Positions 1 to 32,473 of a stretch of 32,473 nt of DNA are shown here, in pieces. How positions within the stretch are numbered: position 1 is the first letter of the stretch; each line of letters opens with the position of its first letter. The stretch comes from a virus. A program made the position numbers and the translations under genes. The DNA lies in the IMG/VR virus record IMGVR_UViG_3300031857_000815, positions 1 to 32,473 of that record, one strand, 5' to 3'. Below the pieces are notes generated by a model that saw only the letters and a program-made list of their open reading frames with translations, was not told where the DNA came from and ran no database searches.

Positions 1-1156
1 CGCTACCAATTTCACAAGCTAATGTAGTAGAATTTGTCCTTATGTAAGTTGATATATGTGAGCTTAATGCTGTTGTAGAATCAAAGAAAAATCCTGTTGA
101 ACCATAACCATTTGTTCCGTTAGGCAAAACTCCTGTTGAACTGTGCGTGATTCCACCGTTCCAAGTAATTTGATATTGAGCTGTATTCTTAAGATTATAA
201 GATGTGCTTGTACTTGTACCGCCAACAAATGGATAAACCGCTTTCATCTTAGTCCACAAACCATCCGCTTTCATTCCTATAACAAGGTTGTTAATTGCGT
301 TTGCTTCTACTTGGTCTTGAATATCTGCTGCTGTAACAAAGGCTTGAGCATCTGCATCTGATACTGTTTGTGTGCCTATAGAACGTCCTAAAGTTGTTTG
401 GAATGCTTGTACTGCTGTGTAAAAGTTAAGTGCTTCGGCGTCTGTTAAACCATCACCTATTGAGGCAAAAGCGTAATTTCTTTGTGTGTAGTATTGAGCT
501 GTTCCACTAACATTTAGAGCGCCTAAAAAAGCATTTAAATCAAGTCTTGCTCCATTTGCTCCTGTATATGTGCTTCCTAATTGTGTTCCACTTTTAAATA
601 ATTTTAAAACATTTGAAGCCGTCCTTGTTCCAACATAAAAACCTGTTGAATTTGTGTTTCCAGTTAATACTCCTGAGCCTCCATTAATATAAGCATAAGC
701 ATTATTTGAAAATCTCGCATATAAACCAGTTACAGCTGACGCATTTAAACCTCCAAAATCCAAACCTCCTAAATCATTATTTGTTCTTGAATACAATGAT
801 AAATGCATTGAATCATTTGTGCTAAATGCTGTATTTGGATTTAATCCCGTATTTGCATATCCATTAACACCAGACGTATAACCATTAGAATTATGTGTTG
901 CACCACCACTAAATGATAATTGATATTGTGCTGTATTGCGTAGGTTGTAAGAATTACTTGTACTGCTTCCACCTACAAAAGGATACAAAGCCTTCATTTT
1001 ACTCCAAATGCTATACCCTTTTAAGTCAACTACTAATTGATTAATAGCACTTTGTTGTGTAGGGTCTGTAATTGCAGCAGCTGTTATGAATGCTTGTGCA
1101 TCGGGGTCAACTGCAGGAGTCTTAGGCATTAAGGATATTAAGTTGTAATAACTCAT
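1..1156 (-). CDS. Modular tail-fibre-like protein A, cut by the window edge
   Basis: The reading frame starts at ATG 1156-1154 (overlapping the previous stop as ATGA) and stays open to base 1, so the C-terminus is missing. It holds two copies of a module also present twice in the gene at 4569-6146. Each opens with D-x-D-A-Q-A-F and continues with AIN-x-LV, a W-x-KMKA stretch and YPFVGG; they begin near residues 17 and 267. The rest of each module is rich in Thr, Ser, Asn and Gly and probably forms beta structure, as in lectin-like fibre domains. Inference: a virion fibre or receptor-binding protein, given its place among late structural genes just after the lysis cassette. Receptor and exact fold cannot be told from sequence. 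Confidence 0.8.
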   Translation of the reverse strand, partial: MSYYNLISLMPKTPAVDPDAQAFITAAAITDPTQQSAINQLVVDLKGYSIWSKMKALYPFVGGSSTSNSYNLRNTAQYQLSFSGGATHNSNGYTSGVNGYANTGLNPNTAFSTNDSMHLSLYSRTNNDLGGLDFGGLNASAVTGLYARFSNNAYAYINGGSGVLTGNTNSTGFYVGTRTASNVLKLFKSGTQLGSTYTGANGARLDLNAFLGALNVSGTAQYYTQRNYAFASIGDGLTDAEALNFYTAVQAFQTTLGRSIGTQTVSDADAQAFVTAADIQDQVEANAINNLVIGMKADGLWTKMKAVYPFVGGTSTSTSYNLKNTAQYQITWNGGITHSSTGVLPNGTNGYGSTGFFFDSTTALSSHISTYIRTNSTTLACEIGS

Positions 1157-1596
1157 GCCTCAGTAGTTACGCCAATTACATCAAACTTATCGTCAGTAGC
1201 GTTATATATAACGCCAACATATGTTGTCTTACTTATAACAGTTGTAGCTGGCAACGTAACACCTATCGCTCTATATTTGGTATCAAATGTAATAGCTCTT
1301 GCAGTACCATCATCTTTAATTCTTATCATCATATCCTTGCCTTGTGGCCATGTACCTGTAGGATTAGCTAAAGCTAAGGCAGCCGCTTGAGCAGTTATCA
1401 CTACAATGTCATTGCCATATACTGGCGTAACAGTAGCTGAACTAACAACAGACTGAACTGAAGGTGTTTTTACTAATGTTTGTATATCCTCAATAGTATA
1501 TACATTTGATGGGCTGTTGGCCTGAGCTGATTTTCTTTCATATGTATCAACGTCTGGAGCTATTCCTATAAACTTTGTGCCTGCTGGTATACTCAT
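1153..1596 (-). CDS. Small fibre-accessory or tail structural protein
   Basis: 147 aa, starting MSIPAGTKFIGI. Its first 45 or so residues are clearly related to those of the gene just upstream (1598-2227): both have MSIP-x-GT, FIGI, ERKS, QANSP and VYTIE in the same order. After that the two differ. The rest is beta-rich without Cys or membrane segments. A shared N-terminus with variable C-terminus is typical of virion proteins docking on a common partner, so I infer a fibre or baseplate decoration. It ends 4 nt into the next gene (ATGA). Confidence 0.7.
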   Translation of the reverse strand: MSIPAGTKFIGIAPDVDTYERKSAQANSPSNVYTIEDIQTLVKTPSVQSVVSSATVTPVYGNDIVVITAQAAALALANPTGTWPQGKDMMIRIKDDGTARAITFDTKYRAIGVTLPATTVISKTTYVGVIYNATDDKFDVIGVTTEA

Positions 1597-1597
1597 T

Positions 1598-2227
1598 TTA
1601 ATATGTTTTGTTTAGTATAAATATATCACTGTAAATACTATTAGCCGCGTTGGCAGCACCCCATTGTACTGTTATATCAAGTGTATTAGATATAGTAGTA
1701 TTAAATGTTGTATTATTAACTTGATTAAAAGCAAATCCTTCCAAAACACCATTTGATGTTTTCACATAGTGAAATGTTCCTAATGAAACTATAGAAGCTA
1801 CACCAGCAGCACCTAACTGTCTAATGGTAAAATCTATATTTAAAGAGAATACATCATTTGTGATGTTAGAAATAGGTTGAGCACCGCTATCAAGCAAGAT
1901 CACAGAACCAGATTTAACTCTTATTCTTATAGTTTGATTGTTAGTAGCATTTAATATACCAGCCATTACAGCTCTAAAGCTATCTCCTATTTGAAATCCA
2001 TTGGCTGGCACAGATAGTGATCCCACACCTCCATTGATCAGAGATGTCTCTACTATAGTATTAGTAATAGGAGTACTGTTTGCCGTCTGAGCAAACAAAC
2101 CTATATTACCTTGTATCTGCTCTATTGTATAAACTTCAGTAGGACTATTTGCTTGTGTTGATTTTCTTTCAACCATGTCAACTCCTGGTAGAATTCCTAT
2201 AAATCGTGTGCCAGATGGTATACTCAT
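1598..2227 (-). CDS. Fibre-like structural protein with shared N-terminal anchor
   Basis: 209 aa. Residues 1-45 match the anchor-like N-terminus of the next gene (MSIPSGTRFIGI, ERKS, QANSP, VYTIE). Residues 60-209 are a separate Asn/Thr/Ile-rich beta domain, compatible with a C1q/TNF-like or jelly-roll head as seen in many phage fibre tips; that fold assignment is inference. The gene lies 1 nt before the next and 5 nt after the previous, within a late tail-fibre block. Confidence 0.7.
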   Translation of the reverse strand: MSIPSGTRFIGILPGVDMVERKSTQANSPTEVYTIEQIQGNIGLFAQTANSTPITNTIVETSLINGGVGSLSVPANGFQIGDSFRAVMAGILNATNNQTIRIRVKSGSVILLDSGAQPISNITNDVFSLNIDFTIRQLGAAGVASIVSLGTFHYVKTSNGVLEGFAFNQVNNTTFNTTISNTLDITVQWGAANAANSIYSDIFILNKTY

Positions 2228-2232
2228 AATGC

Positions 2233-2676
2233 TTAGTTATATACTCTTATCTCAAAACTAGTCTTGTACAACATAGCATCTTGATAGTTACTACTTAATA
2301 AAGTATCTAGTATAATACTGTCAGCATCGTTTACATATGCATAAGTATATACAGAATCACCTCCACCTAATGGAAAAGTACCAGCTTGGTTTACAAGTAT
2401 TAACACCTTATCGGCATCTGGAAACTCTCCAACAAGTGTGGCTTTATAATTACCCATGCCTAACCTAGTCCATACAATAGAACCAGATAATGTGTTATCT
2501 AGAACAACAGCCGTTGGATCGCTAATACCTGATTGAGTTAATAATGCCGTATAAACTTTATATGTAGTACTACTAAAGTTAGACATGTCAAACTGTTTCT
2601 GATCGCCATTAGAATCGCTACCAAATAGTTTATCTCCTGCGCTAGGTGTCTTTAGTGGATAATTATTTACTTTCAT
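2233..2676 (-). CDS. Structural protein, probable fibre component
   Basis: 147 aa, first gene of the fibre block downstream of a promoter element. The N-terminus (NYPLKTPSAGDKLFGSDSNG) looks like the short docking segment common at the start of Bacteroidota phage fibre proteins. The remainder is beta-rich. ATG lies only 4 nt after the TATATTTG element at 2681-2688, so the message may be leaderless or nearly so. No enzymatic motif is visible. Confidence 0.65.
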   Translation of the reverse strand: MKVNNYPLKTPSAGDKLFGSDSNGDQKQFDMSNFSSTTYKVYTALLTQSGISDPTAVVLDNTLSGSIVWTRLGMGNYKATLVGEFPDADKVLILVNQAGTFPLGGGDSVYTYAYVNDADSIILDTLLSSNYQDAMLYKTSFEIRVYN

Positions 2677-2680
2677 AATA

Positions 2681-2688
2681 CAAATATA
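2681..2688 (-). promoter_or_regulatory. Bacteroidota-type -7 element (TATATTTG)
   Basis: On the minus strand TATATTTG matches TAnnTTTG exactly and sits 4 nt before ATG 2676, between the stop of the 45-aa gene and the fibre block. No TTG -33 box is evident at normal spacing, so activity would be weak or need an activator. Confidence 0.5.
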
Positions 2689-2689
2689 G

Positions 2690-2827
2690 TTATTTTCCTT
2701 GACCTCTATATCCCTTCTTGTATAGTTTACTGGTCTTTATTTTTGACTGTTTTGTTTTAGCATGAACACCTGGTCGGCTTACATACTTTTTTTCAAATCT
2801 CTTTACCTCGTCTGCCTTCTTTTTCAT
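2690..2827 (-). CDS. Small Lys-rich protein, 45 aa
   Basis: Overlaps the amidase stop as ATGA (ATG 2827-2825) and ends at TAA 2692-2690. It is strongly basic, with SRPGVHAK followed by Lys/Ser repeats and a YKKGYRGQGK end. I recall similar short proteins from other aquatic Bacteroidota phages, but no function is known to me. It may bind DNA or RNA by charge alone. The tight overlap with amidase and the protein-like pattern support it as a real gene. Confidence 0.65.
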   Translation of the reverse strand: MKKKADEVKRFEKKYVSRPGVHAKTKQSKIKTSKLYKKGYRGQGK

Positions 2828-3465
2828 AATCCTTTTAACATTTTAATTAATCGTGGACAAGGGTAAACGTCTGACTTATCAACCCTAACAGAGTTATGTG
2901 TGTATAGACCGTTCTCACCTTTTAATGCACGTTTAGATAAATCCCATATGTCATCGTTATATTTTAGACTTATGCCATATGTCTCACCAAGATAAACAAG
3001 AAGCTCTCTTGTAGCCTCTATCTGCTTGTCTGAGTATTTGTGCCAAAGTTTATGTCTTTTGAATGGCTTATCTAAAACAGTAACCTCTGAAGGATCAACA
3101 ACACCACCAACATAGTTATAATACTTTCCACCTTTCTCTACCAAGTACGCCCAGTTAGTTATCTCTATACCTACCGAATACTTATCTAAGTTCTTATATG
3201 GCAATCCTTGACCTTTAAACACGCTGTCTTTTACACCTAAGTGCCACGCCCAATCTCTTGAACTAAACGCTTGTGCTATCGTACCTTCGTATCCTATCAC
3301 AAATGCAGTAGCTACACGCTCTTTGTTAGATTCCCAACCTTTAATTGTGTTTACCGCGTTCTTATTACCAGCTGTGTGGTGTAAATAGATTTGATTTTTA
3401 GCAGTGTTCTCTGCAATGTACTGAGACTCTGGAAGTCTTTGCTGTACGATTTTAGTAGTATCCAT
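2824..3465 (-). CDS. N-acetylmuramoyl-L-alanine amidase (endolysin)
   Basis: 213 aa, Amidase_2/PGRP-type zinc hydrolase that cleaves the bond between MurNAc and L-Ala in peptidoglycan. Visible features: HHTAG near residues 29-33 (first Zn ligand), the central strand with GYEGTIAQ and WAWHLG, SVGIEI near residue 117, and a C-terminal HNSVR-x-DKSDVYPCP segment carrying the second His and the Cys/Asp ligands. There is no signal peptide, so release needs the holin encoded immediately upstream (overlap of one base, stop TAA with ATG). It is the last enzyme of the lysis cassette. Confidence 0.9.
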   Translation of the reverse strand: MDTTKIVQQRLPESQYIAENTAKNQIYLHHTAGNKNAVNTIKGWESNKERVATAFVIGYEGTIAQAFSSRDWAWHLGVKDSVFKGQGLPYKNLDKYSVGIEITNWAYLVEKGGKYYNYVGGVVDPSEVTVLDKPFKRHKLWHKYSDKQIEATRELLVYLGETYGISLKYNDDIWDLSKRALKGENGLYTHNSVRVDKSDVYPCPRLIKMLKGL

Positions 3466-3887
3466 TATTGTTTAATTTTTTCAGCTTCCTCTTTTGCTCT
3501 TAATACAAATGATCTAAGAGACTTTATGATATTCTTGCCTGTTACAGCCTCATAATTTTCGTTGATTGACAATATCTCAACAAACACACACCCAAGTGCG
3601 ACAACCTTTGTCATTATTAGCTCAACAGAGATGAACTCAGCCACTAAATCAGCAGCGATATACTTCTCTATCAAGAACACGAAAACAATAGCTCCAGAGT
3701 AAAGAACTGACTTACTTATGGTATGTGATAACTTCCTGCTCTTTATAGAGCCCCATCCGTTCTTTTTAACACTTCGCCAGATGCCGAACATAGTGTCTAA
3801 TAATATAGCACATATCGCTATGTATATCATTGGCTTTACTGGACTTATTATAGCTAGTAAGGATGCTATTAAGATCTTAATTTTCAT
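3465..3887 (-). CDS. Holin, phage holin family 4-like
   Basis: 140 aa with three or four hydrophobic segments: about residues 5-19, 20-36 (AICAILLDTMFGIW), 61-78 and 85-106. The end is charged (KEEAEKIKQ). The LLD-x-x-FGIW segment followed by a basic loop (KSRKL) resembles the TcdE/holin-4 family. It would form the inner-membrane lesion that frees the amidase. It overlaps the spanin gene by 4 nt upstream and the amidase by 1 nt downstream, so the three are translationally coupled. Confidence 0.85.
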   Translation of the reverse strand: MKIKILIASLLAIISPVKPMIYIAICAILLDTMFGIWRSVKKNGWGSIKSRKLSHTISKSVLYSGAIVFVFLIEKYIAADLVAEFISVELIMTKVVALGCVFVEILSINENYEAVTGKNIIKSLRSFVLRAKEEAEKIKQ

Positions 3888-4318
3888 TTTTTTGAATATA
3901 TGATGTAAACAACTAAAAATATAAACAAGATGCCTAGTATTCTATATAGCCACATCTTGTTGTCTTTCTCATAGTACTTTACTGGTATCTTTCTTTCAAT
4001 GATCTTCTCGTAAGGTTTTTCTATAAATACAGTGTCGCACTTTCCGTTTATATACACCTTGTCATCAACTCTCCAAACTTTAACCTTTAAACGATCTTTT
4101 GTTATAGTGACGGTATCGTACAACTGATCAACCTTTACAACAGTATCTACCCTTACCTCTGGGATTGTTATTCTAATTGTGTCTCGTATGGTATCCTTTA
4201 TTATCAAGGTATCAGTAGTCAATAACCAAGGATGATTTTTAACCAACCTATTGAAACGTTGTTTTGGACTACATGACAATAGACCGATTGATAGTATGAT
4301 ATATAGGATGATCTTCAT
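3884..4318 (-). CDS. Unimolecular spanin (u-spanin) candidate
   Basis: 144 aa. The N-terminus is a lipoprotein signal ending LLSC (lipobox, Cys16), and residues about 122-141 form a single C-terminal membrane segment (ILGILFIFLVVYIIY) followed by SKK. Between them is a beta-prone, Thr/Val/Ile/Asp-rich periplasmic region. An outer-membrane lipid anchor plus an inner-membrane C-terminal helix in one chain is the defining design of u-spanins such as T1 gp11, which fuse the two membranes in the last step of lysis. Position next to holin and amidase supports this. No homology search was possible. Confidence 0.75.
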   Translation of the reverse strand: MKIILYIILSIGLLSCSPKQRFNRLVKNHPWLLTTDTLIIKDTIRDTIRITIPEVRVDTVVKVDQLYDTVTITKDRLKVKVWRVDDKVYINGKCDTVFIEKPYEKIIERKIPVKYYEKDNKMWLYRILGILFIFLVVYIIYSKK

Positions 4319-4569
4319 TATTCAAAAGGTGGTGGTGTTGGTTTCGGTTCGTAAGGAATCAAGTCAAGGTCTTTAACCCATAAAAAGTCTGGATTAACAC
4401 ATTGCTCCATTTCCTCTATTGATATTACCCAATTGTCGTTTACATCTTGGATAGGATTAAAAAAGCTGTCAGGTGCATACCATTGACCTACTAATTCGTC
4501 TTTTTGTACCTCAGTCAATAGTCCGACATAGGTAGCTTTTTGTTCTGTTGTTAAATCTGTTAGTTTCAT
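4318..4569 (-). CDS. Hypothetical acidic protein
   Basis: 83 aa, acidic, with four Trp and a Pro-rich tail (EPKPTPPPFE). Its first 30 residues are helix-prone. It links the fibre gene upstream to the spanin downstream with overlaps of 1 nt on either side. Phage genes at this place often encode fibre chaperones or assembly factors, but nothing in the sequence proves it. Confidence 0.6.
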   Translation of the reverse strand: MKLTDLTTEQKATYVGLLTEVQKDELVGQWYAPDSFFNPIQDVNDNWVISIEEMEQCVNPDFLWVKDLDLIPYEPKPTPPPFE

Positions 4570-6146
4570 TATACGTTTCTATTTAATGCTGTTTGGAATG
4601 TAGTTACACGAGTATCTAAGTCAGTCATATTTTGACTTGTTAAACCATCTCCTATAAATGAGAATGCAATTTCTTTATTATCAAAAAAGTTAGGGTTGAC
4701 ACCGCCTAAATGAAAAGCATTTACATAAAGTGAATTACTATTATTGCTATAAGTATATTGCGTTCCTCTTATTTGTAAATTTATTTGTGTTGAATTTGCT
4801 CTATTTGCTATAAATAAACCTCTTGAATCTGAATTTGCTTGACTTGAAGCACTTGGATTATTTACTCTTAAATATGTAAGATTTCCAGACCTTAACCATA
4901 AAGAACATTCAGCACTTGCACCACCTGTTACATTGCCAATAGAAGGCGCATTTCTATCTACATTTGTCCTTGAATAAACTCCATAACTTGTCGAGTTTAA
5001 ACCTAAAACATTTTGTGCAATTAATTTAGTATCTGCATAACCATTAGTACCATTTGGAGTAGCACCTGTTGAACTATGTGTCCAACCACCGCTAAACACT
5101 AATCTAAACGCAGCATCAGTATCTAAAGGATTAACAAGGTTATATTTATGCGTTGTACTTGTTCCACCAACAAAAGGATAGATTGCTTTCATCTTAGTCC
5201 ACAAGCTATCAGCTTTTAATCCTATTACTAAATTGTTTATTGCGTTAGCTTCTACTTGGTCAACTATACCTGCGTTAGTAACAAATGCTTGTGCATCTGC
5301 ATCTGATACTGTTTGTGTGCCTATTGACCGTCCTAAAGTTGTTTGAAATGCTTGTACCGCTGTGTAAAAGTTAGCTGCTTCGGTGTCTGTTAAGCCGTCA
5401 CCTATTGAAGCGAAGGCAACTTGTTTTGATGAATAAGATTCAGGAGTTGATGTTGATACATTATAACGCGCTCCCAATGATAAATTACCATTTAATGTAC
5501 CTGTACTTGATGCAGTTTTTGTTAATCCAAATTGTGAATTATTTTTAAATATTTTGAATATTGTTGAAGATGTCCTTGTGTTTATATACAAACCTCTTGA
5601 ATCAGTATTTGCAACAGAAATAATATCACCACCTGCTGTAAAATTTCCAAAATAAGCAACATTTGAAATTCTTGACTCTATATCAATAAATGTAGTTGGA
5701 AAGCCAAAATTATAAACACCACAATCAACAGCAGCTTCATCTTTATTTTGTCTAATATATAAAGATATATGATTATTATTAATATATGAATTAATATTAA
5801 ATTTAGTATCACCCCATCCATTAACACCTCCAAATTGAACACCATTAGCATCATGAGTTACGCCACCATTCCAAATTATTCTAAACGCAGCGTCTAAATC
5901 TCTTGGGTCTTTTAAGTTAAACTTGTGAGCTAAAGCAGAACCACCTACAAACGGATACAAAGCCTTCATTTTAGTCCAAACATTATACCCTTTCAAGTCA
6001 ACTACCAAAGTATTAATAGCACTTTGTTGAGTAGGGTCTGTTATTGCAGCCGCTGTAATGAATGCTTGTGCATCGGGGTCAACTCCTCCTCCACCAGCGA
6101 CAGCTCTAGCTCCTATGGCATTTGATATGGATATCTGTAAAGCCAT
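4569..6146 (-). CDS. Modular tail-fibre-like protein B
   Basis: 525 aa. After a short N-terminus with AGGGG at residues 17-21, it holds two modules starting near residues 23 and 282. Each has D-x-D-A-Q-A-F, an AINxLV helix, W-x-KMKA and YPFVGG, then a beta-rich Asn/Ser/Thr region with SRGLYI or SRGLFI and a closing helix containing F-IGDGL and FQT-x-LxR. The same modules occur in the truncated gene at 1-1156, with near-identical DNA in places (for example 347-379 against 5292-5324). Inference: receptor-binding fibre built by module duplication. Confidence 0.8.
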   Translation of the reverse strand: MALQISISNAIGARAVAGGGGVDPDAQAFITAAAITDPTQQSAINTLVVDLKGYNVWTKMKALYPFVGGSALAHKFNLKDPRDLDAAFRIIWNGGVTHDANGVQFGGVNGWGDTKFNINSYINNNHISLYIRQNKDEAAVDCGVYNFGFPTTFIDIESRISNVAYFGNFTAGGDIISVANTDSRGLYINTRTSSTIFKIFKNNSQFGLTKTASSTGTLNGNLSLGARYNVSTSTPESYSSKQVAFASIGDGLTDTEAANFYTAVQAFQTTLGRSIGTQTVSDADAQAFVTNAGIVDQVEANAINNLVIGLKADSLWTKMKAIYPFVGGTSTTHKYNLVNPLDTDAAFRLVFSGGWTHSSTGATPNGTNGYADTKLIAQNVLGLNSTSYGVYSRTNVDRNAPSIGNVTGGASAECSLWLRSGNLTYLRVNNPSASSQANSDSRGLFIANRANSTQINLQIRGTQYTYSNNSNSLYVNAFHLGGVNPNFFDNKEIAFSFIGDGLTSQNMTDLDTRVTTFQTALNRNV

Positions 6147-6149
6147 AAA

Positions 6150-6425
6150 TTACCAAAGAGCAATAATGTCAGTAGCTGTTGTTGTAGATGAAAACACTCT
6201 GATCACCTGGATCGGAATGAATGAACCGTCTGGCACATTTTGCAATGTAACGTCATCACCGTCCGCTGTCATAATACGCAATATACCACCTGTACCTACA
6301 TATAATACACAAGGCCATCTTGCCTCGTTAGGTGAAGCTGTAGCGTCTCCAGGATATGGGATGTTTACAGTATTACTTGGTGTAACAGCAGCAGCTCTGC
6401 TTGTTTGTAGTTTTAAGTTTGCCAT
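6150..6425 (-). CDS. Small virion protein, spike or baseplate-like
   Basis: 91 aa. The pattern PNEARWPCVLYVGTGG, then a short strand with GDDVTL, then DGSFIPIQVIRVFS and a hydrophobic end is a compact beta protein seen often beside phage fibre genes. I take it as a decoration or spike component; role inferred from pattern and context. It ends 3 nt before the fibre gene start. Confidence 0.65.
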   Translation of the reverse strand: MANLKLQTSRAAAVTPSNTVNIPYPGDATASPNEARWPCVLYVGTGGILRIMTADGDDVTLQNVPDGSFIPIQVIRVFSSTTTATDIIALW

Positions 6426-6428
6426 TTT

Positions 6429-6689
6429 TTATTTTTTTGTGCTTTTACCATTAGCTCCATTACGACCCCTATTGATCGATGGACTCTCAAGTACAAATTT
6501 ACCATTTTTTTTCTTACTAACATCCATACCACCCTTACCGTCAATACCTCTGCTTCTTCTTTCCTTTGTGTGTTCAGCTCTGTACTTCTTCTGCTCAGTA
6601 GTAGCGTTAAGCTCTCTCTGATACTCCCTGCGTTTCTCAGCAGCCTTTGGATTGGATGCGTAGTACTTTGATGTCTTACTGTTTCCCAT
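6429..6689 (-). CDS. Lys/Arg-rich small protein with KYYASNPK motif
   Basis: 86 aa, highly basic. The start SKYYASNPKAAEKRREYQ is close to the start of the gene at 8216-8482 (DKYWASNPKK), so the two share an N-terminal motif. The rest is charged and helical, then Gly/Asn-rich. Such proteins are frequent in aquatic phages, but I know no proven function. It could be DNA-associated cargo or a structural peptide of the virion. Confidence 0.65.
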   Translation of the reverse strand: MGNSKTSKYYASNPKAAEKRREYQRELNATTEQKKYRAEHTKERRSRGIDGKGGMDVSKKKNGKFVLESPSINRGRNGANGKSTKK

Positions 6690-7068
6690 ATTTAGATGTT
6701 TTCTTTGCTATTTTTTTAGGTTGAGGCACAACGGATCCAACACCCCCGCCCTCACGTTTTGCTCTTGTGGTTGCAGCGTACTCTGCGTTAGTCAACGCAG
6801 CAATGGCCTTCTTAGGCAAGTACCGCTCACCTGTCTCCTTGCTTGGCTTACCACTCTTTGTGGTCCACTCTTGCTTTGTCCATTTCGATAGGTTGTTGTC
6901 AGCGGACTTTTTACCAGAGTATTTGCCTCCAGATTCTTTATACTTAGCAACAGCCAATTGTGCCTTGCGAGCTGACCAAGACCCTGCATCACCGCCTTTT
7001 GTACCAGCCTTAACGCTAGATACAATTCGACTCCATAACGCTGGATTGGATTTTTTAGCTGTTTGCAT
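6676..7068 (-). CDS. DUF5872-like basic protein
   Basis: 130 aa. It carries the succession NPALWSRI, VKAGTKGGDAG, WSARKAQLAV, YKESGGKY, a Leu-Ser-KW segment, RYLPKKA and TTRAKREGGG, which I recognise as the DUF5872 pattern found in phage and giant-virus genomes. It is Lys-rich with a basic tail. Function unknown; the family is probably virion- or nucleic-acid-associated. It overlaps both neighbours by 14 nt. Confidence 0.7.
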   Translation of the reverse strand: MQTAKKSNPALWSRIVSSVKAGTKGGDAGSWSARKAQLAVAKYKESGGKYSGKKSADNNLSKWTKQEWTTKSGKPSKETGERYLPKKAIAALTNAEYAATTRAKREGGGVGSVVPQPKKIAKKTSKYGKQ

Positions 7069-7564
7069 TTTTAGATAACTTTATACCTTTTTCTATATTT
7101 TTTTCAGTTCTTTTATTTACTCTTTCAGATACTTTTGGATTAGTTAATTCTCTATTTGTTTTTTCTTTGTACTTCCAATTTTTTCCTCTAGATACTAACT
7201 TTGTTTTATCTCTAAAATCTTGTAATTCTGGATTACTTTTATATTCTTCAAGTTCTTTATATGTTGATTCATGTCTTTTTGGTTTATAAAATTTTCCAGT
7301 TTTTTCACTTGTACTCACGCCATGAAATAAATATTTGTTTTCTTCTGGATGATATACCTCATAAAACATAGGATTATCTCTATTTTGAGCTTCGTTAAAA
7401 TCTTTTGGTTTCCCAGAGTCTTTCCAATATCTCTTCATCGCATATTCCTTCTCATTAGTCTGAGAAAGATTAGAAGGTAATGACTCTTTAAAATTTTTAT
7501 ATCTTTTCTTACCAAAGAAATCTATATCATTATTCTTGAATGGTATTTTGTCATAATTATCCAT
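7055..7564 (-). CDS. Hypothetical Lys/Glu/Asn-rich protein
   Basis: 169 aa, charged and low in hydrophobic residues, with many Lys-Glu-Tyr stretches, a central HPEENKYLFHGVS strand and a Lys-rich end. No recognised domain. Base composition is more AT-rich than the genes on either side (6676-7068 and 7567-7869), which may mean a separate origin. It sits in a run of basic late proteins. Confidence 0.55.
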   Translation of the reverse strand: MDNYDKIPFKNNDIDFFGKKRYKNFKESLPSNLSQTNEKEYAMKRYWKDSGKPKDFNEAQNRDNPMFYEVYHPEENKYLFHGVSTSEKTGKFYKPKRHESTYKELEEYKSNPELQDFRDKTKLVSRGKNWKYKEKTNRELTNPKVSERVNKRTEKNIEKGIKLSKNANS

Positions 7565-7566
7565 AA

Positions 7567-7869
7567 CTAACTTCCTTTAATCCATTTCTTACTAGGTGAT
7601 GCGGTTTTTGATGGGGCCCATTTTTCCTTGTCGGACCAATACGCTGCTGACATCTTACCCTTAGCGATATTCTTGGCGTGACGGCTTTTAAAAGCCTCAC
7701 GTTGACCTACAGTTTGGTTGGTCTTTACTCCCTGCTGACCAAAACGTATCGTCTTGATCTGATCACCTTCTTTAGCAACAACAATATGACTTTTGGTTGG
7801 ATGGCTAGGAGTTCGCTTGGGCTTATTAAATCCCTCAACGCCTGCTCTTTCTAATCTTGGGTCTTTCAT
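7567..7869 (-). CDS. DUF6321-like basic protein
   Basis: 100 aa from the chosen start (MKDPRLERAG). It has HIVVAKEGDQIKTIRFGQQG, then REAFKSRH-x-KNIAKGK and SAAYWSDKEKW, the pattern I recall as DUF6321. A longer frame begins at 7905, but its first 12 residues fall deep inside the upstream gene and lack the family pattern, so I prefer 7869. Function unknown; context suggests a virion-associated small protein. Confidence 0.6.
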   Translation of the reverse strand: MKDPRLERAGVEGFNKPKRTPSHPTKSHIVVAKEGDQIKTIRFGQQGVKTNQTVGQREAFKSRHAKNIAKGKMSAAYWSDKEKWAPSKTASPSKKWIKGS

Positions 7870-8077
7870 ATGGATGCTCTTTATGCCATTTTTTAGTAGC
7901 TTCAATTCCTTGCTTAATAGTTTTAACTTTTGCTACATTAGTTAAATTAATAGTATCCCATTTACCTTTATCTTTTGTTGGATGGTTTACCATTATATCA
8001 CCTGGATTACCTTTACCTATTTTATTGGTTTTTTTATAAATCCTGTGCTTTTCACCGTCAGCAATAACTATAGCCAT
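7835..8077 (-). CDS. Hypothetical basic protein
   Basis: 80 aa, with an N-terminal strand-rich half (MAIVIADGEKHRIYKK), a middle containing VAKVKTIKQGIE and a basic tail (RPKIRKSRR). No family recognised. It overlaps the next gene by 35 nt and follows the 46-aa gene by 1 nt. AT-rich codon use. Confidence 0.55.
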   Translation of the reverse strand: MAIVIADGEKHRIYKKTNKIGKGNPGDIMVNHPTKDKGKWDTINLTNVAKVKTIKQGIEATKKWHKEHPYERPKIRKSRR

Positions 8078-8078
8078 G

Positions 8079-8219
8079 TTATTTCTTCATCTTCTTCATA
8101 GCGGCCTTCATGCCGTACTCCTTAATCATCTCTTTCTTAGATTCAGACTTTTCGTGCTTCATCTTTGCTGCTTTGCTAGCGTATTTTTCGCCAGTCTTTT
8201 TTTCTACGATCTTTTTCAT
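8079..8219 (-). CDS. Small Lys-rich protein, 46 aa
   Basis: Starts at ATG 8219-8217 (ATGA overlap with the upstream stop), ends TAA 8081-8079. The sequence contains GEKYASKAAKMKHEKSES and ends in Lys-Met repeats. Short proteins of this type are common in aquatic phages, in my memory next to DUF5872/DUF6321 genes. Tight packing between two genes supports it. No function known. Confidence 0.6.
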   Translation of the reverse strand: MKKIVEKKTGEKYASKAAKMKHEKSESKKEMIKEYGMKAAMKKMKK

Positions 8220-8482
8220 TGTTTTTTTACTTTTCTAGGATTATATCTACTGTTAAACTGTTTTTGAGTAACCTTACTAGGATCTACCCCAAGGTTAAAT
8301 GCTACCTCATTTACGAACTCTTTGTTGTTTGGATTTTTTATACTGTTTTTTTTAGTTTCAACTCCTTGTTTTTTTTGTGAAACTTTAGACATACCAGAAA
8401 ATTTAGCAGCTTCTACTCTACCTTTATCAACATAGCTACCATTTTTCTTTGGGTTTGATGCCCAGTACTTATCTGTTTTCAT
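8216..8482 (-). CDS. Small basic protein with KYWASNPK motif
   Basis: 88 aa. Start MKTDKYWASNPKKNGSY shares KYxASNPK with the gene at 6429-6689. The middle has a Lys-rich KQGVETKKNS stretch; the end contains a helix with DPSKVTQKQF and a basic tail. No catalytic motif. Part of the block of Lys-rich late proteins. Confidence 0.6.
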   Translation of the reverse strand: MKTDKYWASNPKKNGSYVDKGRVEAAKFSGMSKVSQKKQGVETKKNSIKNPNNKEFVNEVAFNLGVDPSKVTQKQFNSRYNPRKVKKQ

Positions 8483-8495
8483 ACTTTCTTTATTT

Positions 8496-8906
8496 TTATT
8501 TTCTATAATTACGAGTAGCTCCTTTTTTAAAAGAGTTTATCATTGGCTTAACTTCTTCTCTTTTTATTTTTTGCTCAGTTGGTTTATAGTTGCCTATAGA
8601 TTCTTTTAAATCAAATTCAGACTTACCTTTGCTATAACCAGAAGTATCAACAGATGTATATCCAGAAGGAGTAAGTCTTCCTACCCTACCGCCTTTAGTA
8701 GCAATATAGGTCCCCTTGCTTCCAAAGTCGAATTTAGGATGCGGCTTACTTTGGTCGTATGATTTTGCTTTTTTTGAAGCGGCATTAATTGCATCTTCAA
8801 TAGGTGAATTATATTTTATGCCAGCATTTTCTAATACTTTCTTCGTTTTTTCGGTATAACCATTTGTTTTTTTAGGTTTTTTAGGTTGCAATTTTACGTT
8901 TCTCAT
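8496..8906 (-). CDS. Hypothetical basic protein, first gene of a late transcript
   Basis: 136 aa. The region GKSEFD and GGRVGRLTPSGYTS suggests short strands between Lys-rich ends; no family recognised. It is the first gene downstream of a TATATTTG element (8928-8935), with a 21-nt leader counted from that element. It therefore probably opens the leftward block that includes the Lys-rich proteins and perhaps the fibre and lysis genes. Confidence 0.6.
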   Translation of the reverse strand: MRNVKLQPKKPKKTNGYTEKTKKVLENAGIKYNSPIEDAINAASKKAKSYDQSKPHPKFDFGSKGTYIATKGGRVGRLTPSGYTSVDTSGYSKGKSEFDLKESIGNYKPTEQKIKREEVKPMINSFKKGATRNYRK

Positions 8907-8913
8907 AATTTCA

Positions 8914-8921
8914 TAATTTTG
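8914..8921 (+). promoter_or_regulatory. Possible -7 element for the rightward gene (TAATTTTG)
   Basis: TAATTTTG fits TAnnTTTG and lies 19 nt before ATG 8941. A TTG at 8886-8888 is the nearest -33 candidate, but at 25 nt it is slightly far. The element lies just downstream of the opposed leftward element, so the two promoters would interfere. Confidence 0.35.
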
Positions 8922-8927
8922 TTTTTA

Positions 8928-8935
8928 CAAATATA
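8928..8935 (-). promoter_or_regulatory. Bacteroidota-type -7 element (TATATTTG) for the leftward block
   Basis: Exact TATATTTG on the minus strand, upstream of ATG 8906 and lying within the leader of the divergent gene at 8941. No clear TTG box upstream. Confidence 0.5.
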
Positions 8936-8940
8936 ATAAA

Positions 8941-9438
8941 ATGAAACGAAAGATTGTAAGAAAAGATCTCAGGTATAGACCTAAGAGATATCAAGGATGG
9001 GTAACCGAAGATAATTATCTAAGGCATTTCTCAGTAGTAAGAAGATGGGCAATGATGCATTACGAATTAAAGTCTTTCTCAGAACTAGAACTTATGTTCT
9101 TTTTATACTCAGAAAAATTATTTACTAGGGCAATCATCAGAGAACAAACGAACTTTATGGCATGGGATGCTAGACTTCTAAACAGACTTATAGACGGAGG
9201 ATTTATCTACACATGGAGAAAGGGAGGATGGGGAAACCCAGAGATATTTGACCTTACGCATAAGGGCAAGAAAATGATTAATAGTATCTATAGAAAACTA
9301 AATGGAATAGAGCCGATACCGACTTCAGAAAGAAGAAATAAGGCGTTCCGTAAGAACGCCCCTTTCCATCAAAGAACTTTAGCTAAAGCTATTTTAAAAT
9401 TTAATGAAGAACACAAACAACGTCCTTCTCTTGAATAA
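8941..9438 (+). CDS. Winged-helix-like protein, lone rightward gene in the late arm
   Basis: 165 aa. After a basic N-terminus (KRKIVRKDLRYRPKRY) there is a helical region (SELELMFFLYSEKLF), then DARLLNRLIDGGFI followed by a Trp/Gly turn and FDLTHKGKKMIN. This helix-helix-wing pattern ending in T-x-KG resembles MarR/PadR-type winged-helix proteins. The tail is basic. Inference: a DNA-binding regulator, plausible for a gene facing the late block with back-to-back promoter elements. Its end overlaps groES by 38 nt, tail to tail. A structural role cannot be excluded. Confidence 0.6.
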   Translation: MKRKIVRKDLRYRPKRYQGWVTEDNYLRHFSVVRRWAMMHYELKSFSELELMFFLYSEKLFTRAIIREQTNFMAWDARLLNRLIDGGFIYTWRKGGWGNPEIFDLTHKGKKMINSIYRKLNGIEPIPTSERRNKAFRKNAPFHQRTLAKAILKFNEEHKQRPSLE

Positions 9439-9661
9439 CGGTCAATCGCTCGTTATCTATTAAGACATCATGACCTGCAACCTTGTCGAATAGTATCTCA
9501 CTGTTCTCTTCTATACCAGCTACATTTTGACCGAATGAAATAACGGTACCCTTTTGATACCGTATTTCTTTCATATCGTCAGCACCATACATGAACCCAG
9601 TGGTTGACATTTTGTTCTCTTGCTGTCTCTTTACTAATAAAAATTTATTTAATACTCTCAT
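9401..9661 (-). CDS. groS: GroES-like co-chaperonin
   Basis: 86 aa. It starts MRVLNKFLLVKRQQ as GroES does (short strand then basic). A mobile-loop-like segment (STTGFMYG) carries a hydrophobic tripeptide where host GroES has IVL. It continues with KGTVISFGQN, an EENSEILFDK turn and a closing DVVCVLH strand. It would cap the GroEL ring made from the gene just upstream; the genes overlap by 17 nt. The host-like bulge between strands is shortened. Phage GroES proteins such as T4 Gp31 serve capsid folding; that role here is inferred. Confidence 0.85.
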   Translation of the reverse strand: MRVLNKFLLVKRQQENKMSTTGFMYGADDMKEIRYQKGTVISFGQNVAGIEENSEILFDKVAGHDVLIDNERLTVIQEKDVVCVLH

Positions 9662-11213
9662 CTGCTCTTACATTTGTTATTATTGCATTTGTACTCATTA
9701 TTGTAGTCGCTACAGACACTGCGTTTAACAGTGCGTTCTTAGTAACCTTAGCTGGATCTATAATACCAAGCTTCATCATGTCTCCGTACTGCTCGTTCTT
9801 AACGTCATACCCCTCGTTCTCTATTGGCAACATGTTTTCCTTTATCTCCTCTGGGTCCTTACCTGCGTTAACTAGTATCTGATAAAATGGAGCGATGACA
9901 GTGTCACGCATTATCTTACAAGCCTTACTGTCTCCACGTAGCGTTGATGAAGCAGCGTCAACTAATGCTATACCACCACCTGGAAGTATACCCTCCTCAA
10001 GTGCGGCCGTTACAGCACACACAGCGTCGTCAATACGATCTCTCTTCTCCTTTTGCTCAATGTCACTAAGTGCACCAACATATATAACACCAACACCGCC
10101 AGATAGGTTTGCAATACGCTCGTTTGTGAAATCAAGCAGCTCCTTATCAGATGACATCTCAGAACGAGAGTCTTTTAGTTGATTAACCTGCCCATCAATA
10201 TCCTCAGCTCTGTCAGCGTTTGGCATAAATACTGTCATGCCCTTACTAACGACAATACGGTTGGCACGACCTAAGTCAGCTACAGTTATCAACGACAGGT
10301 CATCACCAGTAGACTCAGAGAAGAACGTACCGCCTGTTGCGATGGCTATATCCTCCATAAGGTCTTTTGTGCGGTACCCAAACGATGGTGGCTGTATGTT
10401 ACATGCCTTGATCTGGCCCTTAGCCACGTTTAGGTTTAATGTGTTCATAGCGTTTTGACCCAAAGTACCAATAATTAGTAGTGGTTTTTGGTTTACAACA
10501 CAATGCTTTAGTATGTTCTCTATAGATATCAAGTTATTAATCTCATGATCACATATTAATACATATGGATTGTCAAGAACACACTCTTGCTTCTTTTGGT
10601 CCGTAATGAAATAAGGAGAAGTCATTCCACGATCGATCTTCATACCTTTTATTATCTCAACATATGTGTTGCTTGTCATACTGTTCTCAACAGTAACAAC
10701 GTCAACCTCATTAAACGCACTAGCGATCATCTTACCGATCTCTCTGTCGTTATTTGCACTTATTGTGGCTACGTCAACTAGCTTTTTACCCTTAACCTTT
10801 TTACTCTTCTTGTCAAGCCATGCAACAACGTCCTTTGTTAAGTCGTTTATCTCTCTTATCACCTCAGTCACGTTGTCTGTATCTGACAGATGTATGTCGG
10901 CAGAATTAATAAGAGCCTCAGCCAACACAATAGATGTGGTTGTACCATCACCAGCAACTGTTGCCGTCTTCTCGGCAGCCTGGCGCATCATTATTACTGC
11001 CAAGTTCTCAGTTGGATCAAACAGGTTTATCGACTTAGCGACTGTCACACCGTCCTTTGTCACTGTTATACCACCCACATGGTGCTCTGACTCGATTAAT
11101 ACTGTGCGCCCTCGCGCACCTAATGTACTTTTGACTGCTCCAGCGATCGTCTTGATGCCTTTCTTGAGCTTTTGTTGGCCATCTTGGCCTAAATGAACAT
11201 GTTTTACTACCAT
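9645..11213 (-). CDS. groL: GroEL-like chaperonin, phage-encoded
   Basis: 522 aa from the preferred start MVVKHVHLGQ, against about 540 in bacterial GroEL. ATP-site motifs are intact: TKDGVTVAK (Asp54), AGDGTTT (Asp89), LSGGVGVIYVG, RIDDAV with the catalytic Asp near residue 390, and EGILPGGG and DPAKVTKNAL near the end. The apical domain is diverged and the GGM-repeat tail is absent. A frame start at 11261 would put the promoter inside the gene, so 11213 is chosen. With groES it forms a two-gene operon under its own promoter, directly after a terminator. Likely substrates are phage structural proteins (inferred). Confidence 0.95.
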   Translation of the reverse strand: MVVKHVHLGQDGQQKLKKGIKTIAGAVKSTLGARGRTVLIESEHHVGGITVTKDGVTVAKSINLFDPTENLAVIMMRQAAEKTATVAGDGTTTSIVLAEALINSADIHLSDTDNVTEVIREINDLTKDVVAWLDKKSKKVKGKKLVDVATISANNDREIGKMIASAFNEVDVVTVENSMTSNTYVEIIKGMKIDRGMTSPYFITDQKKQECVLDNPYVLICDHEINNLISIENILKHCVVNQKPLLIIGTLGQNAMNTLNLNVAKGQIKACNIQPPSFGYRTKDLMEDIAIATGGTFFSESTGDDLSLITVADLGRANRIVVSKGMTVFMPNADRAEDIDGQVNQLKDSRSEMSSDKELLDFTNERIANLSGGVGVIYVGALSDIEQKEKRDRIDDAVCAVTAALEEGILPGGGIALVDAASSTLRGDSKACKIMRDTVIAPFYQILVNAGKDPEEIKENMLPIENEGYDVKNEQYGDMMKLGIIDPAKVTKNALLNAVSVATTIMSTNAIITNVRADESIK

Positions 11214-11230
11214 TTTATTATATTTTGTCA

Positions 11231-11261
11231 CAAATATAGCAGATTTTCGTGACAAAAACAA
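11231..11261 (-). promoter_or_regulatory. Promoter of groEL-groES
   Basis: On the minus strand, TTG (11261-11259) is followed after 20 nt by TATATTTG (11238-11231), an excellent match to the Bacteroidota TTG / TAnnTTTG promoter. The start site would fall near 11224, giving a leader of about 10 nt before ATG 11213. The TTG is the end of the T-tract of the upstream terminator, so both signals share bases. Confidence 0.8.
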
Positions 11262-11282
11262 AAAAACCCTCCGATTGGAGGG
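11260..11282 (-). terminator. Rho-independent terminator after the 406-aa gene
   Basis: Read leftward: CCCTCC, loop AATC, GGAGGG (11282-11267), then seven T. It lies 5 nt after stop 11290-11288 and separates the upstream late block from groEL. Confidence 0.85.
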
Positions 11283-11287
11283 CTATT

Positions 11288-12508
11288 TTATCTATTTTTT
11301 GGCATTGTTCGTTTAGTTGGGCCTAAATTTCTTACTTTTTTAGTTTCAGTTAGCATTGATTGCCTTGATTGTTCTGTAGATCCCTTCATAGATTCTGGAG
11401 TAAAAGTTCTAACTACTCTTTTTGGCTTGTTTTTACCTTCTGGTAGTTTTTCGTTTTCTACATTTCTACGTATATCATCTTTTGCTACACCAGCAGAAGA
11501 TTGATATTTGTTAGGTAAAGACTCTACGTATTTCTGAGCTAGTTTGGCTTCTCTGATATCTTTCCTGCTTGATTTAATATCTTTTTTGATAGACCTTTTT
11601 TCAGACGCGTCGGAAGAAGCTCTCTTTTCAGATTTCAAACTTTTTATATCTTCCTTACGTGTTTTTTGGAAGTCTCCTAAAGCACCACTAGTTGCATATC
11701 TTCCTTCCTCACCTAGAACATCACCAATAGCACCATAGTAAGCAGCAGCCATTTTTCGCTCTTTGCCGTATGTGTAGCCTTTTTGACGTTCAGATGTTGA
11801 TTTTTTAACAGGTATCTTTTGAGTCATCAATTTACTACCTCCGCCCCTAGTTCTTGTAGGTGAAGCCCATGATTCAACTTCATCTTTTTTAATTCTTCCA
11901 ACTGTAGTTGTTTTAGGTTGAACTAATTTAGGCTGTTCTGGAGCTTTACCTGGACTACCTGGATCAGCACCTGGATCCTTGTACATTCTTGTTACATTCA
12001 TTGGACCTTTAAATCCAGTCTTTTTTTGCTCCTCGTAATCATGCACAAGTATACGCTCATTTGGTAAGCGACTTTGTTTAAAAGACTTATTAGATGGAGC
12101 ATTGTAGAAGCTCTCTAACTCTGATCCAGATAACTCCTTCTTACCATAAACAGACATCTCTTGCTCTTCAGTCATATCTTCAAGAGTTCCTTTTGCTTTT
12201 CTTGTCGGTTTACTTTTTAAGAATTCGTCATATGCAGCTTTTTGTTTGTCGTAAGACGATTTAGCCTCAGACTTTTGTTTGTACTCAGAAGATGCCTTAC
12301 TGTAAGACTCTTGAGCCATTTTGTTTCTCTTTGAAGTTTCAGCTATATCACCCTTTCTGGCAAATGTTCCAACAAATGGATCGTCTTTAGGACCACTTAT
12401 TTTTACTTGCTGTAGATCGCTCATTGCTTTAGTAACATCCTGTCGTCTAGTAGGAAGACTTGGTGGGTCACCAATCATCATTTTACGACCCGTTCTCATT
12501 AATGCCAT
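11288..12508 (-). CDS. Large Lys-rich charged protein, unknown
   Basis: 406 aa, very rich in Lys, Ser, Arg and Glu, with long helical or disordered stretches (for example KEDIKSLKSEKRASSDASEK) and few hydrophobic residues. The middle holds a Pro/Gly-rich segment (DPGADPGSPGKAPEQPK). Two likely strands are seen near KKMAAAYYGAIGDVLG. It is a good candidate for a virion-internal or DNA-bound protein, but no family is recognised. Its transcript ends at the hairpin at 11260-11282. Confidence 0.6.
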   Translation of the reverse strand: MALMRTGRKMMIGDPPSLPTRRQDVTKAMSDLQQVKISGPKDDPFVGTFARKGDIAETSKRNKMAQESYSKASSEYKQKSEAKSSYDKQKAAYDEFLKSKPTRKAKGTLEDMTEEQEMSVYGKKELSGSELESFYNAPSNKSFKQSRLPNERILVHDYEEQKKTGFKGPMNVTRMYKDPGADPGSPGKAPEQPKLVQPKTTTVGRIKKDEVESWASPTRTRGGGSKLMTQKIPVKKSTSERQKGYTYGKERKMAAAYYGAIGDVLGEEGRYATSGALGDFQKTRKEDIKSLKSEKRASSDASEKRSIKKDIKSSRKDIREAKLAQKYVESLPNKYQSSAGVAKDDIRRNVENEKLPEGKNKPKRVVRTFTPESMKGSTEQSRQSMLTETKKVRNLGPTKRTMPKNR

Positions 12509-12633
12509 AACAATATAATTTTAAAAATTAACAAATTGAGATGAAACTCATTGTCTAAACCTTCCTCAGCCTTGTAATACTCAAAACCAACATTAAGGCC
12601 GTAAGGCATACTAAACTGTAGGATTACTGTCAT
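12499..12633 (-). CDS. Small protein, 44 aa
   Basis: Begins at ATG 12633-12631 (ATGA overlap with the gene before), ends TAA 12501-12499, overlapping the next start by 10 nt. The sequence has MPYGLNVGFEYYKAEEG, then a Phe/His/Leu-rich strand and a hydrophobic end (LLIFKIILLW). I recall similar short beta proteins from Bacteroidota phages. Coupling on both sides favours a real gene. Role unknown. Confidence 0.6.
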   Translation of the reverse strand: MTVILQFSMPYGLNVGFEYYKAEEGLDNEFHLNLLIFKIILLWH

Positions 12634-12872
12634 CCTTTCCTCCACCTCTTATTATTTATAACTCCAGGCATATCTGGATCAATTTTTCTGTTTGTTTTTG
12701 TTTTTGTAACACCGTTCTTAGTAACTGTTGTAGTTTTTACTGGAACTTCATTATAATACTTTGTAGGTAGACCTGATGGAGTTTTTTTGATAGGTCTGAA
12801 TGGATTAGGAACAGCTACAAACTTATTTGCTGTAGTACGTTCAACAGTCTTTATTTTTTTATCGTTTGGCAT
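12630..12872 (-). CDS. Hypothetical basic protein
   Basis: 80 aa, Lys/Thr/Pro-rich. VPNPFRPIKKTPSGLPTKYY and TTTVTKNGVTKTKTNRK suggest extended or strand-forming segments. No Cys, no membrane segment. One of the series of Lys-rich late proteins at the head of the leftward arm. Confidence 0.55.
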   Translation of the reverse strand: MPNDKKIKTVERTTANKFVAVPNPFRPIKKTPSGLPTKYYNEVPVKTTTVTKNGVTKTKTNRKIDPDMPGVINNKRWRKG

Positions 12873-12964
12873 GACTTTATTTTTTGTAAAGATAATGAAT
12901 TATTTTTTATACGATCTAAGTTCTTCTTGATCGTGTTATTCCGTTTGATGTGTTTTTTAACCAT
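12851..12964 (-). CDS. Possible 37-aa basic protein at the head of the late arm
   Basis: ATG 12964-12962 to TAA 12853-12851, overlapping the next gene by 22 nt. The sequence (MVKKHIKRNNTIKKNLDRI then Ser/Leu/Lys) is a basic amphipathic helix. The ATG lies 4 nt after a TATATTTG element, the same geometry as at 2676. It could be a leader peptide or simply untranslated leader. Confidence 0.4.
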   Translation of the reverse strand: MVKKHIKRNNTIKKNLDRIKNNSLSLQKIKSCQTIKK

Positions 12965-12968
12965 ATGG

Positions 12969-12976
12969 CAAATATA
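12969..12976 (-). promoter_or_regulatory. -7 element (TATATTTG) opening the leftward late arm
   Basis: Exact TATATTTG on the minus strand at the divergence point of the two genome arms. No TTG box; instead the GC-rich repeats at 12992-13075 occupy the upstream region and could bind an activator. Confidence 0.5.
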
Positions 12977-12991
12977 CGGAATTTTTGGGTA

Positions 12992-13075
12992 ATACCCCCA
13001 TCTGGCGCGCCAGCCCGATCGACCGAAACGACTGGCAAATCGATAGGGGGGTATGTATTTCGGAAAGTTCGGTCG
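12992..13075. repeat. Nested inverted repeats around a 12-bp palindrome
   Basis: ATACCCCC (12992-12999) pairs with GGGGGTAT (13047-13054); CGACCGAA (13020-13027) pairs with TTCGGTCG (13068-13075); and CTGGCGCGCCAG (13002-13013) is a perfect palindrome. The pairs interlock rather than nest as one stem, which fits protein binding better than a single hairpin. Confidence 0.6.
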
Positions 13076-13100
13076 GACTTTTTGGCTTTTTGCCTAGCGA

Positions 13101-13120
13101 CCTACCTACCTGCCTACCTG
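13101..13120 (+). repeat. Tandem CCTR tetranucleotide repeats
   Basis: Five consecutive CCTA/CCTG units, followed 20 bases later by a G-rich stretch (13142-13172) with four G-runs of at least three. The two are opposite in strand bias. Confidence 0.6.
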
Positions 13121-13445
13121 TACGCTACGCGCACGTGTGTAGGGGTGGGTGTGCTTGTGCGCAGGGGTGGGGTGGTGTGTTGTTATCTGAGACCAATTAC
13201 CCCTACCTTAAAATCGCTCGACAAACTTGTATTATAATTTGCATTATGTTAAATAGACCAACCGACCAATCGTTCAATCGTCCGTCCGTTCTACGTTTCA
13301 GCTCGATTGATTGGAGGGGAGGGGTTACCCCGTCTTGTAATCTTACTTCACAAATGAATTTACTGCAAAATAATCTAAATCGATCCCAAACCCAATACCA
13401 ATAAGACTTTGCCAGTCATTACAGCCTTCTCCAATGGTGTCGTCA

Positions 13446-13483
13446 CTACGTATAAACACTTAGATTCTTCTACGTATTAACAC
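13446..13483 (+). repeat. Direct repeat pair, 14 bp
   Basis: CTACGTATAAACAC at 13446-13459 and CTACGTATTAACAC at 13470-13483 differ at one base and start 24 bp apart; a third partial copy (CACGTATTT) follows at 13481. Spacing near two helical turns fits an iteron or regulator site. Confidence 0.5.
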
Positions 13484-13877
13484 GTATTTTTCAAAACGTC
13501 TAAAAAAAAATCGTTATTAATCCAATCAGTTGCCGTTACTTTGATGTAAGCAAACGAGCTAACAACAATACTTCTTACTAGAAAACAACACGGAAATAAG
13601 GGTGCGACTAGCCTAGTGCATAAAGTCTAAATGAAACCGATAATAAACACCGAAAGGGAAATGGTTAAAGTGTTATAGGCAATGAATAGTAATTAGATTA
13701 ATAAATATCGGTCTTTGACATCTTGGAACATGCGTCGCCTACGATAACATCAAAAAAGCGGAAGCTGAAAAGCAATTAAGACTACTCCTATTTCACGCAT
13801 GGTAGGTTACAGATAAAGATAATATCCTTGTGGTGGTTCGATTCCACCTATATAAGTGTGGTGCAAGGTACATTATA

Positions 13878-13924
13878 GCCGTGTTGACTATGAGTCATTA
13901 ACTGAGAGCGAAACTCAGCACGGC
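13878..13924 (+). ncRNA. Three-way-junction RNA before the first early gene
   Basis: GCCGTG (13878-13883) pairs with CACGGC (13919-13924). Inside are hairpins GACT-ATG-AGTC (13886-13896) and CTGAG-AGCGAAA-CTCAG (13902-13918). It stands where hammerheads stand before later genes, 24 nt from the next ATG. It carries TTAACTGA and GAGCGAAAC and is followed by CTAACC, echoing hammerhead sequence but lacking stem II. It could be a decayed hammerhead or another cis-acting fold. Confidence 0.55.
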
Positions 13925-13947
13925 ACTAACCATTTAAATTTATAGCC

Positions 13948-14061
13948 ATGAAAGTAGTATTTGCAGTTTGGACAAGCAGTTTAGCATTTGGTATTTTGTT
14001 CGGTATTGGATATGCCGTCTACCAAATCATAACAGGTCACGTTCCACCGATTTACATTTAG
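13948..14061 (+). CDS. Small single-pass membrane protein, 37 aa
   Basis: First gene of the early arm. About residues 3-29 are hydrophobic (VVFAVWTSSLAFGILFGIGY), with a short polar end (GHVPPIYI). TAG 14059-14061 shares its G with the first base of hammerhead 1. Small membrane proteins at the start of early operons often act on the host, but no family is recognised. Confidence 0.6.
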   Translation: MKVVFAVWTSSLAFGILFGIGYAVYQIITGHVPPIYI

Positions 14062-14117
14062 GTTAACTGATGAGAATTTAGTATTCGAAACGGCATTCAC
14101 AAGATGCCGTATTAACC
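14061..14117 (+). ncRNA. Hammerhead ribozyme 1 (type I)
   Basis: Stem I GGTTAA (14061-14066) with TTAACC (14112-14117); core CTGATGA (14067-14073); stem II GAAT/ATTC (14074-14077, 14083-14086); GAAA (14087-14090); stem III CGGCAT/ATGCCG (14091-14096, 14104-14109); cleavage triplet GTA (14109-14111), so cutting is expected after 14111. All invariant bases are present and A15.1-U16.1 can pair. Stems II and III are closed by loops and stem I is open, which makes it type I. Confidence 0.95.
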
Positions 14118-14134
14118 AATAAAACATAGAAATC

Positions 14135-14299
14135 ATGTATTACACAATAGAAATTTATTTAGAAAAAGGTCAATATGACTATACTGGCGAGATTCAAACA
14201 GAAGACAGATATATAATTGTCGATGCGGATGGATTTGATGCATGTGGTATACACATGACATTAGATGAGGCAAAGAAATTTATCAACGAGGTTGACTGA
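14135..14299 (+). CDS. Small acidic early protein, 54 aa
   Basis: Begins MYYTIEIYLEKGQYDYTG, a strand-rich half, then an acidic segment with DGFDACGIH and a C-terminal helix (LDEAKKFINEVD). No family recognised. Its ATG lies 23 nt after the predicted cut of hammerhead 1. Its TGA stop (14297-14299) falls inside the CTGATGA core of hammerhead 2, so the last codons also form ribozyme stem I. Confidence 0.7.
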   Translation: MYYTIEIYLEKGQYDYTGEIQTEDRYIIVDADGFDACGIHMTLDEAKKFINEVD

Positions 14300-14344
14300 T
14301 GAGGTCTCAATGACCGAAACGTGACTACGTGTCACGTCTTAACC
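14290..14344 (+). ncRNA. Hammerhead ribozyme 2 (type I)
   Basis: Stem I GGTTGA (14290-14295) with TTAACC (14339-14344), including one G-U pair; core CTGATGA (14296-14302); stem II GGTC/GACC (14303-14306, 14312-14315); GAAA (14316-14319); stem III CGTGAC/GTCACG (14320-14325, 14331-14336); triplet GTC (14336-14338), cut expected after 14338. Stems II and III differ in sequence from the other copies but keep pairing, so selection acts on the fold. Confidence 0.95.
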
Positions 14345-14361
14345 AATTTAATTTAATAGCC

Positions 14362-14472
14362 ATGAGCACAAAAATCTTAAAGATTGAAGGGAACTTCGAG
14401 GTATGGGGATTCTTTCTAAACGGAACATTAGTTAAGACTAAGAGATTATTAATTCCATTCAGAGCGCGATGA
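14362..14472 (+). CDS. Small early protein, 36 aa
   Basis: Begins MSTKILKIEGNFEVWGFFLNG, 23 nt after the predicted cut of hammerhead 2, and ends CGA TGA with the next ATG inside (overlap of 4 nt). Beta-prone and basic at the end. No family recognised. Confidence 0.6.
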   Translation: MSTKILKIEGNFEVWGFFLNGTLVKTKRLLIPFRAR

Positions 14473-14609
14473 TACTAGTATTTTTTAACCATCGTAGAGA
14501 GCAGATAATCATCACGAAGGAATTTGAGAACGAACAACATTTTAATAACTACGTAGCTTACATGCAAAAGCGTTACGGCTACCAATTAGACGAGGTATAT
14601 AACAAATAG
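14469..14609 (+). CDS. Small early protein, 46 aa
   Basis: Starts at ATG 14469 within the stop of the previous gene. Sequence MILVFFNHRREQIIITKEF, then a Tyr/Gln-rich helix (YVAYMQKRYGYQLDEVY). No family recognised. TAG 14607-14609 begins the TAGAAATT spacer before the next ATG. Confidence 0.6.
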   Translation: MILVFFNHRREQIIITKEFENEQHFNNYVAYMQKRYGYQLDEVYNK

Positions 14610-14614
14610 AAATT

Positions 14615-14842
14615 ATGGAAAAGAGAATGAACAACGTAGGCTTTCACAAGGCGGAAGGCACTATCAGACAATTGACAATCAGAGAGCAATTGATTCGCAA
14701 CAAGCAATTCGTTGGCATCAACGACATCAAGCACCCGATACACGGAATAATATCCGTTGACAGAGACAAGCTAGACGACCTACTCAAGTACGAGGAGGGT
14801 CAATTGATTCGATTCAAGGAGAGCATGTTTCACCAAGGTTAA
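14615..14842 (+). CDS. Early protein, 75 aa
   Basis: Polar and helical (LTIREQLIRNKQF, LDDLLKYEEGQLIRF) around a short strand (IHGIISVDRDKL). No known domain. Its TAA stop (14840-14842) is the last three bases of the 5' strand of stem I of hammerhead 3, so gene and ribozyme share sequence. Confidence 0.7.
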   Translation: MEKRMNNVGFHKAEGTIRQLTIREQLIRNKQFVGINDIKHPIHGIISVDRDKLDDLLKYEEGQLIRFKESMFHQG

Positions 14843-14893
14843 CTGACGAGATTTAAATAATCGAAACAGCACTCCAAAGGTGCTGTCTTAACC
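14837..14893 (+). ncRNA. Hammerhead ribozyme 3 (type I)
   Basis: Stem I GGTTAA (14837-14842) with TTAACC (14888-14893); core CTGACGA (14843-14849, position 7 being free to vary); stem II GATT/AATC (14850-14853, 14859-14862); GAAA (14863-14866); stem III CAGCAC/GTGCTG (14867-14872, 14880-14885); triplet GTC (14885-14887), cut expected after 14887. The next ATG is at 14912. Confidence 0.95.
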
Positions 14894-14911
14894 AATAAAA
14901 ACTTAGAACAA

Positions 14912-15136
14912 ATGAGAGTAATTAGAATCAACACAACAGCATTTAATGAAGAAGACTTCTATCTATTAACTACCTTGAACGATGACCAAATCGCTGAAGT
15001 CATCCAACCAATCGTAAACGCAGAACGAGATGGATATGAGGAGTACACGAACGAAGATTTGTTCAGAGCGTTAACGGATAGATTTCCGAATGACAAGATA
15101 GACATGTTTCATGAATTTGATAAACTAACATTTTAG
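14912..15136 (+). CDS. Acidic early protein, 74 aa
   Basis: Acidic and helical (EEDFYLLTTLNDDQIAEVI, DGYEEYTNEDLFRALTD). It resembles small acidic anti-host or regulatory phage proteins only in a general way. Preceded by TAGAACAA before ATG, 24 nt after the predicted cut of hammerhead 3. Confidence 0.65.
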   Translation: MRVIRINTTAFNEEDFYLLTTLNDDQIAEVIQPIVNAERDGYEEYTNEDLFRALTDRFPNDKIDMFHEFDKLTF

Positions 15137-15141
15137 AACTT

Positions 15142-15423
15142 ATGGCTGAAATAAATTTTCAAAAAGAAAAATCATGGAGCATTAAGGATAAATTTCCTAT
15201 TAATGTTTATGTTGAGAAATCATGGACGGGAACATACTTCGTTATCACTGCACCAATCATGAGCATAAGTTATGGTGTGTGGGAAGAATTAGATTCAAAT
15301 AGAGAGGTAGACATATCAAGATATGAATATGACAATGGTAAAGCAACATGGACTTCCTACACCCTAGACCAAATAAACAAATGGGGAGAAAAGAATAAAG
15401 ATAAAATAATTATTAACCTATAA
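15142..15423 (+). CDS. Early protein, 93 aa
   Basis: Beta-rich with Trp and Tyr (FPINVYVEKSWTGTYFVIT, SISYGVWEEL) and a C-terminal Lys/Asn-rich helix. No family recognised. The start is fixed by the TAGAACTT spacer that follows the previous stop. Confidence 0.65.
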   Translation: MAEINFQKEKSWSIKDKFPINVYVEKSWTGTYFVITAPIMSISYGVWEELDSNREVDISRYEYDNGKATWTSYTLDQINKWGEKNKDKIIINL

Positions 15424-15426
15424 CTT

Positions 15427-15642
15427 ATGGACACGATAGACAGAATAATCGCATACGAGAGCGGGATGCTTGATGGTGCAGAGATGGTATACATGTTCTC
15501 TGAACTTGTAAAAAATGGTAGCGCATGGTCGTTACAAGGTCATTACGGACGGATGGCATCCCGACTAATTGAGGTCGGGATATTAACCAAGGATGGTGAC
15601 ATAGATGAAATGAGAGCAATAGAATACGGAATTAATATGTAG
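15427..15642 (+). CDS. Early protein, 71 aa
   Basis: Helical, with IDRIIAYESGMLDGAEMVYMFSELVKNGSAWSLQ split into a short N-terminal helix, a GMLDGAE turn and the segment HYGRMASRLIEVG. The pattern resembles a common small phage protein whose second half starts LQGHYGR. Function unknown. ATG follows the previous stop by 3 nt. Confidence 0.7.
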   Translation: MDTIDRIIAYESGMLDGAEMVYMFSELVKNGSAWSLQGHYGRMASRLIEVGILTKDGDIDEMRAIEYGINM

Positions 15643-15647
15643 AAATC

Positions 15648-16118
15648 ATGAAAGGAAGTTTTATAAATTGGATGTACTCAACCATCCAAACAATACCAAA
15701 CAAAGGTGATTGGGCAACAATATGTCTATACACCGACCGACAAGTAGCTAAGGTACATGACGTATCTAAAGACGGCAAGAGTGTAATCATCCAACACTGC
15801 AACACAACAGGAGATGGGACTGAACTACCAATGGGACATCAAGATTGGAAGCACGAACCAATAGACCATTTCGAGACGATAGTATATAGAAACAAGTCTT
15901 GGAGAAAGGAAAGCAAGTCAATCGAATTTGACGACAAGTGGTACAAGCAGTACGAGAGGTCTGGCGAAAGATTCAAAGACTACACAATTGGTCTTGACCT
16001 TTGGGACGAACGAGGACGTCTCAAGCTAATTGATGGAGTAACTAAATTAAAAACAACCTATAGTAAAATAAACATAGTGTTCGGTGTATGTGACTATCAC
16101 TACGATTGGACATTTTAA
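15648..16118 (+). CDS. Early protein, 156 aa
   Basis: It starts with a short helix, then a beta-rich region (WATICLYTDRQVAKVHDVS, KSVIIQHC) and charged segments (KSWRKESKSIEFDDKWYKQ cut by turns), ending in FGVCDYHYDWTF. No catalytic motif or domain recognised. Preceded by TAGAAATC directly after the previous stop. Confidence 0.65.
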   Translation: MKGSFINWMYSTIQTIPNKGDWATICLYTDRQVAKVHDVSKDGKSVIIQHCNTTGDGTELPMGHQDWKHEPIDHFETIVYRNKSWRKESKSIEFDDKWYKQYERSGERFKDYTIGLDLWDERGRLKLIDGVTKLKTTYSKINIVFGVCDYHYDWTF

Positions 16119-16130
16119 ATCTAGAAACAA

Positions 16131-16520
16131 ATGCTAAAACAATTCAGCCAGTCGCTCTACCCAACGGGACGTTCGGTAAGCCAAGTAAACTACACGTCAA
16201 GATACACGACGTTAACCAACACCAAGAAATACATCTGCCTATCTGTCGAGGACATCGAAGCAAGTGTTCGGGCATTCATTCGACAGCACGGCATGACGAC
16301 CGACATGTTGTTCGGTGAGTTCGATGGGGAGGTATTAAAGCTTTCCGTTCTGACTTGTCACAAAGACAAACGGTCAGCCTTATTCTTCGGCATGTTTAAC
16401 AGCCAACCAATCGTTGACACTAACACGATGATTGTGACTTCTCTACCAACACCTCAAGTAACAGGCACTAACACGCAGAGAATCAGCTACATAAATTATG
16501 TCATTGACAACCTGTGTTGA
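16131..16520 (+). CDS. Early protein, 129 aa, last gene before the iteron region
   Basis: N-terminal basic Ser/Thr/Tyr-rich stretch, a VEDIEASVRAFIRQHGM helix, then a beta half (GEVLKLSVLTCHKD, ALFFGMFNSQPIV). No family recognised. The final TGA (16518-16520) overlaps the first GTGTTGACTTT repeat. A frame beginning at 16106 covers the same DNA but is short and lacks protein-like pattern. Confidence 0.6.
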   Translation: MLKQFSQSLYPTGRSVSQVNYTSRYTTLTNTKKYICLSVEDIEASVRAFIRQHGMTTDMLFGEFDGEVLKLSVLTCHKDKRSALFFGMFNSQPIVDTNTMIVTSLPTPQVTGTNTQRISYINYVIDNLC

Positions 16521-16773
16521 CTTTATGTTAAGTTTGTGTCGACTTTTTTCGACCTAACTTACACATTATCAGTCAATTATCCATTTTAGTGTTAACTTTA
16601 CGACTTTTAGTCCCTAGTGGTAGAATTTTTTTTTCTACTACTATATCTATATATATATATTTTTTTTTTGAAAAATAGAAAAAAGTTGTAAAGTTAACAC
16701 TTTCCTTATAAACACTAGAAAAACTTAACACAAAGTCGTAATAAAGTCAACACAAAACCCCAAAAGTCAACAC
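16514..16773. repeat. Iterons facing inward on an AT-rich core: candidate origin or control region
   Basis: Forward copies: GTGTTGACTTT (16514-16524), GTGTCGACTTT (16536-16546), GTGTTAACTTTA (16589-16600). Reverse copies: TAAAGTTAACAC (16689-16700), AACTTAACAC (16722-16731), TAAAGTCAACAC (16742-16753), AAAAGTCAACAC (16762-16773). The two central copies form a 16-bp inverted repeat with one mismatch (16589-16604, 16685-16700). Between them, 16625-16680 is almost pure A/T with a TATATATA run. The region has no gene. Symmetric iterons around an unwinding-prone core is the look of a replication origin; a large operator is the alternative. Confidence 0.65.
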
Positions 16774-16774
16774 T

Positions 16775-16984
16775 ATGAACGAACTAATAAAATTTACAAT
16801 CGAGAATTTAGGTCTGAGTCACATAGAGTTCAAACCTAATCCCAAAATACTTGGAGGTCGTTTAATACTACGCACCAAGTACGACAGCCAATTGGTCAAA
16901 CGATATGCCCATCGGTCTGAGATAGACAACCTAACTGGCGAAATAATAATTAAATTTACTAATGTAAAAATCATACTATGCTAG
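16775..16984 (+). CDS. Hypothetical early protein, 69 aa
   Basis: Starts one base after the last repeat copy of the iteron region. N-terminal helix (ELIKFTIENLGL) and a strand-rich rest (GGRLILRTKYDSQ, TGEIIIKFTNVKIIL). No family recognised. Overlaps the next gene by 7 nt. Confidence 0.6.
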   Translation: MNELIKFTIENLGLSHIEFKPNPKILGGRLILRTKYDSQLVKRYAHRSEIDNLTGEIIIKFTNVKIILC

Positions 16985-17208
16985 AACAAATTTTTAAAGA
17001 CATCTTCATGGACACCATGGAGAGGTTAAGGGAGATGACTCCAATCGACAGGCATGACGTTCTGTTGTCAGCTTATGACTCAAGGCAGAGAGAGAGCTTT
17101 ATTCAGATGTTAAACGAGCTATCTGAGTGTGCGTTAGACCTTGAGTACTATGAGATATGTGCAACCATAAAAAAGATAAAGGATGAAGAACTATCAGTGG
17201 TGGACTAA
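16978..17208 (+). CDS. Hypothetical helical protein, 76 aa
   Basis: All-helical and charged: DTMERLREMTPIDRHDVLLS, then a Ser/Glu-rich helix and a C-terminal helix with ATIKKIKDEELSVVD. No family recognised. It belongs to the small early genes after the iterons. Confidence 0.6.
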   Translation: MLEQIFKDIFMDTMERLREMTPIDRHDVLLSAYDSRQRESFIQMLNELSECALDLEYYEICATIKKIKDEELSVVD

Positions 17209-17263
17209 CTTCAATTGGGAGTTATACATGCAAGTAATAAAAGCAAAAAATGAAAACATATAA
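17183..17263 (+). CDS. Possible 26-aa micro-protein
   Basis: ATG 17183 to TAA 17261-17263 bridges the two flanking genes, overlapping them by 26 and 14 nt. It is aromatic-rich (KNYQWWTNFNWELYM). Such chained overlaps are normal in this arm, but so short a frame could occur by chance. Confidence 0.3.
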   Translation: MKNYQWWTNFNWELYMQVIKAKNENI

Positions 17264-17420
17264 CGTAACAACCGATACCAATGACGTTATAAAGGTAACG
17301 ACGAGCAACATAGACGAGACGATAGAGATGATGTCAGCTATGCTTGGCGTAGTCATAATAAGTTATGAAGAATCGGTTGTCCAAATACCTATAATACCAT
17401 GGGAAATATCATCAAATTAA
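17250..17420 (+). CDS. Hypothetical small protein, 56 aa
   Basis: MKTYNVTTDTNDVIKVTTS, a strand-rich start, then a helix (IDETIEMMSAML) and a strand with GVVIISYEESVVQIPIIP. The pattern (strand, helix, strand) suggests a small alpha/beta fold. No family recognised. Overlaps the next gene by 22 nt. Confidence 0.6.
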   Translation: MKTYNVTTDTNDVIKVTTSNIDETIEMMSAMLGVVIISYEESVVQIPIIPWEISSN

Positions 17421-17500
17421 TTTTATTCTTAGCAGTACTATATTCTGCTTCATTTGTTTTACTTATAACTTTAATCTTATGTTTAAATCGATTATTTTGA
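17399..17500 (+). CDS. Single-pass membrane mini-protein, 33 aa
   Basis: Almost wholly hydrophobic (IIKLILFLAVLYSASFVLLI continuing to Leu/Cys), ending in NRLF. One membrane helix. Overlaps both neighbours by 22 nt. The AT-rich codons and hydrophobic bias could arise by chance in this DNA, but the gene chain supports it. Confidence 0.45.
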   Translation: MGNIIKLILFLAVLYSASFVLLITLILCLNRLF

Positions 17501-17853
17501 CGGTCGCTATGATGACCGCGCCGTTCGTTGCCGATGCGCAATGGTCGGTACCTAAAAGAGACTTCAAGAAGGTTAACGAGCACACTCTTGTTCTAAAAGA
17601 CTTTTCAAGAAGACGTATACGTTCAATGATTACAATCGTTCTAACAAACCATAACTACATCTTGGACACGATGATATTCAACTCAAAGAGTCCTGTACCT
17701 TTCTTTCAGAGTTGGGAGTCATCAACTGACGTAAATACTATGGCTGTTGTTGAGAACGAGAAAGGTAACTACGACATCTACTTGTTTCATCACAAACGAG
17801 AGGAGACATTCTACTTTAGAGTTAATGGACTAAACTACGGATACTTACCATGA
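17479..17853 (+). CDS. Exported early protein, 124 aa
   Basis: Residues 1-20 form a Sec signal peptide (MFKSIILTVAMMTAPFVADA) with AxA before Gln21 as the likely signal-peptidase I site. There is no lipobox Cys. The mature part is basic and beta-rich (RRIRSMITIVLTNHNYILD, GNYDIYLFHHKRE). A secreted product of an early gene would act in the periplasm or on the surface, for instance against superinfection; that is inference. Overlaps the next gene by 4 nt. Confidence 0.65.
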   Translation: MFKSIILTVAMMTAPFVADAQWSVPKRDFKKVNEHTLVLKDFSRRRIRSMITIVLTNHNYILDTMIFNSKSPVPFFQSWESSTDVNTMAVVENEKGNYDIYLFHHKREETFYFRVNGLNYGYLP

Positions 17854-18230
17854 TTAAGGCTTGGGATGAACTAGAGAGAACCGTCTCGCTATTTTGGATA
17901 GGTGACGAAGACAACCCAACATCAAGATGGTATCTTGACATGGGTGTAAAGATAGAGCGCTTTGAGTCGGATGGTCGCATCGTCATACACGACACCATGA
18001 CAAACAGCGAGAAGTACAGGCTGATTAACGATATACAAGAGTACTACTTCACTGAGTATGGTTGGTATGTAGGCTGTCTAAAGGTAAACATAGACGCCAT
18101 TGAGGAGCGTATTGACTGGCTACATCACTGCATAAAGTACACTGATGACAAAGAGTCAATAGATAAGCGAATAAAAAAATATTCCGACAAACTGTTGGAT
18201 TATAAACAAAAGTTAAATAAATTTGTATAA
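17850..18230 (+). CDS. Hypothetical protein, 126 aa
   Basis: N-terminal strand region with ERTVSLFWIGDEDN and RIVIHDT, a Tyr-rich middle (DIQEYYFTEYGWYVG) and a long C-terminal coiled-coil-like helix (KRIKKYSDKLLDYKQKLNK). No family recognised. Starts inside the end of the exported-protein gene. Confidence 0.6.
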   Translation: MIKAWDELERTVSLFWIGDEDNPTSRWYLDMGVKIERFESDGRIVIHDTMTNSEKYRLINDIQEYYFTEYGWYVGCLKVNIDAIEERIDWLHHCIKYTDDKESIDKRIKKYSDKLLDYKQKLNKFV

Positions 18231-18234
18231 AATT

Positions 18235-18708
18235 ATGGCACACTGGAGAAATTTAATGAAAGACAACAAGTACCTCGGAGCATGGGACTTAGAGGTTAAC
18301 GGCAAGTACGAGCCGAAATTAGTAACAATTGACAAGATATACCAAGACACATTTGTTGGTGAGATGGGTAAAGAGGACAAGGTGTTTGTTAAGCTAAAAG
18401 AGTTTGACAAGCCGATGGTCTGCAACCGATCGAACTTCAAAAGGCTTGAGACATTCTTCAATTCATTTGATCACAACGACTACCTCAACAAGCAGATAGT
18501 GTTAGGCACTGAGAAGGTAAAGAGTCCTCAAGGCATGGTCGACGCGCTGAGATTCAGCACACGTCCATTGCCTAAGCTACCTCAACTGCCAGACGACAAG
18601 CTTGAGAGTGCTGTCAATGCAGTAAAGGCTGGCTCTACGTCTATAGAGAAGATACAAAAGCAGTACAGCCTAACTGCCGAACAATTAAAAGCTTTGCAAG
18701 ATGTTTAG
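18235..18708 (+). CDS. Recombination-module protein, unknown, beside exonuclease
   Basis: 157 aa from MAHWRNLMKDNKYLGAWDL. A start at 18223 would overlap the previous gene, while 18235 follows it by 4 nt, so it is preferred. Its N-terminal 110 residues form a beta-rich domain (YLGAWDLEVNGKYEP, RSNFKRLETFF) that I recall next to phage exonucleases. The C-terminal 45 residues are helical with LPDDKLESAVNAVKAG and look like a helix-turn-helix (IEKIQKQYSLTAEQLKAL). Possibly a DNA-binding partner of the exonuclease. Confidence 0.65.
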   Translation: MAHWRNLMKDNKYLGAWDLEVNGKYEPKLVTIDKIYQDTFVGEMGKEDKVFVKLKEFDKPMVCNRSNFKRLETFFNSFDHNDYLNKQIVLGTEKVKSPQGMVDALRFSTRPLPKLPQLPDDKLESAVNAVKAGSTSIEKIQKQYSLTAEQLKALQDV

Positions 18709-19441
18709 GTGTTCAACAGCGTATCCCCTGTTTTTAGGGGATGCTGGCATTACAGCCAAGCAACAGGAGACATTGGACGGTCTACTTGCAAAGATAAAGT
18801 TAACTGAGAAGCAGGCTATACTACGTGATGAGTTGATGGCAAAGCGTGACGCTCCATACGAGCTGTCTGCTGGAGCTAAGACCTTAATCGAGGAGGCGGT
18901 TGAGCAGGAGCTATGGGGTTACAAGCCATCGTTCAGTAGTCGTGATACGACAAAGGGTAATATGGTAGAGCCTATATCTATAGACCTATACAACCGCTTA
19001 AACTTCACGAGCCACGTTAAGTCTGAGATGAGTCTATCTTACAAGGGCATACTAACAGGTCATCCTGACATTGCAAACGAGGACACAAAGGTAGTTATAG
19101 ACATAAAGTCCCCTTGGTCTAAGAAGACATTTCCTAAGACCATTGAGAAAGCACGTAACTCTCAGTACGAGTGGCAGGTAAAGTTGTACCTATTTATGTT
19201 GACAAAACAAACGGGTACGCATTGGAGATACGGTCGTATAGCCTACATGTTGGTAAACACTCCAGAGGAGTTGATACCAGAGAGTGAGGACGACAGCCTT
19301 CACTACATGGACGACCTTTCTGACAACCTAAGACAAATCATCGTGCCAGTTGAGCTAACAGATGACGACATAAAAAAGATAGACGAGCGGTTAGACATCG
19401 CTATTGAATACGCTAACAAATACAGACAGAGATGGATATAA
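18701..19441 (+). CDS. PD-(D/E)XK exonuclease (YqaJ/RecB-like)
   Basis: 246 aa. A helical N-terminal part is followed by the nuclease core: TKGNMVEP near residue 87 (Glu), GHPDI near 119 (Asp), VVIDIKSPW near 131-139 (Asp-x-Lys) and QYEWQVKLYLFML near 154, the Q-x(6)-Y signature of RecB/YqaJ nucleases. Predicted to resect double-stranded DNA ends in phage recombination or to degrade host DNA. Lies between the unknown partner gene (overlap 8 nt) and the SSB-like gene, a typical recombination module. Confidence 0.85.
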   Translation: MFRCSTAYPLFLGDAGITAKQQETLDGLLAKIKLTEKQAILRDELMAKRDAPYELSAGAKTLIEEAVEQELWGYKPSFSSRDTTKGNMVEPISIDLYNRLNFTSHVKSEMSLSYKGILTGHPDIANEDTKVVIDIKSPWSKKTFPKTIEKARNSQYEWQVKLYLFMLTKQTGTHWRYGRIAYMLVNTPEELIPESEDDSLHYMDDLSDNLRQIIVPVELTDDDIKKIDERLDIAIEYANKYRQRWI

Positions 19442-19674
19442 CAAGAGAATGGTTACTAGAGCAAGGCTTCACTGAGCTAACAGGCGATAGATACGAGTTT
19501 AAATACGAGCCAACACTAAGCATAACGATCGACTTACAGGTCGATGACAACGCTGTGATATTCGTAAATCAAGACATGGAGAGAATAGGGCCCGATCAGA
19601 GTGTGGTCTTAACGACGGTGAGGACGAGGGCAGAGATAGTGGCTCTGTTAAAATTATTAATTAAAATCAAATAA
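19432..19674 (+). CDS. Hypothetical protein, 80 aa
   Basis: Begins MDITREWLLEQGFTEL, then alternating strands (YEFKYEPTLSITIDLQ, AVIFVNQDME) and a C-terminal helix (RAEIVALLKLLIKI). The helix-strand-helix layout is common in small phage proteins of unknown role. It overlaps the exonuclease by 10 nt and precedes the SSB-like gene by 3 nt. Confidence 0.65.
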   Translation: MDITREWLLEQGFTELTGDRYEFKYEPTLSITIDLQVDDNAVIFVNQDMERIGPDQSVVLTTVRTRAEIVALLKLLIKIK

Positions 19675-19677
19675 AGT

Positions 19678-20007
19678 ATGAGTAGTTTTAAAATGAAGGG
19701 AGTTGTCCACAAGGTAGGACAAACGATGATTGTGAGCGAGAAGTTCTCAAAGCGCGAACTTGTGATGGTTGACAACAGTGATGCCAACTATCCGCAGTAC
19801 GTTAGTTTTGAGTTTACGCAAGACAAGACCAGCTTACTTGACAACGTGATGGAAGGCCAAGAGATAGAGCTATCTTTTAATCTGAAAGGTCGTGAGTGGA
19901 CATCGCCAGCAGGTGACGTTAAGTACTTCAACACCTTACAAGGTTGGAAGATTGAGGGAGAGGCTCCTAAGCAAGAGCCAAAGCAAGAGGACGCATTACC
20001 TTTTTAA
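19678..20007 (+). CDS. SSB-like protein, DUF3127 family
   Basis: 109 aa. The order GVVHKVGQTMIVSEKFSKRE, YPQYVSFEFTQDK, EGQEIELSFNLKGREW and VKYFNTLQGWKIEG fits DUF3127, a Bacteroidota family with an OB-like fold. The end is acidic and closes in EDALPF, like the DDIPF tip by which bacterial SSB recruits partners. Inference: the phage ssDNA-binding protein of the replication/recombination module. It is the last gene before the RNA cluster at 20028-20690. Confidence 0.8.
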   Translation: MSSFKMKGVVHKVGQTMIVSEKFSKRELVMVDNSDANYPQYVSFEFTQDKTSLLDNVMEGQEIELSFNLKGREWTSPAGDVKYFNTLQGWKIEGEAPKQEPKQEDALPF

Positions 20008-20027
20008 ACGCTTAAGTAAAAGTGCCG

Positions 20028-20239
20028 AGCAGGGAGCGGAGCCTGCTACACGCCCCCCTGTGGTGAGATATCCACAGGCCCAGTGCCATCGAGCTTACCG
20101 TAAGATCAGCTCACTTAGATGGCCTTATCTGTATCGGGAAATTGGACGTGTCCTTATAACTGATACAACCCCCTAGTAAGACTATCTGATCAATAGACAC
20201 TGCTAGGGGTTACCAACTAGTAACTTACTAAATGGTAAG
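20028..20239 (+). ncRNA. Chain of hairpins upstream of the tRNA-like genes
   Basis: No gene; six or seven perfect stems in a row: AGCAGG/CCTGCT (20028-20047); CCTGTGG/CCACAGG (20057-20078); GCCATC-GAGCT with AGCTC and GATGGC (20085-20123, a two-tier stem); TGTATC/GATACA (20130-20167); CCCCTAG/CTAGGGG (20070-free, arms 20170-20176 and 20203-20209) with inner CTAT/ATAG; GTTAC/GTAAC (20209-20224); CTTAC/GTAAG (20224-20239). The last ends 3 nt before the first tRNA-like gene. It is not a known RNA I can name. Confidence 0.6.
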
Positions 20240-20241
20240 GT

Positions 20242-20378
20242 TCTCAAGTGGCTGAGTGGTCGAAGGCGAAATATGACTTAAAAGATGGGGAGCTTGACCA
20301 TCATTAAAACTGTAGGAGTTTCAACGTATGTCATGCAGGTAAACGGATGCGGCAAGGGTTCGAATCCCTTCTTGAGAA
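20242..20378 (+). tRNA. tRNA-like gene 1, possible tRNA-Leu(UAA) with 47-nt insertion
   Basis: Acceptor TCTCAAG (20242-20248) pairs fully with CTTGAGA (20371-20377), followed by discriminator A. D-arm GCT/GGC with loop GAGTGGTCGAA (20251-20267) and T-arm AAGGG-TTCGAAT-CCCTT (20354-20370) are canonical for a class II tRNA. If TATGA (20272-20276) pairs with TCATG (20331-20335), the loop begins CTTAAAA (anticodon TAA, Leu), and bases 20284-20330 are extra; they include the hairpin GATGG/CCATC. Removing them gives 90 nt, normal for tRNA-Leu. Oddities: four bases instead of one between D- and anticodon stems. No CCA is encoded. Confidence 0.6.
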
Positions 20379-20441
20379 CATTTAAAATGCTATTGTGGGA
20401 GTGACTTACTTCAACCCTCTGACAGCTGGAAAGACAGCGTT

Positions 20442-20579
20442 AGTCAGGTGGCGGAAGGCTAGGGATTTCCCTGGCGTGGTAGACGCACGGAGGTCAAAGG
20501 ATTTTGTACACAACTTCGGTAAGTGAGGATATTGACTGATGAACACTTACAAATACAGGTTCGAGTCCTGTCCTGACAA
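20442..20579 (+). tRNA. tRNA-like gene 2, possible tRNA-Leu(CAA) with inserted hairpins
   Basis: Acceptor GTCAGG (20443-20448) with CCTGAC (20572-20577), first pair A-A mismatched; discriminator A20579. T-arm ACAGG-TTCGAGT-CCTGT is canonical. D-stem GCG/CGC is separated by a 30-nt loop: the usual GAA...TGGTAGA is split by a 7-bp hairpin (20458-20475). Anticodon stem CGGAG/CTTCG (20488-20492, 20514-20518) encloses 21 nt beginning GTCAAAG (anticodon CAA, Leu) plus 14 more. The variable arm GTAAGTG/CACTTAC (20519-20550) has an 18-nt loop. It may be a diverged tRNA or another tRNA-ended RNA. Confidence 0.5.
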
Positions 20580-20644
20580 CAAATTTGTTCATGGTGGACA
20601 ACAGTTAGGGTTCTGTGGTTAGCCTCCACATAGGTAAAAACTCT

Positions 20645-20679
20645 AGGCAGATGGGTGTGGCCAGTCTGTCTTTTTTTTT
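20645..20679 (+). terminator. Rho-independent terminator closing the RNA cluster
   Basis: AGGCAGA-TGG (20645-20654) pairs with CCA-TCTGTCT (20661-20671, one bulged G), followed by an uninterrupted T-run to 20679. A further small hairpin TGTGG/CCACA lies at 20614-20630. The next gene's ATG is 15 nt downstream. Confidence 0.8.
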
Positions 20680-20693
20680 CTAAATCAAAAGAT

Positions 20694-21050
20694 ATGTATA
20701 AAAAAGGAGAGAAAGTTTACATCATCAAGCTAATTGATGATAAGCGCTACTTCGACAAGTACGAGGTAGTGAGCGTTGAGGACGCTAAAGATAACGGCTG
20801 TTGGTTGACAGGTATCAATCAGCTTGGCAATCAGACAACCAGATGGTACAACAATTCTGAATTTATAAAGTCAGATAGTATTGTCGAGTCACTGGTCAGT
20901 CAGTTGAGAGACCGATCGGCTGTTGGGATGGCGAAGTACAATACGAATTTAGATCGTAATGACTTAACCATAAAGGAGTGGGTTGAACATGCCAAGCAGG
21001 AGGCCATGGATCTTGCGCTATATCTTGAAAAAATAAAACAAATGTTATGA
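20694..21050 (+). CDS. MazG-like helical protein with N-terminal beta domain
   Basis: 118 aa from MYKKGEKVYIIKL; an upstream start at 20655 would lie in the terminator stem. Residues 1-60 are a beta-rich part. The rest, beginning near IVESLVSQLRDRS and including VGMAKYNTNLDRNDL, WVEHAKQEAMDLALYLEKI, has the R-x(4)-G-x-x-KY ... W-x-x-H-x-x-E-x-x-D layout of phage MazG-like proteins, which handle nucleotides. Activity on (d)NTPs is possible but not certain, since the metal-binding ExxE motif is incomplete. Confidence 0.65.
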   Translation: MYKKGEKVYIIKLIDDKRYFDKYEVVSVEDAKDNGCWLTGINQLGNQTTRWYNNSEFIKSDSIVESLVSQLRDRSAVGMAKYNTNLDRNDLTIKEWVEHAKQEAMDLALYLEKIKQML

Positions 21051-21075
21051 AAACATCAGGTTATAAACTGATATT

Positions 21076-21105
21076 TGTCCAGTTTTTTGCACAATAAACT
21101 GGACA
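21076..21105. repeat. Perfect 10-bp inverted repeat
   Basis: TGTCCAGTTT (21076-21085) and AAACTGGACA (21096-21105) around 10 bases. It lies alone in the 88-base gap between two genes, followed by AT-rich leader. It has no T-run, so an operator or an mRNA stabilising hairpin is more likely than a terminator. Confidence 0.6.
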
Positions 21106-21138
21106 TTAAAGTATAATAAACATAAAATAAAAATAATT

Positions 21139-21342
21139 ATGAAAACAGCAGTAGAATGGTTGGAAAATGAATTTCAAGAAATGTGTAAAGATTTCGGAGG
21201 GGTTCATTCAGGTTTTATTGTAAAATTTGAACAAGCCAAAGCCAAAGAGAGAAGTCAAAAGGCAGAAGAATACCTAAAAGGCTTCAAAGATGGTAAAGAG
21301 TACCAAATAAAATTAGATGAATTAACCTTTAAATCAGAATAG
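21139..21342 (+). CDS. Helical early protein, 67 aa
   Basis: Begins MKTAVEWLENEFQEM, a pattern common to small phage proteins that start with an EWL helix, followed by a charged helix (FEQAKAKERSQKAEEYLKG). No known function. It opens a more AT-rich run of genes that extends to about 23.4 kb. Confidence 0.7.
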   Translation: MKTAVEWLENEFQEMCKDFGGVHSGFIVKFEQAKAKERSQKAEEYLKGFKDGKEYQIKLDELTFKSE

Positions 21343-21472
21343 AATGAGCAGTGAAGATATTGGATTTTGTATTGTTTATGGAGCAATTAGTGTTTCAGGA
21401 TTTTGTATAGCAATTCACTATTGGTATTACCAATTATTTAAAAAAAGAAATAAAAACCTTTAAATCAGAATA
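21324..21472 (+). repeat. 18-bp direct repeat flanking a mini-gene
   Basis: AACCTTTAAATCAGAATA occurs at 21324-21341 and again at 21455-21472, 131 bp apart. Each copy covers the last codons of one gene and the spacer before the next, so the 39-aa gene between them could be gained or lost by recombination. Confidence 0.8.
21344..21463 (+). CDS. Single-pass membrane protein, 39 aa
   Basis: MSSEDIGFCIVYGAISVSGF continuing through a hydrophobic stretch to HYWYYQLFKKRNKNL: one membrane helix with a basic, inside-positive end. No family recognised. Its last codons and the spacer after it repeat those of the preceding gene. Confidence 0.5.
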   Translation: MSSEDIGFCIVYGAISVSGFCIAIHYWYYQLFKKRNKNL

Positions 21473-21474
21473 AG

Positions 21475-21780
21475 ATGAAACAAGAACTAACAGAACAAGA
21501 AGTAATTGAGATGATGGGAGAACCCCATTACAAATCATTTGCAATGAACATTTATGAACTAATTAAAAAAAGCGAGGCATACAAAGATCTTGATGATGCT
21601 GTTTTTTATATTGGAGCTGAGCCATTAGATGAGACAACTTGGTTTCATTTTGAGGCAACAATTAAAAAATTACCATTTGGTGATGATTTTGGATTTACAA
21701 GAATGGTTATTACTGATGATTTTGATTTTGTGTTGGACAGAGTTAATGATGCTAAAAGAGAAATAAATAAAAATAAATAA
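21475..21780 (+). CDS. Acidic hypothetical protein, 101 aa
   Basis: An N-terminal helix (TEQEVIEMMGEP), then Asp/Glu/Phe-rich alpha/beta sequence (GAEPLDETTWFHFEAT, ITDDFDFVLDRVNDAK). No catalytic motif. Highly AT-rich codons. It follows the repeat-bounded mini-gene by 11 nt and precedes the next gene by 1. Confidence 0.6.
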   Translation: MKQELTEQEVIEMMGEPHYKSFAMNIYELIKKSEAYKDLDDAVFYIGAEPLDETTWFHFEATIKKLPFGDDFGFTRMVITDDFDFVLDRVNDAKREINKNK

Positions 21781-21781
21781 C

Positions 21782-21970
21782 ATGACAGCAAAAGAAGAAG
21801 CAAAAAAGATATACGAAAGATTTTTAAATATCAGTCACGACATGAGTCCAGAATATGCCAGACGGTCGGCCATTGAAGCGGTCGATCTTATGTCAAGTGT
21901 ATGTAACTTATTGTATATAGATTATTATTTAGATATAAAAGAAGAATTAGAAAGTGGCGATTGTATATAA
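21782..21970 (+). CDS. Small helical phage protein, 62 aa
   Basis: KEEAKKIYERFLNIS followed by a second helix (ARRSAIEAVDLMSSVC) and an acidic tail. This layout (an E-E-A-x-x-IY helix then a C/S-A-I-x-A-V-D helix) is one of the commonest small phage proteins; its function is unknown to me. Overlaps the next gene, whose start is GTG, by 17 nt. Confidence 0.7.
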   Translation: MTAKEEAKKIYERFLNISHDMSPEYARRSAIEAVDLMSSVCNLLYIDYYLDIKEELESGDCI

Positions 21971-22331
21971 CTCAGCAACATGCCTACAGTGTTTAAAAAC
22001 ATTAGTAAGCAGACACGTCCATGACTTTAATAAGTGTGGATGTCCAAACGAAGCATTTGTAGATGGCGGTTCATACTATCAAAGGTACGGTGCAAAAGAC
22101 ATGAAAAAGATACATGCGTATGCTATAAATGACGATGATGACTTTGAGCTTGTACGTCAGTTTGCAACACGAGGTAGTCGAGGAATAGATGGCAAGCAAC
22201 CTCTGATATGGATACCAATAGCACATCTAACAGATGATCACATCCAAGCAATACTTGAATATGGTGGTGCAGAATGGCACCTTGAATTATTAAAAAAAGA
22301 AATCAAATACAGACATGAAAATAGAACTTAA
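21954..22331 (+). CDS. Phage protein with possible Cys/His metal site
   Basis: 125 aa, starting at GTG 21954 (AIVYNSATCLQC). It has C-L-x-C near residues 10-13 and HVHDFNKCGC near 21-31, a possible zinc site, then VDGGSYYQRYG and an acidic middle. The C-terminal half ends in a helix with YGGAEWHLELLKKEIKYR. I recall this arrangement from many phages as a conserved unknown. No enzymatic motif. GTG start is inferred from the position of the CxxC unit. Confidence 0.65.
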   Translation: MAIVYNSATCLQCLKTLVSRHVHDFNKCGCPNEAFVDGGSYYQRYGAKDMKKIHAYAINDDDDFELVRQFATRGSRGIDGKQPLIWIPIAHLTDDHIQAILEYGGAEWHLELLKKEIKYRHENRT

Positions 22332-23439
22332 ATCAAAAATAATTAATGATAAATATACAGACTATGTATATGAATCATTTGATATTCAGAACAGAGAAGA
22401 AACATCTGTATCTATTCCTATGAGTTTAGGAGAAGCAAAAACTTTTGATTGGAATATAGGTGTTATACTCGGTAGTAGTGGTAGCGGAAAGACTACAATT
22501 TTGAAAAAATGTGGTGAGTTAAAACAATCTAAATTTGATTACAATAAACCATTAATAAGCAACTTTAATTGGCTAGAGCCAAAAGAAGCTACATTAGTTT
22601 TAACTTCAATGGGTTTATCATCAGTACCAACTTGGTTAAGACCATTTAATGCATTAAGCAATGGCGAACAATACAGGGCAACATTAGCTTACTTGGTTGC
22701 ATCTGCTAAGGATGGTGAAGTAATACTAATAGATGAATATACATCTGTTGTTGATAGAGATGTTGCTAAAGCTATGAGTTTTGCATTACAAAAATACATT
22801 CGTAGAGAAAACAAGAGGATTATTTTAGCATCTTGTCATTATGATATTTTAGAATGGTTAATACCAGATTGGACTTGTTCACCGCAAAAAGGAGGCGTAC
22901 TCGAAAGGTGCGACTATCGAAGGCACGGCAGACCAAAAATCGAACTACAAATTAGTAGAGTCGAATCTGAAACTTGGAACCTCTTCAAAAAACATCATTA
23001 TCTAACAGAAGAAGTAAATAAAAGTTGTAAGTTTTTATTATTTGAATGGCAAAACAAACCTATTGCAATTATTGCTATAATAAATCAACCAAGGAAAGGT
23101 TGCCCTAATGGTTTTGCTATAAGTAGAATAGTTGTCATGCCAGATTTTCAAGGAATGGGATTGGGCGTTAAGTTATCTGAATTTGCAGGAGGTATTATAA
23201 GAAATGAAGGAGGTCTTTGTTTTATAAAAACAGTAAACCCAGCGTTAGGTGTGTACTTTAACAAAAGTAATAAATGGAGACCAACAGTAAATAATGGTAA
23301 AAAAAGAACTATAAAAGAAGATACTGATAAAAAAGCATCTAACAGATTAGAAAGAGCTTCTTACTGCCACGAATACATAGGAGAAAGCATAAGCGGTTAT
23401 GAAGAATTATTATTACCAATAAAAGAAATGAGAAAATGA
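22315..23439 (+). CDS. ABC-type ATPase fused to Mom-like GNAT domain
   Basis: 374 aa, two domains. ATPase (residues 1-200): Walker A GSSGSGKTT (53-61), signature LSNGEQYRATLA (114-125), Walker B VILIDEYTSVVDR (136-148), H-loop ILASCH (about 175-180). GNAT domain (about 210-340): LFKKHHYL, ISRIVVMPDFQGMGLG (acetyl-CoA loop) and FNKSNKWRP. HHYL with the R-I/V-V-x-P strand and a terminal W resembles the phage Mu Mom group, which modifies adenine in DNA. No transmembrane partner is present, so transport is unlikely. Likely acts on nucleic acid or protein with ATP-driven movement; target unknown. Notably AT-rich. Confidence 0.85.
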   Translation: MKIELKSKIINDKYTDYVYESFDIQNREETSVSIPMSLGEAKTFDWNIGVILGSSGSGKTTILKKCGELKQSKFDYNKPLISNFNWLEPKEATLVLTSMGLSSVPTWLRPFNALSNGEQYRATLAYLVASAKDGEVILIDEYTSVVDRDVAKAMSFALQKYIRRENKRIILASCHYDILEWLIPDWTCSPQKGGVLERCDYRRHGRPKIELQISRVESETWNLFKKHHYLTEEVNKSCKFLLFEWQNKPIAIIAIINQPRKGCPNGFAISRIVVMPDFQGMGLGVKLSEFAGGIIRNEGGLCFIKTVNPALGVYFNKSNKWRPTVNNGKKRTIKEDTDKKASNRLERASYCHEYIGESISGYEELLLPIKEMRK

Positions 23440-23690
23440 AAACAATAATCCAATCGATAATTGATAGAGACAGTTTAAACTCTCCATCAAGAAAACAGCA
23501 TCTCGTTCACAAGAGAGCACATCTTTATGTTCAGTTGAGAAAGGCAGGTCTTACATTAAAAGAGATAGGTCAGTTGTTCAATCGGGACCATAGTGCGGTC
23601 CACTATTGGATAAACAAATACGAGTACCTATTATCAGTTAATGACCAATTACTTTTAAACGACATAAAGGAATATGATAACATACTTTAA
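23436..23690 (+). CDS. Stand-alone DnaA domain IV-like DNA-binding protein
   Basis: 84 aa. The stretch LTLKEIGQLFNRDHSAVHYW is the DnaA domain IV signature (IG-x-x-F-x-RDHS-x-V), the helix-turn-helix that reads DnaA boxes. No AAA+ or N-terminal domain is present. Overlaps neighbours by 4 and 17 nt. Placement directly before the primase-helicase suggests origin recognition or recruitment of replication proteins; this is inference. Confidence 0.8.
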   Translation: MKTIIQSIIDRDSLNSPSRKQHLVHKRAHLYVQLRKAGLTLKEIGQLFNRDHSAVHYWINKYEYLLSVNDQLLLNDIKEYDNIL

Positions 23691-26016
23691 ATCAATTAAC
23701 GAAACATCATCACCCTATCACGTAGATGTATCTGTAGCTATCTCAAGGATACGCGATGGTAAGTCTATGCAGTTGGTAATGGACGTTAGATCTGAGACAG
23801 ACAAAAACAATCGAAATGAGAAGAAGAAGTTACTTCCAGCGATATGTTTCTCTGGCCAGTTTTCAAAACGTGCAGACACTGCTTGCATAAATCATAGTGG
23901 TCTAATATGTATAGACTTCGATGGTTTTGATGATGATGTACATCTTTCTAACTTTCGGAAGAAGGTTGAGAGCGATGAATACACATATTCATGTTTCTTG
24001 TCACCTTCTGGCGATGGGTTAAAGGTTCTTGTAAGGATACCAAAAAATCCCATGCATCATAAGCACTACTTTAATGCACTCAAGACGTACTATAACATCC
24101 AACAGTTTGACACCACGTCACGCAACATATCAAGGGTTTGCTATGAGTCATACGATCCAGACATATATGTAAATGAGCTGTCTTCAATATGGACTCAGAT
24201 AGAGGGTGATGTTGAGGTTCCAGTAGAACGTAAGCCTGTTATGTTTGTTGTTGAGGATCACCAAGAGATAGTTCGTAGACTTAACTTATGGTGGAACAAA
24301 AATCACGGCATGGTGCCAGGACAGCGTAACAATAACTTATTCATACTAGCATCAGCTCTAAATGAGTATGGCATAAACAAAGAGGACGCTATGGCAGTAC
24401 TTCATGAGCACGACGTAGATGGATCAATGTCTAGAGAGATACCAACCATCATATACAGCGCTTATAAGAACGTACAGCAGTTCAACACGAAGTACTTTGA
24501 AGATAAGGACAAGGAGACCTCTATAAAGAATGACATAAAGATGGGTATTCCTGTCGAACAAGTTACTACAAAGTACAACATAGAGGAGATTCCATCAGTA
24601 GACGATGATTTCTGGACCAAGAGTAGTAAGGGTAAGATAGACCTAGTGCCACACCTCTTTAGACGTTTTTTAGAGAGGAGCGGTTTCTATAAATACTATC
24701 CACCAACTTCTATGAACTTTGTATTTGTCAGAGTGGTTGACAATACGATCAGTGATGTAAACGAAGATGTAATTAAAGACTTCGTTCTCAAGTACTTATA
24801 CGATCGTGATGATATGTCAGTGTATAACTTCTTTGCTATCAACACTAAGTTCTTTCAAGAGACATTCCTAAACTATGTCTCTAAGATCGATGCTGACTTC
24901 ATTAAAGACACCCAAGATATAGCATACCTATATTACCTAAACTGCGCTGTTAGGGTGTCGAAGTCAAGCATTGACATGATAGACTACAAAGACCTATCTG
25001 GTTATGTGTGGGAGAAGCAGAAGATACAGCGTAACTTTAACCTATCATCTTTTGATGATTGTGAGTACAAGAGATTCATCAACAACATAGCTGGTGACAC
25101 GCCAGACAGACAGCGTTCTGTTGAGTCTACCATTGGTTATTTGATGCATTCGCATAAGCCTGCAAGCTATGCTCCTGCGATAATACTTAATGACGAGGTG
25201 ATCAGTGACAACCCAGAGGGAGGTACTGGTAAGGGTATATTCGTAAAGTCTATCAGCCACATGAAGAAGATGGTGATAATAGACGGAAAGGGATTCAGCT
25301 TTCAGAAGTCATTCCCATATCAACGTGTACAGGTTGACACGCAGGTGTTGGTGTTTGATGATGTCGCTCGTCACTTTGACTTTGAGAGATTGTTCTCAGT
25401 AATTACTGAGGGTATAACACTTGAGAAGAAAAACAAGGATGAGATTAAGCTAGAGTTTGAGGATTCTCCAAAGATTGTCATAACTACAAACTATGCCATC
25501 AGAGGTGCTGGTAATTCATTTGAGAGACGTAAGTGGGACCTAGAGTTCAAACAGCACTACTCGAAGAACTACACGCCAGAGAGCGAGTTCGGACACATGT
25601 TATTTACTGATTGGTCTGACGATGAGTGGATACGCTTTGACAACTACATGATATCTAATCTACAGCTTTACCTAAACAAGGGTTTGATGCAGAGTGAGTT
25701 CAAGAATTTAAAAACTCGTAAATTTATTGCTGAAACAAGTGCTGACTTTTGGGAGTGGTGTACATCAAAGGATAACATGGGTACAAAAGCTAACATGCCT
25801 ACACTTGGGAATACTCTATATAACTCATTTGTTTCCGAGTATCCAGACTATGGTAACTATGGTAGGTACAAGATATCACAGATAAAGTTCTACCGATGGT
25901 TAGATTCATTCGGTGAATATAAGTACGGAATGAAGCCAGAGATTACTCGTGGAGCAAATGGTAAGAATGTAGAGTTTAAGATTAAGCAAAATGAGCAAAG
26001 TAGGTTAAACTTTTAA
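23674..26016 (+). CDS. Primase-helicase, BT4734/VirE-N and SF3 domains
   Basis: 780 aa. Residues about 1-175 match BT4734/VirE-N proteins: ICIDFDGF (83-90) and SPSGDGLKVLV (109-119), which carry the metal and nucleotide site of archaeo-eukaryotic-type primases. Residues about 200-275 look like a PriCT-type helical linker (NNNLFILASALNEYGI). The C-terminal part is an SF3/D5-like helicase: Walker A GGTGKG (517-522), Walker B VLVFDDV (about 558), motif C VITTNYAIRG (about 602) with SFERRKW after it. It would prime and unwind phage DNA. No neighbours of polymerase type are in the window. Confidence 0.85.
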   Translation: MITYFKSINETSSPYHVDVSVAISRIRDGKSMQLVMDVRSETDKNNRNEKKKLLPAICFSGQFSKRADTACINHSGLICIDFDGFDDDVHLSNFRKKVESDEYTYSCFLSPSGDGLKVLVRIPKNPMHHKHYFNALKTYYNIQQFDTTSRNISRVCYESYDPDIYVNELSSIWTQIEGDVEVPVERKPVMFVVEDHQEIVRRLNLWWNKNHGMVPGQRNNNLFILASALNEYGINKEDAMAVLHEHDVDGSMSREIPTIIYSAYKNVQQFNTKYFEDKDKETSIKNDIKMGIPVEQVTTKYNIEEIPSVDDDFWTKSSKGKIDLVPHLFRRFLERSGFYKYYPPTSMNFVFVRVVDNTISDVNEDVIKDFVLKYLYDRDDMSVYNFFAINTKFFQETFLNYVSKIDADFIKDTQDIAYLYYLNCAVRVSKSSIDMIDYKDLSGYVWEKQKIQRNFNLSSFDDCEYKRFINNIAGDTPDRQRSVESTIGYLMHSHKPASYAPAIILNDEVISDNPEGGTGKGIFVKSISHMKKMVIIDGKGFSFQKSFPYQRVQVDTQVLVFDDVARHFDFERLFSVITEGITLEKKNKDEIKLEFEDSPKIVITTNYAIRGAGNSFERRKWDLEFKQHYSKNYTPESEFGHMLFTDWSDDEWIRFDNYMISNLQLYLNKGLMQSEFKNLKTRKFIAETSADFWEWCTSKDNMGTKANMPTLGNTLYNSFVSEYPDYGNYGRYKISQIKFYRWLDSFGEYKYGMKPEITRGANGKNVEFKIKQNEQSRLNF

Positions 26017-26019
26017 ATT

Positions 26020-26286
26020 ATGAGCGCAATAGCTAGGCTTAAAGAAAAAATAGGTGTTATAGACAAGCTATTGAGCGTTACTGCTAACAGTACAAGGAGA
26101 CATGCTGAGTTGAAAGAAATGTATGAAGATTATACAATGACGCATGACTTCTTGTCTGGAGGTAGAGATAACTTGGACTACAGACCTTACTATTCTATAA
26201 GGGAGCTATCACGTTCTAAAAATCAAAACGAATTAAATGAAATCTACGATGAACTTAAGAGACTATCAATCAGAGATAGCACATAG
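26020..26286 (+). CDS. Hypothetical helical protein, 88 aa
   Basis: Helical, coiled-coil-like at the start (IARLKEKIGVIDKLL), then HAELKEMYEDYTMTHDF and a C-terminal helix with QNELNEIYDELKRLS. No domain recognised. It overlaps the helicase by about 38 nt if the helicase begins at 26249. Possibly a small partner of the replication proteins. Confidence 0.6.
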   Translation: MSAIARLKEKIGVIDKLLSVTANSTRRHAELKEMYEDYTMTHDFLSGGRDNLDYRPYYSIRELSRSKNQNELNEIYDELKRLSIRDST

Positions 26287-27487
26287 AGCTGTTAATATAC
26301 TTTTAAATAAAAACATAGTCTATCTTGCTATGGAGGTTAGGACTGGCAAGACGGCAACATCTCTTGAAACAGCTAGGATTTATGGAGCTAAAAGAGTTTT
26401 ATTTCTAACTAAGAAAAAGGCCATAAGATCAATAGAGAATGACTATAGAGACTTTGGATTTTCAGAACACTTTGATATCACTGTGATGAATGATGAGTCT
26501 ATGCATAAGCTAGAGGACACAAACTATGATCTTATCATACATGATGAGCACCATAGGTTTGGAGCTTTCCCAAAGCCAGGAATGCAGACTAAATTATACA
26601 AGCAGATGTTTGCAATTAAGCCAATGATATTTCTATCTGGAACACCAAGCCCAGAGTCATACAGTCAGATATATCATCAGTTCTGGGTGAGTGCATATAG
26701 TCCTTTTAAACACTACGTTAATTTTTACAGATGGGCCGATGACTATGTCAATAAGTATCAACGGAATATAAACGGCATACTTATAAATGAGTACGACAAG
26801 GGTATAGAGCAGAAGATAATGTCTGCTGTTTCTGAGTACATGATAACCTTCCAACAAAAGCAGGCTGGATTCTCTACTGAGATAGAGGAAGAAATATTGC
26901 ATATCGCGATGAGCGATACCACAAAAAACATAATCAAAAAATTAGAGCGTGATCTAGTTGTTGAGGGTAAGGACGAAGTCATATTGGCCGACACGCCAGT
27001 CAAACTTATGCAAAAACTACATCAGTTGTGGAGCGGTACCGTAAAATTTGAGAGCGGTAACAGCATGATAATAGATACTACAAAGGCTGAGTTTATAAAG
27101 TCAAAGTTTAAAGACTCAAAGATAGGAGTATTCTATAAGTTTAAAGAAGAGCTGAACGTACTTAAGCAAGTATTTGGTGATGACTTAACCACAGAGTTAC
27201 ATAAGTTTGATGATGAAGGTTATAAGGTAATAGCCTTACAAATAGTATCTGGTCGTGAGGGTATATCCTTAAAAAATGCTGACTATGTTGTCTTTTATAA
27301 CATAGACTTCAGTGCTACAAGTTATTGGCAGGCCAGAGATCGCATGACCACGATGGCAAGAAAATTTAATAAAGTTTATTGGATCTTTTCTGAAGAAGGA
27401 ATAGAAGATAAGATCTATGAGACAGTAAAATCAAAAAAGAAGTTTACAGTAAACATTTTTAAGAAAGACTATGGAATCAAAAATTAA
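26249..27487 (+). CDS. SF2 DNA helicase, SNF2/DEAD-like
   Basis: 412 aa from MNLRDYQSEIAHRA; an in-frame ATG at 26237 adds four residues and more overlap. Helicase motifs: Q-like LRDYQ, I VRTGKT (about 29), II DEHH (about 99), III SGTPSP (about 130), IV-V VSGREGISLKNADYVVFYN, VI YWQARDRM (about 360). The layout fits phage SNF2-like helicases that remodel or unwind DNA in replication and recombination. Followed by small genes and VRR-NUC, a frequent phage order. Confidence 0.9.
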   Translation: MNLRDYQSEIAHRAVNILLNKNIVYLAMEVRTGKTATSLETARIYGAKRVLFLTKKKAIRSIENDYRDFGFSEHFDITVMNDESMHKLEDTNYDLIIHDEHHRFGAFPKPGMQTKLYKQMFAIKPMIFLSGTPSPESYSQIYHQFWVSAYSPFKHYVNFYRWADDYVNKYQRNINGILINEYDKGIEQKIMSAVSEYMITFQQKQAGFSTEIEEEILHIAMSDTTKNIIKKLERDLVVEGKDEVILADTPVKLMQKLHQLWSGTVKFESGNSMIIDTTKAEFIKSKFKDSKIGVFYKFKEELNVLKQVFGDDLTTELHKFDDEGYKVIALQIVSGREGISLKNADYVVFYNIDFSATSYWQARDRMTTMARKFNKVYWIFSEEGIEDKIYETVKSKKKFTVNIFKKDYGIKN

Positions 27488-27632
27488 AGCACAGTATCAA
27501 TTGATTAAGGATATCGAATTTGATATGATCAAGTTAAAAAGATTTAAACTTGAAGCAGAGCAAGAACTTGAGCGTCTCATATTAGAGGCTGCCGATCAAC
27601 TAAAAATAAATTTCGATGAAGATATTAAATGA
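27471..27632 (+). CDS. Small helical protein, 53 aa
   Basis: Overlaps the helicase end by 17 nt and the next gene by 17 nt. Sequence is one long charged helix (KAQYQLIKDIEFDMIKLKRF, EQELERLILEAADQL), coiled-coil-like. No family recognised. Confidence 0.6.
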   Translation: MESKIKAQYQLIKDIEFDMIKLKRFKLEAEQELERLILEAADQLKINFDEDIK

Positions 27633-27876
27633 TCCAATGATTGCAAAGTTGATAGAAACTTTCGATCTAGAAGCGCCAGAACAATTAGTATTAAATGTAT
27701 GTGACTATGAGTACGTTGATGGAAAAATAATAATAAATTCAATTGAAGTATTGGATGGTAATTTAAAATTCATTAAGTTTGCTGACCTTCAGAAGGTAAC
27801 GCCACATATTAATAAATATTATACTACGTTTGGCAACAGAACAGCAGATACAAACAAAACTAATCAAGCAACTTGA
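27616..27876 (+). CDS. Hypothetical protein, 86 aa
   Basis: An N-terminal helix (MKILNDPMIAKLIETF), a strand block (LVLNVCDYEYVDGKIIINS) and a basic, Thr-rich end. No family recognised. The last 47 nt overlap the VRR-NUC gene, which is a large overlap even here. Confidence 0.55.
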   Translation: MKILNDPMIAKLIETFDLEAPEQLVLNVCDYEYVDGKIIINSIEVLDGNLKFIKFADLQKVTPHINKYYTTFGNRTADTNKTNQAT

Positions 27877-28093
27877 GAGTGAGGGATATTATGTCATAAA
27901 GTTAATTATGACAAATAAGAACGGTATACCAGACCTATTGGCTTTACCAAAGGACTGTAGTGCTTTTTTTGTTGAGGTAAAGAGGCCTGGACATAAACCT
28001 AGGCCTCTTCAAGTTTATAGAATAAAAGAACTAAAATCACATGGCATTAAGGCGACGTATTACAGCGGTGAAGGATTTATCGAGGTTGATTGA
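27830..28093 (+). CDS. VRR-NUC domain nuclease
   Basis: 87 aa, the whole of a minimal VRR-NUC domain: E4-Q (EQQIQTKLIKQLES) for the first acidic residue, NGIPDLLAL (Asp) and FFVEVKRPGHKPRPLQ (Glu-x-Lys with the conserved R-P-L-Q). These are the PD-(D/E)XK residues. In phages this family cuts branched DNA, such as Holliday junctions; one-domain forms of 85-100 aa are typical. Confidence 0.85.
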   Translation: MATEQQIQTKLIKQLESEGYYVIKLIMTNKNGIPDLLALPKDCSAFFVEVKRPGHKPRPLQVYRIKELKSHGIKATYYSGEGFIEVD

Positions 28094-28430
28094 TCTGAGA
28101 CACCAAATAAAGAGAGACATAATAAATGGCGAACTGATTGAAAACCTGCCAAACAAGTACAACATATCATGGCATTTTTTAATACACAACTTGGTTCACG
28201 CTATAGGACCATCTCACGATACCAAAGGTGAGTTTGGCTACAAGAAAGCAGATGACTTCCTGTCAGAGGAAGAGATGTTAAATACAATAGAATATAATTA
28301 CGAAAATTTAAGTTATGGAGAAAAAGAAATCTATCACGAACGAGAAAAAGATGGCAGCCTTGGTAGGTATTTTGCCAGTAATGATGGACTATATGGAGGA
28401 TATCAAGGAGATATACCCGAAGGTATATAG
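28041..28430 (+). CDS. Hypothetical protein, 129 aa, unusually overlapped
   Basis: Basic N-terminus (LRRRITAVKDLSRLIDL), a helical middle with NKYNISWHFLIHNLVHAIG and an acidic part (DDFLSEEEMLNTIEYN). The first 53 nt overlap VRR-NUC and the last 116 nt overlap the next gene. The C-terminal 24 residues are Gly/Tyr-rich and less protein-like, so the real end may be earlier or a frameshift may exist. Family unknown. Confidence 0.5.
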   Translation: MALRRRITAVKDLSRLIDLRHQIKRDIINGELIENLPNKYNISWHFLIHNLVHAIGPSHDTKGEFGYKKADDFLSEEEMLNTIEYNYENLSYGEKEIYHEREKDGSLGRYFASNDGLYGGYQGDIPEGI

Positions 28431-28596
28431 TAAGAGAGTAAAAATGTTAGGCAACGACTTTATAAAGGAGGTTGAGCGAAATGGAGATAATCTTTACAAG
28501 CAGATTGCTGGTGAGGACGATAAAGAGTTGATGGCGTTCTATCAACAGATCAATGATTTAGGTGTTGCGTTTAATGATTGGCTTAGGAACTTATGA
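28315..28596 (+). CDS. Hypothetical helical protein, 93 aa
   Basis: Helical and charged: MMDYMEDIKEIYPKVYSKRV, then GNDFIKEVERNGDNLYKQIAG cut at the turn, and FYQQINDLGVAFNDWL. The hydrophobic pattern is regular throughout, which supports this frame over the overlapping one. No family recognised. Stop overlaps the next ATG. Confidence 0.65.
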   Translation: MEKKKSITNEKKMAALVGILPVMMDYMEDIKEIYPKVYSKRVKMLGNDFIKEVERNGDNLYKQIAGEDDKELMAFYQQINDLGVAFNDWLRNL

Positions 28597-29168
28597 TAGA
28601 CTTGAGATTTATAAAGGCCTTATGGTCTCCATTTAAGCCGTTCAAGTTGAATTGGTATTGTGGTAAAATTGCTATGGGTACTCCATATTTCTACCCTCGT
28701 AAGTGGGTAAAGGTGTCAAAGAAAATGGCCCATGAAGAGGCTGTTAGAGAACTTGATGAATGGAAAGTACCAAGCAAGTACAAGCCTACCTACGAAGCTT
28801 TATATCAGAGGAACTTAAAATCAAGAATAGCAGTACCAAAGAAGTTCGGATTTAACTTTTGGAATCTTGGATGGAAAACCAAATGGACAAGTACTGATAT
28901 ACGTTTTGAATATGCGCCAGGACTGTCTTTTGTTTTCTTTAAGTGGCAGATCGTTGTGTCTGTAAGTGCTTGTGAGCAAGATCATTACTGGGAGTCTTGG
29001 ATATATTATGAATACTATACAGACAAAACAAAGTCAAAGAGAGAAAGAATTGAAGAATGTATAAAAGGCTTTCCACAGATATGGACAAATCAATACGGAA
29101 AAATAAACTATTACGAATTAATACTTAGAGATAAATGGATAAAAAAGATCAAATGGTTATCGACATGA
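28593..29168 (+). CDS. Hypothetical protein, 191 aa
   Basis: Trp/Tyr/Lys-rich. KPFKLNWYCGKIAMGTPYF and PRKWVK are followed by EEAVRELDEWKVP, RIAVPKKFGFNFWNLGWKTK and a region with FEYAPGLSFVFFKWQIVVSV. The pattern recurs in phages as a conserved unknown, as far as I recall. The hydrophobic strand near residue 115 is too short for a safe membrane call. Overlaps the next gene by 34 nt. Confidence 0.6.
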   Translation: MIDLRFIKALWSPFKPFKLNWYCGKIAMGTPYFYPRKWVKVSKKMAHEEAVRELDEWKVPSKYKPTYEALYQRNLKSRIAVPKKFGFNFWNLGWKTKWTSTDIRFEYAPGLSFVFFKWQIVVSVSACEQDHYWESWIYYEYYTDKTKSKRERIEECIKGFPQIWTNQYGKINYYELILRDKWIKKIKWLST

Positions 29169-29392
29169 TCAATGAGATGTTTAAAATAGCAGGTCATGAC
29201 GTAACATACTATGATATAAAAGACAGAAAGGACGATTGGTATACAAATTGGACCATGACTGAAGCTCAATATGATGAGTGGAAATCTTGGGGCGAAAAGT
29301 ATTTACGAAAAAAATTTAGAATGAATTCTAAACTGGCAGAACGTCAAATGTCAATGATAGGTTTAATGTGGGGATTAAAATTTAATAGATGA
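29135..29392 (+). CDS. Conserved phage protein, 85 aa
   Basis: The pattern DDWYTNWTMTEAQYDEWKSW, then YLRKKFRMNSKLAERQMSM and LMWGLKF is a unit I recall from many phage genomes (W-Y ... T-x-x-Q ... W ... YL-R-K-x-x-R ... LMWGLK). Function unknown. Its end overlaps the next ATG. Confidence 0.7.
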   Translation: MDKKDQMVIDMINEMFKIAGHDVTYYDIKDRKDDWYTNWTMTEAQYDEWKSWGEKYLRKKFRMNSKLAERQMSMIGLMWGLKFNR

Positions 29393-29811
29393 GCTTAGAT
29401 GTAGATTTAACAAGAAAAAAATGGGTAAGTTATGATGAGTTCAAGACTCATGAAATAGAATATGATACATTATATTCTGCAAACATAACTCACAACTTAG
29501 GCGAGATGGCTGATAAGGCTGGATTGTATGAGGCTTTATGGAGACCTCATAGGCTTATTGATGGTTACAATATTCCAGAGAAAGACCATAATGCGGAACA
29601 TGAGTTTGAAGATAAGCAAGAAATACGAGCTAAGGATATTATACCATATATAAAAGAAGGGTTATCTAAACTCCGTGATAATCCAAACAAGTTTAAAAAG
29701 TTTAATCCAGAAAACGGATGGGGATCATATGAAGGTCTTTTAAATTTTACACAAAATTATTTAGACGCTTGTGAAGAGAATCCAGAATCAATAGTTAAGG
29801 TATGGAGATGA
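29389..29811 (+). CDS. Conserved phage protein, 140 aa
   Basis: Begins MSLDVDLTRKKWVSYDEF. The pattern ANITHNLGEMADKAGLYEAL, then LWRPHRL and a C-terminal part with NPENGWGSYEGLLNFTQNYL is frequent in phages; function not known to me. It overlaps both neighbours slightly. The conserved Asn-His-Trp residues might form a ligand site, but this is not established. Confidence 0.7.
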   Translation: MSLDVDLTRKKWVSYDEFKTHEIEYDTLYSANITHNLGEMADKAGLYEALWRPHRLIDGYNIPEKDHNAEHEFEDKQEIRAKDIIPYIKEGLSKLRDNPNKFKKFNPENGWGSYEGLLNFTQNYLDACEENPESIVKVWR

Positions 29812-30041
29812 GAGGAGTTTATTGTGTGAATGTTATTATAAAGGCGGTGCCTTTGTCTAACACAAGTAAGTTAGGTATTATACTAAAAGAAGAAACAAGA
29901 ATACCATTGGCACTTGATGAAAATCTAAAGCCATTAGATGAAGACTTTACTAAAAAATACCTAAAGGTTAAAGACACAAGTAAGTATAGAATTACTTACA
30001 ACATGGATATTATTAAATACATGTCAAACATTAATTATTAA
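29802..30041 (+). CDS. Hypothetical protein, 79 aa
   Basis: Beta-rich start (GVYCVNVIIKAVPLS, LGIILKEETRIPLAL) and an acidic, Lys-rich end (DEDFTKKYLKVKDTSKYRIT). A second ATG at 29808 would also serve as start. No family recognised. It is the last gene before the promoter element at 30071. Confidence 0.55.
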   Translation: MEMRGVYCVNVIIKAVPLSNTSKLGIILKEETRIPLALDENLKPLDEDFTKKYLKVKDTSKYRITYNMDIIKYMSNINY

Positions 30042-30070
30042 CAATTTACATTTCTTTGATTATAATGAAT

Positions 30071-30078
30071 TATATTTG
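30071..30078 (+). promoter_or_regulatory. -7 element (TATATTTG) before the phosphoesterase operon
   Basis: Exact TATATTTG in the 45-base gap between genes, 8 nt before ATG 30087. A TTTG at 30055-30058 is only 12 nt upstream, short for a -33 box. It could start a separate transcript for the last three rightward genes. Confidence 0.5.
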
Positions 30079-30086
30079 ATGCGTCA

Positions 30087-30257
30087 ATGGAACACATTAA
30101 CTATATAAACGGAGTCATGAGAGAGATAAACGATCTTACTGACTGTATATATGAAGATCTTACAGATGCTGACTATAAGTCAATGAAGTCAAATGTAGAA
30201 AATCTAATCAAAGTACTTAAAGACCTTCTTAAAACACATGAAATACAATCGGAATAG
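30087..30257 (+). CDS. Small acidic helical protein, 56 aa
   Basis: MEHINYINGVMREINDLTD and a second helix (YKSMKSNVENLIKVLKDLL). All-helical, coiled-coil-like, no family recognised. Overlaps the phosphoesterase start by 20 nt and lies directly behind the promoter element. Confidence 0.6.
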   Translation: MEHINYINGVMREINDLTDCIYEDLTDADYKSMKSNVENLIKVLKDLLKTHEIQSE

Positions 30258-31353
30258 AATTTTTGATATTTACGACAACGTAACTCAAAGTAAAGCAGAA
30301 ATAGCTAGGATTTTAATAGAAGAAGACCCTACCATCTCTGACAACATAGATACGTTAAGAAAGGGTGTATCTTACCACATTAAAAACAGAGGACTTATTG
30401 ATGAGTGTGAAAGAGTAGGTATAGACGAGTCTAAAGTTAAACACTATTGGTACAAGGGTAAGCACTACAGTATAAACGTAAACGGAGGGTCAGATTTTGA
30501 TCCTAAGGAGTTTATATCTGATCTTGTTAACGAGATAAAGACATGGAGTCCAAAGTACGCTAAGATCGCTCGTAACAACTCAATATCTGAGCCTCACTGC
30601 CTTGTTTTCGATCCAGCTGACATACACATAGGTAAGATATGCTCAAAGTTTGAAACTGGAGAAGATTACAACAGTCAGATAGCAGTTCAAAGAGTGTTGA
30701 CTGGGCTTGAGGGTATACTATCTAAGTCGAAGCCATTTAATATTGATAAAATAATATTCATAGCTGGCAATGACATTCTACATGTAGACAACCCAAAACG
30801 AACTACAACTAGCGGAACACCACAAGATACTGATGGCATGTGGTATGATAATTTCGTTATGGCTAAAAAACTATTGATCGATATAATAGAAAGACTTATG
30901 TCTGTTGCCGACGTTGAGGTTGTTTACAATCCAAGCAATCATGACTACATGTCTGGATTTATGTTGTTACAATGTATTGAGGCTTGGTTTTCTAAGTGTG
31001 AAAATGTAAAATTTAATAACGATATGTCCCATCGTAAATATACAGTTTATGGGAATAATTTAATAGGTTCCACACATATGGATGGTGCTAAAACTCAAGA
31101 CCTGCCTCTCCTTATGGCTCATGAGTCTGGTGCTTGGTGGCATGAATGTAAACACAGATACATCTACGGACATCACATCCACCATAAAACTAGTAAGGAC
31201 TTTATGTCTGTATGTGTGGAAACCTTAAGGAGTCCTTCTGGCACTGACTCTTGGCATCACAGGCAAGGTTATCAACACGCCCCAAAAGCAGTAGAGGGAT
31301 TTATTCATCATAAAGAATTTGGACAAGTAGCTAGACTAACACATATCTTCTAA
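30238..31353 (+). CDS. Calcineurin-like metallophosphoesterase
   Basis: 371 aa. The N-terminal 100 residues are a helical DNA-binding-like part (SKAEIARILIEEDPTI, SYHIKNRGL). The C-terminal domain has all metallophosphoesterase motifs: DPADIHIGK (about 126-134), GNDILHVD (about 176), NPSNHD (about 232-237), STHMDG (about 280) and GHHIHHK (about 310). These bind two metals and hydrolyse phosphoesters; the substrate is unknown. Comparable phage genes are often found beside packaging genes, which may lie to the right. Confidence 0.85.
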   Translation: MKYNRNRIFDIYDNVTQSKAEIARILIEEDPTISDNIDTLRKGVSYHIKNRGLIDECERVGIDESKVKHYWYKGKHYSINVNGGSDFDPKEFISDLVNEIKTWSPKYAKIARNNSISEPHCLVFDPADIHIGKICSKFETGEDYNSQIAVQRVLTGLEGILSKSKPFNIDKIIFIAGNDILHVDNPKRTTTSGTPQDTDGMWYDNFVMAKKLLIDIIERLMSVADVEVVYNPSNHDYMSGFMLLQCIEAWFSKCENVKFNNDMSHRKYTVYGNNLIGSTHMDGAKTQDLPLLMAHESGAWWHECKHRYIYGHHIHHKTSKDFMSVCVETLRSPSGTDSWHHRQGYQHAPKAVEGFIHHKEFGQVARLTHIF

Positions 31354-31517
31354 TGATCACAGTAGAAGAAATGATAGCTGTTGTAGAAAATTATATCTAC
31401 GAGAAAAAAAGAGTAAGGGTGCATATCGAATTACGATACCACCCTTTTATTATTCAGTCAGATTTAGATAAGCTAAACTATTGTTACGGAGTCGCTCTTG
31501 ATTATTTTAAGAAGTAA
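31353..31517 (+). CDS. Small hypothetical protein, 54 aa
   Basis: ATG overlaps the phosphoesterase stop as TAATG. Sequence: helix (VEEMIAVVENYIYEKKRV), strand (VHIELRYHPFII) and helix (LDKLNYCYGVALDYFKK), a compact alpha/beta pattern. Last rightward gene; its TAA is at the base of the hairpin at 31517-31532. No family recognised. Confidence 0.6.
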   Translation: MITVEEMIAVVENYIYEKKRVRVHIELRYHPFIIQSDLDKLNYCYGVALDYFKK

Positions 31518-31532
31518 GGGGCTATTGCCCCT
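31517..31532. terminator. Weak bidirectional terminator between convergent genes
   Basis: AGGGGC-TATT-GCCCCT forms a 6-bp stem between the convergent stops at 31517 and 31522. The T-tracts on either side are broken (CTCTTATTTT to the right), so termination may be partial. Confidence 0.5.
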
Positions 31533-32473
31533 CTCTTATTTTCCCTTCTCTAACAGTTCCCTTTCTAACTGTTCCTTGTCTTGTAGTTCCAGTTCTACCT
31601 TTTACTATTCCTTTATTCTCGGCAATTCTTCTTATTATATCCTCTGCCGTCATTCCTCCCTTAATCATTTGAGCGAATTTCATACTAGGTTTACTAATTG
31701 TTCTTCTAAGTTTTGCGTATTCAGCCTCCTGTTTTTCATCAAATCCTCCAAGCTTATCTATCATTTTCATTTCCATAGCTATCTTCCTTGGATCTGAGTT
31801 CTTGCCGATCAATACTTTTTCAATTTTACCAACAGGACGATTTGTTAATTTTTCAACCTCGTCTATTTTTGTTTTTTGATTTTCTGTATATGATCTCTTT
31901 TTAATATTACGTATACCTTTATTTGGAATCTGACCAGCCTCTCTCGGTAACAAACCTAAAGCTTGTGGTATCTGGAAGAATAATCCATAAGCAACTTTCT
32001 CTCTATCTTCATCAGATATATACTTAATTGTTTTTCTTCCTTGATACTCATCTTCATACTTTCCAGTCATTGCTAAGTCTATAGCATCTTTTAATTCGCT
32101 ATATGTTTTCAATGCAACTCCTGGGGCACCAGGTATATATCTTTCCCATCCAGTAGCTTCCATATTTTCATACAGTTGGAATGTTCTTTTTTTCTTCTCC
32201 TCTTCAATAAAATCTGCCTCTTGTTTTTCAGTCATAGGTTTATCACCGTTTGCTATTCTTATATCATTTTCAGCCTTAACCAACTCTGCTATCTCATCAT
32301 CACCAACTAGTGGGTACATTTCAAATAGATTATTAAATCCAGTAATTAAGAATTCATCTGTTAGGCCAGGAAGAGGTGAGAATAAATCCACCAATAAGTT
32401 TTTGATAGGCATCTTAAATTCCTTAACATCATCTTCAGTGACTTTCATTCCAAACACATAGAACAATACTTCT
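31522..32473 (-). CDS. C-terminal part of a large late protein (start beyond window)
   Basis: Open to the right edge; at least 317 codons, with no ATG needed at 32466 because the frame continues. The fragment is helical and charged (GRKTIKYISDEDREKVAYGL, RPVGKIEKVLIGK), with KMIDKLGGFDEKQEAEYAK near residue 240. Its last 25 residues are short repeats of G-T/K-V/I-R-x-G (RQGTVRKGTVREGKIREG). Such tails occur in large internal virion proteins. No domain recognised; a virion RNA polymerase or injected protein is only a guess. Confidence 0.65.
   Translation of the reverse strand, partial: EVLFYVFGMKVTEDDVKEFKMPIKNLLVDLFSPLPGLTDEFLITGFNNLFEMYPLVGDDEIAELVKAENDIRIANGDKPMTEKQEADFIEEEKKKRTFQLYENMEATGWERYIPGAPGVALKTYSELKDAIDLAMTGKYEDEYQGRKTIKYISDEDREKVAYGLFFQIPQALGLLPREAGQIPNKGIRNIKKRSYTENQKTKIDEVEKLTNRPVGKIEKVLIGKNSDPRKIAMEMKMIDKLGGFDEKQEAEYAKLRRTISKPSMKFAQMIKGGMTAEDIIRRIAENKGIVKGRTGTTRQGTVRKGTVREGKIREGQ

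Follow-up and report, generated by a model that had tools for sequence, protein, structure and literature searches.

Compact type I hammerhead ribozymes between stop and start codons in phage contigs as putative gene punctuators

Clustered hammerhead ribozymes in phage DNA have been described before. According to the available part of the report by Perreault et al. in 2011, clustered hammerheads flank single prophage genes or short blocks, and a role in RNA processing was proposed for them; activity was shown for three tandem sets, with cleavage in vitro and, for one set, in E. coli, and a hammerhead variant lies 13 nt before the helicase start codon of the haloviruses HF1 and HF2 (PMC3088659). 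A 2017 review, in its accessible sections, says much the same about phage hammerheads in general terms and calls the role of prokaryotic hammerheads an open question in the field (PMC6155905). The present locus shares with the clusters of Perreault et al., as far as the available text describes them, the occurrence of at least two hammerheads close together flanking phage genes, an arrangement that we met in the window and in other loci. However, their clusters comprise all three types and are, in the same portion of text, often stabilised by pseudoknots (PMC3088659), whereas the family described here has one rigid type I design with no stem I loop, is found mainly in viral contigs and is tied to stop and start codons. 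The original prediction took a tandem array between small genes of a phage early operon to be no standard described system. This part of it is not supported, because the accessible text of 2011 already presents prophage clusters together with the processing idea (PMC3088659), and the array as such is therefore not new. The classical type I hammerheads of Schistosoma and newt have the same topology, core and cut site, but, in the part of the review that covers them, their stem I is extended with internal loops or touches stem II through loop-loop contacts, and they reside in satellite DNA or retroelements (PMC6155905); in the present family stem I is a plain 6-bp helix that ends in A/A. The features that appear new are the compact and uniform sub-architecture, how common it is among phage contigs, the blindness of Rfam to it and its stop/start placement, although the comparison with Perreault et al. 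was made by text and some copies may be theirs. A literature search of titles and abstracts, which covered few subscription journals, returned no report that deals with the sub-architecture or with hammerheads in phages of Flavobacterium or in pelagiphages.

The window is the whole 32,473-nt stretch of DNA that we analysed (IMG/VR virus record IMGVR_UViG_3300031857_000815, positions 1 to 32,473). Inspection of the sequence and a structure-requiring finder located three type I hammerheads on its plus strand, in the places where the original prediction had put three intact ones. Hammerhead 1 (14061..14117) consists of stem I at 14061-14066/14112-14117, the core at 14067-14073, stem II at 14074-14086 with the loop TTAGT, GAA at 14087-14089 and stem III at 14090-14110, and its predicted cut follows A14111. 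Hammerhead 2 (14290..14344) has the core at 14296-14302, stem II at 14303-14315 (loop TCAAT) and stem III at 14319-14337, with the predicted cut after C14338, and hammerhead 3 (14837..14893) has the core at 14843-14849, stem II at 14850-14862 (loop TAAAT) and stem III at 14866-14886, with the predicted cut after C14887. From 5' to 3', all three copies follow the same order: A, stem I (6 nt), CTGAYGA, a 13-nt stem II hairpin of 4 bp and a 5-nt loop, GAA, stem III, H, stem I' (6 nt) and A. The two adenines that flank stem I are at 14060 and 14118 in copy 1, 14289 and 14345 in copy 2, and 14836 and 14894 in copy 3, all on the plus strand. The core CUGANGA ... GAAA ... UH is in the correct order in all three copies by sequence and finder, and the order of the strands makes stem I the open end in each. 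The claimed CTGANGA/GAAA core, GTA or GTC cleavage triplet, 6-bp stem I and 4-bp stem II were likewise found in every copy, the stem I of hammerhead 2 including one G-U pair. Stem III, claimed to have 6 bp plus an A-U pair, is roughly as stated but partly one pair longer, since the finder counts 8, 7 and 8 contiguous pairs including A-U in copies 1, 2 and 3.

The window contains exactly three matches to a loose core pattern, a number reached by 1 of 100 shuffles. Copies 2 and 3 have the hammerhead as their minimum-energy fold; in copy 1 the hammerhead fold, at -13.9 kcal/mol, lies 0.8 above a competing fold at -14.7 kcal/mol. A model built from 58 copies, R1, scored copy 1, which belongs to its seed, at 60.2 bits, and copies 2 and 3, which are outside the seed, at 58.4 and 62.6 bits. 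At the level of sequence, the conclusion that the three motifs are complete type I hammerheads is strongly supported. On the plus strand 5' of the first small ORF, a string at 13882-13931 (TGTTGACTATGAG...CGAAAC...CTAACC) looks by eye like a possible decayed fourth copy. Its core has one base missing, it has no proper stem III, its leader is like that of copy 2, it folds otherwise, and it was matched neither by the finder nor by model R1; it is probably either a fourth copy that has decayed or a structured leader of some other kind.

The three copies are interleaved with small genes on the plus strand. The TAG stop (14059-14061) of a 37-aa ORF (13948..14061) shares the first base, G, of copy 1 stem I. 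After the copy 1 cut, the sequence predicts a 23-nt 5' leader with a 5'-OH (14112..14134), followed by a 54-aa ORF (14135..14299) whose TGA stop (14297-14299) falls within the catalytic core of copy 2. A predicted 23-nt leader after the copy 2 cut (14339..14361) precedes a 36-aa ORF (MSTKILKIEGNFEVW..., 14362..14472), and a 75-aa ORF (14615..14842) ends in a TAA stop (14840-14842) within copy 3 stem I; the copy 3 cut would leave a 24-nt leader (14888..14911), again predicted from sequence, before a 74-aa ORF (14912..15136). Neither the 54-aa nor the 74-aa ORF matched PHROGs or Pfam. Ten ribozyme-led ORFs compared with Pfam gave no match, and in PHROGs the outcome was one family of unknown function plus two weak matches, one to an unknown and one to a transcription regulator. 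Between 13.9 and 18.3 kb, the three copies are distributed among 15 ORFs. They lie among the first genes of a rightward arm that carries replication genes, 3' of a divergent intergenic region, and this location, read from the sequence, is consistent with the early operon of the original prediction, with which gene position thus agrees.

Positions 13000-17000 had no nucleotide match in the phage collection and so no close named relative there. The nearest phage by primase and GroEL is MW202828 (50.1% and 49.2% identity), in which R1 found no hammerhead copy. The phage-encoded GroEL is at 9645-11261 on the minus strand of the window (PHROG 5725, E 1.1e-128; 49.2% identical to that of MW202828). 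Also in the window, a tRNA whose anticodon loop is predicted to hold a 44-nt insertion is at 20242-20379 on the plus strand; it scores 35.6 bits with the Rfam tRNA model, with a long insert, and ARAGORN finds it only if introns are allowed. By eye, a second tRNA-like sequence is apparent at about 20443-20578.

Relatives of these elements were collected from IMG/VR in two scans, each of which returned at least 120 stretches. The first fixed GGTTRA/TTAACC and left the stem II loop free, and the second left stem I free and fixed the core and a TNANT loop. In 84,980 bacterial and archaeal genomes, the first pattern was present in only two stretches. The finder, which requires all three stems, identified 314 copies, 293 of them in unique contexts, in 225 sequences (2.07 Mb) that came from the matches listed and were mostly fetched because they bear the motif; a control with the core reversed gave no match in the same sequences. 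Although the second pattern did not demand stem II pairing, 226 of its 233 unique listed hits form all three free inner pairs. A complete type I hammerhead was present in 215 of the 228 listed hits with enough flank, compared with 7 of 4,560 shuffled-flank controls. By eye, nine of the 13 failing hits resemble hammerheads with a flawed or short stem III and four do not (L123, L159, L176, L208). On whether related phages offer covariance support, a point raised in the original prediction, covariation was found both in stem II and in the whole hammerhead. In an alignment of 58 copies (A2; 57 of 64 gap-free copies plus window copy 1), which is biased because the copies were chosen for pairing, 99.4% of cells pair and 14 of 16 pairs vary on both sides, whereas pairing falls to 31.9-36.6% when the partners are slid by one column. 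Two L039 copies, L084, one L183 copy, L216 and two L222 copies were left out of this alignment. Of the 293 unique copies, 274 entered the placement count below, which was limited by flank, and 288 the count of A/A against loop, and 228 of 233 hits entered the whole-hammerhead count; the window copies are represented in these counts by identical ones in L021/L081.

The design is highly uniform. Among complete hammerheads from listed second-scan hits, stem I is exactly 6 bp in 214 of 215. An A stands on both sides of stem I in 100% of the listed copies of the GGTTAA class (n=145) and, on the two sides, in 95% and 94% of the others (n=135). Loop II is mostly T-N-A-N-T and stem II mostly 4 bp, and the cut triplet is GTC or GTA in 141 of 155 cases in first-scan loci and 134 of 135 in second-scan loci, among the matches listed. 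The TNANT loop is found in 221 of 269 copies with the A/A end, as opposed to 1 of 19 in which A/A is missing or paired, one scan having selected for the loop; in loci unselected for the loop, and with a slightly wider loop definition, the corresponding values are 119/149 and 2/6 (p=0.02). In L275 and L276, all nine copies with a stem I of 7-8 bp have a 5-bp stem II and all seven with 6 bp have a 4-bp stem II. L277 breaks this length rule, with a 5-bp stem II in four of six copies with a six-bp stem I. We infer that the lengths of helices I and II are matched for side-by-side contact.

Several other ideas about the design were dropped. The first scan suggested that a fixed stem I serves as a trans-pairing tag, but the scan with stem I free gave many stem I sequences; because the first pattern itself fixed GGTTRA, the fixed stem I is mostly an effect of the search. 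Selection for the type I topology was considered, and we make no such claim because the second scan fixed a loop that may itself be linked to this type. A hairpin at the 5' end of the downstream product, formed by stem I' with a later string, was rejected as a general mechanism and kept as a lead. In the variable class it can form in 58 of 140 copies, a modest excess that is above every control (two sets of 50, means about 42, maxima 57 and 55); in the GGTTAA class the count, 4 of 148, is at or below control. A possible 5' hairpin with a second stem I string is striking in L121, L129, L143, L128, L152, L154, L188, L219 and L221.

The Rfam hammerhead models, named as a check in the original prediction, found no hammerhead in the window at the gathering score. 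At loose settings, the sole trace in the window was a match of RAGATH-1-hammerhead (RF03152) to copy 3 at 23.8 bits, below the threshold of 56.3, and copies 1 and 2 drew no match from this model up to an E of 5. Rfam likewise found no hammerhead in 15 loci that hold 49 finder-listed copies, and in six loci from cultured or named phages it gave only RAGATH-1-hammerhead, at 36.8 and 30.4 bits, again under 56.3. The other Rfam hammerhead families, which we take to be Hammerhead_1, Hammerhead_3, Hammerhead_II, HH9 and HH10, had no match in the window and none in those 15 loci. RAGATH-1-hammerhead is similar in its core and open stem I, but it differs in that an additional hairpin is modelled at the 5' end and stem II is modelled as short. 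With a covariance model of the present family, many intergenic elements of phages that escaped Rfam here would be annotated.

The position of the ribozymes relative to genes was determined for the 274 copies, from the matches listed, that have 250 nt or more of flank on each side. In 251 of them, an ORF of at least 40 codons opens with an ATG within 100 nt after the cut, compared with 576 of 1,370 random same-strand sites and 39 of 274 on the opposite strand; 147 of the 251 starts lie 20-29 nt after the cut, and 23 copies have no ATG-led ORF within 100 nt. In three pelagivirus copies, unlike most, the next annotated gene is about 170-420 nt away. On the other side, the stop of an upstream ORF lies between -100 and +20 of stem I in 248 of 274 copies (random, 401/1,370). 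Stops fall inside stem I or the core in 111 of 274 copies, as against 52 of 1,370 random sites for the same interval. Leaders of the GGTTAA class have a median of 22 nt (IQR 20-24, n=131) and contain 55% A after the first six bases, and those of other classes have a median of 28 nt. Shine-Dalgarno-like strings are present in 22 of 131 leaders of the GGTTAA class and in 82 of 122 of the other classes. Genes of Bacteroidota phages make little use of Shine-Dalgarno sequences, and the GGTTAA-class leader pattern agrees with such phages.

Members of the family are abundant in viral contigs and occur in cultured phages. Of 30 records searched with R1, 29 contain copies, the highest number in a single record being nine; 28 of the 30 are from IMG/VR and were picked for having a copy, and the other two are named phages, one with a copy and one without. 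In L275, nine copies are spread across 4.3 kb of small genes. An exact 25-mer is present in 7 of 240 contexts and was found in 46 IMG/VR stretches, which suggests, as a rough estimate from the matches listed, of the order of 1,600 family sites in IMG/VR. Copies in cultured phages were reached through a primase search and blastn with three copies. R1 scores were 51.6 bits in Flavobacterium Elemovirus MT497067, MT497073 and MT497069 and 41.8 bits in elemoE MT497078, 50.0-53.3 bits in the Pelagibacter phages Jormungand, HTVC131P and HTVC142P, 56.5 and 49.6 bits for two copies in the uncultured pelagivirus AP013542, and 64.0 bits in Methylophilales phage MEP301. Matches in Streptomyces phages (30 records) were rejected, the one sampled scoring 15.9 and 13.7 bits, which is chance level. 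Stem II is fully paired in five sampled records of Elemovirus groups A, B and C, and two of its four pairs are broken in three sampled records of groups D, E and F. This finding suggests that activity may be dispensable or graded.

Hammerhead cleavage chemistry and the resulting end groups are known for the class, and the 5' product of a type I hammerhead keeps the whole ribozyme body while the 3' product begins at stem I'. Because the ribozymes are placed between a stop and a start, processing of operon RNA is the most economical reading. We propose, with a probability of roughly 0.7, that each element is a hammerhead gene punctuator whose self-cleavage would split the early polycistronic RNA into mRNAs with short leaders. 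The ribozyme would fold in the early-operon transcript once its 3' strand has been made and no ribosome is on it, and would then cut itself in the interval that separates the stop of a gene from the start of its successor. Given the ends of type I products, the ribozyme body would stay on the upstream mRNA, giving it a folded 3' terminus that carries a 2',3'-cyclic phosphate, and the downstream gene would receive a leader that is short (about 20-30 nt), open and rich in A and starts with a 5'-OH. Single- or few-gene mRNAs whose ends are independent of their neighbours would thereby arise from the polycistronic RNA, and the decay and translation of these mRNAs would probably be independent too. 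We infer that these copies cleave in infected cells and that the selected benefit is mRNA stability or translation. Counting against punctuation are the ribozyme-free boundaries, the homologues of the 36-aa gene that are not ribozyme-led, the broken Elemovirus stems, the competing fold of copy 1, the 23 copies that lack an ATG-led ORF in the 100 nt after the cut and the three pelagivirus copies far from their next annotated gene. Many boundaries in the same operons have no ribozyme, so processing is not needed at each gene.

A more elaborate 'stop-ribozyme-start' arrangement, in which an RNA of about 55 nt from an unregistered subfamily would end a gene, cut the message and supply the next gene with a standard 5'-OH leader, the moment of the cut being set by upstream translation, seems doubtful to us. 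We are equally hesitant about its corollary, that the rigid design (6-bp helix, A/A end, UNANU loop) enables all of these roles and that the core or stem often supplies the stop. It is somewhat less probable that cleavage is gated by translation, so that the element is a sensor that cuts only without, or just after, upstream translation and not a constitutive cutter. The upstream stop lies in or against stem I and the core, and a terminating ribosome would therefore cover the ribozyme. In line with such gating, 231 of the 248 upstream stops fall between -9 and +18 of stem I, clustering at -3 and -2 (62), at +3, the stem I TAA (54), and at +7, the core TGA (50), and two of the three window copies use precisely these last two stops. 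However, compact genomes alone would draw stops close, the motif itself provides stops in two frames, and hammerheads can fold ahead of the arrival of a ribosome.

The surroundings of the 36-aa gene behind copy 2 bear on an improbable alternative, that strings shared at the ribozyme act as a recombination linker and make gene-sized modules that shuffle between phages, cleavage being secondary. Homologues of this gene (E 1e-6 or better) were found at 14 other loci. Nine are directly hammerhead-led (L021, L081, L060, L058, L075, L002, L010, L072, L083); among these, L021 and L081 are near-identical to the window, and L002 and L010 share the same copies. In the other five (L023, L037, L050, L073, L099), no ribozyme directly precedes the homologue. 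Among the led relatives that are distinct, the genes on the upstream side seem by eye to differ, as shuffling would have it; elsewhere, also by eye, it is the downstream gene that has changed and the upstream gene that is kept (for copy 3, L045 and L060; for copy 1, L073 and L050). Homology breaks occur in 78 of 91 comparisons at ribozyme boundaries versus 324 of 443 at nearby ribozyme-free boundaries (p=0.011; p=0.002 before the control for region), which is suggestive only, the comparisons not being independent, and the excess is not significant when distinct boundaries are counted after regional control (p=0.13). Moreover, the stems II and III of these relatives are unlike those of copy 2 yet still paired; such turnover with compensation is unnecessary for a linker that acts at the DNA level, and the stem I sequence is widely variable. 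It is very unlikely that excised segments are circularised or spliced through hammerhead ligation or a host ligase. Such segments would carry the 5'-OH and 2',3'-cyclic-phosphate ends, and among the listed second-scan loci a stem I is shared by 17 of 81 same-contig pairs and only 162 of 8,964 different-contig pairs; nevertheless, many neighbours in one phage differ in their stem I strands, and Perreault et al., in the available text, could not detect spliced or circular products (PMC3088659). That the elements are decaying or neutral sequence without function is hardly credible: the decayed-looking string at 13882-13931 and the broken stem II of Elemovirus D/E/F could be read this way, but nearly all listed hits pair in stem II unasked and the stems of copy 2 are rebuilt in relatives.

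Because it is abundant, has a strict placement that predicts exact 5' ends and is present in cultured phages, the family makes the question of the prokaryotic hammerhead role testable, and Elemovirus isolates on one host strain differ naturally in stem II pairing. In Elemovirus records, annotated 108-nt 'hypothetical protein' genes overlie the ribozyme on the opposite strand (L226, 27080-27187; L227 and L228, 1462-1569; L235, 967-1074; L278, L279 and L280, 167-274; absent in L281). These genes are probably spurious, and a family covariance model would make it easier to weed out ORFs predicted on top of ribozymes. Jormungand has a pair of genes for the anti-restriction protein ArdA (L229, 816-1683) some 1.3-2.2 kb upstream of its hammerhead, and the available part of PMC3088659 likewise reports an ardA gene with a hammerhead next to it.
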